Positions 1 to 64,000 of a stretch of DNA of 64,000 bases are shown in pieces. Where the stretch lies: assembly GCA_028753945.1 (NCBI GenBank), contig JAPNXP010000005.1, positions 310,001 through 374,000 on the forward strand, written 5' to 3'. Below the pieces are notes generated by a model. The model ran no database searches. It was not told the origin of the DNA and was given only the letters and a program-made list of their open reading frames with translations. A program made the translations under genes and the position numbers. Source of the stretch: Hexactinellida sp. DTS-2022 (taxonomy: Eukaryota > Porifera > Hexactinellida). The first letter of the stretch is position 1. Each line of letters opens with the position of its first letter.

Positions 1-150
1 CAGGTCAGCGCTAGTGGCAGGAGCCTACAGGTGTCAGGTGGCATAAGTGGCATACAAGTGGCATAGCATACATGTAGTAGACCCTCTTCAGGTCAGCGCT
101 AGTGGCAGGGGCCTACAGGTGTCAGGTGGCATAAGTGGCATACAAGTGGC
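1..150. repeat. Tandem duplication, 88-bp period
   Basis: Bases 1-62 recur almost unchanged at 89-150 (one A/G change seen), and the array probably extends left of the window. The unit is rich in the word AGTGGCATA, which also recurs around 540-580 and 6750-6800. Confidence 0.85.
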
Positions 151-225
151 ACACAAACACAAGTGACATAAAGTGGACAGTCGAAACGGTGTTTTTCTAA
201 CTAACTATTTATTCTAAACTAGCTG

Positions 226-250
226 AAAAGCCGCCCTTCGGGCGGCTTTT
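226..250. other. GC-rich perfect hairpin followed by T/A tract
   Basis: An 11-bp perfect stem with a TTC loop (arms 226-236 and 240-250) is followed by A/T-rich sequence. It looks like a bacterial intrinsic terminator but sits in animal intergenic DNA next to a fragment of the CAGTCGAAAC MITE family (178-200). No function is claimed. Confidence 0.7.
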
Positions 251-346
251 AAAAGTTAAAAGTTTAAAAAGTTTAAAAAAAGTTTAAAAGTTTTTAAGGC
301 TTTTTAAATGTTTTTAAAAGTGGCATATATAACTGATATCCACTGT

Positions 347-535
347 AGTAATTATAGCAAGAAATTATCCAGGAGCGCGAGACGCTCCTTTTGGAGTATG
401 ATTTTTGGAAAATTTGAATTTAGGACAACGAAAATTGGCATCCTCTCCTATACCGTAACATTAATTTGTGATTTAGGCGATGAAATTGGATCAGACCAGG
501 ATTAGGAGCGTGTTTATAAATGCCTGTATAATACA
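347..535 (+). repeat. Interspersed repeat family N, copy 1
   Basis: About 190 bp running from a GAGCG/CGCTC-containing hairpin to a tail reading ATAATACACTGGTT. Related copies lie at 28896-29070 (same strand, in an ATF7IP intron) and 39665-39850 (opposite strand, in a NudE intron). No coding sequence is visible. The rest of 151-738 holds only AGTGGCA-type repeats and a TTTG-rich tract at 698-732. Confidence 0.7.
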
Positions 536-738
536 CTGGTTTTAAGTGGCATAAAGTGGCGTACAAGTGGCACAAAATGGTGCAACAGTGAAATAAAGTA
601 GTATAGAAAGTCATCAAGTTGTATTAAGTTGTATAACAGTTAACTGAAATGGAATTAAACTAAGTTAGTATAGTGTTTAATTAAATAAATAGTATATTTG
701 TTTGTTGTTTGTTTGTTTGTTTGTTGTTGTTTACTCAC

Positions 739-1646
739 AATGTTGTCGCTTGAGGTTATCATGAAGGCGTTAGGTTTCTTGCATTCCTTAGCGTCTGCCC
801 TAGCAACGATATCGTAGTCAGGAAGACAAATATTCCCACAAGGAGCTCTGTCCTATAAATAGACACAATTCTAATTATAGAACACACACACAATATATTA
901 TTGGTATTCCAGGGACAAATATATACATACAGTCGACTCCGCTTAATAGAGTCACCTCGGGACCAGGTTACTTTGACCCGATTAACCGGAGAAATCTATT
1001 AACCGAAAATATTTTAAGCAAAACTGTAATTCCGTCCTATAAATCCTGTGAAATTTTGACCCGATTAAGCGGAGAAATCAATTAACCGGTGGCGCTATTA
1101 AGCGGAGTATACTGTATAAGTATATATATATATATAGTCAGGTTCTAATTATGAACATTCAAGGGACCAATATTGTGTTCATAATAGAGAGGCTTCATAA
1201 TAAGCGAACTCAACCTTAATACAAACCCTATGTAAGTTGTTAAATTGGGACCATAGGGCTTGTTCTAATAAAAAATCTTCATATTAAGCAGACGAAATCT
1301 TGTTGACAATAAGCAGACCTGACTGTATACAGTCAGGTCCGCTTAATAGAGCCACCGGTTAATATATTTCGTCCGCTTAATCGGGTCAAAACAACCTGGT
1401 CCCGAGGTGACTCTATTAAGCGGACCTGACTGTATATAACTAATATGAATACGGTCCCCTGGTGTCCTATTAACAGAGTATACTGTACATACATATCTCC
1501 CTTACCTTATCGGTTTTGTAGTAGAATAGATAGTGGTGGTCTAGGACCACGTAGCGCCTGCGCCAGTTTGCCTTGAGACCGGTTCCTCCCAGCTTTGTTA
1601 GCCAGCCGGTCTTCTGTGGGGACTCGAAGAACTCAGCGGCCGGGCC
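739..1646 (-). CDS. PH-domain protein, two exons of a partial gene
   Basis: Two phase-0 exons are visible on the minus strand: 1506-1646 (47 codons) and 739-852 (38 codons). Both follow a CTATTTATAG acceptor and both end at good donors (GTAAGG, GTGAGT). Joined, they encode the first strands of a pleckstrin-homology domain: KTGWLTKLGG, then the basic NWRRRYVVL strand with its conserved Trp and Arg, then LFYYKTDKD. PH domains bind phosphoinositides or protein partners at membranes. The remaining PH strands and other exons must lie left of base 1, and an upstream exon is needed because 1646 is not a start. It cannot be joined directly to the MEF2 exon at 5808-6031, which would leave phase 2 against phase 0. 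The family beyond 'PH domain' is not recognised. Confidence 0.7.
930..1114. mobile_element. MITE family B (CAGTCGACTCCGCTTAA), TA-flanked
   Basis: Inverted ends read CAGTCGACTCCGCTTAAT and ...AAGCGGAGTATACTG, flanked by TA. The interior repeats GCTTAAT/GGTTAAT motifs and contains CGGGACCAGG. The TA duplication and the CAGT ends fit a non-autonomous pogo/Tigger-like (Tc1-mariner) element. It lies in the PH-gene intron. Confidence 0.8.
1136..1325. mobile_element. MITE family C (AGTCAGGT...ACCTGACT)
   Basis: Ends read AGTCAGGTTC and GCAGACCTGACTGTA. The interior has GGGACCAAT, then TTGGGACCATAGGG and alternating 'cataata' motifs. Other copies: 24026-24598 (interrupted), 39257-39415, 53246-53440 and 54912-55098. 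Confidence 0.8.
1330..1432. mobile_element. Short MITE of family B with family-C-like ends
   Basis: Near-perfect inverted repeat of about 103 bp. The ends (CAGTCAGGTCCGCTTAA) mix the terminus of family C with the interior of family B, which suggests recombination between MITE families. Confidence 0.75.
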
Positions 1647-1817
1647 CTATAAATAGAAAGTAATTTTATATATTAATAGAACTATTAAGGAGAATGCCCC
1701 TTCGATCGGAACAAATAATTAAATCCTTCGTTGCTTGGGGTAAAAAGTAGTGTATTATACAGTCATTGTAAATATAAATATAAAGTAATAAATAACATAC
1801 GTATATATAAAACTGTA

Positions 1818-2226
1818 GGGCTGAAACGAATATTCGAAATGTAACGAACGAACCTTTTTCTAAACGAACGAATATTCGAATATTCGTTCGTTTGGATGAC
1901 TAAGCATTAAATCAATTTCTAGAGACAAAATACATTGGAAAATAGGTTTTTCATAATGTTAGAATGGTATAATAATAGTCACAAAGTGTATTATACACAA
2001 GTTCAATAATAATCAGCTAGTTTAAGTGGGAATTTATATTTACGATATCTCTAAGCTATACAAAAGTCTTGTTGTTGTCCAAAATTAGTCAACGAATATC
2101 CGTTTCATTCTAATATTCGTCCAAACGAATATTCGTTTCGTAACGAATATTCGTTTGCAAACGAACGAATATTCGTTCAATCATTTCGAACGAATATTCG
2201 AATATTCGGTATATTCGTTTCAGCCC
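1818..2226. mobile_element. MITE family L (GGGCTGAAACGAATATTCG), copy 1
   Basis: About 409 bp, flanked by TA, with ends GGGCTGAAACGAATATT and AATATTCG...TTTCAGCCC. The subterminal regions carry many CGAATATTCG palindromes and the core is AT-rich. Copies 2 and 3 lie at 22792-23191 and 24136-24541. Confidence 0.85.
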
Positions 2227-2459
2227 TAATTAAAAGGTAATTACCTATAAATAGAAGGTAATCTTATATATTAAATCACAATGATTTTTTGTTTGTTTGT
2301 TTGCTTGTTTGTTTGTTTGTTTGTTTGTTTGTTCAGAATTGATTGAGGAACTAGTAAGAAATACAGACTTGAAATTTGGCAGGGGGATAGGGAATACTGT
2401 ATCTAGAAACAAGTTCTAATATCTAAGTTAATTAATAGAGTTGAAACCTCTATACAGTA

Positions 2460-2750
2460 AAATTCCAGTCACTTAACTGTAGAAAATCTTAGTGGCATAA
2501 ATTCATGATTGCCAATAAAGTTATACAGAACGTTCTTCGGATATAAGAATAACATGCCGGTTATAAGAATATTCTACTGGAAAACGGTTGCCATATACCC
2601 TATATACTTAAATACTTAATGTCGGTTATAAGAACATTATATGAAGTTCCCGACGATGTTCTTATAACCGGTATCCACTGTAGAACTTAACTGGTAATCA
2701 TGAATTTATGCCACTGAGATATTCTACAGTTAATTGAGTAGAATTTGAAA
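2460..2750. mobile_element. Nested MITEs: family D inside a longer inverted repeat
   Basis: The outer arms (about 2460-2520 and 2690-2750) match as inverted repeats and include AAATTCATGATT. Between them is a family-D element (GGTTATAAGAACAT...ATGTTCTTATAACCGG...CCACTGTA). The inner element therefore inserted second. Confidence 0.7.
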
Positions 2751-2889
2751 AATCGAGTTACAACCACTGCGGTATAATTATTATAACAAATTAAATAGGC
2801 TCTCAGGGTTGCTACTGATTGGTCTAAATAACTGTTTTGTTATTGTTAGTGTGATGTCACAATTGTGTCGCGTGCCACATTTCAAATTA

Positions 2890-3050
2890 CAGTAGAACCT
2901 CGTTAGTAGGAACACGAATTAACAGTCAAATGTGTTCGCATTCGTATTAACTAATATCATTGTATTGAAAAGGCTTTGAAAAAGAATGAAATAGTGTTCG
3001 TATTAACCGGAATTTCGTATAACCGTGTTCCTATTAACGAGGTTATACTG
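2890..3050. mobile_element. MITE family A (CAGTAGAACCTCGTTAGTA)
   Basis: Flanked by TA. Ends are CAGTAGAACCTCGTTAGTAGG and ...AACGAGGTTATACTG, with GTTCGTATTAACC motifs inside. This is the commonest family here. Other copies: 6955 (half), 19740-19913, 26528-26600, 40211-40400, 42076-42232, 45780-45925, 48131-48405 and 62561-62717. Confidence 0.85.
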
Positions 3051-3730
3051 TATATTTGTCATCAATTCGCAATTGACACAATTAAGTGGCACAAGTGGCA
3101 CAATTGTGACGCCTAAATACCTTATCCTTTTGACTCATCAGTGACACAATAAAGCTAGGTTATAAACCAAACATATTCATAAACACAAACAAATCAAGGT
3201 GTGAACTAATCTAACCATAATCTTACGTAATACTCACATAATTTGAGACATTCCAACTCGTTTCCATAACAACAAATACGTTTAAAACTTGCGAGACAGA
3301 AATTACTTTTATAAATACTGTGGCGTTTGAAGCCTCTTATTTGTATAAATTAAACAATTGGGATTTCCTACAAATGCGAATCCTAATTTAGAACATAATC
3401 AATTGAATAACCAATTCTGTCTCTTCTGGCCACATTCTATAGGGGATACCATAGTAACCAGGATTGAATCGAGACTTATTAAGCTGACGGTAATATTTGG
3501 GTTCCATTTCATTTGTTGTTATTTACTTTTATAGTTCAGCTTAATTGAATTGAAAACATACTAATTATACGTTAAATAGTAAGACAATATAAAACTGTCA
3601 CAGTTTATAAGAAAAGCGTTTAACCAATCAGATTCAATTATAGAAAAGCTTTTGGAATTAACTTGAAAGGTAACTATGACTACCGTAATGCAACATAGGA
3701 ATGTTAAGCCAAGTTAAAGTTCTTACAAAA

Positions 3731-3929
3731 GTAGACACAATTAAGCCCCTTAATTAATTGAAAATAAAGTGTTAAATGTATGAATTTTTAGACACAATTA
3801 AACTACTTAATTAACACCCCTTAATTAATTGAAAAAAGTGTTAAAATGTATGAAATTTTAGACACAATTAAACCACTTAATTAACACCCCTTAATTAATT
3901 GAAAACAGAGTGTTAAAATGTATGAATTT
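3731..3929. repeat. Tandem repeat, about 65-70 bp unit, three copies
   Basis: The unit GACACAATTAA...CCCCTTAATTAATTGAAAA...GTGTTAAAATGTATGAA occurs three times in direct orientation with small indels. No coding potential is seen. Confidence 0.8.
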
Positions 3930-4228
3930 AATCTTACAATATTATTACTCATAGTAACATACTTTATAGATCTACCACACATATAAATACGAACATATAA
4001 AACCAAGTCGGACAATATTCTCCCTATCTATAGAGTTGTCCTTAGGTGTCACAAATGTGTCACAAGGTGTCACAAAAAGTGGGCTGTCATTGATTGAGGT
4101 GTGATCTTTTAATGGGCAAGGTGTCAACATTCAGTTCCTCTATAGAAGTCTGTTCTATTGGCCTACATAGGAACACAGTTAAACCGGTATACTCTCGTTA
4201 ATAGGAACACCAGGGGACCGTCTTAATA

Positions 4229-4351
4229 CAGTATAATTCGGGTATAACGAATGGAATTTACCTACATAGAAATACATACTGCTTTATAAACTTGTAAATT
4301 AGACGTACTAACCCAGGTACGTTATAACCGAGTTATACTGTATTTCGTATT
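4229..4351. mobile_element. MITE family P (CAGTATAATTCGGGTATAACG)
   Basis: Inverted ends: ACAGTATAATTCGGGTATAACG and CGTTATAACCGAGTTATACTGT. A second, diverged copy is at about 7100-7255 in a MEF2 intron. Both contain ACATAGAAATACATACTGC. Confidence 0.7.
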
Positions 4352-4483
4352 AACCGGAGTCACTTGCATGCATTTGTATAGGCTAGGGGAATTAATCTCC
4401 TTAACCAATGGTCCCAACCTGGGGTCCACAAGATCTCAAAATTTGTGGTAAAAGGTCCATAGGATGTCCAACATTAACCTTAA

Positions 4484-5782
4484 CCGATATAATCGTGTTC
4501 GTACTAAAATATATTCTCCTATAACCGTGTTGTTACTAATAGTAATATATTCGATATTTCCTTATCCGTGTTCCTACTAACATATATCCCTTATATCCGT
4601 ATTCCTACTATTAACATATTCCTTATATCCGTGTTCCTACTATTAACATATTCCTTATTCCGTGTTCCTACTATTAACATATATCCCTTATATCCGTGTT
4701 CCTACTATTAACATATATTCCTTATATCCGTGTTCCTATTAACATATATTCCTTATATCCGTGTTCCTACTATTAACATATATTCCCCTATACCGTGTTC
4801 CTATTATTAACATATATTCCTTATAACCGTGTTCCTACTATTAACATATATTCCTTATATCCGTGTTCCTACTATTAACATATATTCCTTATAACCGTGT
4901 TCCTACTATTAACATATTCCTTATATCCGTGTTCCTACTATTAACATATATTCCTTATATCCGTGTTCCTATTAACATATATTCCTTATTCCGTGTTCCT
5001 ACTATTAACATATTCCTTATATCCGTGTTCCTATTATTAACATATATCCCCCTATACCGTGTTCCTATTATTAACATATTCCTTATTCCGTGTTCCTACT
5101 ATTAACATATATCCCTTATATCCGTGTTCCTACTATTAACATATATTCCTTATATCCGTGTTCCTACTATTAACATATATCCCCCTATACCGTGTTCCTA
5201 CTATTAACATATTCCTTATTCCGTGTTCCTACTATTAACATATATTCCTTATAACCGTGTTCCTACTATTAACATATATCCCCCTATACCGTGTTCCTAC
5301 TATTAACATATTCCTTATTCCGTGTTCCTACTATTAACATATATCCCTTATATCCGTGTTCCTACTATTAACATATATTCCTTATATCCGTGTTCCTATT
5401 AACATATATTCCTTATATCCGTGTTCCTATTAACATATATTCCTTATATCCGTGTTCCTACTATTAACATATATCCCCCTATACCGTGTTCCTATTATTA
5501 ACATATATTCCTTATAACCGTGTTCCTACTATTAACATATATTCCTTATAACCGTATTCCTACTATTAACATATTCCTTATATCCGTGTTCCTACTATTA
5601 ACATATCCCTTATATCCGTGTTCCTATTAACATATATTCCTTATATCCGTGTTCCTACTATTAACATATTCCTTATACCCGTGTTCCTACTATTAACATA
5701 TTCCTTATATCCGTGTTCCTACTATTAACATATTCCTTATATCCGTATTCCTACTATTAACATATCCCCTATATCCGTATTC
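4484..5782. repeat. Minisatellite, about 34-bp unit, roughly 35-40 copies
   Basis: Variable-length units of the type TTCCTTATATCCGTGTTCC TACTATTAACATATA are repeated head to tail for 1.3 kb, ending against the last MEF2 exon. Unit variants (ATATCCG, ATAACCG, ATTCCG, CCCTATACCG) are intermixed. The core 'ATAACCGTGTTCCTA..AACG' is the internal motif of family-A MITEs, so the array probably grew from one. An open frame inside it (4863-5105) is a by-product. Confidence 0.9.
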
Positions 5783-6057
5783 CTACACTAACAGAGTATA
5801 AGCGTACCTCTTATGACTCATCATCTGCATATCGACTAGCTCGTTGCTAGAGGAGGGAGAGGGCATGTTAGCCATGTCCCCCGGGTCCAGTATGGCCTGT
5901 GAGGATTGTAGAATGGAAGGGTTGAGGAGTCTGATGGAACTGAGGGGGAACTCGTTAGGCTTAGTTAGATACTCCGAGGGGGAGTAGAAGGCAGTGCCTA
6001 GTGATTGGGGGATGTGTTGGTAGTAGTTCATCTAGAGACAGGAGGAGTAGTTATAGG

Positions 6058-6098
<41 letters not shown>

Positions 6099-9000
6099 GT
6101 TTATTAGTTTGTTTGTTAGTTAGTTAGTTCATTAGTTTATTTAGTAGTTATTTACTAGCTGTTTACTAGTTGTTTATTAGCTTGTTTACTAGCTTTGTTT
6201 AGTATTTGTTTACTATGCGTAATATACAGCTTGATTATACTGTTGTTTACTATAAGCAGGGTTGTTTGATAAAATCAAAATCCGATTAAATAAAAAAATC
6301 TAATTTAAATCACTGATTTTATAAACAAAATTTGATTTAAATCAAAAAATCATTATTTTAATCAACCCTGAAATTTAGTTAAATTTATAAGTACTAATAT
6401 ATAGTTTGTTTACTACCTATTGACTGTTTGTCTACTACCTATCTACATTTGTTTACTATCTGTTTACCTGTAGGTGTTGCGGGTTCATGAATGAGAGAGT
6501 GGGGTTGCCAGTGTGCAGCGGGGGCTGCAGGAGAGAGGTACCAATGGTACCATTAGGAACGGAGTTAGGTAAAGTGTTATTAGGTAAAGTGCTATTAGGT
6601 AGAGAGTTAGAGGGTAAGGAGTTAGAGGGTATAGAAGGGAGGGATTGTGAGTTTAACTTGGATTGGAGAGCGGAGCGAGTGGAGTCAGTTATTCCCGGGA
6701 GGATCTGCTTTCTGCCGCGTCTCACGGGCTATAAATAGTAGCACAGTATAGGTGGCATAAGTGGCATAAGTGGCACAAGTGGTATAAGTGGATAATTACA
6801 TAAATGGATCAGTGAAATGGTAGTGATACATATTATTGATACAAGTGGATAAATAAGATAAGTATATTTATGGTTCAGTATAACTCGGTTATAAGTGGTA
6901 TAAGTGGAATAGGTGGTACATGTAGTATAGGTGGTATTAAATTATATACAGTAGAACCTCGTTAATGCGAACACCATGCACCAACGAACGGTAAAAATGT
7001 GTTCGCTTTATCCGGAGTTCGTGCCCATTGAATAGCCATTGTAGGGACCTGATTTTAAGTGGTATTAGTGATACAAATGGATAAATGGATAAGTATATAT
7101 CTAGTTCATATAATTCGGGTATAACGTACCCCTCTGGAAAGGAATAAGTACGTATTATTCGAGGTTACTTACATAGAAATACATACTGCTTTATAAACTT
7201 GTTAAAAGATAGAAGTACGTACAAATCCAGGTACGTTATAACAGAGTATAATGTAACAACAGTAAATGGTAAAGTAATACAAGTGATATAAATGGCACAA
7301 TCAAGTAACTTGTAGTCTATCTATGGAGTACTCACCAATTAGGGACAATTCAATGCTACTGTACTTATGGTGTAATACTCTGTTAGTGTGTTAATTGTGG
7401 TCAAATAGCCAAAATATAATTGTGGCACAAATGGCAGAAAATGGCAGATAAATACAGTTGTTTAAAGCAAGTTTAATGAACTTAAAATTGTTTATTATAG
7501 AAATTTTTGGAAGTAAAGTTAGGGGAAAAGGTGACATAATTATAATTTATTTGTTTACGAATCATTTAGACGAAGTAAATAAATTTCCCAAAAATATCAT
7601 ATAATTTCCTGGAATAAGGAACTACAACTGAAACTAACCTATAATTAGTACAAAGGTTTCCTATGACGCATTAATATTACAGAAATGCAGAATAATACAT
7701 TGCGCAACTTAATATGGAACTATAAACCATAAAACATTTTAATTATAATTAACATTATACTCCTTATTTAACACGGTTAATATACAGTAGACTCCGCTTA
7801 ATAGAGCCACTGGTTAATAGATTTCTCGACTTAATCGGGTCAAAATTTCACAGGATTTATAGGACAGAATTACAGTTTGGCTTAAATATTTCGGTTAATA
7901 GATTTCTCCACTTAATCGGGTCAAAATTTCACAGGATTTATAGGACAGAATTACATTTTGACTTAAATATTTCGGTTAATAGATTTCTCCGCTTAATCGG
8001 GTCAAAGCAACCTGGTCCCGAGGTGACTCTATTAAGCGGAGTCGACTGTATACAGTTTATAGTATAGGGAATAGTAAGTAATACAGTAACCTCTTATAAC
8101 AATAAGAATTAATAGTGTTACTTAAACTATACTGTTGTCTGTCTGTTTGTTTGTTTGTTTGTTTGTTTGTTTGTTTGTTTGTTTGTTTGTTTGTTTGTTT
8201 GTTTGTTTGTTTGTCTGTCTGTCTGTCTGTCTGTTTGTTTGTTTGTTTGTCTGTCTGTTTGTTTGTTTGTTTGTTTGTTTGTTTGTTTGTCTATTTGTGG
8301 TTGGCTGTTTGTTTGTCTATTTGTTTGTTTGTTTGTCTGTCTGTTTGTTTGTCTATTTGTGGTTGGCTGTTTGTTTGTCTATTTGTTGGTTGGTTTGTTT
8401 GTTTGTTTATTCTGTATTACTAAAGGTGTTAGAATAGTGTCGCATACCGTAGAAGCATTAGTGCTCATGCGGGAATCATTAGATAGCGACTGCATAGTAT
8501 CCGTACTGTGTCTTGGACTCAGAACAGAGGTGTTAAGTGGCACAAGTGGCTCGTTTGTGTCGCCTAGGGGGGCGTGACATAATGCCTCACTAAGATCCAC
8601 TCTCCCCAACAGAGAATGTGTTATTGGGTGGATAGCAGATATTGTGCTCTGTCCGTTATACGTGATCTCTGGAATGGGAACTAAGTCTGAATTGGAACCG
8701 TCTATATCCTACAGACAAATAATATATTATAACTTTAACTAGGTTATAACTAAGGCGCTATTTGAAAGGAAACTTTCTAGGCACACGAAAATCGAGATAA
8801 ACTCCCATACTTTTGCTTATTATTAACAGTTTTCGTCTGCTTATTATGAAGTCTACTATGAAAACACCATTTTTGGATAAATTTGTAAATATTATATTCA
8901 TGTTCAGTCAGTTCAGCATACTTGTTTACCTATTACAGTGTATGCCGGTTATAAGCACATCGTCGGGAACTGCACTTAATGTGCTTATAACCGACATAAA

Positions 9001-12000
9001 TAATACAGGGTACATTTCCAACATAGTGTTCTTATATCCGACATCTACTGTATAACATTCATAAATTGCCCCTATATTAACAGTGTCGCTATGTGTCACA
9101 AGGTGTCACAATGTGTCGCTATGTGTCACAAGGTGTCGCAATGTGTCACAAGGTGTCACAAGGTGTCGCAATGTGTCACAAGGTGTCGAAATGTGTCGCT
9201 ATGTGTCACAAGGTGTCGCTATGTGTCACAAGGTGTCGCAATGTGTCACAATGTGTCGCAATTGTGTCTGTACCTGTTCCGGTTCGAAGGGACTATCATC
9301 CTCGTTATCAGATTGGTACTCATCCAGGTTAGAGTCTATCGGGTCTGGATCCGACTTTATCTGCTTCTGGATATCTATATGGAATTGGAACTATGTAATA
9401 ACACCTGGATATCTATATGGAACTATGTAATAATATCCCTATATAAACATTAGAACCTCGTTAGTACCAACACGGTTAATACAAACACTATTTCAGTCCC
9501 CTTCAAAGCCTTTTCAATACAAATGGTTCAAAATTTCGACAAAAATCCTGGACACAGGTTATAAAAACCTGGACACTATTAGTTTAATGTTAACAAATCG
9601 GAGACAATTGGATGATAATACAAAATAACTGCAAAAAAAACCTGGATAATTTAGAAAATTACTGGACATCGCATATTAATTGTAAAAACTGGACTGTCCA
9701 GGCTAAAACCTGGATAATGGTCACCCTACATATCCACTTGAATAAGAGCCACTTTAGTGACACAATATATACCTGCAAAGGTGTTAATCCCCATTCCAAA
9801 AGGTGTGTAGGTGGCAGATCCAAACAGATCTATATTATCACTTGTGAATATCATTTCCCTCGGGGTCTGCATATTCACATTAGGCGTATGTAGGTGGCTG
9901 TTTTCCATTATCATTGTTTGACCCATGGTTTGATCTGCAGATATCTTGCCAACCGAAGCGGCCTATGGAATGTAAGGGTAAAGCGTGTTAATATAGTGAA
10001 CTCTCGTTATAAAGAAGTGTGCTTGGGACCTGTAAATACCTTCGTTATATCCGGATATTCGTTATAAGCGGATAATAATTAATGCATTTAGTGCTCTGGG
10101 GAAAATATCCATTTCGTTATAAGCAGTTATTTCGTTATATCCGACTTGGTTATAACGTGAGTTTACTGTATAATATAGAATATGATTATATATAGTGTGT
10201 TAATATAAGGGAATAATTAGGATAATTTCCCTGAGGCTATCATTATTATTATTATTGTAACTGGAACTGGAACTAACCATAGCTATGCCCTTGGTGTTAG
10301 GTACGATAACCTTAAGTGGCTTAGAAGCGGCTGCTTTAACGGCTTTGGGACTGACGTGTATCTTGGGGGCCAAAGGGAGAGAGAGACTGAGATTACCAGA
10401 CTCTATCACCTGGGGGGTAAACAACAGGTAAACAGGTAAACAGGTAAGTAAACAGGTAAACAACAGGTAAACAACAGGTAAACAAATAAGTAAACAGGTA
10501 AACAAACAAACAGGTAAAGAAACAAGTAATAAGTAAGTAAATAAACAAACAAATAAACAAACAACCAAACAACCAAACAAACAAACAAACAAATAAACAA
10601 ACAAACAAACAAACAAATAAACAAACAAACAAACAAACAAACAAACAAATAAACAAATAAACAAGCAAACAAACAAACAAACAAAAAACGAACTAACTAA
10701 CGAATAATCAGTTCCAATGAATAGGAATTATATATAGCAACAAATGCATTAACAAATAATAATAAGTGTAGTATACCGATAGTATTCAAAACCATATAAA
10801 TACACAATATAATTGCATTATTATTCTATAACTAATTAGTACCTTAAGTCTCTGGGATTTCTGTGTAACTTCAAGTGGCATACCTAAGTGTGCCACTTCA
10901 AGTGGCATGCCTAAATGTGTGGCCTCAAGTGGCATGCCTAGATGTGTCGCTTTATCGTCCCGTGTGTCGCGGGGGTCCCTGGAGGGGGGACTGCTTATGG
11001 AACTAATGTCGGTTGTGGATTGAATAGATTTGGGACTGGCACCTTCGAAATGGCTCTGTAGCGTAACTGGCATAGTCTGAGGAAGTAGCTATAAATAGAA
11101 CGTAAATAGAGACTAATGGGAACCAACAGGACAATACGGTATATGCATATATAATATGGTTATGAAATACAGTCGACTCCGCTTAATTATTTGCAAGGAA
11201 ATAAAGTAAGAAAAATCCGATAGTTAGAATAAACCAATTGAAAATTATACAAAATTGGAATTTCTTATAATTTCTTATAAGATTTAGAATAAATAGTTAG
11301 TTAGAAAAAAACATTAATTAGGGAACACCGGTTTCGACTGTATTAACATTCCTATTGCCAGAAATATAGTGGATGCCGGTTATATCAACATAGTCGGGAA
11401 CTGCACTTATTGTTCTTATAACCGGCATAAGTTATATAGGGTATATGGCAACCGTTTCCCAACATAGTGTTCTTATAACGGTGTTCTTATATCCGGTATC
11501 TACTGTATTAGCATTCCTATTGCCGGGCTAGTAACTATACTATGCACATACTGTGTTGGGATATGGTATCCTCTGGTGGTGTTGGTGTAGCTTAGAGGGG
11601 TCGGTTGGGTTGGGGGGGTACAGACCAGGTTGTAGCATTCGGGGGTCCAGGGCTCTCTTGTAGGACTGGTCCAGTATAACCCCAGAGGAGAACATAGTGG
11701 ATACTCCATTGTAACTGGTCTATAGATAGTGTGTGGTAATTATACTGGTCTATAGATAGTGTGTGGTAATTATACTATAGTGTTGATTGTAATATAGAAT
11801 GGTAATATAACAGTATAGGGGAATGGTAATAACAATAGGAATTAAACTATACTGATGTTTGTTTGTTTGTTTGTTGGTTGGTTGGTTGGTTGTTTGATTG
11901 TTTACTTGTTGTTTGTTTGTTTGATTGATTGTTTACTTGTTGGTTTGTTTGTTTGTTTGTTGTTGTTGTTTGTTAGTGTATTTGTCTTGTTTGTCAGTCT

Positions 12001-14562
12001 GTTTGTTAGCTAGTTTGTTTGTTGTTTGATTGATTGTTTACTTGTTGGTTTACTTATGTATTTATTTGTTTATTTGTTGTCTGTTAGTGTATTTATGTTT
12101 GTTAGCTAGTTTGTGAGTTTGTTTGTTTGTTTGTTTGTTTGACTGATTGTTTACTTGTTCGTTTTATTTGTCTGTTTTAAGACTGTTTACATAATTAACA
12201 AATAACAAAATTATTAATTAATTAATAAGAATAAAATTTATTTTAGTTAAAACAAATCAAAATGCAAATAATTCCATTAATAGCAACAGTAATAAAATGA
12301 ATTGATAGGATGTATAAATGTAAACATTATTAATCAATAAGCTGACAATTCAGTAATTATTGAAAGTGAAACTGAAACTGAAACTAAACATACCATGTCA
12401 TCCACTGGTGTTCCGAGATCGTCATCGTCAGCATAAATAACCTTCACTTTCTAAAAAATAATTCTATAGATAGAACTTTCTAAATATAGAACAAATTTTT
12501 CTTGAGTAATATAGTTGTGCAATTAATAATCAAGTCAAGTGTTTAATTAAGTGGCAGTTAAATTGGCTCACTTAAAAATGGCTCAATTAATTAATTAAAC
12601 TGTATTCGTCTCGTGGTCTTACTTATAAATCTTCCAATTTAAAAAAAACCCAGTTTCGCAAAAGTGAATTTTTGAGAAAATAAGTTAATTGCCAGTGCCT
12701 TAAAATACAGTAGAAAAGGTGTTGGCTGTTATATAAAGAAGTTTTTAATGATTCTTATAATAATTATCACAAACTTATTTAAATAAGATTAATACAAAGT
12801 TCCAATTAATACATACATACGTAACTTAATTAATTAATTTAATTATTGAATACAGTGGTACCTGTTAATACGAATTTCGGAAAAGTTACAAATTCCTAAG
12901 GCCCCATTATGTTACTGACATTTAGAAATCAAATATGCTCCAATAATCTTGAAATTTTTGAGTGTAATGAATTTTTCAAACTGTAACTACAATATACAAT
13001 TATGCGAACATAAATAAGGAACAATCACCTCAACAATGGTAACCGCAATTCCTAAAGTTATGTAAACAAACAACAAACAACATCATTTTGAGAAATTGAA
13101 ATTGAAAGTATTAAAAGTAGCAACATCTAATTATGATAAATAATTATATTATAATTTATGGAATTTTTTTAAATTACAGTAAAACTTTTTGTCATGTTGC
13201 ATAATACACGTATTATTACAAAAAATATTCGCCTTATCCGGAATTCGTATTAACTAATATCATTTGTATTGAAAGGCTTTGAAGGGGACTGAAATAGTGT
13301 TCCTATTATGAGGTTAAATTGTAGACAAAACAATTTAAATTGAAATATATTGTGCAATAATTAAATGCTTATTATTCAACGCAACTAATATTAACGTACT
13401 ATCAGTAATACGTACAAATAACTTATGAATAATTAGAATAATTAATTATAGCATACCTTAGACATATCTTCGTTGGTAAGGGCTTCATCAGGATGTGGAT
13501 GTGAAACATATTTTTGTAAAATTCCATTCATATCCGAACTTGAATATTGGAATAGCTTGTTGTTCTTTGGCATTATTATAACAGAAATCTGACAATCACA
13601 TAAGACACTGAGTTGAAATGCCTTCTTGAAAAGACCAAGTTTTCTTTTCATAAATGTTATCTATAACAAAAGTGTTATAAGTGCGTTAATTTAATAACGA
13701 GCATCCTTATATGTAGACGGTCTATAAAAGCCCATACAAATAAGCAAGAAATTCTGTAGACCAAAAGCCCTGCCGTCTATGGGTAATACTAATGTATATG
13801 TAAGAAAACCTGGTCTAGAAATAGACGGTCTACATATAAGTAATTTCTTACAAAGTGTGTTAAAATATCGATAAATCTAAATATAACTATGTTGTAACAT
13901 GTAAAAGCTATAATTTTATTGGTCAATACACAAAAATTTATAACCATAAAAAATTGCATTCATTTTTTGATTCAAAAGAACAAACAAAAATATTTTATTG
14001 TTTTTAACTTATTGTTGTTGTTGTTGTCATTTGTACCACATAAACAACATTTCGTAATACAACTTATGAACCTTTCGAACTTCTATTTAGTTGGTTCCGT
14101 ATTACCCTATTCATTATAGAACTATTAATTTACACTTAATTGTGACTTAATAGAGTACAAAGGTCTAAAAATGGACTTTTGTTTTGAAAATGTCCCAAAA
14201 ATTCATTGAATTTAAAACGATGTAATAGCATAAGGTTTCGTATAGCAACCAAAAATTACCATTGTAATGTGAGTTACTAGAATTCTATACAGAATTAATC
14301 TATTATTAGAAATAATAAAAAATATTTCGAAGCCAATATTTTCCAATGGTTTCTTAACCGACATAATAGATAATTAAATCATAGTTACGTGATTTGGAGA
14401 TTGGAATGCTAAAAATTATCATTAATCCAAACAGTAAAATAGCTAAATATAAATAACAAATGTTTATAAATAAGTCAAAAGTTAAAACCAAAGTAAACAA
14501 GTACATACCTGTCGATTTCTGTTGTCAGGTATTCTCTCAATTGGTATTTTCTTTCGACCCAT
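5783..14562 (-). CDS. MEF2: MEF2-type MADS-box transcription factor
   Basis: DNA-binding activator of muscle and other differentiation genes; acts in the nucleus as a dimer. Exons on the minus strand (5'->3'): 14509-14562, 13457-13660, 12394-12450, 11552-11719, 10843-11088, 10278-10409, 9773-9962, 9274-9374, 8448-8708, 6468-6728 and 5808-6031. The last may instead read on to a stop at 5783. Exons 1-2 encode MGRKKIPIERIPDNRNRQ and then the MADS core (KRKLGLFKKAFQLSVLCDC) and the MEF2 domain (NKLFQYSSSDM...LQKY). Exon 3 is acidic. Later exons are Ser/Pro/Asn-rich, as expected for an activation domain; exon 5 has three copies of THLGMPLE. All exon phases match. With the stop at 5783 the product is about 640 residues, longer than vertebrate MEF2 (about 470-520). 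MADS/MEF2 identity is firm; membership of the 3' exons is inferred from phase and spacing. Confidence 0.85.
6257..6370. mobile_element. Small hAT-like MITE in MEF2 intron
   Basis: Inverted ends CAGGGTTG.TTGAT and AATCAACCCTG enclose AT-rich DNA with several AAATC/GATTT motifs. No convincing 8-bp target duplication is seen. Confidence 0.5.
7785..8048. mobile_element. MITE family B with internal duplication
   Basis: Ends CAGTAGACTCCGCTTAATAG and TTAAGCGGAGTCGACTG, TA-flanked. A block of about 78 bp (TTTCACAGGATTTATAGGACAG with flanks) is repeated inside, which makes it longer than the copy at 930-1114. It lies in a MEF2 intron. Confidence 0.75.
8128..8412. repeat. (GTTT)n/(GTCT)n microsatellite in MEF2 intron
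   Basis: About 285 bp of GTTT with GTCT variants. The frames rich in V, C, L and F are open only because of the repeat. The same motif recurs at about 2284-2335, 10500-10685 (opposite strand), 11850-12170 and 52505-52690. Confidence 0.9.
9083..9268. repeat. 12-bp-type minisatellite TGTCACAAGG / TGTCGCAATG
   Basis: About 15 units alternate TGTCACAAGG, TGTCGCTATG and TGTCGCAATG directly beside the donor of the MEF2 exon 9274-9374. Three frames are open through it, an artefact of the period. Confidence 0.85.
9995..10168. mobile_element. MITE family E (AGTGAACTCTCGTTATAA)
   Basis: The interior iterates TTCGTTATA(TCC/AGC) in both directions and contains CTTGGGACCTGTAAA. The ends are CTCTCGTTATAA and TATAACGTGAGTTTACTG. 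Other copies: 15654-15808, 36515-36687, 47572-47712, 53909-54215 (interrupted) and 56511-56688. Confidence 0.8.
10421..10685. repeat. Low-complexity AACAGGTA / (AAAC)n tract
   Basis: A short AACAGGTAAAC array merges into (AAAC)n next to the acceptor of the MEF2 exon 10278-10409. Not coding. Confidence 0.85.
11170..11340. mobile_element. MITE family J (CAGTCGAAACCGG) with a family-B-like end
   Basis: The right end GGTTTCGACTG and the internal AAAATCCGATAGTTAGAATAAACC match the element at 55804-55949. The left end reads CAGTCGACTCCGC, like family B, so this copy looks chimeric. Confidence 0.6.
11368..11505. mobile_element. MITE family D (AGTGGATGCCGGTTATA)
   Basis: Ends AGTGGATGCCGGTTATATCAACA and TCTTATATCCGGTATCTACT, with internal ATAACCGGCATAA. 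Other copies: about 2556-2680, 8940-9052, 25555-25678, 45714-45775, 48260-48332 and 49294-49430. Confidence 0.75.
11850..12180. repeat. Degenerate GTTT-rich tract in MEF2 intron
   Basis: Mixed GTTT, GGTT, GATT and GTTTACTT units over 330 bp, with no exon-like sequence inside. Confidence 0.8.
13704..13848. mobile_element. Inverted-repeat element in MEF2 intron 1
   Basis: Arms CTTATATGTAGACGGTCTAT and (reverse complement) CTTATATGTAGACCGTCTAT enclose about 100 bp. MITE-like; no other copy seen here. Confidence 0.55.
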
Positions 14563-15998
14563 TTTTGTAGTTGTAAGAAAAGTGTGAAAATTATTGTTTG
14601 AAAATCTAAATTAAGAAATCCATTAATTATAATTAAAATAGCCTATAATAATACCCCCGCTTAATTAATTTATAGTTACAATTATGTCCGGAATTCATAA
14701 ACTATTTTAATAAAATAATGCCGGGTAAATATTAATTACTTGCAATTGGAATTTAGAATATTTTGTAATTATAAATACACCTTCTATAATACGAAAACCC
14801 ATGGGACCAAAACTGCCCCTTATAGAGAGGTGTTAGTTTCAATTTATAGTTCCATATAGGGGTGTCCCGTGGTACAAGGAATTTATAGGTGCCTGCATTA
14901 TAATTTCACTCAAAAATGTAAATATTTCACTTCATAAATAAACAAAAATAAAACAAATCACACAACAACAACACCCAAAATATACAAACACCAAGTGTCA
15001 ATTTATTATTAAATAACAACACTAATTAAAATTCTAAAAATAAACATAATATACCTGAATTAGTTGAAACAAATTAGCCAGAATCTAAAATAAGAATTTT
15101 GCCAATCTGCTCTATATATAGTATAGCACAGCATTTAGGCCTATAGTAATCTATTTATAGAACTATAAGTTATATAAAAGGTAAGGAAAGCTCTAGGATA
15201 CAATGCATTGACAATGGAATGTGGACATAATGAGTAGGATTCGTAGGTTCAACTTTGTTAAAGACAAATTGTATTTAATAATTATCCAATTGTTCAATTC
15301 AATTGTTTCTATGTCTTTTCTAGAAATGAGGAAATTGCGAGTTAAAGTTTAGCAAAATGGAACTGGAAATGATACCATAAATGCAGGAATTTATAAAATC
15401 TGACTTTTCATTCAGATTTAGTTTGAAAAGGATTAAACTGGTGCGAACAAATCACATATTTATCAATAATTATTCAACAGTTTAGTACATAGAAATTTCA
15501 AATTAGTTATAGTTATCTAATTGTTTTGGTTTAATTAATATTTTTGTCACCTTTCAAATAAAGCGACAGAATAAATTTTCATGCAATCACAAGAAATATA
15601 AATATTATTATTACAAATTTGATTACATAATCACAGATTAATGAGTGTACGTACAGTAAACTCCAGTTATAACGAAGTTGGATATAACGAAATGGAGATT
15701 TTCCCCAGAGTACTAAATGCATTAATTATTATCCGCTTATAACGAATATCCGGATATAACGAAGGAATTTACAGGTCCCAAGCACTTCGTTATAACGAGA
15801 GTTTACTGTAAATTTCTTTTGATTATAATTTGATAATAGGACTAGCAATTATGAATAATATAATATGGGACCGTTAATACTTAGTAACACCTGTTAAAAT
15901 ATGAACATAAGATAAGGGGACAGAATAAACAGTCCCCTGGTGTTCCTACTAACGAAAACTATAAACTGACAATTGATATTTTAATACTATAATTAGAA
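14563..15998. other. Intergenic spacer between MEF2 and MRPS28
   Basis: AT-rich, with no supported gene on either strand. It would hold the MEF2 5' UTR and promoter. The only structured element is a family-E MITE at 15654-15808 (CAGTAAACTCCAGTTATAACG...CGTTATAACGAGAGTTTACTG). The segment 14775-14890 has weak inverted similarity (TTATAG/CTATA). Confidence 0.7.
15654..15808. mobile_element. MITE family E, intergenic
   Basis: CAGTAAACTCCAGTTATAACGAAG at the left and CTTCGTTATAACGAGAGTTTACTG at the right are inverted copies. The inside contains GGATATAACGAAGG and the shared GGTCCC block. Confidence 0.85.
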
Positions 15999-17156
15999 CT
16001 AAGTAGAAAGTGACACAAATTCGATTCTAGATTCTAACAAACTATACATTTCATCTTCGCCCATAAAGTGCTGAGTTAGTTCCAATTCTCTTATCGTAAC
16101 TAATAACTTAGTTCCAATTTGAAACTGACTTGGTTCCATTTTATCTGGGATTTTGAAAACGCCGTAGAATTTGTGTCCATAGTCCACATACACTTGTTTT
16201 CCTGTTTGGTTAATTACTATGCCGCGAACACACTTTTTTCGTGGATCACCCATTTTCATCCAATTTGATTCTCGTAACACCTCAAGGAACTTCGGTTCTG
16301 CTTCTTCTGGTATAGTTTCAGTTCCAATTTCAAGTGTCTCAGTTCTGATTTCAGATTTTTCGGTTTCAGTTTCAGCCATCTTAGCTACGGTTTCAAATGT
16401 TTTGGTTCTTGTTTCAGGAATTTCAGATATTTCAGTGGCAGTTCCAGTCTCAATTATTTCAGTTCCAATTTCAGGTATTTCCTCAGTTTTCGTTTCAGGC
16501 ATCTTAGTTCCAATTTCAGGAATTTTACTTTCAGATATCACAATGGCAGTCTTCATCTTTTCAGTTTCATTTTCAGAAACCATAGTTTCAATTTCAGTTT
16601 GACGGGATATTTCAACAACTTTTTCTTCCTCTTTTGCTACAATTTCTACTTTACTTATATCTTCAGTTGGTAAGGACTTGCCACTAATATCCCTAGTTCC
16701 TATTGCAGTATCAATGATGGCTTGATAGTTATCACCAGTCTCTTTATAAGGTTTTGAGAGAACATTTGTAAACAACCCATCTGGCTGAATATCAAATGCA
16801 AGATTAGAAATTGGACTCGATTTTACCCTTTGTCGCTTCTGTTTTTGAGAATCTCTTTTTATTGGTTGACTTGGTTCCGGCGTAATTGGATCAAATATAT
16901 CGATTCGTCGCTTATGAGAGGAACCAGCTGATTTTGTTCTATTTTTAGAAATAATTTCAGGTGGATCTAGATACTCGAGAATAGCCCCCCAATAATCCTC
17001 TCGCTTTTCGTCCTCAGCTGACAATTTAGGCACCACTTTAGGTGGTCTCCTGGTGTTTTTGTGTCGCCTTTGCGTGACACATGGGCTGAGTAGTCGCAAC
17101 GGAAGTGGCAGATTGGAATGCACGAAATATCGTGATAATAATACCACGAGTGACAT
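15999..17156 (-). CDS. MRPS28: Mitochondrial ribosomal protein MRPS28 (bS1m) with acidic insert
   Basis: Component of the small subunit of the mitochondrial ribosome. Single-exon frame of 385 residues from an ATG at 17156. The N-terminus (MSLVVLLSRYFVHSNLPLPL...RRHKNTRRP) is hydrophobic, basic and free of acid, as in a mitochondrial targeting peptide. The last 95 or so residues carry the family signature: GIVINQTGKQVYVDYGHKFYGVF, then GTKLLVTIRELELTQHFMG and a final LLES. Residues of about 165-285 form a Thr/Glu/Ile-rich stretch of imperfect repeats (variants of IPEIGTE and IPETRTK) not typical of the family; the human protein is about half this length. The repeat block is underlain by recurring TTTCAGTTCCAATTTC-like DNA. 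The identification rests on the C-terminal domain. Confidence 0.8.
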   Translation of the reverse strand: MSLVVLLSRYFVHSNLPLPLRLLSPCVTQRRHKNTRRPPKVVPKLSAEDEKREDYWGAILEYLDPPEIISKNRTKSAGSSHKRRIDIFDPITPEPSQPIKRDSQKQKRQRVKSSPISNLAFDIQPDGLFTNVLSKPYKETGDNYQAIIDTAIGTRDISGKSLPTEDISKVEIVAKEEEKVVEISRQTEIETMVSENETEKMKTAIVISESKIPEIGTKMPETKTEEIPEIGTEIIETGTATEISEIPETRTKTFETVAKMAETETEKSEIRTETLEIGTETIPEEAEPKFLEVLRESNWMKMGDPRKKCVRGIVINQTGKQVYVDYGHKFYGVFKIPDKMEPSQFQIGTKLLVTIRELELTQHFMGEDEMYSLLESRIEFVSLST

Positions 17157-17536
17157 TTGTAACTAAATACATAATAACCGAATAAAGTACAATTTTTATC
17201 AAATATTCAAAGGTGTTAATTAAGTGATGCTTTTGTGGACCATAAATGCCACCAAGAAATCACATTTTAAAGGAATTAAAACTGCCCCTTAATTAATAAG
17301 TTATATAAGTTATCCCGAAGATGGTTTGGGGTTTTTAGTATAAATAGAAAAAAACCTAGTTTCAGTTTCACTTTCAATTGAAATTGTATTTACTTTCAGG
17401 TTCAATTTTCACATTCCGAGCCAGATTAGGGATTATTAATTAACTTAATTATAACTGGAACTAACTACTAATATATTCGTTTAATAAGTGTATCGACAGG
17501 TTAGTGTATTATATACTCATAAGTGTACTAGAGGTG
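17157..17536. other. Short spacer, no gene seen
   Basis: About 380 bp of AT-rich DNA between two minus-strand genes. It includes AGTTTCAGTTTCAC-type sequence also seen near 29640 and no clear element. Confidence 0.6.
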
Positions 17537-19725
17537 TCAAGTGAAATCACTCGAGCTAGGGGGTCTGTGAGACATCAGCTCTGTCCATAGTCCACTTGTG
17601 CCACTTATGCCATCTGTGCTACTTTTGAAATCTGTATCACTTATACCACTTATGCCATATGTGCCACTTATACCACTTTTGAAATATGTGGCATTTATAC
17701 CACTTGTGCCATCTATGCCATTTGTGCCACTTATGCCACTTATATCACCTGTGCCACTTATGCCACTTGTCGCTAACTCATTCGAGAGTTTTTCGAGTGT
17801 AAGCATATCTTCATCTTCCGAAATATTTCCTCCATTTTTATCCTCAAAATATTCCAAAGTGGAACCATCACTTGAATCGGAATCGGAACTATGACTGTCG
17901 CTATTTTTATAGACACTAACCAAGGGATTCCAAACTACTTTCCCGCCTAAAATACTTGGTATATCTATAGAATGTGACTCTAGATTATCATTGGTCAGAT
18001 TATCATCTTTTGACACTTGTGTACCCAATAGGAAAAACCCGCTCAAATCTGTTTGTGCCACTAATTTTACTTTCAAATCACTGCCACTAATTCCAACACC
18101 TTTATTAGTTCCGGATATAGTTCCATTTGTATGCTCATAACGCTCTGAATTTGTAATTTCTGTAATAACTAATGAGTCTCTATTTTTAGGCTGTTGTTCT
18201 ATTTTTAGATCTGCGTTGTAGAATATATTATATTCACTAATACTTGGTTTCAAAGTCGATTCTTGAAAATCAGAGTTTTTCTCAAGCTTTTCTTGACTTT
18301 GTGACTTTGGAATTTCGCTTTTATATTTTGTCAGCAAAAGTCTGTCGAAATAACTTAGTTCTGAATTAGTTGTGAACGCGGGCAATTCTAGAATTTTCTG
18401 TTTCATTTCAGTTTCAGTTCCAGTTCCAGTTTCATTTCCCGCCTTTCTCCATTCATTCAAAACTGCCTGGAAAGATTCGGCGCTCTCAGATTCATTATAG
18501 CAACCGTCCAGTAAGGAATGTTTAATTGGAGAATTCCTATCGCCCATATCCGTATCTAGGTTACCACTTTCTAATTCAATGGAATGTGAGGTGTCGAGTG
18601 CCACATTTGGCACCTTATCAGGCACAGGTGGCGGATGTGGCACAGTGGTAGTGTCAACCACAGAAGAATTACCAGTTAGAAATTTAAACTTTCTATTTTT
18701 TTTCGGGTAACTACTTCTAATGTCTTTGATTAGTTGTTGTGTGTGTGTTGACACAAAACCAGTTTGGCCACTTGACCAAAATGTGTCAGAACTCAATCCC
18801 TCTCTATCCTATAAATAGAACTGTGTATAAATACAGAGAATATTCTCTATATATGGAACTATAATAGGAACTAAGGGATGGGAACAATTTCAGATCCCTT
18901 TGGTGTAGGCCATCATCCAGGCAAAATTTTTACAGAATTTTTTATTTTTTTATTTTACCAAAAATTTAATCGACATCGCTCACACGCGCCTAAATTACTC
19001 ATTTGTATTGAGTTTATGGGAGCATCTCTCGATTTTTTCGCGCCTAGATTAAAAATTTCTGTATAATTATAGTTCCATTTATACTTGCCCAAATATTGTT
19101 ATTCTTCTTCAAGATAACTTGAAAGTGCAATAGAAACTATAGTATATCTATATTCAGTCATTTGCAACGAAAATCTAGGGAAACCAAAAATCCAAAAATC
19201 CAAAAATCTAGGGAATTGTTGTTAAGTATGCCATATAAGCAACTACACTAACTATACAGGAATTAGTGTATGCTTATAGTCCCGTCACTGGAAAATTGGT
19301 CCCGAAAATCTAAAATTACAGCTGTGCCGACAGCATGTTTTACAGGTGGTATTATCAGATATTGAGTCTCCCAAATATTTAATTAGTTATGTCTTATTGA
19401 GTAACTAAATAACATAAACCTCAGAAGGACTAATTTTCCACAGAAGGACCAAATTTCTATGAAAATTTTGGGAAAAAAAAATGTTAATTTTGAAAATTTT
19501 GGTTTTGACCCCCAGGCCAATTTTCCAAGAAGACCAATTTTCCAAGGGGACCAATTTTCCGTGACAGTTCACATATGTAACCTTGTTTAGTTCCCGTTTC
19601 TTTCTATCACTCTCCAGCTGTCTCCGCAATGCTACCAATCTCTGTTCCATAAATGCAGTTTCTAATTCCAACTTATTTCGAGCCGACTTACCAGATTTGT
19701 TAGATCCCCTATCCTGTGTCGCCAT
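17537..19725 (-). CDS. Two-exon acidic/Ser-rich protein; weak ZBBX resemblance
   Basis: Exon 1 (19582-19725, 48 codons) starts at ATG 19725 and ends at a GTTACATATG donor. Exon 2 (17537-18808, 423 codons plus stop) follows a CTATTTATAG acceptor; phases match (0/0), giving 471 residues. Residues 15-47 form a charged coiled coil (KLELETAFMEQRLVALRRQL). Around residue 155 is SFQAVLNEWRKA, a motif I associate with ZBBX (B-box domain protein), but no Cys/His B-box is present. Much of the rest is Ser/Asp/Glu-rich. The C-terminal 70 residues repeat (I/S)GISGT, produced by a GTGCCACTTATGCCA-type DNA repeat at 17590-17770. Function is not assigned; the ZBBX link is a low-confidence hint. Confidence 0.65.
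18809..19581 (-). other. Intron of the 17537-19725 gene
   Basis: Non-coding. It contains CGCGCCTA-bearing repeat fragments (18985-19060), a run of CAAAAATC/CTAGGGAA repeats near 19180-19210, and half of a family-M MITE at about 19304-19345 (AAAATCTAAAATTACAGCTG). A frame reading across the exon-1 donor to 19405 is not needed. Confidence 0.6.
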
Positions 19726-19739
19726 AGCTAATTATACTA

Positions 19740-19913
19740 CAGTAGAACCTCGTTAGTACTGACACGGTTAATTAATACGAAATTCCGGTTAATATGAACA
19801 CTATTTCAGTCCCCTTCAAAGCCTTTTCAATACACATGATATTGGTTAATACGAATTCCTAATAAGGCGAACACATTTTGACGGTCCCCTGGTGTTCGTA
19901 CTAACGAAGTTCT
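19740..19913. mobile_element. MITE family A upstream of a gene
   Basis: CAGTAGAACCTCGTTAGTACTGACACGG at the left; GGTCCCCTGGTGTTCGTACTAACG near the right end. It sits about 15 bp upstream of the ATG at 19725 of the neighbouring minus-strand gene. Confidence 0.8.
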
Positions 19914-20072
19914 ATATATAGTACTAGAAAATGAATGGGTCTATGTAGACTATGTATACTATATTACACTACATACTTCGACACAATTAATTAACAAAAA
20001 ATATTGCAAAAGTATTTGCTTTTAATAATACATTGACGAGCTGCTTGTATTATATATAGCAAAGCTTTGCAT

Positions 20073-20125
20073 AAATTCAATATACTAAAAGCCTTGCGTG
20101 GAAGGCTTTATAGTATATTGAATTT
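20073..20125. other. Perfect-stem hairpin in intergenic DNA
   Basis: Arms AAATTCAATATACTAAAAGCCTT and AAGGCTTTATAGTATATTGAATTT pair over about 23 bp around a 6-base loop. No flanking gene explains it. It could be a remnant of a palindromic element or a small structured RNA. Confidence 0.5.
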
Positions 20126-20345
20126 CGGCTAGTTAACAATATGTCATTCGGCCACCATGAAGTTTTAATGTATCGATTATGATATGGTATGTATTTAAGT
20201 GGTACTTCCTTACAAACATTTCGTAGGATGTCAGGTATAAATACACTACAGTGCACTTTCGCTAATCCGAACAGGAGATCCCAAAATAATTTTCGCTTAA
20301 AAGTGGGAAAAATCATAAATATATGTATGTTGCATTGGAATTATA

Positions 20346-20465
20346 CAAAAAATCTAAAATTAAAGCTGTGCCGACAGTATGTTCAATTGGCGGCATCATA
20401 TACAGTACATATAGTGCCAACAAAGGAAAAGCTGTTGGCACAGCTGTAATTTTAGATTTTTTGTT
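20346..20465. mobile_element. MITE family M (AAATCTAAAATTACAGCTGTGCCGACAG), copy 1
   Basis: Long inverted ends, AAATCTAAAATTAAAGCTGTG and CACAGCTGTAATTTTAGATTT. Further copies: 22480-22609 and 40845-40970. A half copy is at about 19304. Confidence 0.85.
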
Positions 20466-20812
20466 TTAGAGAATATGTGTACTGCCAATTAACCCAAACT
20501 TCTCTAGAAAAACCAAATTTGGGCAGGAATACATAATTTTGAAGCAATTATCCGAAAATCCCTTGATAAGCTTATATTGTCATGATTTTCATGATTTTAC
20601 TCTATTAACTATTAACATACAACATTACTTAAAAGAACAACCCATGCATTTATTCCGTTAGACAGTTATCTAGTCTCAACCAATTGTTTACGTTTGTTCC
20701 GCGCTATTAAACAGTAGACTCCAGTTAGAAATTAGAAAGAATATAATTAATATAGAAAGCAAATAAAAAACAACCAGCAACAAAAATAATAACTTGTAAA
20801 AACCGTAAAAGT

Positions 20813-22048
20813 TCAAAAGAATTGTAGTATATGAGACTGCTTATCATCAATAACAACAACAAGCCCCTCCTTGTTGATATCTATGCCATGAGGTAATCGG
20901 AACTCTCCAGGTCCTGTCCCTTCGTGTCCCATGGTACCGACAAGCTGTCCCTCTCTGCTGAACACTTTAACATTATCAGCTCCCATGTCACTAACTATAA
21001 TATTCATGTGTCTGTCCAGACAGAAATAGCTAGGTACAATCAGCTGTTCCTGTGACACAATCAAATGCATTAGGTTCCCATCTCTGGTAAATGATTGGAT
21101 GGAATAGGGACACTTATAAAACAGGAGTATAAATAGAGAGGGAGCTAATTTTAGGTCGCATAGCCTAGTGTCCCATGTTATATGTGGAGAGTTAAGTAGA
21201 GTAATATCGACAGAGCTCAAATCCTCAACACTCAAATGAGATATGCTATTAGTATCACACATTCCTACATACAGTGTGTCTGTGTCAACTGACAGACCAC
21301 ACGTGTGATCCCCTGTTACAACACAACACAGAATGTCCCCAGACACTTTATCTAGCTTGAAGATACTAAGTGGATCATCACAGATGACAAACAGGTGATG
21401 CAGTGAGACAGTTACGCAATTAGGAAGAGACATTCCTTGTGGCTTAATTGTTCTAGAATAATTGCCTTCTTTGCCAAACACCTGAATCCTATGAATCAAA
21501 TGATCGCACACGAATATATCCCCATTGTCTCTGTCTATTGACAGACCATGAGGAGAATATAATTCCATCTGTCCCTCTCCTTCATTGATACCAGACCACA
21601 CTGGGTTGTGTCTGTTCACGTAGGATACACCCTCACACAAGCGACACAATCCAGCCATGCCACCTTCCAACCACCCGTCATGCCACTCGAGCCACACAGA
21701 TGGAATCCGATCCACAGTCGCCTCTAGTCCCCGTATCTTCTCGTCCAACTCTCGGGACACATTTACTAGAGTCTCGTTGAGCTCATTGTGTTGGAGATTG
21801 TGTTTCACATCAGCTTTGGTCACTTTCAACTGATTCAGCTTCACCTGTCTGTCCTCCACTTGTGTCTCTGCCACACGGACCACTTCATCCAGCTGTGCCA
21901 CCAGTTCGAGGTGTCTGCCACGTAGCACTTGGAAATAGTACTCGAATCGGACACGTAACTCCTCTTTCGCTATCGCCACTTCCCCTCGAATTCGTTCCAG
22001 CTCTCTGGCTGTCTCTTCTCGCATGTCCGCTACAAACTCAGTTGCCAT
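20813..22048 (-). CDS. Coiled-coil NHL-repeat protein, copy A
   Basis: Intronless, 411 residues. The start is taken at ATG 22048 (MATEFVADMREE...) because paralogue B begins there and has an in-frame stop just before it; an in-frame ATG at 22081 would add 11 residues. Residues 5-125 are a long Glu/Arg-rich coiled coil. After a GLCRLCEG linker, residues of about 150-411 form an NHL beta-propeller (HGLSIDRDNGDIFVCDHLIHRIQVF, then ...GPGEFRLPHGIDINKEGLVVVID near the end). This resembles the C-terminal part of TRIM-NHL proteins, which bind RNA or proteins, but there is no RING and no complete B-box, so ligase activity is not predicted. Paralogues: 31968-33200 and 63196-64000. Confidence 0.85.
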   Translation of the reverse strand: MATEFVADMREETARELERIRGEVAIAKEELRVRFEYYFQVLRGRHLELVAQLDEVVRVAETQVEDRQVKLNQLKVTKADVKHNLQHNELNETLVNVSRELDEKIRGLEATVDRIPSVWLEWHDGWLEGGMAGLCRLCEGVSYVNRHNPVWSGINEGEGQMELYSPHGLSIDRDNGDIFVCDHLIHRIQVFGKEGNYSRTIKPQGMSLPNCVTVSLHHLFVICDDPLSIFKLDKVSGDILCCVVTGDHTCGLSVDTDTLYVGMCDTNSISHLSVEDLSSVDITLLNSPHITWDTRLCDLKLAPSLFILLFYKCPYSIQSFTRDGNLMHLIVSQEQLIVPSYFCLDRHMNIIVSDMGADNVKVFSREGQLVGTMGHEGTGPGEFRLPHGIDINKEGLVVVIDDKQSHILQFF

Positions 22049-22279
22049 TCTAGTCTCGATTAGTTTCAGTTCCTTTAACACAGTTGCATTGTCCTATCTC
22101 TGCTGGCTGCTCTTCTTATACTCACACAGCTCGCACCACGCAACACGCCACTTCTCTGCTAGCTATCCCGTTACACCACTAACCACACAACTCTATCAGG
22201 CAATCCCAGAGCTCTCTGCTCGCTACACAGCCTGGCAACCATATGGCTACTATGCTACGCATAACCACATTCCATAATC

Positions 22280-22795
22280 TCTCCATAGCAACAACATATG
22301 TAGCTAGTTATGCTTAGTTTCAGTTCTTACCACTAATATGAATAATTACGTGGTTCTAATGTAAGTTTTAAAATGCAATTAATGGAAATTTAAATGAGGC
22401 TAGCTTCCAACGGGTATTATAAGTAAATAAGTAAGTATGCTGATTTCTGATTTCTCATTTATTTTTCTAATTTGAATTAGAAAAATCTAAAATTACAGCT
22501 GTGCCGACAGAATGTCATTGCATTGGAGGCACTACATTTTGGTGGTTGGTTGATTAAATGTGCCTCCAAAAGAAAGTACTGTCGGCACAGCTGTAATTTT
22601 AGATTTTCTCAATTCTTTCGTTGTCTATAGTGCTACATTGGTTACGAATCACACACTAATATATTTTCACATCCATTACGAACAAAATTTCTACATATTT
22701 CTCATATCTCTCCATAGCAACAACATATGTAACTAGTTATGCTTAGTCTCAGTTCTTACCACTAATATGAATAATTATGTGGTTCTAATTAGGGC
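22280..22795. repeat. Direct duplication of about 85 bp around a family-M MITE
   Basis: The sequence CTCTCCATAGCAACAACATATG...GTGGTTCTAAT at about 22278-22362 recurs at 22707-22790 with three or four changes. The family-M MITE 22480-22609 lies between the copies. Confidence 0.75.
22480..22609. mobile_element. MITE family M, copy 2
   Basis: AAAAATCTAAAATTACAGCTG...CAGCTGTAATTTTAGATTTT palindromic ends. The inner arms CTGTGCCGACAG/CTGTCGGCACAG are perfect. Confidence 0.85.
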
Positions 22796-23191
22796 TGAAA
22801 CGAATATACCGAATATTCGTTCGAAATGATGGAACTAATATTCGTTCGTTTGCAAACGAATATTCGTTACGAAACGAATATTCGTTTGGACGAATATTAG
22901 ATAGAAACGAATATTCGTTAACTAATTTTGGGCAAAACAAGACTTTTGTATAGCTGAGAGATATAGTAAATATAAATTCCCACTTAAACTAGCTGATTAT
23001 TAGTCAACTTGTGTATAATACACTTTGTGACTATTATTATACCATTCTAACATTATCAAAAACCTATTTTCCAATGTATTTTGTCTCTTGAAATTGATTT
23101 AATGCTTAGTCATCCAAACGAACGAATATTCGAATATTCGTTCGTTTAGAAAAAGGTTCGTTCGTTACATTTCGAATATTCGTTTCAGCCC
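22792..23191. mobile_element. MITE family L, copy 2
   Basis: TA-flanked, GGGCTGAAACGAATATACC...ATTCGTTTCAGCCC, about 400 bp. Closely related to copy 3 and, in inverted orientation, to copy 1. Confidence 0.85.
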
Positions 23192-23472
23192 TAGTTATAA
23201 TGTAGGTTCCAGATATTTAAATACCCATACGAATGTCTCATAAATATATCTACACAGCACAGCTATTTTGTCCACATAGATACATATTTGGTTAATTGGA
23301 ATGTTTAGAAAAAATTGACATTTTCCCTATTTTTGGTCTCTCACAATATCAAGTTATGAGCACATAATAGTACAGTAATATTTGTATATTTAAGCACCCA
23401 TGATGACATTTAATTAATAACTCCCAAAATTGAACATAAAAAGATTTGCAGACAAATTAATTAATCGAAGTA

Positions 23473-24006
23473 CTAATTTGAATTTGAATCACTACAATCT
23501 TCTCCTTCAGTTTCAATGTTGGAACTACTCTCACTATCCTGCTGCCTATTCCTAACTATAGTTTCAGTTTCAGTTCTATTCTCGCTCAGTAACATTTCTA
23601 TAAAACCACTTTTATCAAAAGACTTTATCAAACTTGATTTTTTCGCCTCAGTTTTTGCGGTTTTCAACTTTTTCCCCATATTTTTCTGTTCCTTATTTAC
23701 TGCATTGAAAAGCTGTACAACTCCTTTTGTCGCCAAATGTTGGAATTTTCTCTCCCTCGTTGTGTCTAGAATATTTGGCTTTTTGTGTGCCACTTTTGAT
23801 TTGTGTCGCTTTGCTAACACCTCACTTCTCCTCTTGATATGACGTGCTAAGAGTCTACTGGTCGATTGCTGGCTTTTGGCACGGGATAGCAGGGGAGTTA
23901 GTTCACATTCCAATGGTTGAGTTTGGTCGTTAAGGATTTTATTAAGCACGTTAACAAAGCCTTCTTTCATTATAGGCGCTGAAATTTCTGATTCTGGAAC
24001 TGACAT
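23473..24006 (-). CDS. RRP15: RRP15-like ribosome biogenesis protein
   Basis: Nucleolar factor needed for processing of the large-subunit pre-rRNA. Intronless, 177 residues. The family signature is clear: an N-terminal GFVNVLNKIL segment, a basic middle (LLARHIKRRSEVLAKRHKSK), then TTRERKFQHLATKGVVQLFN AVNKEQKN and a closing KSFDKSGFIEMLL. The last 30 residues are acidic and Ser-rich. The protein is shorter than human RRP15 (about 280 residues), which has a longer acidic N-terminus. A Lys-rich stretch (KKLKTAKTEAKK) is a likely nucleolar signal. It lies 3' of GOLGA7 on the same strand. Confidence 0.92.
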   Translation of the reverse strand: MSVPESEISAPIMKEGFVNVLNKILNDQTQPLECELTPLLSRAKSQQSTSRLLARHIKRRSEVLAKRHKSKVAHKKPNILDTTRERKFQHLATKGVVQLFNAVNKEQKNMGKKLKTAKTEAKKSSLIKSFDKSGFIEMLLSENRTETETIVRNRQQDSESSSNIETEGEDCSDSNSN

Positions 24007-24025
24007 CTAGTTGGTTCCAATTAAT

Positions 24026-24598
24026 AGTCAGGTCTGCTTATTATGAACAAGCCCTATGGTCCCAATTTAACAACTTACATAGGGTTTGTATTAAGTTGAG
24101 TTCGCTTATTATGAAGTCTCTCTATTATGAATAGGGCTGAAACGAATATACCGAATATTCGAATATTCGTTCGAAATGATGGAACTAATATTCGTTCGTT
24201 TGCAAACGAATATTCGTTACGAAACGAATATTTGTTTGGACGAATATTAGATTGAAACGGATATTCGTTAACTAATTTTGGACAATAACAAGACTTTTGT
24301 ATAGCTTAGAGATATCGTAAATATAAATTCCCACTTAAACTAGCTGATTATTATTGAACTTGTGTATAATACACTTTGTAACTATTATTATACCATTCTA
24401 ACATTATGAAAAACCTATTTTGCAATGTATTTGTCTCTAGAAATTGATTTAATGCTTAGTCATCCAAACGAACGAATATTCGAATATTCGTTCGTTTAGA
24501 AAAAGGTTCGTTCGTTACATTTCGAATATTCGTTTCAGCCCTAATTATGAACACAATTTTTAATCCCTTGAATGTTCATAATAAAAGTACTTGACTGT
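24026..24598. mobile_element. Family C MITE split by a family L MITE (copy 3)
   Basis: Family-C halves are 24026-24135 (AGTCAGGTCTGCTTATTATG...) and 24542-24598 (...AAAGTACTTGACTGTA). Between them, flanked by TA, is the L element 24136-24541. The order of insertion is therefore C first, then L. Confidence 0.85.
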
Positions 24599-24819
24599 AC
24601 TTCAATTAATTAAACCAATTGAATTATTGTTCTAATAATAGAACATTTCATTATTGCATATTAACTAGTCAGTTCCAATTAACCGGAACTATATACGGGA
24701 ACCAATTAAACGGATCCCAAACTACTAAAGTAGTCTTAAATTATTAACATTCCTATGGTACATAGCCGTAACTAAGGATATTATTGAATTCATATAATAA
24801 AATACAATAAATAAACACA

Positions 24820-25212
24820 TTACATACAATATTGTATTTCAATACACCTCAACCCACGTTGCATTGGATCACATATTTTGACACCCAAAGGTTCATAAAT
24901 ATCTTTATTTTGCTGCACAATATAAAGTGCGACTCTGTCAACAGATTTCTCATAATTTGTCCGAAAACAAAAGAATATCGTATAAGCAGTTATACACCCG
25001 AGACAACCTTCTAAATAGGACCGACAACTCAATCTCTCAGCCTCCTCAAATATATCGTTTATATGTGAAACGGTGTTTTTGAATTGGGCTTCCGGTACTT
25101 TGGTTCTTAGTTCGGTTGGCAGATCTGTGTTGAACCGACAAGCTGTTCCACTGGTGTAGTCCCGAGACAGGAATATCTTATGATGCTCGTTAGTCACAGT
25201 AAAAGTAGCCAT
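24820..25212 (-). CDS. GOLGA7: GOLGA7/ERF4-family palmoyltransferase cofactor
   Basis: The family partners a DHHC protein acyltransferase (ZDHHC9 in vertebrates) at the Golgi to palmitoylate Ras and others. Intronless, 130 residues, about the usual length. Signatures: IFLSRDYTSGTACRFNTDLP (residues 13-32), then AERLSCRSYLEGCLGCITAY (the Cys-containing core), IFFCFRTNYEK, and DPMQRGLRCIEI near the end. The conserved Cys residues after SYLEG (GCLGC) are present; they are themselves palmitoylated in mammals. Upstream 25213-25300 has no TATA box I can defend. Confidence 0.95.
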   Translation of the reverse strand: MATFTVTNEHHKIFLSRDYTSGTACRFNTDLPTELRTKVPEAQFKNTVSHINDIFEEAERLSCRSYLEGCLGCITAYTIFFCFRTNYEKSVDRVALYIVQQNKDIYEPLGVKICDPMQRGLRCIEIQYCM

Positions 25213-25554
25213 CTAGTTATAGTGTCAGTTTATTAATTACAGGCAAGGAATTATACAGGAGTACTGGAGTAGAATTGAACACTCCTAACTGTCCTAAGGT
25301 TCACTATTGTATGAATTTTGTACGCCTAAAAGGTTAGTTTTGTATTACTCAATGGGGACTTTCGGCAGTTTTCGCGCTCCTAAACGCAAACATATCCCAA
25401 TTTATAGCCTCTAGGCGTATGGCGCGCTCCTGGATAAACCCTGGAACTTACAGGGTAATATATTCATAAATATTATAGGCGTAGGGCCTTTTTCATACAA
25501 GCAAAATTCTGCGCACTTAAAAATAGATTGAGCTTGCTCACATGCGTGTAAATA

Positions 25555-25678
25555 CAGTAGAGACCGGTTATAAGAACATTCTACTGAAAACGGTTACCAT
25601 ATACCCTATATACTTTATGTCGGTTATAAGAACATTATATGCAGTTCCCGACGATGTTCTTATAACCGGCATCCACTG
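25555..25678. mobile_element. MITE family D
   Basis: CAGTAGAGACCGGTTATAAGAACAT...ATGTTCTTATAACCGGCATCCACTG, TA-flanked, with GTCGGTTATAAGAACAT inside. Confidence 0.8.
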
Positions 25679-25830
25679 TATTAAATTTGTATTATGTCTA
25701 TGAAGCATCTCTCGATTTTCGCGCGCCTAGACAAGTTTCCTTTCAAAATTACGCGCCTAGATGAAACTCGTGATTACAGTCATGACCCTACCAATAATTT
25801 GTAGGCGGTATTATTTTCTACAAATAACTT

Positions 25831-25989
25831 CTATAGAGCTCAGCTCTAGTAGAGTTCAGTTTTTCAGTATGTGTATTCAGGCACTGAGAAAGGTCAGTTT
25901 TTCCCAGGGTTTGAAATTGACCTTTAGAAAGTAAGCCTGGGGTTTTAGTATGGGAAAAAATCTGAACTCTACTAGAGCTCAGCTCTACA
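25831..25989. mobile_element. MITE family I (TAGAGCTCAGCTCTAGTAGAGTTC), copy 1
   Basis: Inverted ends TAGAGCTCAGCTCTAGTAGAG and CTCTACTAGAGCTCAGCTCTA. The internal CACTGAGAAAGGTCAGTTTTTCCC is shared with copy 2 at 54318-54472. Confidence 0.8.
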
Positions 25990-26044
25990 TAAGCATTCTC
26001 TATTTTCTATATGTACACTTTCCAATAATTCAAAGGGCAATATT

Positions 26045-26392
26045 TATCGCTAACTATCAAGGTACCATTATGTTGTATCGTATATTGAGGCTCTGTATGA
26101 TACACCAATATAAACCATGGATATGCTATTACAGATTATACTGTGATATTTTGAGGCGCTCTGGTAGATTGAAACGCTTCTATAAATGTGATTTCCTATC
26201 ATTTTACGAAATAATTTATCGTAGTTAGTACGCAAATTTAAGATAACTATCAATTTTACAATAAATTAGCTGAATTCTCGAAATGGAAAGTAGTTTACTA
26301 CGCGCCTCAAAATACCACAGTATAATTTGTAATAGCATATCCATGGTTTATATTAGTGTATCATACAGAGCCTCAATATACGATACATAGGC
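26045..26392. mobile_element. Large inverted repeat, arms of about 110 bp
   Basis: TTGTATCGTATATTGAGGC...ATATGCTATTACAGATTATACTG...GAGGCGC is repeated inverted at about 26300-26392. The unpaired centre is about 130 bp. No open frame of note. Confidence 0.75.
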
Positions 26393-26527
26393 CTAATTAT
26401 CAATTGACAGATTAATAGAGCCAATGATCAGACAAGGTTCTTAGGGAGAAATATGATATTTTCTAAGGTCCCCCTATATCTGAAATTCCTAGTGTCATGT
26501 CACCCTTTAAAAGCGCCGGAATAAATA

Positions 26528-26600
26528 CAAGAACCTCGTTAGTAGGAACACGGTGAATTTAGACGGTCCCCTGGTGTTCGAATAACGAGATTCTACTGTA
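26528..26600. mobile_element. Short family A MITE
   Basis: AGAACCTCGTTAGTAGGAACACGG...GGTCCCCTGGTGTTCGAATAACGAGATTCTACTGTA; internally deleted copy of about 70 bp. Confidence 0.75.
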
Positions 26601-26750
26601 TATGGAACTGATAACATATAAGTATTTATCAGGTGACCTGATAACTAGGTGTTACTTTATAATAGGTTTATAGTTATATAAATAGAATAATAGGCGTACT
26701 ATTATTAGTATATATATCATATCACCAATTGTATAAAGTAGATTTGACTA

Positions 26751-26914
26751 CAATAGAACCTGCATAATCCGACCCACTATAATCCGGAATTCAGCAGAAC
26801 CGACTTTTCCGTATCCCAATAAGCGTCGGACTATGCATTAGAGCCTGTATAATGAATTTGGCTATCCGAAATTTTTCCCTATCCCAATGGTGTCGAATTA
26901 GACAGGTTCTACTG
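26751..26914. mobile_element. MITE family F (pogo/Tigger-like ends)
   Basis: CAATAGAACCTGCATAATCCGAC...GTCGAATTAGACAGGTTCTACTG, TA-flanked. The ends resemble Tigger-type termini (CAGTAGAACCTG). Confidence 0.8.
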
Positions 26915-26942
26915 TATCTATACAAGTTTGTATAGTAGTATA

Positions 26943-27123
26943 CAGTAAAACCTCATAAAGTGAACACCTTGAAGAAATGAACAACTCCAAAAATTGAACA
27001 CTTTTTCTCGGTCCCAAAATTTCCCCATTGAGTTCGTTATGATAAATCACGAAAAGTGAACACCTCTCAAAAATGAATATTTTGGCTGGTCCCCAGGGTG
27101 TTCGCTTTCTGAAGGTTTTACTG
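26943..27123. mobile_element. MITE family G (CAGTAAAACCTCATAAAGTGAACACC)
   Basis: Right end GGTGTTCGCTTTCTGAAGGTTTTACTG, TA-flanked. The interior carries GGTCCCAAAATTTCCCC and GGTCCCCAGGG, so it has the shared GGTCCC block twice. Confidence 0.8.
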
Positions 27124-28060
27124 TATTATAAAAGGTAAGGGGGGGGGGGGGGGGGTGTCAACCAATGTGTGACAGACCATAATTTTAGTATATAACAAAA
27201 TGATAAAAAAAAAACGTGACATAGTGAGGGATGTCAATTATGGAAAATTTGCGTTTCGTACGTTTGAATAATTGAATTACGTAAGTTTAGCATTCAAACA
27301 TTACAAATATCTGAATAAGCAAATAACTGAAACTATAACTATAATCAGTCTATGGTTATGTAAGCCTACTCAATAAAAACCACAATGTGTTATAATTTGA
27401 TAGAATAACATAAAAGAATTCTGAAACAATAGAATTCATATGCAACCATGCTAGAACAAAGAAGCCTAGCGTAGAAACCATTTTAGGTCAATGGAATGTG
27501 TGAACTCGTACAATGCTGTTAATAGAACTATAACATTACGTCATATATAATAGTTCCGGATTGATACGAATTCTAAAAATAGATACGGAATTATGAAAGT
27601 TGCGGATTTTCATAATTCTATTTACTGCAAGTTCTAAAAATAATTACTTTCAATATATATTTGAAATCTTATAAAATTACTAGATTATTATTGCACGAGA
27701 TATTCGTAATTGATACGTGTGGTTGCTCAACATTCCAGCGTTGCTAGGCAACGAATTAAACCGACGTATTTAATTCTAATAGGCTCATAATCTGCATAGT
27801 GATACAAAATAACAAAAGAAATTCATAAATGAGAAAACCAGATGTAACACGTCACGCGTAGAGAAAACCTATAGGTATAGAAATAATAGGCATTTCAATA
27901 GAAATAGTATAGTCGCTATAGAGTAGGATGATAATCTCAATGTAATTGTAGAACAACCACAAGTAGAAGAAATATAATCGGATTAATAGTCAGCAACACA
28001 AAAATTGGACAATTTGCTTGTCAATTTTTTTTCTTTATTGTCAAATATTTGTTTTTTACA

Positions 28061-30701
28061 ATGACGAAATCTGTACAGTCAGGTACTGGCAAAAAAAGGT
28101 ATGAACTTTCTATTCTGCTAGAATTATCATTTTAGTTTTTCATTTTTTTAATAAATTTTGGTTTTGTTTTAGGCGCGTTGATGGTTCTTTCGAGTCGATA
28201 CTTCAAGGTGAGTTCTAAAAACTAGATTCCTACTTTTGAAAACCCAAAATATTTTGTCCCCTAATTGTCAGGAAACATGAAATCATGGACAAAATTTCGG
28301 TAGATTGGAATTTCCAAATTTATATTGCAGTGACAGATAGAAATATATAGTCACATTTATTTTTTTTAATTTTGAGTTTGTAGACAATAGGTAAATGAAA
28401 TAAATTAAATTGTCAACATCAAATTACTTGGTCCAAATATGAATCTACCCTGAAATAAATTTGTGAAACTTTGCACCTATTATCTAATCGGAACTAACTT
28501 AATACTAATAGGAACTATTATTTTAGGCGGGAGATATGAAAGTGCTGATGAAATCCTTTCCAAAAGTGTCATTCCTAAAATGGAAGGTTTGAGTATCAAT
28601 TTGGAACAAATGCAAAAGCGACTAACTAAACTAGACAGAGAAAACAAACTACTCAGAAAAGAGACTGAAAATCTCAAATTCAAATCAACCTATATTCCTA
28701 CCTCCCTGAAAATAGTAAGGAAGTGGCATAAACACCTTATTAGTCAAATATGGCATAGTAAGAAATCTAAAACAAGATTTAAAAACCGAATACTATCCAT
28801 AGTCCATATATTCAATCCAATAGTCAAAATTGGATGAATTCACAATGGATATCAGCCTATATTTCACATTAACCAAACGGACCATTTAGACTACCATTGC
28901 TCCTTTTGGAGCATGATTTTTGAAAAAAATTAATTGTGAATCGCTATTATAAATTTGGAAACTTCTCCTATACCGTATAATTAATTTGTGATTTAGGCGT
29001 ATGAAATTTGGATCAGACCAGAATTAATTAAGAGTGTATTTACAAATGCCTGTATAATACACTGGTTATGTTTGAAATCATAAAAAGTGTTAAAATACCT
29101 TGTGTTCCCATAGGAATGTCCCAAATGTAGCCATACTATGGATGGACCTAACGACTTCATTTCTCATCTAGAAAAAGTACATTTCTACGTGGAACAGGTA
29201 TGCATTCTAAATTTATCCAATTCCACAGGTTATTTTTTCATTTTTTTTATTTTCTAAGGAATGTGTAATTGACAAGACAAATAGTGGTTCTTTTCATCCA
29301 AAAGTATCCACGAATTCCCTTCCGGAACCATCTTTTGGGTCGCCACTACCGGAACCAAACAAACCACTTCGCACTGGCCGAATACCCAGAAAACCAAAAT
29401 CAGCTGATTTACCTCTACCAACACCATTTACCAGGCAAACCAATCACAACAGTCCAAAAGTAATTTTAGGCGCCAAATCTTGAAAATTTATATTTTTTGG
29501 TATTGTGGAAATGGTACGAAAAACTAAAACCGCAAATAGTTCGAATAACCAAATAGGAAATAGTTCGAATTTTCAGTGTTGCTATACCATGGATATGAGA
29601 AAACCCCGGCTTAAACCCTTCGACGACTAGGTAAATGAAATTGAAACTGAAAGTAAATTCACTTTCAATTGAAACTGAAAGTTAAAAATGGGATTTTTCT
29701 ATTTATACCTTTTACCCCGTGTGCAACGAAGGGATATACCCATAGTCCAACAATACAAAAATGTAAGTCGTACTGTTTCCTATTTTGGTTCGAACTCTTC
29801 CTATTTTGAAATTCGAACCATTTCCGCATTACCAATTACTTATATATTCTATTTTTAGTATCAACCTGTGACACCAGTAAAATCTCCAGCAAGAAACAAC
29901 ATGCCATCATCACACCAAAACAAAACCCCAAATAGTTCTATATATAGGCACAATTTGCGACCACATTTTGGGACCAATACCCCGAAGCATTCTATCGATC
30001 CACTTAGTGTGACACCCCCCACACACAGCCCACCTGTGCCACGAATGAGATTCCAACCACATTCAAATAGCTATCAAGTGTCACCAAGCGTGACACCACG
30101 ACAAACACCACCATATGCATATACCGGAACTAATTCGATAGTTCCAAGTCCAATAAAGGATCTAAAAACGTCACCTAGCCAAAGTGGCACCATAGCACGT
30201 GCTAGAACTGCAGCACCACTTTCCAAAACGAGCCCAAAGTTGAAAAGTAACACCCCTATAAATCCTAGGCCACCAATCCATAACGAGACGCAACCAAGCG
30301 TTTCTTCAATAGATCTAACCGAATCGACCGTCATTCAAAAATCAATTGTTCCTAAACCATTGCCACCGTCGGGAAGAATTAATATGTCATTGCCAATTCC
30401 ACAATTATCAGTAGCGCTAAATGCCAATAGAAGTGTGGTTATAAAATTGTCACTTACTAAGGAACAGAATATCGTAATTGTGGCTAATTATGAAATAATG
30501 GGATATCAATCGAATCAAAATGTTTCACCACCATCACCTGCTGATTGGAATAGAATTGGATTGGTTCAAGCCATGTCGCCCCCTATTGAATGTACCCTGC
30601 AAAGAATTGGAAATGGAAAACGTTATTCGTTTGTCGTGCGTTCCATTGACATTTCTGGTTGTCACGGACAGTTTTCAGAGATACATACTATACAGGTGTG
30701 A
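28061..30701 (+). CDS. ATF7IP: ATF7IP/windei-like SETDB1 cofactor with C2H2 finger
   Basis: In other animals ATF7IP binds and stabilises SETDB1 in the nucleus for H3K9 trimethylation. Exons: 28061-28098, 28173-28207, 28527-28714, 29114-29197, 29259-29459 and 29859-30701; all phases match, giving 462 residues. Residues of about 40-75 form a coiled coil (MQKRLTKLDRENKLLRKETE). Exon 4 encodes a C2H2 finger, ECPKCSHTM...FISHLEKVH (C-X2-C-X12-H-X4-H). Residues 116-350 are Pro/Ser/Thr-rich. The last 105 or so residues are a fibronectin type III domain with ATF7IP hallmarks: VANYEIMGYQSN, WNRIGLVQAM, IECTLQRIGNGKRYSFVVRS. The identification rests on this FN3 domain. The zinc finger is not a feature I know from vertebrate ATF7IP. 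SETDB1 itself starts about 17 kb downstream. Confidence 0.78.
28896..29070 (+). repeat. Interspersed repeat family N, copy 2 (intronic)
   Basis: TGCTCCTTTTGGAGCATGATTTTTG...GATTTAGGCGTATGAAATTTGG...ATAATACACTGGTTATG, matching 380-540 with scattered changes. Confidence 0.75.
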
Positions 30702-31424
30702 AGTGGTTTGTGTCGTTTAAGTATATATATAAGACTTGAAATTATTCGGTTCAAGATTTTAATTCATTCACTAATATTATCAGATTTTATGTAATTCATC
30801 ATTTAGCAACAATTAATTTGAAATATTCCTTATGGGTGAATAAATATACTTATAAGGTGGGGTGTTAATTAAAATGTCTTCCTATGTCGATTTTTCTGAT
30901 TCATCAAATTTTTTTGAAATTCTAAGATTATAATTTATAATCAAATTTGTTCCATAGATAGAGGTTTACAATAGAAAATGCCACTAATTTGTATTTTCAT
31001 ATTTTCACACCTATATTATTTGATATGCATAGACATTTTGAGTGTCTCAATTTACTCAAATTTAACTACTTTAATGATAGAGTAGAAATAGTTTCAATTT
31101 GCATACAAATTAAATCCCCGTATAATATGCATAGTATTCTATAAAATTACCTGTGTTATTTTATTGGTTAGATTTGATTTATCCAATCAAAGAGAGGACA
31201 GATGGTATTCTCTGTTATCTCGTATTCATATAGGTAGTTACATAAATTTACCGTAATTAACTACCACTTTCATTTTAACTGGAATTTTAATCACTACCTG
31301 AATTTACCAGACATTATCATTTGGAATTTCCTATCAAAAGACAGTATGGATAGGGAATAATTAGGCTATTCCCTTGGTGACTGTACTTGTCCAAAATTAT
31401 TCACTGAGCAATAAAATTAGGAAT

Positions 31425-31569
31425 TTACTTATACGTACACCGATCATCGGCGTTTGTATTAAAAAACCTGGCTAGTTTCTAGCGATTGTTTTTATGTTTA
31501 TAAAAAACAATCGCTAGAAACTAGCCAGGTTTTTTAATACAAACGGCGATGATCGCTGTATAAGTAAAC
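31425..31569. other. Long, nearly perfect palindrome (about 66-bp arms)
   Basis: Left arm TTTACTTATAC...CGTTTGTATTAAAAAACCTGG...CGATTGTTTTTAT; the right arm is its reverse complement with only a few mismatches; loop about 6-8 bases. The length and identity suggest a young palindromic element or a transcribed hairpin. Confidence 0.85.
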
Positions 31570-31659
31570 TCTAAAATTAGTAAATCTTATTAGGTGCCTA
31601 AATTACAAATTATGTTTTGGGCGCTGAGAATTAAAATATACACTTTGGCTAATACAGTA

Positions 31660-31795
31660 TACAGTAGAACCATATGTGACACACAACCACAAATATTTGA
31701 TTTCAAAAGAGAAGTGAACTAATGGTACATTGGAGTGTGAGAGAGCTTGTCTGTATTTGGAACTAATAATAATAATAAAAGGTTCTACTGTATAC
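31660..31795. mobile_element. Inverted-repeat element with CAGTAGAACC ends
   Basis: CAGTAGAACCATATGTGAC...AAAGGTTCTACTGTATAC. The body partly matches, in inverted orientation, the promoter-proximal DNA of the adjacent NHL gene at 31828-31915. The element has therefore captured local sequence or the region was inverted-duplicated. Confidence 0.6.
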
Positions 31796-31967
31796 TAACT
31801 ATTCAGTTTCTAGAATATTCGATAAGTCATGTGGTTGTGTGTCACATTATTATACTCGCCAAATACATACAAGCTCTCGATAACTAACACACTCCAATGT
31901 ACCAATAATTGAGTCTTAGTAGTCACTTCTGAAATCATAGTTAGAACTGAAACTAATCGAGTGTAGA

Positions 31968-33200
31968 ATGGCAACTGAGTTTGTAGCGGACATGCGAGAA
32001 GAGACAGCCAGAGAGCTGGAACGAATTCGAGGGGAAGTGGCGATAGCGAAAGAGGAGTTACGTGTCCGATTCGAGTCTTATTTCCAAGTGCTACGTGGCA
32101 GACACCTCGAACTGGTGGCACAGCTGGATGAAGTGGTCCGTGTGGCAGAGACACAAGTGGAGGACAGACAGGTGAAGCTGAATCAGTTGAAAGTAACCAA
32201 AGCTGAGGTGTCACACAATCTCCAACACAATGAGCTCAATGAGACTCTAGTAAATGTGTCCCGAGAGTTGGACGAGAAGATACGGGGACTAGAGGCGACT
32301 GTGGATCGGATTCCATCTGTGTGGCTCGAGTGGCATGACGGGTGGTTGGAAGGTGGCATGGCTGGATTGTGTCGCTTGTGTGAGGGTGTATCCTACGTGA
32401 ACAGACACAACCCAGTGTGGTCTGGTGTCAATCAAGGAATGGGACAGATGGAAATATATTATCCTTTTGGTCTGTCAATAGACAGAGACAATGGAGATAT
32501 ATTCGTGTGTGATTATTTGACTAATAGGATTCAGGTGTTTAGCAAAGAAGGCAATTATTCTAGAACGATTGAGCCACAAGGAATGACCCTTCCTAATTCC
32601 ATAATTGTCTCACTCCATCACCTGTTTGTCAGCTGTGATTATCCACTTATCTACAAGTTAGATAAAGTGTCTGGGGACATTCTGTGTCTTGTTGTAACAG
32701 AGTATATCATGTGTGGTCTGTCAGTTGACACAGACACACTGTATGTAGGAATGTGTGGAACTAATAGCATATCTCATTTGAGTGCTGAGGATTTGAGCTC
32801 TGTCGATATGACTCCACTTAACTCTCCACATATAACAGAGGACACTAGGCTATTCGACCTAAAATTAGCTCCCTCTCTATTTATAGTCCTGTTTGTTGAT
32901 TGTCCCTATTCCATCCAATCATTTACCAGAGATGGGAACCTAATGCATTCGATTGTGTCACAGGAACAGCTGATTGGTGCTAGCTATTTCTGTCTGGACA
33001 GACACATGAATATTATAATTAGTGACATGAGTGCTCATAATGTTAAAGTGTTCAACAGAGAGGGACAGCTTGTCGGTACCATGGGACACGAAGGGACAGG
33101 ACCTGGAGAGTTCCTATCTCCTCATGGCATAGACATCAACAAGGAGGGACTTGTTGTTGTTGTTGATTGGAAGTCCTCTCATATGCTACAATTCTTCTAA
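31968..33200 (+). CDS. Coiled-coil NHL-repeat protein, copy B
   Basis: Intronless, 410 residues, in the opposite orientation to its paralogue at 20813-22048. The start MATEFVADMREETAREL has a TAG stop immediately upstream in frame. Residues 5-125 are coiled coil and residues of about 150-410 an NHL propeller (DRDNGDIFVCDYLTNRIQVF and GPGEFLSPHGIDINKEGLVV). The first 460 nt or so are almost identical to copy A, whereas the propeller half differs at many residues. No RING or full B-box. Likely a scaffold or RNA/protein-binding propeller; the molecular role is unknown. Part of a lineage-specific family with at least three members here. Confidence 0.85.
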   Translation: MATEFVADMREETARELERIRGEVAIAKEELRVRFESYFQVLRGRHLELVAQLDEVVRVAETQVEDRQVKLNQLKVTKAEVSHNLQHNELNETLVNVSRELDEKIRGLEATVDRIPSVWLEWHDGWLEGGMAGLCRLCEGVSYVNRHNPVWSGVNQGMGQMEIYYPFGLSIDRDNGDIFVCDYLTNRIQVFSKEGNYSRTIEPQGMTLPNSIIVSLHHLFVSCDYPLIYKLDKVSGDILCLVVTEYIMCGLSVDTDTLYVGMCGTNSISHLSAEDLSSVDMTPLNSPHITEDTRLFDLKLAPSLFIVLFVDCPYSIQSFTRDGNLMHSIVSQEQLIGASYFCLDRHMNIIISDMSAHNVKVFNREGQLVGTMGHEGTGPGEFLSPHGIDINKEGLVVVVDWKSSHMLQFF

Positions 33201-33940
33201 TTTCTATTTCTTTTATTAATTTCTACATTAGATCATATCTATTCCTGTTTCCTCTTCAATCTTATTTTCAGTAGAACCTAACAAGTCCCAAGTATTTTCA
33301 CCTAAACTGACCAAGTCCCATTTTGACACATTTTCCTCCTGTATGGAACTGAATTCCAGCTGTCTATACAACGTGGCTTATTTTATGCGTGTTTATGAAT
33401 GATATTTGCTTTGCTTGCTTTGCTATATAATCACTAATTAGTATACATTCCATTTGACTTTATGGTAACTAGGGATTGTCGACTCGTAGTAGATATCATA
33501 AACAAGGTTATAACGCGCGTAAATTTGAATTTATGTTATCAGCGCCAATTTAAACCACTGTAACGTTATATTGGGCGCGCCAAAAAATTTATGTCTGAAT
33601 TTCTCCTCAAATATGGTCATTTAATTTTTTGCGCGCCTAAAACAATTATTTTACATTTAAAGTTTTTTGCGCGCCAAAAATATTTATTTTTGTTTACAAA
33701 TTCTGCGCGCCTAAATATTATTTTTTGATTTTTCAGGTTTTTGCGCGCCTAAACATAACGAACCATCGTATTTGGCGCTTCATCATATAGGCGGGTTATT
33801 CCAATCAATGTCCGACTTTTCTGTAATTAACCTATCCCTAGTCCACTTCCATGCCACTTAGTTCCATATAAATATCAGTTTTTTACGCAAGAGTATAGTT
33901 TATATTTTAGTTCCAATTACGAAGTTTTAAATTTAGCGAA
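33201..33940. promoter_or_regulatory. Upstream region of NudE with GCGCGCC(T/A)AAA cluster
   Basis: At least five GCGCGCCTAAA/GCGCGCCAAAA motifs occur between 33570 and 33752, 200-370 bp before the NudE ATG at 33941, in otherwise AT-rich DNA. The spacing is irregular (about 30-70 bp). They resemble E2F-type GC cores, but related CGCGCCTA motifs also occur inside dispersed repeats, so a regulatory role is only a suggestion. Confidence 0.4.
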
Positions 33941-36900
33941 ATGGCAGAATATATGGATGAGGAATTCATAGAATTATTCGAGAAAAATGTTTCATTTCAA
34001 TCAAAAGATCAAGCGGTTGATTACTGGAAAGGAATAGCTTACGATTTTCATCAAAAGTGAGTTTGATATTATGTATTTTAGAGGTGTTAAAATTTGTTAT
34101 AAAGTGGCAGATTAGTAAGGGGAATTGTGGTTTGAAGTAAAATCATAATTTTTGTGGTTTTTGAGAAATTTGAAAGGATTTATGGGTGAATTATATTGTT
34201 ATTAGACTACACCCATAAAGTATATTCTGATTTCTAAAAATTGAGTATTTCTGTCACTTTCTTGCCTATTTTATTGTATTTTACATTTGCATTCCTATTT
34301 AATTAAGCCGAGTATAATTTACTGCTTATTTATTTGAGTTTATAAGATTCCAAATTCTAATTTGTATCAATAATCTCAATAATCTCGCTTTAGTGACCCA
34401 TTTCATAGCAGATTTTTCAATTTTTATAGTATAGTAACCGACTTTTGTCACTACTGATTGTACATTTTGGTAATTGATACATTTGGCCTGTCCAAAATGG
34501 ACCTTAATGCCCCTCTTAATTGTCCCAAACTATAATATCCCATTTAATGAAATCGATTGTATTCCATTGACAATAATTTGTTTACAAAACAACTTACCAA
34601 TCACAACATATTATTAGCCTCAACAATGCAGATTAAATAGCCAATCAATTTCCTTTCTAGAGATTCGTCTGTTCTTCTTTACGTATGTCTAGTGTCTACA
34701 TTCCTAAATACACATACTGTTGTCATGCTAATTTGGCGGTACAATTAATGATAGAATGATCAAAGCATATCGTATTAATTTCCACCAATAAAATGTGACC
34801 TTTATCCCTCCAGTTAAATCCACCTTTCCTGGTTACTCGTGATTATACCCAGACTAACCTAGTTACTCATTTGTGTCATTGGAATTTAAGTTTATATGGT
34901 ATTATCTCATAAATTTACCCTTTGATGGATAAATATTCTTTTGCTAAAACATATTAGTATTTATTATGTCAGTTATTTTAATTTACGAATTTAATTATTG
35001 TGATTTCCTCAAAATTTATCTATTTTTGCTAAGCAATATTTTGAACTTATAATTACAGTCAAACTATTATTAAAATCACCTTAGATAATTAGTAATTATT
35101 CCTTTGAAAATTATGATTTTTTGATTAATTTATTTTAGATTAGTTCCTTTTCTTACGTGTAATTAATATTTATTTATTAAAATATCCTATGGAGACTTTA
35201 TATTGATTAAACCCCCCATTCTAATTGGTTAAACAGTTCCTTATAAATATTTTATCTTACAAACGCCCCTAATTTGATTGGTTGACATTACCCAATTAAA
35301 ATTATGAAACAATTATTCAATTCTTGCATTTTCCGTTCCAAAATCCCTATTCTGATTGGTTTAATTTATGGATCTAATACCTAATTGAAATAATATAATT
35401 TGGTTGGTTAGACACTCCAACTTAGACACAATAACTAACTGCTAATTATACAATAGCTAGTTATAATTATCGATCAGCTGATTGTCTAATTATATTGAAT
35501 AAATGGAAATATACATTCAGTATATTCCGCTTTCTAATTCAGTGATTAACCAATGACGTTTTTATATAGAAAATATACGTATTTTTCCATTGAAATTTGG
35601 TAATTAAACGTTTTTCTTACTTAGAAACCACTTATTGGTTACGATACAATTAAAAATGAATTTTTAATTTTTCGTGAGAGCCGTAATTCTGCTATTTACT
35701 TTAAATTTGAATCAATTAATTAAGCCATTCGGTTAGAAAATAGTTACCAAAATCAATTTTCTGAATTCTTACAAATACCTCGCTTTAAATTACAATTCAT
35801 TACAAGAGCCTGAATGGTATATCAGTTAACTTATCACCTGTTTACCTTATGGGATTCAGTTCTCTTTGCATTCTACTTTTCAGCTCTTTTGTAAATAAAT
35901 ATAGTTCAAACATTTTTTGGGTTCCTTTTCATAGAATTATGGCTCTCAATTCTAATCAATTGCGACACAATTATATGGCTATTAATGCTTAATAGAATGG
36001 AATTGATTGGCTGTTGAGTTATGTAGTTTCCCGTCGAGTTTTCTACCAATCAATTTTTAGGATTTTTGAATGAATTCTACGATTTAATTGGTTGTTTGTG
36101 ACGTTAGTTCTCTGTTTGCGATTTTAATAGGATTGTACTGAACTCTCTAATTTCATTGGTTTGTTCGGAACAGCTGATTAATTGTATTGAAAGTTAGCAG
36201 CTGTAATTTGATTGGTTAACTTCCTATATTGAAATTAATTAGAATTACATCTGAAAAATGCATATAATTCAATAGGATTTTGTGGGAAATTCCGGATAAC
36301 TTTTGTATTGTTTTATGTTTGATAACTAAATTAACAGTTTGTATGAAACTATGGAATTATATTTGTTCAGACAACAATTTAGTTTTCTATTGGTTAACTA
36401 TAGAAACATACTAACTACTGAATTATACAAATTACCAACTTTGTTAATGTACCACATTCAGACAAATCCACAAATCAAAACCTATGTTTTTAATATACCA
36501 CAATTCTCAAAATCCTATGAGTTCGGATATAACGAAATAACCGCTTATAACGAAATGGAGATTTCCCCCCAGAGCACTAAAATTGACTAAATGCATTAAT
36601 TATTTTTTCGCTTATAACGAATATCCGGATATAACGAAGGGATTTACAGGTCCCAAGCACTTCGTTATAACGAGAGTTGACTGTATGTATTAGTCTACTT
36701 AATATTCCCTGGAATTTTACATTAAAATATTGTAAGAATAGTGTCGTATTAATCAAGTGACAAAATTTGAGACTTTATTTTGTCTGTGAAAAAATAATTT
36801 ATTTTGTCTGTACTGTGTGTAGTAGACTAAAAGGATTATTTATGTTATCATATTTATTCATAAAATGGAACTTAATATTGTGGTTTAATTCTGGGACGGA

Positions 36901-38009
36901 TTAAAGAGATTGTCTCAAATTGAGACATTAAGTGGAGTCTACAATTCTATTGGCTGTCAGCTAAAATGTATGCCACCCAAAAAAGTTGTAAACAACTAGT
37001 AAACAACTAGTAAACAACTAGTAAACAATTAATAGACAAGGGTAAACAATGAGCCAATATATTTTGATTTTTTAAGGGATTACTTGTATATCGAGCAAAC
37101 ATTTCCATTTCAAAACCCGGCTTCGCAAAGGTTAATAAATGACCCCGAAAATCTCAATTCAAAGAATAATTTCGAAATTATGTTGACCGATTTTTAATGA
37201 ATAAATATTGTTATTTATTAGTATTTTGTTATATTTATTGTATATTTAGTAAATGTATTGTATTTGTTATATTTATTGTTATTGTATTTTCTTATATTTA
37301 TTATATATTTTCTTATATTTATTGTTATTGTATATTTATATTTATTGTTGTTATTGTTGTTATTGCTGTCTTTATGTAGATACAAGACCCAAGAAGATCA
37401 GTACAATGAATTCCGTATGTTTAGCGAGCAGCTCGAGAATGAGTTGGAACTCAGTTTGAAGGCCGCGGAACACAAAATAGCTAATTTGGAGCCAAAAAGC
37501 TCAGCTCTCGAGTTCCAATGTCACAGATTAAAGGTGTGAGAATGTTAATATACCATACACACACTCTCTCTTGATACACAAATAATAGATAACAACAAAC
37601 AAACGAACGAACTATTTAACTGTGAAAATGTTGATATAGATTGATAAGTACACACACAAATAATGAATGTATATACAGACTAACTAATTCACTTACTAAC
37701 TAACTAACAAACATATAAATTACATCAATTAACAAACAAACAAACAAGTAATTATTTATATCGGTCAATACCTTTTCTAATCTAATTTTTAGGCACAAAT
37801 GTCATTCTTTTGACCATCATTCGTATTTTTTTATTGATAAGGTGTTGCCCAATATATAAGTAGACAAAACAAACAAACAAACAAACAAACAAACAACCAA
37901 CCAAACAACCAAACAAACTATAAACAAACAACCAAACAATCAAGCAAGCAAACATCCAAACAAACATCCAAACAACCAAACAAACTAACTAACTAACTAA
38001 CTAACAAAC

Positions 38010-38048
<39 letters not shown>

Positions 38049-41000
38049 CCAAACAACACCTAACAAACAAACAAACAAACAACCAAACAACAACAACAAC
38101 AACAACACTACTACTACACATGTCTGTCTATAGGAGAACCTGCACAAGATACGTTCAGAGGATTCAGTAGCGATATCTAAGCTCCAAGATGAGCTCAGTC
38201 TCTACAGCGTAGAGAACACACGATACAAGTCCGACATGGCTCTACTGCAGATTGAGAATGATAAGCTGGAGAGAAATACTAAGTAGGCACTTATACACAG
38301 CCAGCCTATTGGCTGATAGATCCTTATGGCGCTCAATTATAGGAAGTGTAGAGCCAATCGTATTGGTTGTTGGATTTTTTCATTATAGGACTTAAAAATA
38401 ATGGAGCCCATTGTTTTTTATATTTATTATAGGCCCTAATAAATGGATTATATTGGCTGTTAGATTTGTTATGGCGCTTAATTTTATTCGTTATGGCGCT
38501 TAAATTTAGATTCGTTATGGCGCTTAATTTTATTCGTTATGCCGCTCAATTTTATATTCGTTATGCCGCTCAATTTTATATTCGTTATGGCGCTTAATTT
38601 TATATTCGTTATGGCGCTTAATTTTATTCGTTATGGCGCTTAATTTTATTCGTTATGGCGCTTAATTTTGTTCGTTATGGCGCTCAATTTTATTCGTTAT
38701 GGCGCTTAATTTTATTCGTTTTGGCGCTTAATTTTGTTCGTTATGGCGCTTAATCTTATTCGTTATGGCGCTCAATTTTATTCGTTATGGCGCTTAATTT
38801 TATTCGTTATGGCGCTTAATTATGGATTCGTTATGGCGCTTAATTATAGGCTATAATTACATAATTAACTTTGATTTGTTGGCTACATTATAATTTGAGG
38901 CGGCAAATTCCATTTGTTAATTGGCGCCTAAATAATTAGTTTAAAATCCTCTGAAATTAAATTGCGCCTAAAATTTATTAATATTATTTTTTTAAGATTT
39001 TGTTTATTTGTTTATTTCTTTTTAGAATAATTATGTCTTCGTTATCAGATATTGAGTCAAAACTCGGCGAGGTTAGTTTTATGATTAGTACAGTAGACTC
39101 TGTTAATAGGAACACCAGGGGACCGTCTTAATATGTTCATATTATCCGGAATTCGTATTAACCGGAGTCACTTGCATGCATTTGTATAGGTTAGGGGAAT
39201 TAAACCTTGTACTCCTTAACCGATATTCCCTTATCTGTGTTCCTATTAACGAGAGTCTAATACAGTCAGGTTATTTTATTATGAACATTCAGGGACCAAA
39301 AATTGTGTTCATAATAGAGACTTCATAATAAGCGAACTCAACTTAATACAAACCCTATGTAAGTTGTTAAATTGGGACCATAGGGCTTGTTCATAATAAG
39401 CAGACCTGACTGTATTAAAGTGCTTTACTTGAAATAGTTTACTATAGAGGTGTTATATGTTCTATTATTAGACTGTCGAGACTAATTTCTTTCTCAAACA
39501 AGAGATTACGGATAAAGACTGCTTTAGTAAACGGGAAATGCAGAGAATGATGGATGAATTGAGAGGTAAGCAATTTCGGTTAATATATTTCTCCGCTTAA
39601 TCGGGTCAAAACAACCTGGTCCCGAGGTGACTCTATTAAGCGGAGTCGACTGTATATACAATCCACGCAGTGAATTATACAACCATTTATAATTACGCTC
39701 CTAATCCTGGTCTGATACAATTTCCATGCGTCTAAATCACAAATTAATATTACGGTATAGGAGAAGATTCCTAATTTTCGCGCTCATAAATTCAAATTTT
39801 CCAAAAATCATACTTCTAAAGGAGCGCCTCGCACTCCTGGAATCCACGGTGTTAATATTCTATATTTAGATATGCGAACTGAGATGACCGCGCGTGAAAG
39901 GAAACGTACGAAAGTGTCCACTACAGTGCCACTTTCCTCGCCCCCCCAAGTGGCACCAACCACTGCCACCTCCGCTAAGCCCTTCAAACCCCTCAGCCCC
40001 CAAACTCAAGCGGTTAATAGCCCCCCTCCCCTGCCTGAGGGGAACAGACTACAGGCTCTCTCCATACTAGGGGATATCCTCAGGAAAGTGGGGGTGAGTA
40101 TGGAACTGGAACTATAGATATATATACTGTAAACATGTAGTAAACAAGTAGTAAACATGTAGTAAACAAGCAGTAAACAAGTAGTAAACAACTAGTAGAC
40201 ATGTTGATAACTACAATAGAACCTCGTTAGTATGAACACGGTTAATTAATACGAATTTCCGGATAAGACGAACAAACAGTTCCACAAAATCAGGTTCCTA
40301 CAATGGCTATTCAATGGGTATTACTCCGGTTAATACGAACTCCTGATAAAGCGAACACATTTTACCGTCTGTTGGTGTTCCTATTAACGAGGTTCTACTG
40401 TCATTGTGTCGCATTGAAATAGTGTTCGTGTTCCATCTAACGAGTTTATACTATAGTACATATACAGTATACTATACACTGTATTAATGCTGTATATTTG
40501 TTCTATTTATAGTCGGTTGAGTCCCGACTGGCTTCCTGCAAGACGAGTCTCTCCAAAGATATTCTGCGGCGTCCCAGGCCCTCCAGCCCCACTCCAGTCC
40601 CCAAGTGAGTACCCCCTGCTAATAAGTAGTTTGCTATGGTATACAGTCGGTTCTTTCTAATAGTCCACCAGTGGGAAAAACCATACAGCTAATAACTAGT
40701 TTTTTGACCCGATTAACAGAACATATATATTGGCTTATATTGGCATAATAACTAGTTTGCTATAGTATATGATTCCATTGGTCACATTTCCTATAGGTAT
40801 AGAAAAAATTAGTTTAATTGAGTTTAATCACTTTTCATATACAAAAAATCTAAAATTACAGCTGTGCCGACAGCATGTTCCTTTGGAGGCACTATATATT
40901 TTGGTCGCTGGTAGTGCCTCCAAAAGAAAATTTTGTCGGCACAGCTGTAATTTTAGATTTTTTTGTCATGTCATCACCACTATAAAGGTGTTAAACCATT

Positions 41001-41309
41001 TCAGAATGCTGTTTGGTTGTTAATGACCCTTTCATCCAGGCGCGTAATTTTGAAATGAAACTTGTCTAAAAATTGTCTAACCTATTATTCTATTTATAGT
41101 ACCAAGCGTGTACCTAACCTATTATTCTATTTTTAGTATCAAGCGTGTACCTAACCTATTATTCTATTTTACCTATAACCTATAACCTATGCCTATTATT
41201 CGATTTATAGTATCAAGCGTGTACCTATGCCTATTATTCTATTTTTAGTATCAAGCGTGTTCACATACAAGCTGATGAAGACTTCATTCCGGCCGAAGTT
41301 GCCGTGTAA
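33941..41309 (+). CDS. NDE1: NudE homologue (NDE1/NDEL1), dynein-LIS1 adaptor
   Basis: NudE proteins link LIS1 to cytoplasmic dynein in mitosis and nuclear positioning. Exons: 33941-34056, 37380-37533, 38134-38282, 39026-39071, 39472-39565, 39870-40093, 40513-40604 and 41249-41309; phases all agree and end at TAA, giving 311 residues (human about 335-346). The N-terminus has QAVDYWKGIAYDF, matching the family's EEEAxYWKDLA. Residues 25-185 are a long coiled coil, including the conserved KIIMSSLSDIESKLGE. The C-terminal part has the NudE hallmark LQALSILGDILRKVG|SVESRLASC split across exons 6 and 7. Intron 1 is 3.3 kb; the others carry MITEs, minisatellites and tetranucleotide tracts. The last intron ends in four tandem copies of the exon-8 acceptor. 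Confidence 0.93.
36515..36687. mobile_element. MITE family E in NudE intron 1
   Basis: GAGTTCGGATATAACGAAATAACC...GGTCCCAAGCACTTCGTTATAACGAGAGTTGACTG. The left end is slightly truncated. The rest of intron 1 (34057-37379) is plain AT-rich DNA with no exon-like segment. Confidence 0.75.
37570..38115. repeat. (AAAC)n, (AACT)n and (AAC)n tracts in NudE intron 2
   Basis: Low-complexity tracts run almost up to the exon-3 acceptor at 38133, displacing any normal polypyrimidine tract; only GTCTGTCTATAG remains. Confidence 0.85.
38467..38842. repeat. Minisatellite ATTCGTTATGGCGCTTAATTTT, about 17 units
   Basis: Head-to-tail 20-25-bp units of TTCGTTATGGCGCTTAATTTT with CTCAAT/CTTAAT and length variants fill NudE intron 3. 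GGCGC-AAT words continue as single copies to 38970. Confidence 0.9.
39090..39255. mobile_element. MITE family A variant in NudE intron 4
   Basis: CAGTAGACTCTGTTAATAGGAACACCAGGGGACC...GTTCCTATTAACGAGAGTCTA. A similar sequence lies at 4180-4395 and 52045-52212. Confidence 0.7.
39257..39415. mobile_element. MITE family C in NudE intron 4
   Basis: CAGTCAGGTTATTTTATTATGAACATTCAGGGACC...TTGGGACCATAGGGC...GCAGACCTGACTG, directly adjoining the element at 39090-39255. Confidence 0.85.
39570..39655. mobile_element. Right half of a family B MITE in NudE intron 5
   Basis: CGGTTAATATATTTCTCCGCTTAATCGGGTC...GGTCCCGAGGTGACTCTATTAAGCGGAGTCGACTG. The left end is missing. Confidence 0.7.
39665..39850 (-). 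repeat. Interspersed repeat family N, copy 3 (inverted)
   Basis: Reads in reverse relative to 347-535: CCTAATCCTGGTCTGATACAATTTCCATGCG...AAATCATACTTCTAAAGGAGCG. Lies in NudE intron 5. Confidence 0.75.
40211..40400. mobile_element. MITE family A in NudE intron 6
   Basis: CAATAGAACCTCGTTAGTATGAACACGG...GTTCCTATTAACGAGGTTCTACTG, with ATTCAATGGGTATTACTCCGG inside, as in the copy at 42076-42232. Preceded by an AACAAGTAGTA array (40130-40200). Confidence 0.8.
40845..40970. mobile_element. MITE family M, copy 3, in NudE intron 7
   Basis: AAAAAATCTAAAATTACAGCTG...CAGCTGTAATTTTAGATTTTTT, arms near-perfect. Confidence 0.85.
41081..41262. repeat. Four tandem copies of the NudE exon-8 splice acceptor
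   Basis: The block CCTATTATTCTATTT(A/T)TAG followed by TATCAAGCGTGTACCTA recurs with AG at 41099, 41136, 41210 and 41248. Only the last continues into the open exon 8 (AG at 41248, exon from 41249). Each copy carries the first 11 or so bases of the exon. Two extra CCTATAACC pieces lie between copies 2 and 3. Confidence 0.9.
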
Positions 41310-42291
41310 CAGAGAATCTTATTGGCCAACTTACTCCCTACTAGATTATATGACTTTTGCATGTTCTAACTAACTTATTGAATAATCCAATAAACATTGA
41401 ATGTATGTGTACTAAATTAGAATTTAAATATACAATGTTACCTTGAATTGTACTTGAATTATCTTACGAATTTGGGGCCTTATTCACTAATAATCTCTTG
41501 AAATTATAAGCAAGATTATAGTATTTACAAGTTGTATTACCAGCTTAAATGTTTGAAATAATTGAAAGACATTCACATAATTTCTTCAGAATTATGCCAT
41601 CAAATTCTTAACTTATATTATACGAGATTTTTAATGTTTTTAAAAAATGGCCTTTTGTCATGAGAATTACACATCAGAAAAGGTGTTGGCCAATATATGA
41701 CTTAGAATTTATATGTATCATTATGTCACTTGGGGTCATAAAAAGGACTTTAATTAATTATAGATACAAATAGCAATTCCATTTGTATTAAGTTAAATTA
41801 TTTGAAATCATATTTTTTGCCACAACTAAGTCCTGAAAAAGTAATTTATAAGGTGTTGCCCGATGTATAGTAATTCCTTATTATAGTTTAGTTAGCGATA
41901 TTATATCCTGTCTGCAATTAACAATGTGGTTACTTATGAAATGCTTTATAGTTATGACTTTAATTACTTAATTATTCTGTCTACCTTTGTAAAGTGGCTA
42001 AACCACGTTGCTCTACGTAATGTCTAATGTGTATTTTATGGTTTATGTTTTACATAATCATATGATCTATAACTACAGTAGAACCTCCTTAGTTAATACG
42101 AATTACGGATAAGATGAACAAACAGTTTCCTACAATAGCTATTCAATGGGTATTACTCCGGTTAATACGAACTCCGGATAAAGCGAACATATTTATACCG
42201 TCCGTTGGTGTTCCTATTAACGAGGTTCTACTGTATTAATTCATTTTAGAACCATGTGAATTTAATTCGTTAGTTTCAAATTAGATTTAGA
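41310..42291. other. Spacer between NudE and EDRF1
   Basis: AT-rich; holds the NudE 3' UTR (AATAAACATT at about 41389 could be its polyadenylation signal) and a family-A MITE at 42076-42232. No gene is seen. Confidence 0.6.
42076..42232. mobile_element. MITE family A near the EDRF1 start
   Basis: CAGTAGAACCTCCTTAGTTAATACG...TTCCTATTAACGAGGTTCTACTG, TA-flanked, ending about 60 bp before the EDRF1 ATG. Confidence 0.85.
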
Positions 42292-45200
42292 ATGGCAGAA
42301 TTCAATCCAACCACTAGTGAGCCACTTGACACCCAATATATAAGTGGCATAAAACCACCAACAAACAACCCCCTATCAAATGTGGACCAGGCAATTAAAT
42401 ATTCACATTTGTTCCCACAGCTTGACATAATCGCATCTTCGAGACACATTAAGACACTTTTTAAAATCCCATTTTCAAAAGAACCATTTAGCCTTGCAGT
42501 ACACAGAATCGGTAAAACTCTAATTTTCGATGATTTTTTCCTAAATTTGAATTCGCAAGGAAATTCAACGCAATCGGAACCAACAGTGGAACCTAAAAAC
42601 GAAAATTTGAAAAGAAACGCGCCGCGAATTTCGCGACTATCATCCTTACCGGAACTAACTTCTGATAAACAAATAAAAAATGTTTTGAATTTACACACAA
42701 TCCCAGCTGCTAAACAGGAACTAACACAATTCAATCCGGAACTAAACCAATCTATAGTTCCAGTTTCAAATCTGCGACATAACTTGCGCCAGCGGAGATA
42801 CAGTGAGGGCTCAAATTCAAACTGGAACCATTCTAAACTTAGTTCCCCTTCCCTAATACTTAGTTCCATTCCCCAGCCATTATCACTCACAACCTTAAGT
42901 GGTATAAGCGTGACGTATGGCCCTAGTTTACGGGATATTCTTTGGCGTTTCGAGGATTATTCTATGTTACTAGGTAGCGACCTACCTATATTTGGTATGG
43001 GTACTTACCCAGCAGTTAGTTTGTATATCCAAGAGGGATCTGTTCCTATAAATGTGTTAACTGGGATTGATATTTGGTTGGATAACCTTATGAATAATGT
43101 CCCTGAGGTGTTAATGGCATACCGGGTTGAAAATGTAATACGTAATTATGAGGTATTAGATCTAGACACGATACCTACACTCCCAAATTCTAAATTTTCA
43201 CCCGATCTAATTTCTAATATCTGTTCTAATATTCTACATTTTCTCAAATCTAATTGTACCAAAGAGGGACACACATATTGGTTATTACGTGAGGGTGGCG
43301 AAGATATAATAAAGCTTTATGATTTGACTTCGCTTGTCGATGTTAAAATGGGATTAAATGTACCTCACAGGTTTGAGAACCCATTTGTAGACCCAGTGGC
43401 TTTATTGTTCTATAAAGTAGCCACACAAATGTATAGGAAATCTTCGCCTTGTATTGACACTTATCCTGAAGTATTAGGTACGATTAAGTATATGTTAGAA
43501 CAAGTTATAAGACTGTTGAGAAGAGCTGAAAGGGATTCTAAATTGGAACTATACGCTTATCAGGTGTTAACCGATATATTTCTAGGAATAGATTTTATTC
43601 AGGAAATACTAACTCCAGAATTGGAACTGGAACCAGTTAAAATAAGCGCCAAAAATCGGAAGAAAAAAACTAAAAAAGGCGCCAAAAATGAAACCGTCCC
43701 CAAACACAGTTTAGAAAAAGAATCAAAATTTATAGTTCCAATTTCAACTGGAACCAACCAGCATATTTATTGGCCAATAGACAACCTTACTTCTGAAGAG
43801 GAATACGCGACCATTCAAAGCGATCTGCCTCCACCAATCAAATTAGGCTCCAATGAGGAGAGAGCTAGAATAGCGCTCGAGTATATTATTACGTCACTGG
43901 AACTAACTAATAAGTTCCAGAATGAAAGTGAGATTATAGGCGCGTATGTTAACGAAATGATGACAAAGGCAGCTGCCTGTTTTTATATTATTAGCCAATC
44001 ATATTTCTCTTTGGAGAGATTAGGCAAAGCGATGAAGTTTGCGAACTATGGATTAAAAACGATAGTTCCTATTTGCGAGAGGAAAAATTCTAGTTTGGTT
44101 TCACTTCTAAAATATTATATTTTGGAATTATTGGGTGACACCCTTTGTTTATTAGGAAAATCTAAAGATATTGCAGCTCAGGAAAAAGAATTTTTTGAGA
44201 CCGACCCAGAACTGGAACCAATACTTTCACTTAGTTCCGATAAAGTCGAGTTTGATTCGTTTGTCCCACCGGCTATCATTTCTTCAAACTTAGTTGATAA
44301 TATTTTAAATTCAATCGATTGTTATTTATTTATTGAATCCAGAACTAAAAAAAGTTCTAAGTTTCAGTTCCTAATCCCTCCATTATCAAAACGCCTTGGG
44401 AACGCATATAATGAAATCGGGCTTTTAGGTATGGACTCAATTATGAACCAAAATGAACTTAGTTCCATAACCAAACTGAAATTAGCGAAATCAACTTTCA
44501 CTTACTTCCAAAACTCAATTCATTATTTCAACCAATCAGGTGACGTTCTAAATTTAGTACTCGTACATTCAAATTCAGGTCGCTTAATGCGAATTTGTGC
44601 TTTCCACTTGTCAGCCAATCAAATTACTGGCAAAACCGAGTTCACACCTCAAATTCAAGAGTTTTGTAACGAAGCTATCGCTGCATACCAGAGCGGAATC
44701 AAGTTGCTAAGCAACGGAACCTATCCGGAACTATGCAACAATTTAAAATTCGATTTGTGTAAAGTTAAACTCCAGTTGATCAGCTTAATGATTGGTCAGG
44801 AAATTAAACAGGAATATTCTCAACTGTTAGTTAGTTCCATTTCGCTATTGGAAGAATTGGACGCGCCTGAATTTGAGCGCCAAAATGAGGCTATTTTTAG
44901 CCTTAGTCTTGCCTATTATTATTTTGGAATAATCGAGAGAGAACACTTGAAAGATTTTATCAGAAATTCGGACGAAAAACCGCGAAATTATATGGTCCTT
45001 TCTGAAAAATATTTTTTGAAAAGTAACCATATTTTGGACACAAAATGTCCACTAACACCTAGAGTGATGGTACAAAAATCAAAAAATTTAATAGAGCTTT
45101 ATGATTTGATTATTTTAAACACACTTAGTTCCAAATTGAATTTAAAGCAAAAACAGATTTCGAATGCTCTCAAGTACATCATAGAACTATTTTCAATTTT

Positions 45201-45477
45201 TCTAACAAACATACCTGAGTGTAACTATGACAACGATAGTATATTGGAACTAAGTGATTTTGGCGCTCAAACTGTGAGAAAACTTCGTTCGTTAGTTCTT
45301 GTTATGATAAAGCAATTTGGAACTAACTCTAGTTTAACAAAAGATTTACACAAACTTCAGGAATATTTGAAGAAATTTCAAGGATTTACTATATTTGAAA
45401 ATATGATTAATTTTGACACCTCTCTATTGACTCAAATTCAATCTACATGTGTAGCTATAAATATCCAATTTTGTTAA
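42292..45477 (+). CDS. EDRF1: EDRF1-like protein, intronless
   Basis: Erythroid differentiation-related factor 1 family: a large conserved protein of poorly known role, linked to transcription in vertebrates. One open frame of 1061 residues (human about 1240). The family's best-conserved region is clear at residues of about 215-380: DILWRFEDYSMLLGSDLPIF, then YPAVSLYI, INVLTGIDIWLDNLMNNVPE, LHFLKSNCTKEGHTYWLL, IKLYDLTSL and a NPFVDPVALLFYKVA segment. The C-terminal half is alpha-helical with repeat-like Leu/Tyr/Ala patterns, as expected for TPR-type helices. A Lys-rich patch (KNRKKKTKKGAK, about residue 450) may be a nuclear signal. The absence of introns, unlike SETDB1 and NudE on either side, suggests intron loss or an old retrocopy. 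Complementary-strand open frames inside it are shadows. Confidence 0.9.
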   Translation: MAEFNPTTSEPLDTQYISGIKPPTNNPLSNVDQAIKYSHLFPQLDIIASSRHIKTLFKIPFSKEPFSLAVHRIGKTLIFDDFFLNLNSQGNSTQSEPTVEPKNENLKRNAPRISRLSSLPELTSDKQIKNVLNLHTIPAAKQELTQFNPELNQSIVPVSNLRHNLRQRRYSEGSNSNWNHSKLSSPSLILSSIPQPLSLTTLSGISVTYGPSLRDILWRFEDYSMLLGSDLPIFGMGTYPAVSLYIQEGSVPINVLTGIDIWLDNLMNNVPEVLMAYRVENVIRNYEVLDLDTIPTLPNSKFSPDLISNICSNILHFLKSNCTKEGHTYWLLREGGEDIIKLYDLTSLVDVKMGLNVPHRFENPFVDPVALLFYKVATQMYRKSSPCIDTYPEVLGTIKYMLEQVIRLLRRAERDSKLELYAYQVLTDIFLGIDFIQEILTPELELEPVKISAKNRKKKTKKGAKNETVPKHSLEKESKFIVPISTGTNQHIYWPIDNLTSEEEYATIQSDLPPPIKLGSNEERARIALEYIITSLELTNKFQNESEIIGAYVNEMMTKAAACFYIISQSYFSLERLGKAMKFANYGLKTIVPICERKNSSLVSLLKYYILELLGDTLCLLGKSKDIAAQEKEFFETDPELEPILSLSSDKVEFDSFVPPAIISSNLVDNILNSIDCYLFIESRTKKSSKFQFLIPPLSKRLGNAYNEIGLLGMDSIMNQNELSSITKLKLAKSTFTYFQNSIHYFNQSGDVLNLVLVHSNSGRLMRICAFHLSANQITGKTEFTPQIQEFCNEAIAAYQSGIKLLSNGTYPELCNNLKFDLCKVKLQLISLMIGQEIKQEYSQLLVSSISLLEELDAPEFERQNEAIFSLSLAYYYFGIIEREHLKDFIRNSDEKPRNYMVLSEKYFLKSNHILDTKCPLTPRVMVQKSKNLIELYDLIILNTLSSKLNLKQKQISNALKYIIELFSIFLTNIPECNYDNDSILELSDFGAQTVRKLRSLVLVMIKQFGTNSSLTKDLHKLQEYLKKFQGFTIFENMINFDTSLLTQIQSTCVAINIQFC

Positions 45478-45588
45478 ATTATTTGTTTACACTTTTAGTA
45501 CACAATAAGCAATATTTATCATTGTTTTTTTCTTCACTAATTAGCAATTTTTTAATAATTTAGTATTTTCAATTTTCAAGTGACAGAA

Positions 45589-47355
45589 ATGGTAAGTATA
45601 GTCTAGTTATTCGTAATTGTTTACTCGTTTGTTTACTCGTTTGTTTACTCGTTTGTTTACTACAGTAGAACCTCATAGTTCGTGAATATGTAACTCTATA
45701 TTATAGCTATACAGTGGATGCTGGTTATAAGAACATTGTCGGGAACAACCTACAATGTTCTTATAACCGGCATCTACTATACAGTATAACCTCGTTAGTA
45801 GGAACACCAGGGTACAGTTAAAATATGTTCGCCTTATCCAGAATTCGTATTAACCAATATAATTTGTATTGAAAAGGCTTTGAAGGGGACTGAATAGTGT
45901 TCCTATTAACCGTGTTCTACTATAGTTCCACATTACTATCTGTATATCTATATCTATATCTATAGTTCCACATTGCTATATACTCTATACCTATAGGCTG
46001 TCCAGGTAAAGCTCGTGTTCGGCCACACGGCTAACTGGCGCAAGAAACCCACCACAGATGGGTTCACACACGATTGGACCATCCTGGTTAGGGGGGAGGA
46101 GAACTGCGAGATTAAACACTTTGTCGAGAAAGTGGTGTTCCATCTGCATGAGAGCTTTGCTAAGCCCAAACGGGGTTAGTTTGTTATTTACATATTAAGT
46201 GTTGTTTGATATGTATACTATAGTGCAGGGTTTTTTTTAAGGTTGAGACCTTCGTGTAACTCAACACTGCAGCAGCTGCGGCCGACCCGAATCGTGGTGT
46301 AACTTCCCAAAATCTTGGTGGCATTTTGCCACCAAGAAGACCCTTAAAAAAACCCTGCTATAGTGTTGTTGTTGTTGTTGTTTGTTGTTTGTTTGGTTTA
46401 TTATTACCGGTATTAATTCGGTTGTTTATTTGCTTGTTTGTTTTTATTATTGGTTTTAGTTAGTTAGAAAGGTAGTTAGCTTGTTAGTTAGTTAGTTTGT
46501 TTTTTGCTTATTTCTTTATTTCCTTACAGGTTTATATTATTGTTGTTTGTTTATTAAGTTGTTTCCTATTTGTTTTTTTTTTGTTAGTTCGTTTATACGT
46601 TTATTAGGTATTTAGTTAGTTACTTTAGTTAGTTATTTAGTTATTTTCTCTATTAGTTCTTGATTTAGTTTCTTGATTTACTCATTGTTTGTTTGTTTGT
46701 TTATTTGTTTTTGTTTATGTATCTGTATATATAATATTATTATTATTATTGTTGTTGTTGTTGTTGTTGTCTAGTTATGAAGGAGCCGCCCTACCAGGTC
46801 AGCGAGTCTGGCTACGGCAGTTTTAACATGGCTATAGAAGTATTCTTCCGAAATAAAGAGGATCTGAAGTTCCAAAGATTTGAATACGATCTGTTGCTAC
46901 CAAATGCCCAAGATCCGCCTATTAATCAGCTGAGAAGTGAAACTCTAACTTTCCAAAGCCCGAATGAAGAATTTAAAGCTAGGCTCGTAAAGGGCGGCGG
47001 AATATCCTTAGCCGAGACAAAATCCAAACCGGCTAAGGAAAAGAAAACTGAAAAAATCGAGGAAAAACCGGTTAAAAAACCGAAAATTGATACTGAAAAA
47101 CCGAAGAAAAAACGTGAAAGTCAATGGGATGAGAATGAAAAGATGGATGTTTCTACAAATTGGGATACAACCACTTTAAAGACACTCCATCGACAATTGA
47201 ATAATATCTCAGACACCAATAAACTCCAACAAATAGTCAATGTAGTAGAATCAACTGGACAGTATACTCTCACAAAAACCACTTTCGATTTTGACCTTTG
47301 CAAATTGGATCCTTCTTGCCTGGGTAAATTGTTTGGACTTATTGAAGATAATTAG
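45589..47355 (+). CDS. MLLT3: YEATS-domain AF9/ENL homologue (MLLT3/MLLT1)
   Basis: Super-elongation-complex subunit that reads acylated H3 lysines and recruits AF4 and DOT1L partners. Exons: 45589-45591 (the ATG alone, donor GTAAGT), 45997-46174 and 46775-47355; phases agree, giving 253 residues. Residues 2-135 are the YEATS domain: [63 protein letters not shown] Lys/Glu-rich linker (about residues 150-195) follows. The last 60 residues are the ANC1-homology domain (LHRQLNN...[29 protein letters not shown]). Vertebrate AF9/ENL are more than twice as long, because this linker is very short. The start exon with only an ATG is unusual but is supported by the M-A-V-Q-V-K-L-V-F alignment. Confidence 0.92.
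45714..45925. mobile_element. Adjacent family D and family A MITEs in MLLT3 intron 1
   Basis: 45714-45775: AGTGGATGCTGGTTATAAGAACA...GTTCTTATAACCGGCATCTACT. 45780-45925: CAGTATAACCTCGTTAGTAGGAACACC...TTAACCGTGTTCTACT. Confidence 0.75.
46226..46357. mobile_element. hAT-type MITE with 8-bp target-site duplication
   Basis: Ends CAGGGTTTTTTTTAAGG and CCTTAAAAAAACCCTG (132 bp), flanked on both sides by CTATAGTG (46218-46225 and 46358-46365). The 8-bp duplication and CAGGG ends are diagnostic of hAT transposition. Lies in MLLT3 intron 2. Confidence 0.9.
46370..46770. repeat. GTTT/TTAG/GTT low-complexity tract in MLLT3 intron 2
   Basis: Mixed short repeats ending in (TTG)n that abut the exon-3 acceptor CTAG at 46774. 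Confidence 0.8.
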
Positions 47356-47840
47356 TTAGTTCTATATTAGATGTAAACAAACAAACAAACAACAAACTAA
47401 TTAATAAATAATAACTCAGTTCATTGAAAAATATGCTCTTGAACCTACCTTTTCACATATTATTATTATTATTATTGTTTTGCTGTTATTGTTGTTGTTG
47501 TTGTTATACTAATTTGCATATTTACAGTATACGTACTTCTATACTATACTATTGGGAGATTTATATACTACAGTCAACTCCCGTTATAACAAAGTTTCAT
47601 TTCGTTATAAGCGGAGTAAAATCATAAGCTTAGAGGCTATATGGAAATAAATGACTTCGTTATAACCGGAATTTCGTTATATCCGACTTGGTTATAACGG
47701 GAGTTGACTAAAAATAAAAAAATTCGGCTAAACACAAATAAGGCTATAAATTGTAGAAATTGTGTCACAAATCAGCCACTTTCTATAAATTATGTCACAA
47801 ATAAGGCTATAAATTGTATAAATTGTGTCGCTATTTAGAG
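47356..47840. other. Spacer between MLLT3 and SETDB1
   Basis: Contains a family-E MITE (47572-47712: CAGTCAACTCCCGTTATAAC...GTTATAACGGGAGTTGACT) and, just before the SETDB1 ATG, a short direct repeat of AATAAGGCTATAAATTGTA...ATTGTGTC (47742-47835). The TATAAAT in that repeat might serve as a promoter element; this is unproven. Confidence 0.6.
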
Positions 47841-49219
47841 ATGGATTCCAAATCTAAATATGTCCTTACCCGCTTAAACGACGTGCTATCGAAATCGAAT
47901 TTACAACCGACCATAAGGGACCTCGAAAGGAGGTGCGAAATAATTTCCCGAGGAATAAAAAGTGTCGAAGCGAGCCACACTGTCATCAGAGATAATCTGA
48001 CAGAAACGAAATATAATTTGAAAAGGCGTGAAGACTTAATGTGGATCAGAAGTGGCAGAGACACAACTGTAGACAAAACAAATAAGGAAACAGTTGAGAC
48101 TAATACAGATGGTAAATAACAACAAATAACAGTAGAACCTCGTTAGTAGGAACACCAAGGGACCGTCAATATGTGTTCGCATTATCCTGAATTAGTATTA
48201 ACCAATATCATTTGTATTGAAAAGGCTTTGAAGGGGACTGAAATAGTGTTCGTATTAATACAGTGGATGCCGGTTATATGAACATCGTCTGGAACTGCAT
48301 ATAATGTTCTTATATCCGGCATCTACTGTATTGGTTAATACGAATTTCGGATAAGGCAAACACATTTGACGGTCCCCTGGTGTACGTATAAGGAGGTTAC
48401 AATGTATATTCTATTTTAGAAGATGAGCCACTTAGTCCCGCGCCACTAATGCCACCTGACTCCACTTCACACCTCATAGAAAACAAGATGTTGGGCCTAC
48501 AAATAAATCTGTCGGTCCTAAGCCCGCCCCCCGCCTCTGAGACTCAATTCTTCCCCGAGAAAGGGAGTGTGATGTGTGGTGGGGCTGAAGTGGTTTCTCT
48601 GATAAGCCCAGTGGAGCCTCTGGGGACAGGGGACACCTCTAAAGGCGATACCGTTAGTAAACAACAACAACAACATGTAGATACAAATAATACGCACATA
48701 GCAAACAAATTGAAATGCAAATAATATATTGCAAACAAATACAAATACATCAAATCACAAAATATTTTTGGAATTGCCACTGTTCTTATTATAAAGTAAT
48801 ATGGAACCTGTTAGTTCCTATTGGAACCATGACTGTTGTTTTGGCCTAAATCATCTATTTTATCTAATATGCCCCAAAATATCGGCCAACACCTTTTCAA
48901 TATTAAACCGGCTTCGCAAAGGTAATTTTGATGTTAAAAATGGCCATTTAGTTCCCAAAATGTACTTGTTTGCATATATATAAGTGGTTCCATTTAATAT
49001 TATTTTATCAGTGCGGAGGTGTTATAAACAACAACAACAACTTACTCTACTGTGGCATTTAGGCGCTCTTGGTCACCTGTCAGAATGTGGAACTGAAACT
49101 AGATGACGAGGTGTTGGTGATGAGAAAATCTAAGAATTGGATTCCCGGAATAATAGTGCACGTAAACAGTCAGAATAACTTATTCAACGTCAGTGGTGAT
49201 GGGTTCCATGAAAAGTAAG

Positions 49220-49268
<49 letters not shown>

Positions 49269-52200
49269 ACTGTTGTTACTGTTGTTACTATTACAGTGGA
49301 TGCCGGGTATAAGAACATCGTTGGGAAATACCGTCTTATAACCGACATAAATTAGATAAAGGTATATGGAAACCGTTTTCCAATATAATGTTCTTATAAC
49401 CGGTGTGCTTATATCCGACATCTACTGTATTGTCGTTATTTTTGTTGTTCTTGGTGTTGTTTTTTGTTATTATGTTGTTGTTGTTCTTGTTCTTATTGTT
49501 TATATTATTATTGTTGTTGTTATACTATTATTATTGTTTTTATCATTGTTGTCATTATTATTGTTGTTACTGTTATTACTATTACTATATCATTATTATC
49601 ATTATTATATCCCCCCCCTGTAGAGGAGTGTCTAGCAATCGCCTCTGTCTCTTTAAGCACTCTGCTGCTATAAGCATAGGCATAGGGGCTCGGATAGTTG
49701 CCCTGTACGGACAGCTGGACATATACTATGCAGGAATAACAGCTGAGACCCCGTGTCTACAGAATGATGGGAGAACTCTTGTGTTCTTTGATGACGGGTT
49801 TGCTCAGTATCTGAGCTCGGATAATGTGTATCTAGTCGCCAAGTCAAGTTAGTTGTAGTTGTTGTTGTTGTTGTTGTTGTTGGGTATAGTATATTGGGTA
49901 ACACCTTTTTAAAATTTGTATATGGTTTATTTGTGTTTCTTCCTGATGTGTTGTTGACCGATACAAATAAGCCCTTATTTGTTGTTGTTTACATGTGTTT
50001 ATTATCCCCTATCTCATTATTAACACCTATGTTGTTGTTGTTGTTGTTGTTCACTTGTGTTTATTGCCACCTATGGTGTTGTTCTTGTTATTTACCTGTG
50101 TTTATCTGTGTTTATAAACATCTATGTTGTTGTTGTTTACCTGTGTTTATCTGTGTTTATAAACATCTATGTTGTTGTTGTTTACCTGTGTTTAGCTGTG
50201 TTTATAAACATCTATGTTGTTGTTGTTTACCTGTGTTTATCTGTGTTTATAAACATCTATGCTGTTGTTGTTGTTGTTTACCAGTGTTTACTACCACCTA
50301 TATTGTTGTTGTTGTTTACCTGTGTTACTACCCGTAGGCGCGAGTGTGTGGGAGGAGGTCGACAAGCCCTGTCGGGACTTCATCCGGAGATACCTGACCC
50401 TGTACCCGCGGCGCAGGATGCTCCGTCTGCGGATAGGGGACGAGATAACCACAGAGTGGAGGGGCGAGTGGTGCAGCCCTCGAGTCGTCAGTGTGGACTG
50501 TAGTCTCGCCAGGGTGCACTTTGTAGAGCACGGCATCAAGGAGTGGATATATAGGGGGTCCACAAGGTACGTATGTACTATAGGTATAATCTCCATTGGT
50601 TATAAGGCCACGGGATCAAGGAGTGGATATATAGGGGGTCCACAAGGTACGTATATACTGTATGTATAATCTCCATTGGTTATAAGGCCACGGCATCAAG
50701 GAGTGGATATATAGGGGGTCCACAAGGTATGTATGTACTATTGGTATAATCTCCATTGGTTATAAGGCCATGGGATCAAGGAGTGGATATATAGGGGGTC
50801 CACAAGGTACGTACGTACTGTATGTATAATCTCCATTCGTTATAAGGCCATGGGATCAAGGAGTGGATATATAGGGGGTCCACAAGGTACGTATGTACTG
50901 TATGTATAATCTCCATTGGTTATAAGGCCACGGCATCAAGGAGTGGATATATAGGGGGTCCACAAGGTACGTATGTACTATAGGTATAATCTCCATTGGT
51001 TATAAGGCCATGGCATCAAGGAGTGGATATATAGGGGGTCCACAAGGTACGTATGTACTATAGGTATAATCTCCATTCGTTATAAGGCCACGGCATCAAG
51101 GAGTGGATATATAGAGGGTCCACAAGGTACGTATGTACTATATGTATAATCTCCATTGGTTATAAGGCCATGGCATCAAGGAGTGGATATATAGGGGGTC
51201 CACAAGGTACGTATGTACTATAGGTATAATCTCCATTGGTTATAAGGCCATGGCATCAAGGAGTGGATATATAGGGGGTCCACAAGGTACGTATGTACTA
51301 TAGGTATAATCTCCATTCGTTATAAGGCCACGGCATCAAGGAGTGGATATATAGAGGGTCCACAAGGTACGTATGTACTATATGTATAATCTCCATTGGT
51401 TATAAGGCCATGGCATCAAGGAGTGGATATATAGGGGGTCCACAAGGTATGTATGTACTATAGGTATAATCTCCATTGGTTATAAGGCCATGGCATCAAG
51501 GAGTGGATATATAGAGGGTCCACAAGGTACGTATGTACTATATGTATAATCTCCATTGGTTATAAGGCCATGGCATCAAGGAGTGGATATATAGGGGGTC
51601 CACAAGGTACGTATGTACTATAGGTATAATCTCCATTGGTTATAAGGCCATGGCATCAAGGAGTGGATATATAGGGGGTCCACAAGGTACGTATGTACTA
51701 TAGGTATAATCTCCATTGGTTATAAGGCCATGGCATCAAGGAGTGGATATATAGGGGGTCCACAAGGTACGTATGTACTATAGGTATAATCTCCATTCGT
51801 TATAAGGCCACGGCATCAAGGAGTGGATATATAGGGGGTCCACAAGGTACGTATGTACTATAGGTATAATCTCCATTGGTTATAAGGCCATGGCATCAAG
51901 GAGTGGATATATAGAGGGTCCACAAGGTACGTATGTACTGTAGATATAAATGTAACATTAATGGAGATAAAGATGTCAAACGTTGGTATTTGTCTCTAAT
52001 AACAAATTTACATTTATGGCATAACAACCTTGGTTATCAATATTTTAATTGAACCACTAACAAGTAGGAACACGGATAAGGGAAATATCGGTTAAGGAGT
52101 ACAAGGTTTAATTACCCTAGCCTATACTAATGCATGCAAGTGACTCCGGTTAATACGAATTCCGGATAACACGAACATATTAATACGGTCCCCTGGTGTT

Positions 52201-53127
52201 CCTACTAACAGAGACTGTGTACCTATAGATTCCGAGTGCTGTATAATTGTCTCACGAAGGAATATAAGGAGTCTCAGCTGATCACTCGCAACAAACACAT
52301 CATAACACATATGCTGTTTGACAGCCTGTGTCCCCCCTCTGTTGAGGCCTCCGGTACCAACACTGGGATAATGGATAGCAGCTTCCAATCCGATTCCACT
52401 ATTGGAGGTATAGTGTATAGTGTATAGGGATAGTAGTTAGTTAGTTTGTTTGTTTGGTGTATATTTAGTTTGCTTTAGTTATTTTTGAAAATACTTTTTG
52501 TTATTTTTGTTTGTTTGTTGTTTGTTGTTTGTTTGTTTGTTTGGTTGTTGGTTTGTTTGTTTGTTTGTTTGTTTGTTTGTTTGTCTGTTTGTTTGTCTGT
52601 TTGTTTGTTTGTTTGTTTGTCTGTTTGTTTGTTTGTTTGTTAGTTTGTTTATTTGTTTCTCTGTCTGTTTGTTTGTTTTGTTTATGGAAGAGATTCTTTA
52701 CACTTTTTGGCTATAAAGTATGAAGAATAAAGTTGGATTTTAACTTGGTATTAAATTTCAGATATCCCCCAGAAATAGTTCCACGACCCCCAGTTTTAGA
52801 AACACTGGTTACTTTTTTTGTCTTTTGTTTGTTTGTCACGTTTGTTTGTGTGTACTTTACCCTATATCCCTATATACCCTGTATCATGTTCCCATAGAGT
52901 GTAAGGAGGTAACAACAGGCCCAGAGGCTCATCACAGAAGTGACGACTACGAAATAAGCAGCACAACTCTAGCCACTGGGGAATCCATAGGAGATCTCAC
53001 AGAGGATAATTATGAGGAGTCCTCGAGCTTCTATAATGTGAGATAAACAACAACAACAACAACAACAATAACAACAACAACTACAACTACAATAATGATA
53101 ATTATAATAACAACAACAACAACAACA

Positions 53128-53158
<31 letters not shown>

Positions 53159-56100
53159 CAACACAACAATGATAATAATAACAATACCGACAATAACAAC
53201 AACAACAACAATAATAACAATAATACCAACATCAACAATAGTATTACAGTCAGGTTCTAATATGAACATTCAAGGGACCAAATATTGTGTCATAATAGAG
53301 AGACTTTATAATAAGCGAACTCAACTTAATAATAACCCTATGTAAGTTGTTAAATTGGGACCATAGGGCTTGTTCATAATAAAAATATGTTCATATTAAG
53401 CAGACGAAAAATTGTTCATAATAAGCAGACCTGACTGTAACAACAACAACAACAACAATGATACTCTAAACATATCTATTTAGTCTGCAGAAGGATCTGA
53501 TCACGATAGCGACTACACAGAATGTTTGACATATGGAACTAACAAGTCTATAATTCCAGTTCTTAAGCCTGTCACAGAGTCCGAAGAGACTTCCAGTCCT
53601 ATAGAGGAGCCTCCTCCTCCTGAGGGCTCTCTCTCAAGCGTGCGCGTTACGCGTAGCAAGTGGAGGAATATAAACAAACCGAATATCATACTAGGTACTA
53701 GTGTTGTAAAATTTCCAAAAATTTAGTTTTCCATGGAAATTTCCGGAAATTTGGGAATTTTTAGAAATTTTCCGACCTTACAACACTACTAGGTACCCTA
53801 CTCCTGGTGGTGATATAGTACAGGGGTTCCAAATTTGGTTGTATACAGCCATTTGTAAATACGGTCCTAAAGGGTCATAAGAGGTCACATAGCGAATAAT
53901 TTGATTACAGTGAACTCTCGTTATAACGAAATAACCGCTTATAATGAAATGGAGATTTTCCCCAGAGTACTAAATGTATTACAGTCAACTCCGCTTAATA
54001 GTGCCACCGGTTAATCGGTTTCTCCGCTTAATTGGGCCAAAATTTCACAGGATTTATAGGACAGAATTACAGTTTGGCTTACAATATTTTCGGTTAATCG
54101 GTTTCTTTGCTTAATCGGGTCAAAACAACCTGGTCCCGAGGTGGCTCTATTAAGCGGAGTGGACTGTAATTATTATCCGCTTATAACGAATATTCGGATA
54201 TAACGAAGGAATTTTATTTGTTTGTAATACTTCTGTAGCTATTAGGATGCAACTTGTAAAACTGATCAAATTATTCAGGATTTTGTCACATAATATTTTA
54301 TGGGAATCCTTATATAGAGCTGAGCTTTGTAGAGTTCAGATTTTTTCCCATACTAAAAGCCCAGGCTTACTTTCTAAAGGTCAATTTAAAACTCTGGGGA
54401 AAAACTGACCTTTCTCAGTGCATGAATACACATAGTGAAAAACTGAACTCTACAAAGCTCAGCTCTATATAAGTAATTTCATATTTTATAAGGTATATAT
54501 AAAATGGGTTGCATTACAAAAGAGTTTGGAACCCCTAATCTATTTATTCCCAATCCTATTTACTTACATTCCATAGCTCCACGGGTTGGTTGGGAACCTG
54601 GAACTATAAATACCAACACCTTTAAGAACCCATGTAAGCCAGATAACGAAAAAGCCGTTCTATTTAACAACCAGAGTTATTCAACCAGTAGCCACTATAA
54701 CTCCACACTCGAAAACGAAGCAATCGAAGATTCAATTAATTTCTGGTTAACTCAAACGAATAAACTGGAGCTGAAAACTCAATCTGAAATACAAACAAAT
54801 TGTGTCACACATTCGTTTAATATGTGTCCGTTAAATGAACCATTTGAAGAATTTATTTTGAGTGAACATAGTTATTCAAAATTCAGGTAAGAATATAATT
54901 ATTTGTATTGTCAGGTTATTTTGTTATGAACATTCAAGGTACCAAAATTGTATTCATAATAGAGATACTTCTAATATGCGAACTCAACTTAATACAAACC
55001 CTATGTAAATTGTTAAATTGGGACCATAGGGCTTGTTCATAATAAAAAGTTTCATATTAAGCAGACGAAATTGTCCATAATAAGCAGACCTGACTGTATT
55101 AGTCTATGCGAACTTTGATTGGCTAAGCTATTATTACAATACAGGCGCCAGAGTTATATGCTCACTAGTTAACATATAAATAGAAAAATTTTAAGTAATT
55201 TTGACAGATTTTTATTTAACAGCATGCTCACTGGTATTCTATACATTCAAAATTTTAATAATTTTCCACTTTTATTTACAACTAAATAGAAATTTTTGTA
55301 AATAGATATAGAAAAACTTTTGAATTGATTTTAACACATTTTTATTTAACAGCATATTTACTAGTTAATATAAATTCAAATTTCTAATTAATTTCCACTT
55401 TTATTTTACTGCTAAATAGAAAATTTTGAAAATAGAAATAGAAACTTTTGAATTTATTTTAACACACTTTTACTTTACAGTTCAACTCATCGTCCAACTC
55501 AACTACGGAAGTCTCAAAACAGAGTCACATTAGGGGACCCCAGATCCTGTGTGTACCGTCGCTCCATATATGGAGATGAGTTGACATATCCGGATGCCAC
55601 TTTCATACCTCACGATTGTGACACTGTATGTGCTTCTACTGCAGTTTTGAATCAATCTCTTCAACCAATCAACTACCTCTCTACACCAATATTCCTAGGT
55701 GAGGATTGTATATCGTATATCGTAATTTATAAATTTGTTGTATACTGTATGTTCTAGTTAGGTAACATTATATTAAATCGGTTATAAGTTTCAGTTCGCT
55801 GGACAGTCGAAACCAGTTTTTCTAACCAATTAATTGCATGGAAATAAAGAAAAATTCGATAGCTAGAATAAACCGATTGAAAATAAACAAATTTGAATTC
55901 TTACACATTTATACTAAATAGTTAGTTAGAATTAACCCGGTTTCGACTGTACTACAGTGGAACCTGCAGAAACGGGGTGCCAGGGACGCAAGGTCTTAGC
56001 CACCCCGATTCCCCATTTCCAATTCTGCCGATTCCCCGTTTGTGGAGGTTAATTTATGTGGGACTAGGAATTTGCTGCATTTTTTTAACCCAATTTTCAG

Positions 56101-59100
56101 AGGATCCCCGTTTCCACAGGCCCCGTTTGTGGTGTTTCCACTGTATCAGTGTTAACGAGAGTACACTATAGTTAAGTTCCATATTACAATGTGCCATATT
56201 ATCCTAAGGTGTTAGTTCCACTACATACCTGTTATAGGCTGGAGACGCGAGTTGAACTTCCAGCCCCACAAGTGTAAGCCTGTACACGTGTACTACACAG
56301 CCCCGTGTTCACGTAGACTAAGGAGTTTGGATGAAATAGAATACTACATACACCTGACACAGACTACAAATGTGTCAATCGATATGTTCTCACTTGACAC
56401 TTCTATTGATATACAGAATTCCGTTATTTGCATTAATTCTCCGAAACTATTTGTAGGCGATTTAACTCTAGGTGTTGAAAGGTAGGTGTTATACATTTCT
56501 TACATATATGTACAGTGGACTCTCGTTATAACGAAGTGCTTGGGACCTGTAAATTCCTTCGTTATATCCGGATATTCGTTATAAGCGGATAATAATGAAT
56601 GCATTTAGTGCTCTGGGGGAAATCTCCATTTCGTTATAAGCGTTTATTTCGTTATATCCGACTTCGATATAACGGGAGTTCACTGCATATCGGCTACACC
56701 TTAAAAAACGTCTTCGTAAAGGTGAATTTTTAATGTTAAAAATGACCTGAAAATGCATTAGAAAAGTGTTGGTCGATTAACTCCTATTTATAATATGTCA
56801 GCACACCACTCTATATAGGCTCCCGATCCCATTTATAAACGAATTGGATACAAAACCACTCCCCCCACTACACTACACCACAAAGCGTATTTGCTATCCA
56901 GGGGTAAACATAAACACAAACAACGAATTTATGACGTGTTGTGACTGCACGGATGATTGTCAAGATAAATCTAAATGTACCTGTTGTCTTCTTACAGCAG
57001 AAGTTTCACGTACCAAAGACTTTTATGGGTATTCTATTTATAATACTACCAGTTCTATTTATAGAAATACAGTCGACTCTGCTTAATTCTGTCACTATGC
57101 TATGACTTATGAGTGTAGTTAGACCAAATTAACCGAAAAATGAAGATCCAAATTAACCGAAAATATTGAAGCCAAATTGTAATCCGTACCGTAAATCCTG
57201 TAAAATGTAGACTCAATTAAGCGAAAAATCCAGTTCAATTAACCAGTGTCTCTCTATTAAGCAGAGTCAAATGTATTATTGTGAACTTAATAAGTTTTAA
57301 TATAATTTTTTAGTTCAGTTATTAGAATATGTTAAGTAGAATAGTTGTGTAAAGTACAAATTACGAGTGCACATTCCAGGTACCAGAACCGTCGTCTAGT
57401 GAGCAGCTGTGGTGTCGCTATATACGAATGCAACTCAAGATGTCACTGTAGTGCGAATTGTGGCAACAGAGTTATACAGAATGGGATTCAAACCCGTTTG
57501 CATGTATTTAAAACTGAGAACAAAGGGTGGGGAATAAAATGCATCGACGATATTCCTAAAGGGGCGTTTATATGTACTTACGCTGGGTACATATATAATG
57601 ATGAAATGGCAAATGAGAGAGGAGTAGATTTTGGCGATGATTATTTAGCTGAATTGGATTATTTGGATGTTATGGAAACTAAAAAGGAGGGGTAAGTTGT
57701 TTGGTAAAATACTTAAATTAAGTACCTACTTTTCCATTTTTCAAAAGTGGACCCCCTATAGCAAATATTATACATTCTGTGGATCCCCTCCCATTGACCG
57801 TAATACAAATTTTGAGATCTTGTGGACCCCAGTTTGGGAACCACTGGTCTAGAGGTATAATGTAAACCCACTATAAAGCATTTAAGACCAGTTACATTTT
57901 AATGGTGTTATGTGAACGATACAAAAATTTTGAAAACTAACAAAATATTTGTAGACCGTAGTTCATGTTTCATGACACACAAACTAATCTCCCGTTTGTG
58001 TCTCTAGCTATTCCTCGGGGCTGATATAACATTCCTTGTTGGTGTCCCTCTCTTCCTATGGTGTGTAGGAGGTTGCCTGCTGGGGAGAATACACGAATGG
58101 AGTGTGAGCCGTAATCGCTAATGACAATGTTGTTGTTTGTGTCCAAACAGAAGAACATTGGGTATAACACATCCATTCCTTCTCCTCTGCTAATGAGAGA
58201 GTGTAGCATGTCTCCCTCTAGTGACAGTACCAGCATACATGGATTATTCAATGGACACAGTACGTATACGCGGTCATGCGATAGCTTGACGTCATATGGT
58301 CGTAATATTGCCTGATGTGTGATGTTCCTCACATGGTTTAGGTCTGTGTCGAATACACAGATTCTGTTGTTACGGCTATCTGCTATGAACACCTGTCCGT
58401 TGGGATCTGTTGTTAGTTGTAAAGGAGATCTGAATTCTCCGTTATTCGATCCCCTCTTACCAATCCGCTTAACGAAGCTAAAATCAGTTAGCGAGTATTT
58501 GCTTACAGTGTGTTTCGCGTCGCTACTAACATACAAACTATTCCCATGAATAGCTATGCCATATGGAGTATTCAACCGTCCGTCACCTAACCGATTGAGA
58601 TACTCTCCTGTTTCGGAGAATATCTCTATTCTGTGTTTGAGATAATTTGCTACGAATATCTGGTTTGTAGCTTCGTTAATGGCGACACCAAATGGGTATT
58701 TCAACTCGCCAGGACCTGAACCTTGTTTCCCAGTAGCGACAGTGAGCAAATGGAATGTGGCGTAGTTAGGCAGCCCTACTGGTACCTGTGTAATCTCTCC
58801 GAGACGGGAAATGCTCACTTCGAGGTCTCGTGTGTCGCACCGCCACCTGAATTCTGTCTCAGCTGGAATGTTCGTTCTCAGTTCCCTCAGCAGCTGAGCT
58901 CTGCGGAGATTCAGTAGCGCTATGAGGCCGTCTATGGCTCTGTTTATTCGTGTCTCTACGGGGTCTGCTGCTGGAGGGGGAATGGGATAGCGAGCTGCCA
59001 TTTTATTGTTTGTAGAAGAATAGTTGAATAGTTTAGGTATGAATTGGTTGCTTTGTGTATTCTGTGTATTTATAGCTGTGTTATGATTTGTTTGTTGCAA

Positions 59101-62100
59101 CAAACAACAACAATGATGATACGATGATGTGAGTATAATGTGGTAGTACACAACAACACGAGTTATACACGTGTATGTTGTAATGTCTCGTTACTAGGAT
59201 GCTGTAAGGCAGGCCTGCACAACCCGCGGCCCGCAAGGGCATTTTATCTGGCCCGCATGGAAAAAAACTTACTCAATTTATACTGGCCCACATTCTTATT
59301 TTATACACCCATTATATTGATCTTCAATTTAGTTTATATATTTTGTTTTACAAATTTCTTTATGACATATTTTCTTCCAAACAATTTGGGAATAAAGTCA
59401 TTGTCCTGGCCCGCAACATAGTTTGAATATCATAATGTGGCCCACTTCTCAAAAAGGTTGTGCAGGGCTGCTGTAAGGAATGTGGTTAAGAGTTCTTTAT
59501 TTTGTCCTAGTTGCAATAAAAGTCTAGAATAACAATATATCATATTTCAGTTATAACAAAAAATACAAGAGTTTATTCGTGTAAATTTTTATCCTATGAT
59601 ACAATAAGTTATCAGGCACTATTAGTAAACCTAATCATAAGGTCTACTAATTTGTTGTTTATTTACTGAATTGCACATAAATAGCTATATTATTCATGTC
59701 AGAGAAGAAATCAAAACCTCGTGAGAGAAGCAAGGAAGATACCTGGAGATCGAATGAGCTCAAACAATTTGTGGGAAAGAAAACTGAGTCCACTTCACAG
59801 GGTAGAAAAGTGGCACACAAACCATCTGAATCTAAGAAATCTAGACATGACCCAAAGTCTAAAGAACTGGCACCAACCTCTTCTTTAGTTCCAAAAGATT
59901 CTAAGAGAACTGCTACTAAACATAAACAAATGCTATCTGATAAAAATAAGGAAATAAGTCGTAAATTGGAACCAACAAAGCATAGTGATAAACCTCGAAC
60001 TGAATCTAAAAATACAAAAATACACTCGGAAAATAGCGACACTAAACTGCCACTTGACACCCAGGTAAACCCATCTCTTGACACCAAAGTGGAACCATCC
60101 AACATTCCAGAGGATATCCTAGATACGATAGTTCCATTTCAAGTGGCAGAAGGACACAATCTGGATAGTGTTTCCGATTTGGAAGATGTGGCATCTTATG
60201 CGGAAGATTTTGAGAGTTATGACGAAGATTTTGAGGATGGGTCAAGTGGCTCAGATGGTGAGCGCGACACATTTTCTGATCTGCCATCTGAGCCACATGG
60301 AGATATTGATTTGATTAAACAAGCCATTGAGCTTGAGAACTTAAATGTGGCAGAAATAGGTGGCACTGATAGTGAGCAATCTGGTTCCCAATCATCTCTT
60401 GATAAAACACAAATTCAGTTAACTGGAAAAGGATTCATAAGTTTCCACATTCCAAAGGCTGAAACTGTTGCTAACGATGAGGTGATTGCGAAGACACATA
60501 CTCGATTGCGCCACTTAATGCCACTTCTCCAGTTAGACTTTGAATCAATGGATTTATTCGATATTCCGCCACTTTCTGAATATGACATTTATATAAAGCA
60601 GTTTGGATTTGAAATGACTAGACAAATGGCGATGCAATCTGATGAGGACACATTTGATTGTGACACACAGACCGACACAATTATCACACGTGTTAAGTGG
60701 ACCCAACATTCCATAGAAGGTGGTGAGTGCTCATGTGGTGGCACTGTCGGCGACACAATTGAGACACAATTTGATTCAACTGGAATTCAAGAAAACTCTT
60801 CAAATTTTCTTTCATTTTTCTACAAAACCTCACAGATAATGTGTATTGTTTTAGAAGAAAATACACAAAATGTGGTACGAAATGTGTCGCAATCTACCAC
60901 CGTGCCACTTTTCACGTTTACACATCCAAACTCGATAGAATTAGCCAAAATATCAATCCTAGAAGGGAGACATATTGTGTCCACAAATGTGTCTTTATCT
61001 CAGCCCAATTCCATCCTCATTGCTTATGCACCTTTAGAACAGAATAATTTCATGGATACCATTTCTAGAAAAGGAATACTTGCATTCTGGAATATTAACG
61101 ATCCCTACCAACCGAAACGGTTAATGGAATGTGACTCTACCCCCACTTGTTGTTGTCTCAGCCCTCAGAGAGTTTTCTTAGCTTTTGCTGGAATGGATGA
61201 TGGGTCAATCTCTATTTGGGATTTTCGCGACACATTTGACCCCTTGAGACCACCATATGAACAGAAGGGGTATAAAACAAGACCCCCTTCATTTTCGACT
61301 GCCATGTTTTCTACACAAGGTTCTCATTTCTCAGCAATCACCTCGATTGTAGCTATTTTTAGCTCCAAAAGCGTTAATGATAGTAGAAATGGTGATATCC
61401 TAATTGATGATGTTAGTATGAGTGGTTTGTCATTTCAGATTGCAACAGCCGATTCACAAGGTGTCATAAATATATGGGTTGTGGCGGAAATTACGAATCC
61501 GGACATTTGTGGCTCACTCACTGACTTAGGAATCGCCCCTGGATCTCGTATCAAATTAATTCGTACCACTTCAATATCAATTTTAATTCCAGCACGTGTT
61601 AGTTCCAAATTGAAATCTAAAGTAGCTGCGACACTTTTGAAATTCCACCCTACGGATTTGAGCCACTATTATATTGGAACTGAAGATGGTTTGGTTATCC
61701 ATGGTTCAAGATACACACCGAGACCGACACCAAAATGTTACTCTATAAAATACCAAAAATCCACTGTTACTTCCATGGATTTTCATCCATTCAATTCCGA
61801 CTATTTTGTAGTTAGTTATGCCGAAGGAAATTTTTCGCTTTTCAACCGAGAAAAGTCCGAACCCATTTTAGTGGCTGAAAGTGGTGAAATTGTGTCGCTT
61901 AAGAGGGTCATGTGGTCTCGTATTCATCCGCTTATAATCTATTCATTAAATGAAGATAAACAAATCTCAGTTTGGGATCTATCAATTAATCATTGCGCTT
62001 GTATTTCAAAAGAAAAATGGAAAATTTCTTCACAGAATCCAATTGAAATATTGGATTTTGATTTGATCCCTGAAAGGACACAATTGTGTCGAGATGGCGA

Positions 62101-62527
62101 GTTGGTCTTGACACTCTCAGATGGTTCCTGTCAGATACACCCCTTGCTGCACCATAGTTCCATATCTGGAGGTGTTAGTTCCGAATTGGAGGCGTTTACT
62201 AACTTTGTTACAAACTGTGAAAAATTCATTTAACTTTGTGTTGAATACTATACAATGTATTCTAATTACTATCGAGATTATATGCATTTATTTATATTTG
62301 TATTTACTCGTTTGCCCTTTATTTCTCTGAAATTCCTATTCACACTTTATCTATCTTATTAGTTGGCACTCCATTTGTTTGTTTGTTTGTTTGTTTGTTG
62401 TAGGTATGAGCCTTTCTATGGATCTCTACTATTCTCGAATGAAAGCAATGATGTAACAATCAACAAATCTGAAACTGGAACTAAATACAAAGAGGAATTG
62501 AATTCACCATTTATTGATTCAAACCAA
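47841..62527 (+). CDS. SETDB1: SETDB1/eggless H3K9 methyltransferase, 5' part (gene runs past the window)
   Basis: Nuclear H3K9 methyltransferase. Exons: 47841-48111, 48420-48652 (donor uncertain), 49063-49214 (or from 49084), 49624-49847, 50338-50566, 52229-52407, 52898-53037, 53484-53694, 54493-54886, 55481-55698, 56238-56481, 56819-57028, 57380-57691 and 62404-62527; phases agree, about 1047 residues so far. Order: N-terminal coiled coil; tudor repeats (VELKLDDEVLVMRKSKNW; YYAGITAETP...VFFDDGFAQYL; CRDFIRRYLTLYP...EWRGEWCSPRV...EWIYRGSTR); MBD-like region (HVYYTAPCSRRLRSLDEIEYY); Cys-rich pre-SET (CCDCTDDCQDKSKCTC; ECNSRCHCSANCGNRV); first half of the bifurcated SET domain (FKTENKGWGIKCIDDIPKGA ...YAG). 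KKEG|YE joins exons 13 and 14 across a 4.7-kb intron, as KEGYE does in SETDB1. The catalytic C-terminal SET half is not in the window. Reading on from 62527 would stop at 62563. Confidence 0.92.
48131..48405. mobile_element. Family A MITE interrupted by a family D MITE
   Basis: Outer element: CAGTAGAACCTCGTTAGTAGGAACACC...GGTCCCCTGGTGTACG. Inner element (48260-48332): CAGTGGATGCCGGTTATATGAACA...GTTCTTATATCCGGCATCTACTG, TA-flanked. D inserted after A. In SETDB1 intron 1. Confidence 0.85.
49217..49280. repeat. (GTT)n microsatellite in SETDB1 intron 3
   Basis: About 60 bp of GTT starting 2 bp after the exon-3 donor GTAAGT. A family-D MITE (49294-49430) and an irregular TTG/TTA tract (49430-49615) fill the rest of the intron. 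Confidence 0.85.
49294..49430. mobile_element. MITE family D in SETDB1 intron 3
   Basis: CAGTGGATGCCGGGTATAAGAACA...CTTATATCCGACATCTACTG, TA-flanked. Confidence 0.8.
50000..50330. repeat. 45-bp-type minisatellite in SETDB1 intron 4
   Basis: Units of TTGTTGTTGTTTACCTGTGTTTATCTGTG...AAACATCTATG are repeated about five to six times up to 7 bp before the exon-5 acceptor CCCGTAG. All three frames are open because the array lacks stops, which is not evidence of coding. Confidence 0.85.
50531..51947. repeat. 80-bp tandem array, 18 units, copying a SETDB1 exon end and its splice donor
   Basis: Unit 1 (50531-50610) spans the last 36 bases of exon 5 (encoding GIKEWIYRGSTR), the donor GTACGT and 44 bases of intron. 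It is then repeated every 80 bp: 50611, 50691 ... 51891. Every unit keeps CAAGGAGTGGATATATAG(G/A)GGGTCC and a GT(A/G)(C/T)GT donor. A three-unit (240-bp) higher-order block is duplicated (50941-51180 against 51181-51420). Differences between units are few (CCATTGGT/CCATTCGT, GGGG/GAGG, CGGCATC/TGGCATC). Confidence 0.95.
52045..52212. mobile_element. Family A variant MITE before SETDB1 exon 6
   Basis: AGGAACACGGATAAGGGAAATATCGG...GGTCCCCTGGTGTTCCTACTAACAGAG. Ends about 15 bp before the exon-6 acceptor. Confidence 0.65.
52505..52690. repeat. (GTTT)n tract in SETDB1 intron 6
   Basis: About 180 bp of GTTT with occasional GTCT, TTGG and GTTA units. Confidence 0.9.
53044..53245. repeat. (AAC)n/(AAT)n tract in SETDB1 intron 7
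   Basis: Begins a few bases after the exon-7 donor GTGAGA and runs to the family-C MITE at 53246. Confidence 0.9.
53246..53440. mobile_element. MITE family C in SETDB1 intron 7
   Basis: CAGTCAGGTTCTAATATGAACATTCAAGGGACC...TTGGGACCATAGGGC...AAGCAGACCTGACTG. Confidence 0.85.
53909..54215. mobile_element. Family E MITE interrupted by a family B MITE
   Basis: Family-E left part: CAGTGAACTCTCGTTATAACGAAATAACC... Inner B element (about 53983-54167): CAGTCAACTCCGCTTAATAGTGCC...TTAAGCGGAGTGGACTG. The E sequence then resumes (ATTATTATCCGCTTATAACG) but lacks its right end. In SETDB1 intron 8. Confidence 0.85.
54318..54472. mobile_element. MITE family I, copy 2, in SETDB1 intron 8
   Basis: ATAGAGCTGAGCTTTGTAGAGTTC...GAACTCTACAAAGCTCAGCTCTATA, with the same GGAAAAACTGACCTTTCTCAGTG core as 25831-25989. 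It ends about 20 bp before the exon-9 acceptor. Confidence 0.8.
54912..55098. mobile_element. MITE family C in SETDB1 intron 9
   Basis: TCAGGTTATTTTGTTATGAACATTCAAGG...TTGGGACCATAGGGC...AAGCAGACCTGACTGTA. Confidence 0.8.
55170..55470. repeat. Imperfect tandem repeat, about 115-120 bp, in SETDB1 intron 9
   Basis: The segment AAATAGAAA..TTTTGAAATTGATTTTAACACA-TTTTTATTTAACAGCAT with TAGTTAATATAAATTC recurs about 2.5 times. Each copy ends in TTTA(T/C)(T/A)TAACAG or TTTACAG, resembling the real exon-10 acceptor TACTTTACAG at 55480, so this is another array that multiplies acceptor-like sequence. Confidence 0.6.
55804..55949. mobile_element. MITE family J in SETDB1 intron 10
   Basis: CAGTCGAAACCAGTTTTTCTAACC...GTTAGAATTAACCCGGTTTCGACTG. 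Internal match to 11190-11340. Confidence 0.8.
55955..56143. mobile_element. MITE family K in SETDB1 intron 10
   Basis: CAGTGGAACCTGCAGAAACGGGG...CCCCGTTTGTGGTGTTTCCACTG, TA-flanked, adjoining the J element. GC-richer than its neighbours. Confidence 0.8.
56511..56688. mobile_element. MITE family E in SETDB1 intron 11
   Basis: CAGTGGACTCTCGTTATAACGAAGTGCTTGGGACC...TTCGATATAACGGGAGTTCACTG. Confidence 0.85.
57068..57274. mobile_element. Diverged MITE family B in SETDB1 intron 12
   Basis: CAGTCGACTCTGCTTAATTCTGTC...GTCTCTCTATTAAGCAGAGTCAAATG, with AATTAACCGAAAA motifs inside. Confidence 0.7.
57970..59001 (-). CDS. NHL-repeat protein (second subfamily), inside a SETDB1 intron
   Basis: Intronless, 343 residues. 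The start is taken at ATG 59001 (MAARYPIPPPAADPVETRIN); in-frame sequence upstream is low-complexity. A short helical N-terminus (residues 15-60, RAIDGLIALLNLRRAQLLREL) precedes a six-bladed NHL propeller of about 260 residues: GSGPGELKYPFGVAINEATNQIF, NTPYGIAIHGNSLYV, GEFRSPLQLTTDPNGQVFIAD, LRPYDVKLSHDRVYV, MFFCLDTNNNIVISDYGSHS, YQPRGIARDTNGRLVCVS. No RING, B-box or coiled coil of the A/B/C type. It lies antisense in the 4.7-kb intron between SETDB1 exons 13 and 14. NHL propellers bind RNA or proteins; a specific role is unknown. Confidence 0.82.
   Translation of the reverse strand: MAARYPIPPPAADPVETRINRAIDGLIALLNLRRAQLLRELRTNIPAETEFRWRCDTRDLEVSISRLGEITQVPVGLPNYATFHLLTVATGKQGSGPGELKYPFGVAINEATNQIFVANYLKHRIEIFSETGEYLNRLGDGRLNTPYGIAIHGNSLYVSSDAKHTVSKYSLTDFSFVKRIGKRGSNNGEFRSPLQLTTDPNGQVFIADSRNNRICVFDTDLNHVRNITHQAILRPYDVKLSHDRVYVLCPLNNPCMLVLSLEGDMLHSLISRGEGMDVLYPMFFCLDTNNNIVISDYGSHSIRVFSPAGNLLHTIGREGHQQGMLYQPRGIARDTNGRLVCVS
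59002..59695. other. Divergent spacer between nested NHL gene and DYNC2I1
   Basis: About 700 bp that would hold both promoters. It contains a hAT element (59210-59470) and plain AT-rich DNA. No exon-like sequence. Confidence 0.7.
59210..59470. mobile_element. Non-autonomous hAT element with 8-bp target-site duplication
   Basis: 261 bp. Ends CAGGCCTGCACAACC and GGTTGTGCAGGGCTG are flanked on both sides by CTGTAAGG (59202-59209 and 59471-59478). Subterminal GCGGCCCGC/GGCCCGC motifs recur. The intact duplication indicates a fairly young insertion. Confidence 0.92.
59696..62233 (+). CDS. DYNC2I1: Dynein-2 intermediate chain DYNC2I1 (WDR60), intronless, nested in SETDB1
   Basis: Intermediate chain of the dynein-2 motor, which drives retrograde intraflagellar transport in cilia. 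Single frame of 845 residues from ATG 59696 (human about 1066). Residues 1-130 are Lys/Ser/Thr-rich. Residues 150-185 contain the acidic Ser/Tyr/Asp patch SYAEDFESYDEDFED typical of WDR60. The C-terminal half is a WD40 propeller: GILAFWNINDPYQPKRLMEC, TCCCLSPQRVFLAFAGMDDG SISIWDFRD, VINIWVVAEI, TVTSMDFHPFNSDYF, QISVWDLSIN. It lies on the same strand as SETDB1, wholly within the intron 57692-62403, and has no introns of its own. That is what an old functional retrocopy would look like, although no poly(A) tail or duplication is visible. Confidence 0.87.
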   Translation: MSEKKSKPRERSKEDTWRSNELKQFVGKKTESTSQGRKVAHKPSESKKSRHDPKSKELAPTSSLVPKDSKRTATKHKQMLSDKNKEISRKLEPTKHSDKPRTESKNTKIHSENSDTKLPLDTQVNPSLDTKVEPSNIPEDILDTIVPFQVAEGHNLDSVSDLEDVASYAEDFESYDEDFEDGSSGSDGERDTFSDLPSEPHGDIDLIKQAIELENLNVAEIGGTDSEQSGSQSSLDKTQIQLTGKGFISFHIPKAETVANDEVIAKTHTRLRHLMPLLQLDFESMDLFDIPPLSEYDIYIKQFGFEMTRQMAMQSDEDTFDCDTQTDTIITRVKWTQHSIEGGECSCGGTVGDTIETQFDSTGIQENSSNFLSFFYKTSQIMCIVLEENTQNVVRNVSQSTTVPLFTFTHPNSIELAKISILEGRHIVSTNVSLSQPNSILIAYAPLEQNNFMDTISRKGILAFWNINDPYQPKRLMECDSTPTCCCLSPQRVFLAFAGMDDGSISIWDFRDTFDPLRPPYEQKGYKTRPPSFSTAMFSTQGSHFSAITSIVAIFSSKSVNDSRNGDILIDDVSMSGLSFQIATADSQGVINIWVVAEITNPDICGSLTDLGIAPGSRIKLIRTTSISILIPARVSSKLKSKVAATLLKFHPTDLSHYYIGTEDGLVIHGSRYTPRPTPKCYSIKYQKSTVTSMDFHPFNSDYFVVSYAEGNFSLFNREKSEPILVAESGEIVSLKRVMWSRIHPLIIYSLNEDKQISVWDLSINHCACISKEKWKISSQNPIEILDFDLIPERTQLCRDGELVLTLSDGSCQIHPLLHHSSISGGVSSELEAFTNFVTNCEKFI

Positions 62528-63195
62528 GTAAATAATACGGTTGTTTACTTAGCAATACATTAGAACCTCGTTAGTAGGAACACGGTTAATACGAACACTA
62601 TTTCAGTCCCCTTCAAAGTCATTTCAATACAAATGATATTGGTTAATACGAATTCCAAAAAGGCGAACACATTTTGACGGTCCCCTGGTGTTCGTACTAA
62701 CGAGATTATACTGTATATATAGTGGAACCTGTCTATAACTGCAATTCCAAAATGACCTTATAGATAAGTCGTAGTCAAAATCCAGGGTAATGTGTGACAA
62801 TACAATTTGTAGCAAAATTTAGAATCTAACTTTACAACTTTTAAACTTTTACGACTCGTCAAAAAAAGTTGAGGTTGAGTCCTAATTTGGAATTTACTTT
62901 AACTAGATCATTGTTCGGAATACATGCTGTAATATACACTCAATTCTAAACCCTTTTCTTATATAAACCTGGTTCGCAAAAGTTAATTATGATGTCAAAT
63001 GTAATGACCAAGCCAGTCCCTAAATGTTACATTAGAAAATGTGTTGACCGATATACAGTATTTAAAGTGATAACTTATAGAGGTCCCTAATGTTAAATAC
63101 TATAATTTGAAATGTTTGTTTAATTACAGACACTAAATACAAACAACATACTATATATTATTTTCATGAATAAACGAAAACAAACAAATAGGAGA
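62528..63195. other. Putative SETDB1 intron start with a family A MITE
   Basis: No exon-like sequence. The family-A MITE is at about 62561-62717 (AGAACCTCGTTAGTAGGAACACGG...GGTCCCCTGGTGTTCGTACTAACGAGATTATACTGTA). A CCTGGTTCGCAAAAGTTAAT...GTGTTGACCGATAT block (62965-63055) resembles 37118-37190, 48888-48955 and 56705-56785, a low-copy dispersed repeat. Confidence 0.65.
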
Positions 63196-64000
63196 TTAGA
63201 AGAACTGTAGTTTATGAGACTGCTTATTATCAACAACAACAACAAGTCCCTCCTTGTTGATATCTATGCCTCGAGGAGAATGGAACTCTCCAGGTCCTGT
63301 CCCTTCGTGTCCCATGGTACCGACAAGCTGTCCCTCTCTGGTGAAAACTTTAACTTTATGAGCTCCCGCGTCACTAATTAGAATATTCGTGTGTCTGTCC
63401 AGACAGAAATACCAAGGTTTAATCAGCTGTTCCTGTGACACAATCGAATGCATTAGGTTCCCATCTCTGGTAAATGATTGGATAGGATAGGGACAATCAT
63501 AAAACAGGACTATAAATAGAGAGGGAGCTAATTTTAGGTCGAATAGGCAAGTGTCCTCTGTTATGTGTGGAGAGTTAAGTGGAATCACATCGACAGAGCT
63601 CAAATCCTCAACACTCAAATGAGATATGCTATTAGTATCAAGCATTCCTACATACAGTGTGTCTGTGTAAACTGACAGACCACGCATGATATACTTTGTT
63701 TCAACGCAACACAAAATGTCCCCAGACACTTTATCTAGCTTGCAGATAAGTGGATTATCACAGCTGACAAACAGGTGATGGAGTGAGACAGTTATGGAAT
63801 AAGGAAGAGACATTCCTTGTGGCTTAATTGTTCTCGAATAATTGCCTTCTTTGCTAAACACCTGAATCCTTTTAACCACGTAATCACACACGAATATATC
63901 CCCATTGTCTCTGTCTATTGACAGACCAGAAGGATAACATATTTCCATCTGTCCCATTCCTTTATTGACACCAGACCACACTGGGTTGTGTCTGTTCACG
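63196..64000 (-). CDS. Coiled-coil NHL-repeat protein, copy C (5' part outside window)
   Basis: The frame runs off the right edge at base 64000 and encodes the last 268 residues: the NHL propeller of the A/B family (YPSGLSIDRDNGDIFVCDYVVKRIQVF, VKVFTREGQLVGTMGHEGTG PGEF, GIDINKEGLVVVVDNKQSH). The first codons read V-NRHNPVWSGVN, corresponding to about residue 142 of copies A and B; the coiled coil must lie to the right of the window. It differs from A and B at scattered residues but has no frameshift or stop, so it is probably functional. If SETDB1 continues past the window it is nested antisense in that gene. Confidence 0.85.
   Translation of the reverse strand, partial: VNRHNPVWSGVNKGMGQMEICYPSGLSIDRDNGDIFVCDYVVKRIQVFSKEGNYSRTIKPQGMSLPYSITVSLHHLFVSCDNPLICKLDKVSGDILCCVETKYIMRGLSVYTDTLYVGMLDTNSISHLSVEDLSSVDVIPLNSPHITEDTCLFDLKLAPSLFIVLFYDCPYPIQSFTRDGNLMHSIVSQEQLIKPWYFCLDRHTNILISDAGAHKVKVFTREGQLVGTMGHEGTGPGEFHSPRGIDINKEGLVVVVDNKQSHKLQFF

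Follow-up and report, generated by a model that had tools for sequence, protein, structure and literature searches.

A mirage-like minisatellite carries 18 copies of a predicted exon end and 5′ splice site in an apparently intact SETDB1 gene of a hexactinellid sponge

Tandem repeats that span exon–intron boundaries were named mirages in amphioxus, where they lie in Adh3, in the globin genes BflGb6 and BflGb9 and at other loci and are unstable in length (PMC3087553). In the same study, Adh3 data and globin RT-PCR suggest regular splicing, a gain of introns from such arrays is proposed, and a supplementary legend records one mirage as misassembled in the amphioxus draft (PMC3087553). A second study adds PGBD5 and troponin C (PMC3902484). 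A literature search over titles and abstract openings, with subscription journals mostly outside its range, gave no further array of many donor copies outside amphioxus; the nearest other cases were the potato RdRp gene (PMC4974935) and human tandem repeats (PMC2812944). In human genes, 66% of tandem-repeat intron modifications also have a transcript retaining the repeat (PMC2812944), a figure that argues against taking undisturbed splicing for granted.

The minisatellite described here is of the kind already known as mirages, a precedent that an earlier, sequence-only reading of the locus had missed. It resembles the amphioxus arrays in that the copies span an exon–intron boundary, splice signals are copied, the host gene is otherwise intact, the interior is homogenised and the edges are distinct; three of five mirage features were found, namely the boundary-spanning unit, the splice signals in the copies and the homogenised interior with edge units apart. 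It differs from them in the host gene, the number of units (18, compared with 6 and 3 in the BflGb6 haplotypes), the regular 80-bp period and the mean identity of 96%, and whereas the amphioxus mirages are known with transcript and polymorphism data, the SETDB1 array is known from one assembly sequence. With potato RdRp (PMC4974935) and the human repeats (PMC2812944), it shares a duplication that crosses an exon–intron boundary and copies splice signals, but there the new intron is used, whereas the SETDB1 copies are predicted to sit within an intron. The function claimed for the array is unproven. The locus is also like unproductive splicing with nonsense-mediated decay, as every alternative donor in the array would lead to a premature stop; known cases of such regulation rest on RNA evidence and differ in this from the present array.

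The window, the whole 64-kb stretch of DNA analysed here, corresponds to positions 310001–374000 of contig C14 in an assembly of 112,398,167 bases and 18 contigs. Tandem Repeats Finder identified in it an 80-bp array of 17.7 copies with 95% matches and 0% indels (score 2605; Table 1), which we cut into 17 full units and a partial 18th that diverges from the others after base 58. Each unit contains the end of coding exon 5, placed by homology and frame, followed by a GT donor and intron: 35 nt encode the 11 codons GIKEWIYRGST and two bases of an Arg codon, and 45 nt are intronic. The signal AAG/GT is present in all 18 units, continuing as GTACGT in 16 and as GTATGT in units 3 and 12. The 18-unit array with an exon end and donor in every unit had been recognised from the letters alone; its extent is corrected here, and the layout then proposed stands with 35 + 45 nt in place of a 36 + 44 split. 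A search of the assembly with the consensus unit, which scores the best candidates only, listed 18 matches among them, all inside the array, and an exact 27-base pattern had no match in a search of genome contigs. Two short pairs of inverted repeats lie around the array.

Table 1. Features of the SETDB1 locus, in window coordinates
Feature	Position	Strand	Basis
Exon-edge minisatellite of 17 full 80-bp units plus 58 bp of an 18th; start of unit n, 50532+80(n-1)	50532..51949	+	Repeat finding, unit slicing
17 repeated donors, GT at 50647+80k (k=0..16); 15 read GTACGT, and those of units 3 and 12 read GTATGT	50647..51932	+	Donor analysis
SETDB1 coding exons 1–14	47841..62527	+	Eye-chosen splice sites, Pfam; SET C-terminal half at L029:4038-4412
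Coding exon 5 of SETDB1 (229 nt), whose 3′ end lies in unit 1; encodes the last part of the Tudor region, to EWIYRGSTR	50338..50566	+	Model, Pfam, PDB match
Productive 5′ splice site in the model, AAG/GTACGT, unit 1	50567..50572	+	Model, donor analysis
Intron 5, 1662 nt in the model; holds the remainder of unit 1 and units 2–18	50567..52228	+	Model
SETDB1 coding exon 6, acceptor CCTATAG/ATTCCG	52229..52407	+	Model, PDB match
In-frame TAA in the intronic part of unit 2, reached by donors 3–18 and intron retention	50667..50669	+	Sequence, donor joins
Higher-order duplication, units FGH FGH; 278-bp identical runs 50932-51209 = 51172-51449	50932..51449	+	Sequence identity
Second array in SETDB1, 130 bp x 2.3, intron 9; intronic side of the 3′ splice site repeated	55178..55477	+	Repeat finding, sequence

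The host gene was modelled as 14 coding exons with 1019 codons in one stop-free frame. As the splice sites were picked by eye to keep the frame and then checked, the open frame is partly a product of construction, and the start codon and exons 1–2 stand without homology support. The modelled 1019-aa protein has Pfam matches over the cut-off for Tudor_5, Tudor_4, MBD and Pre-SET. The C-terminal half of SET, a separate piece about 4 kb past the window end, matches Pfam SET; the N-terminal half (exon 13) falls below Pfam SET at 0.001 and was recognised by eye, as were the exons lying between the end of the window and L029:4038. The best PDB match of the translated stretch that runs from exon 3 into exon 6 is a human SETDB1 Tudor structure (E 1.8e-40), and these matches together bear out the identification as SETDB1 made in the sequence-only reading, whose "exons 5–6" agree with coding exons 5 and 6 of the model. 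When donor 1 is joined to the acceptor of exon 6, the protein is colinear with human SETDB1 Tudor structures and gapless through EWIYRGSTR; the Tudor_4 match ends at residue 371, one residue beyond the split Arg codon. Past the join the human alignment is weak (FRVLYNCLT vs LEPMFSMKT). The gapless match over the join makes unit 1 the foremost candidate for the genuine end of the exon. Eleven of the 12 other modelled introns measure 308–882 nt, and the twelfth, intron 13 (57692-62403), measures 4712 nt. Two long open frames lie inside the latter: one on the minus strand (57970-59190) for an NHL-repeat protein with Pfam NHL over the cut-off, and one on the plus strand (59699-62233) for an 844-aa WD40-like protein in which no Pfam family exceeds the cut-off.

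We joined each of the 18 donors in silico to the exon 6 acceptor. In the model, the frame stays open for unit 1 alone, and the other 17 donors as well as intron retention give a premature stop. Donor 2 shifts the frame and meets a stop at codon 414 in exon 6 (52279-52281), while codon 404, the unit-2 TAA, ends the frame for donors 3–18 and for intron retention; this holds also for donors 4, 7, 10, 13 and 16, which shift by multiples of three. Sixteen of the 17 stops lie at least 57 nt upstream of the exon 5–6 junction. Judged from domain positions, the Tudor region would survive in a truncated product, and MBD, Pre-SET and SET would be missing from it. The earlier observation that 80 is not divisible by three holds, and the frameshift expected from it in most cases sharpens to a premature stop in all 17 others; of the two outcomes then offered, choice of unit 1 or tolerance of many isoforms, the model agrees with the former and gives one productive and 17 unproductive donors rather than many protein isoforms.

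The strength of the donors does not single out unit 1. Predicted duplexes with U1 reach -5.9 (16 donors) or -6.3 (two) kcal/mol in the array and range from -1.2 to -11.0 in the 13 other modelled donors, nine of which are weaker and four stronger. In a matrix built from the 14 modelled donors, the site itself included, AAG/GTACGT scores at the top of the gene, and four other sites in the window, counting both strands, match or exceed it. Since all 18 donors are equal by sequence, position or context must decide between them: exon definition would favour donor 1, with its 229-nt exon, and under intron definition the preferred site would be donor 18, which lies about 300 nt from the acceptor as against 1662 nt for donor 1. 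Predicted folding gives little help. With a folding window of 200, the unpaired probability of donor 1 is 0.015 in a one-unit version and 0.027 in the 18-unit array, and that of donor 18 is 0.003. The 13 other donors of the gene span 0.0002 to 0.17. With a window of 150, six later donors out of 17 exceed donor 1 in accessibility. Depending on window size, the predicted accessibility of donor 18 is 2 to 9 times below that of donor 1. Predicted folding of the first five units surpasses that of most shuffled sequences (z -2.1), with 2 of 100 doing equally well. Sequestration of donors within RNA was considered and rejected: each donor is self-complementary and would form a 14-pair duplex (-19.4 kcal/mol), but the expected frequency of self-complementary 12-mers in the window is 0.37 per 80 nt, and the accessibility of donor 1 is not lowered by copy number. 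A preference for donor 1 is suggested by protein conservation and by the published cases.

Pairwise identity among the 17 full units averages 96.4%, with 91.3% as the lowest value, and they comprise nine distinct sequences in the order ABCDEFGHFGHIHFFGF. Units 1–5 represent five types occurring once each, and units 6–17 only four types; in post hoc shuffles, the placement of five singleton types first had a frequency of 0.001 and an adjacent identical three-unit block one of 0.010. The block noted earlier (50941-51180 = 51181-51420) is confirmed within the 278-bp identical run, and the identity, this repeat and the few interior types support the recent or ongoing turnover that had been suggested. 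The homogenised interior and the distinct edges, recognised post hoc and including the divergent end of unit 18, match what a minisatellite would show if homogenisation had acted away from its 5′ edge. Variable positions number 11 of 80 in the unit and one of nine in the donor, a low donor variability that a young array would show anyway, with no sign of selection keeping the donors beyond youth. Selection on the repeated coding parts is suggestive only: 2 of 35 coding and 9 of 45 intronic sites vary (Fisher p 0.10, or 0.17 without a site variable in unit 18 only), and both coding changes are synonymous (chance 0.045, as 21 of 99 possible changes are synonymous). An origin as a templated insert was also considered, as the last 22 nt of the unit are missing after unit 18 and the 3′ flank holds a 9-nt inverted match (AATGGAGAT); it is unsupported, as 38 of 637 control stretches score equally well or better.

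We consider it likely that the array is a recently homogenised exon-edge minisatellite carried as intron, mirage-like, with donor 1 productive, and that it is mostly a passenger. The anatomy indicates a tandem duplication that crossed the boundary of SETDB1 exon 5 and intron 5, and the unit types and their order suggest growth to 18 units by slippage, unequal exchange or conversion. The spliceosome would most likely pair the unit-1 donor, the sole donor in the model to keep the frame of a conserved protein, with the acceptor of exon 6, so that units 2–18 would be removed with the intron. A later donor would, on paper, retain n x 80 nt and meet a premature stop, and its transcripts would presumably be degraded or yield a protein without the MBD and SET domains. 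With units 2–18 spliced out and later donors unproductive, the array would thus be mostly a passenger. The apparently intact gene, the join to exon 6 supported by the Tudor matches, the single productive donor, the recent homogenisation, the richness of the window in tandem repeats and the amphioxus precedents, where splicing seems regular, count for this explanation; against it count the equality of the donors, no feature of which marks unit 1, the preference that intron definition would give to donor 18, the folding run in which six later donors are more open than donor 1, the human repeats retained in transcripts and the weak human alignment past the join.

The sequence-only reading had proposed a bank of decoy donors that tunes SETDB1 by copy number. 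In such a bank, units 2–18 would draw U1 and the acceptor away from donor 1, a set fraction of transcripts would be unproductive, and the number of copies would adjust the SETDB1 level via nonsense-mediated decay. The intact donors in all 18 units, the premature stops and their distances from the junction would suit such a role, and as human repeats at such boundaries often show retained-repeat transcripts (PMC2812944), the array may affect splicing. Tuning of SETDB1 by copy number is possible, but the proposal as made is unsupported and in our judgment unlikely: donor 1 does not lose accessibility as units are added, the uniformity of the donors is that of a young array, and amphioxus splicing appears regular (PMC3087553, PMC3902484). 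An extended version would have the length-variable bank of 17 decoys set the fraction of early-ending transcripts and the array, marked by the gene's own SETDB1 product, slow the polymerase and shift donor choice, closing an autoregulatory loop tuned by copy number. SETDB1 makes repeat heterochromatin, and an array within its own gene could for this reason be marked by its product; the loop as a whole is highly improbable. We give a similarly low standing to a nascent exon or intron, for which an acceptor-like CTATAG/GTATAA at unit base 53 in most units would allow 63-nt exons or ratchet (zero-length exon) splicing. In a matrix of 13 acceptors from SETDB1, this site scores 7.3 in nine units and 6.0–6.2 in two more, compared with 8.0 for the modelled exon 6 acceptor, and the mirage authors' proposal of intron gain points the same way (PMC3087553), but a stop interrupts the SETDB1 frame within the 63-nt exon and AGs scoring at least 7.3 occur elsewhere in the window at about 0.77 per kb (48 in 62.5 kb of the plus strand and 49 in 64 kb of the minus strand), a density that gives a chance of about 1 in 16 for one in an ancestral 80-nt unit. 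Scarcely probable, finally, is an assembly artefact, with surplus copies or a second version of the repeated block introduced by the assembler. The repeated 278-bp identical run and the misassembled amphioxus mirage (PMC3087553) would fit this, but the 17 full units form nine types in an order unexplained by simple block copying, the array is only 1.4 kb long, and 18 contigs for 112 Mb suggest a long-read assembly.

Eighteen near-identical donors in tandem, of which one alone gives the protein in the model, provide a clean natural test of positional 5′ splice site choice, with first come, exon definition and intron definition as the modes at stake. If true, such an array outside amphioxus would mean that mirage anatomy is not confined there and is searchable in long-read genomes generally.

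Arrays with a period of at least 10 and at least three copies number 20 in the 64-kb window and 12 in the 30 kb beside it; we counted five in 60 kb from six other places, one of them a whole 10-kb satellite, and five in 20 SET-domain loci of 68 kb. The second SETDB1 array, in intron 9, repeats the intronic part of the exon 10 acceptor region, polypyrimidine stretch plus AACAG, and leaves the exon side unrepeated, with acceptor-like AACAG before 55223 and 55353 and the modelled acceptor before 55481. For other boundary arrays, we applied a crude codon score to 28 hand-picked arrays of 55 with a period of at least 20 (two of the 55 are the same arrays in two loci). The score is weak, since at the SETDB1 array the minus strand (33.0) beat the true plus-strand exon (29.9); by it, open frames scoring above 20 reach into the arrays at 9093-9268, L029:9821-9943 and L031:3073-3223, which may be further exon-boundary arrays. 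Another repeated splice-site region may lie at 41077-41260 (37 bp x 4.9), where several units carry acceptor-like TTTATAG or TTTTTAG before TA(T/C)CAAG. The arrays at 17592-17732 and 10862-10947, on the minus strand, look like in-frame coding repeats in open frames. The 10-kb satellite (L033, C1:10000001-10010000) consists in its entirety of a 349-bp unit in 28.7 copies at 88%.
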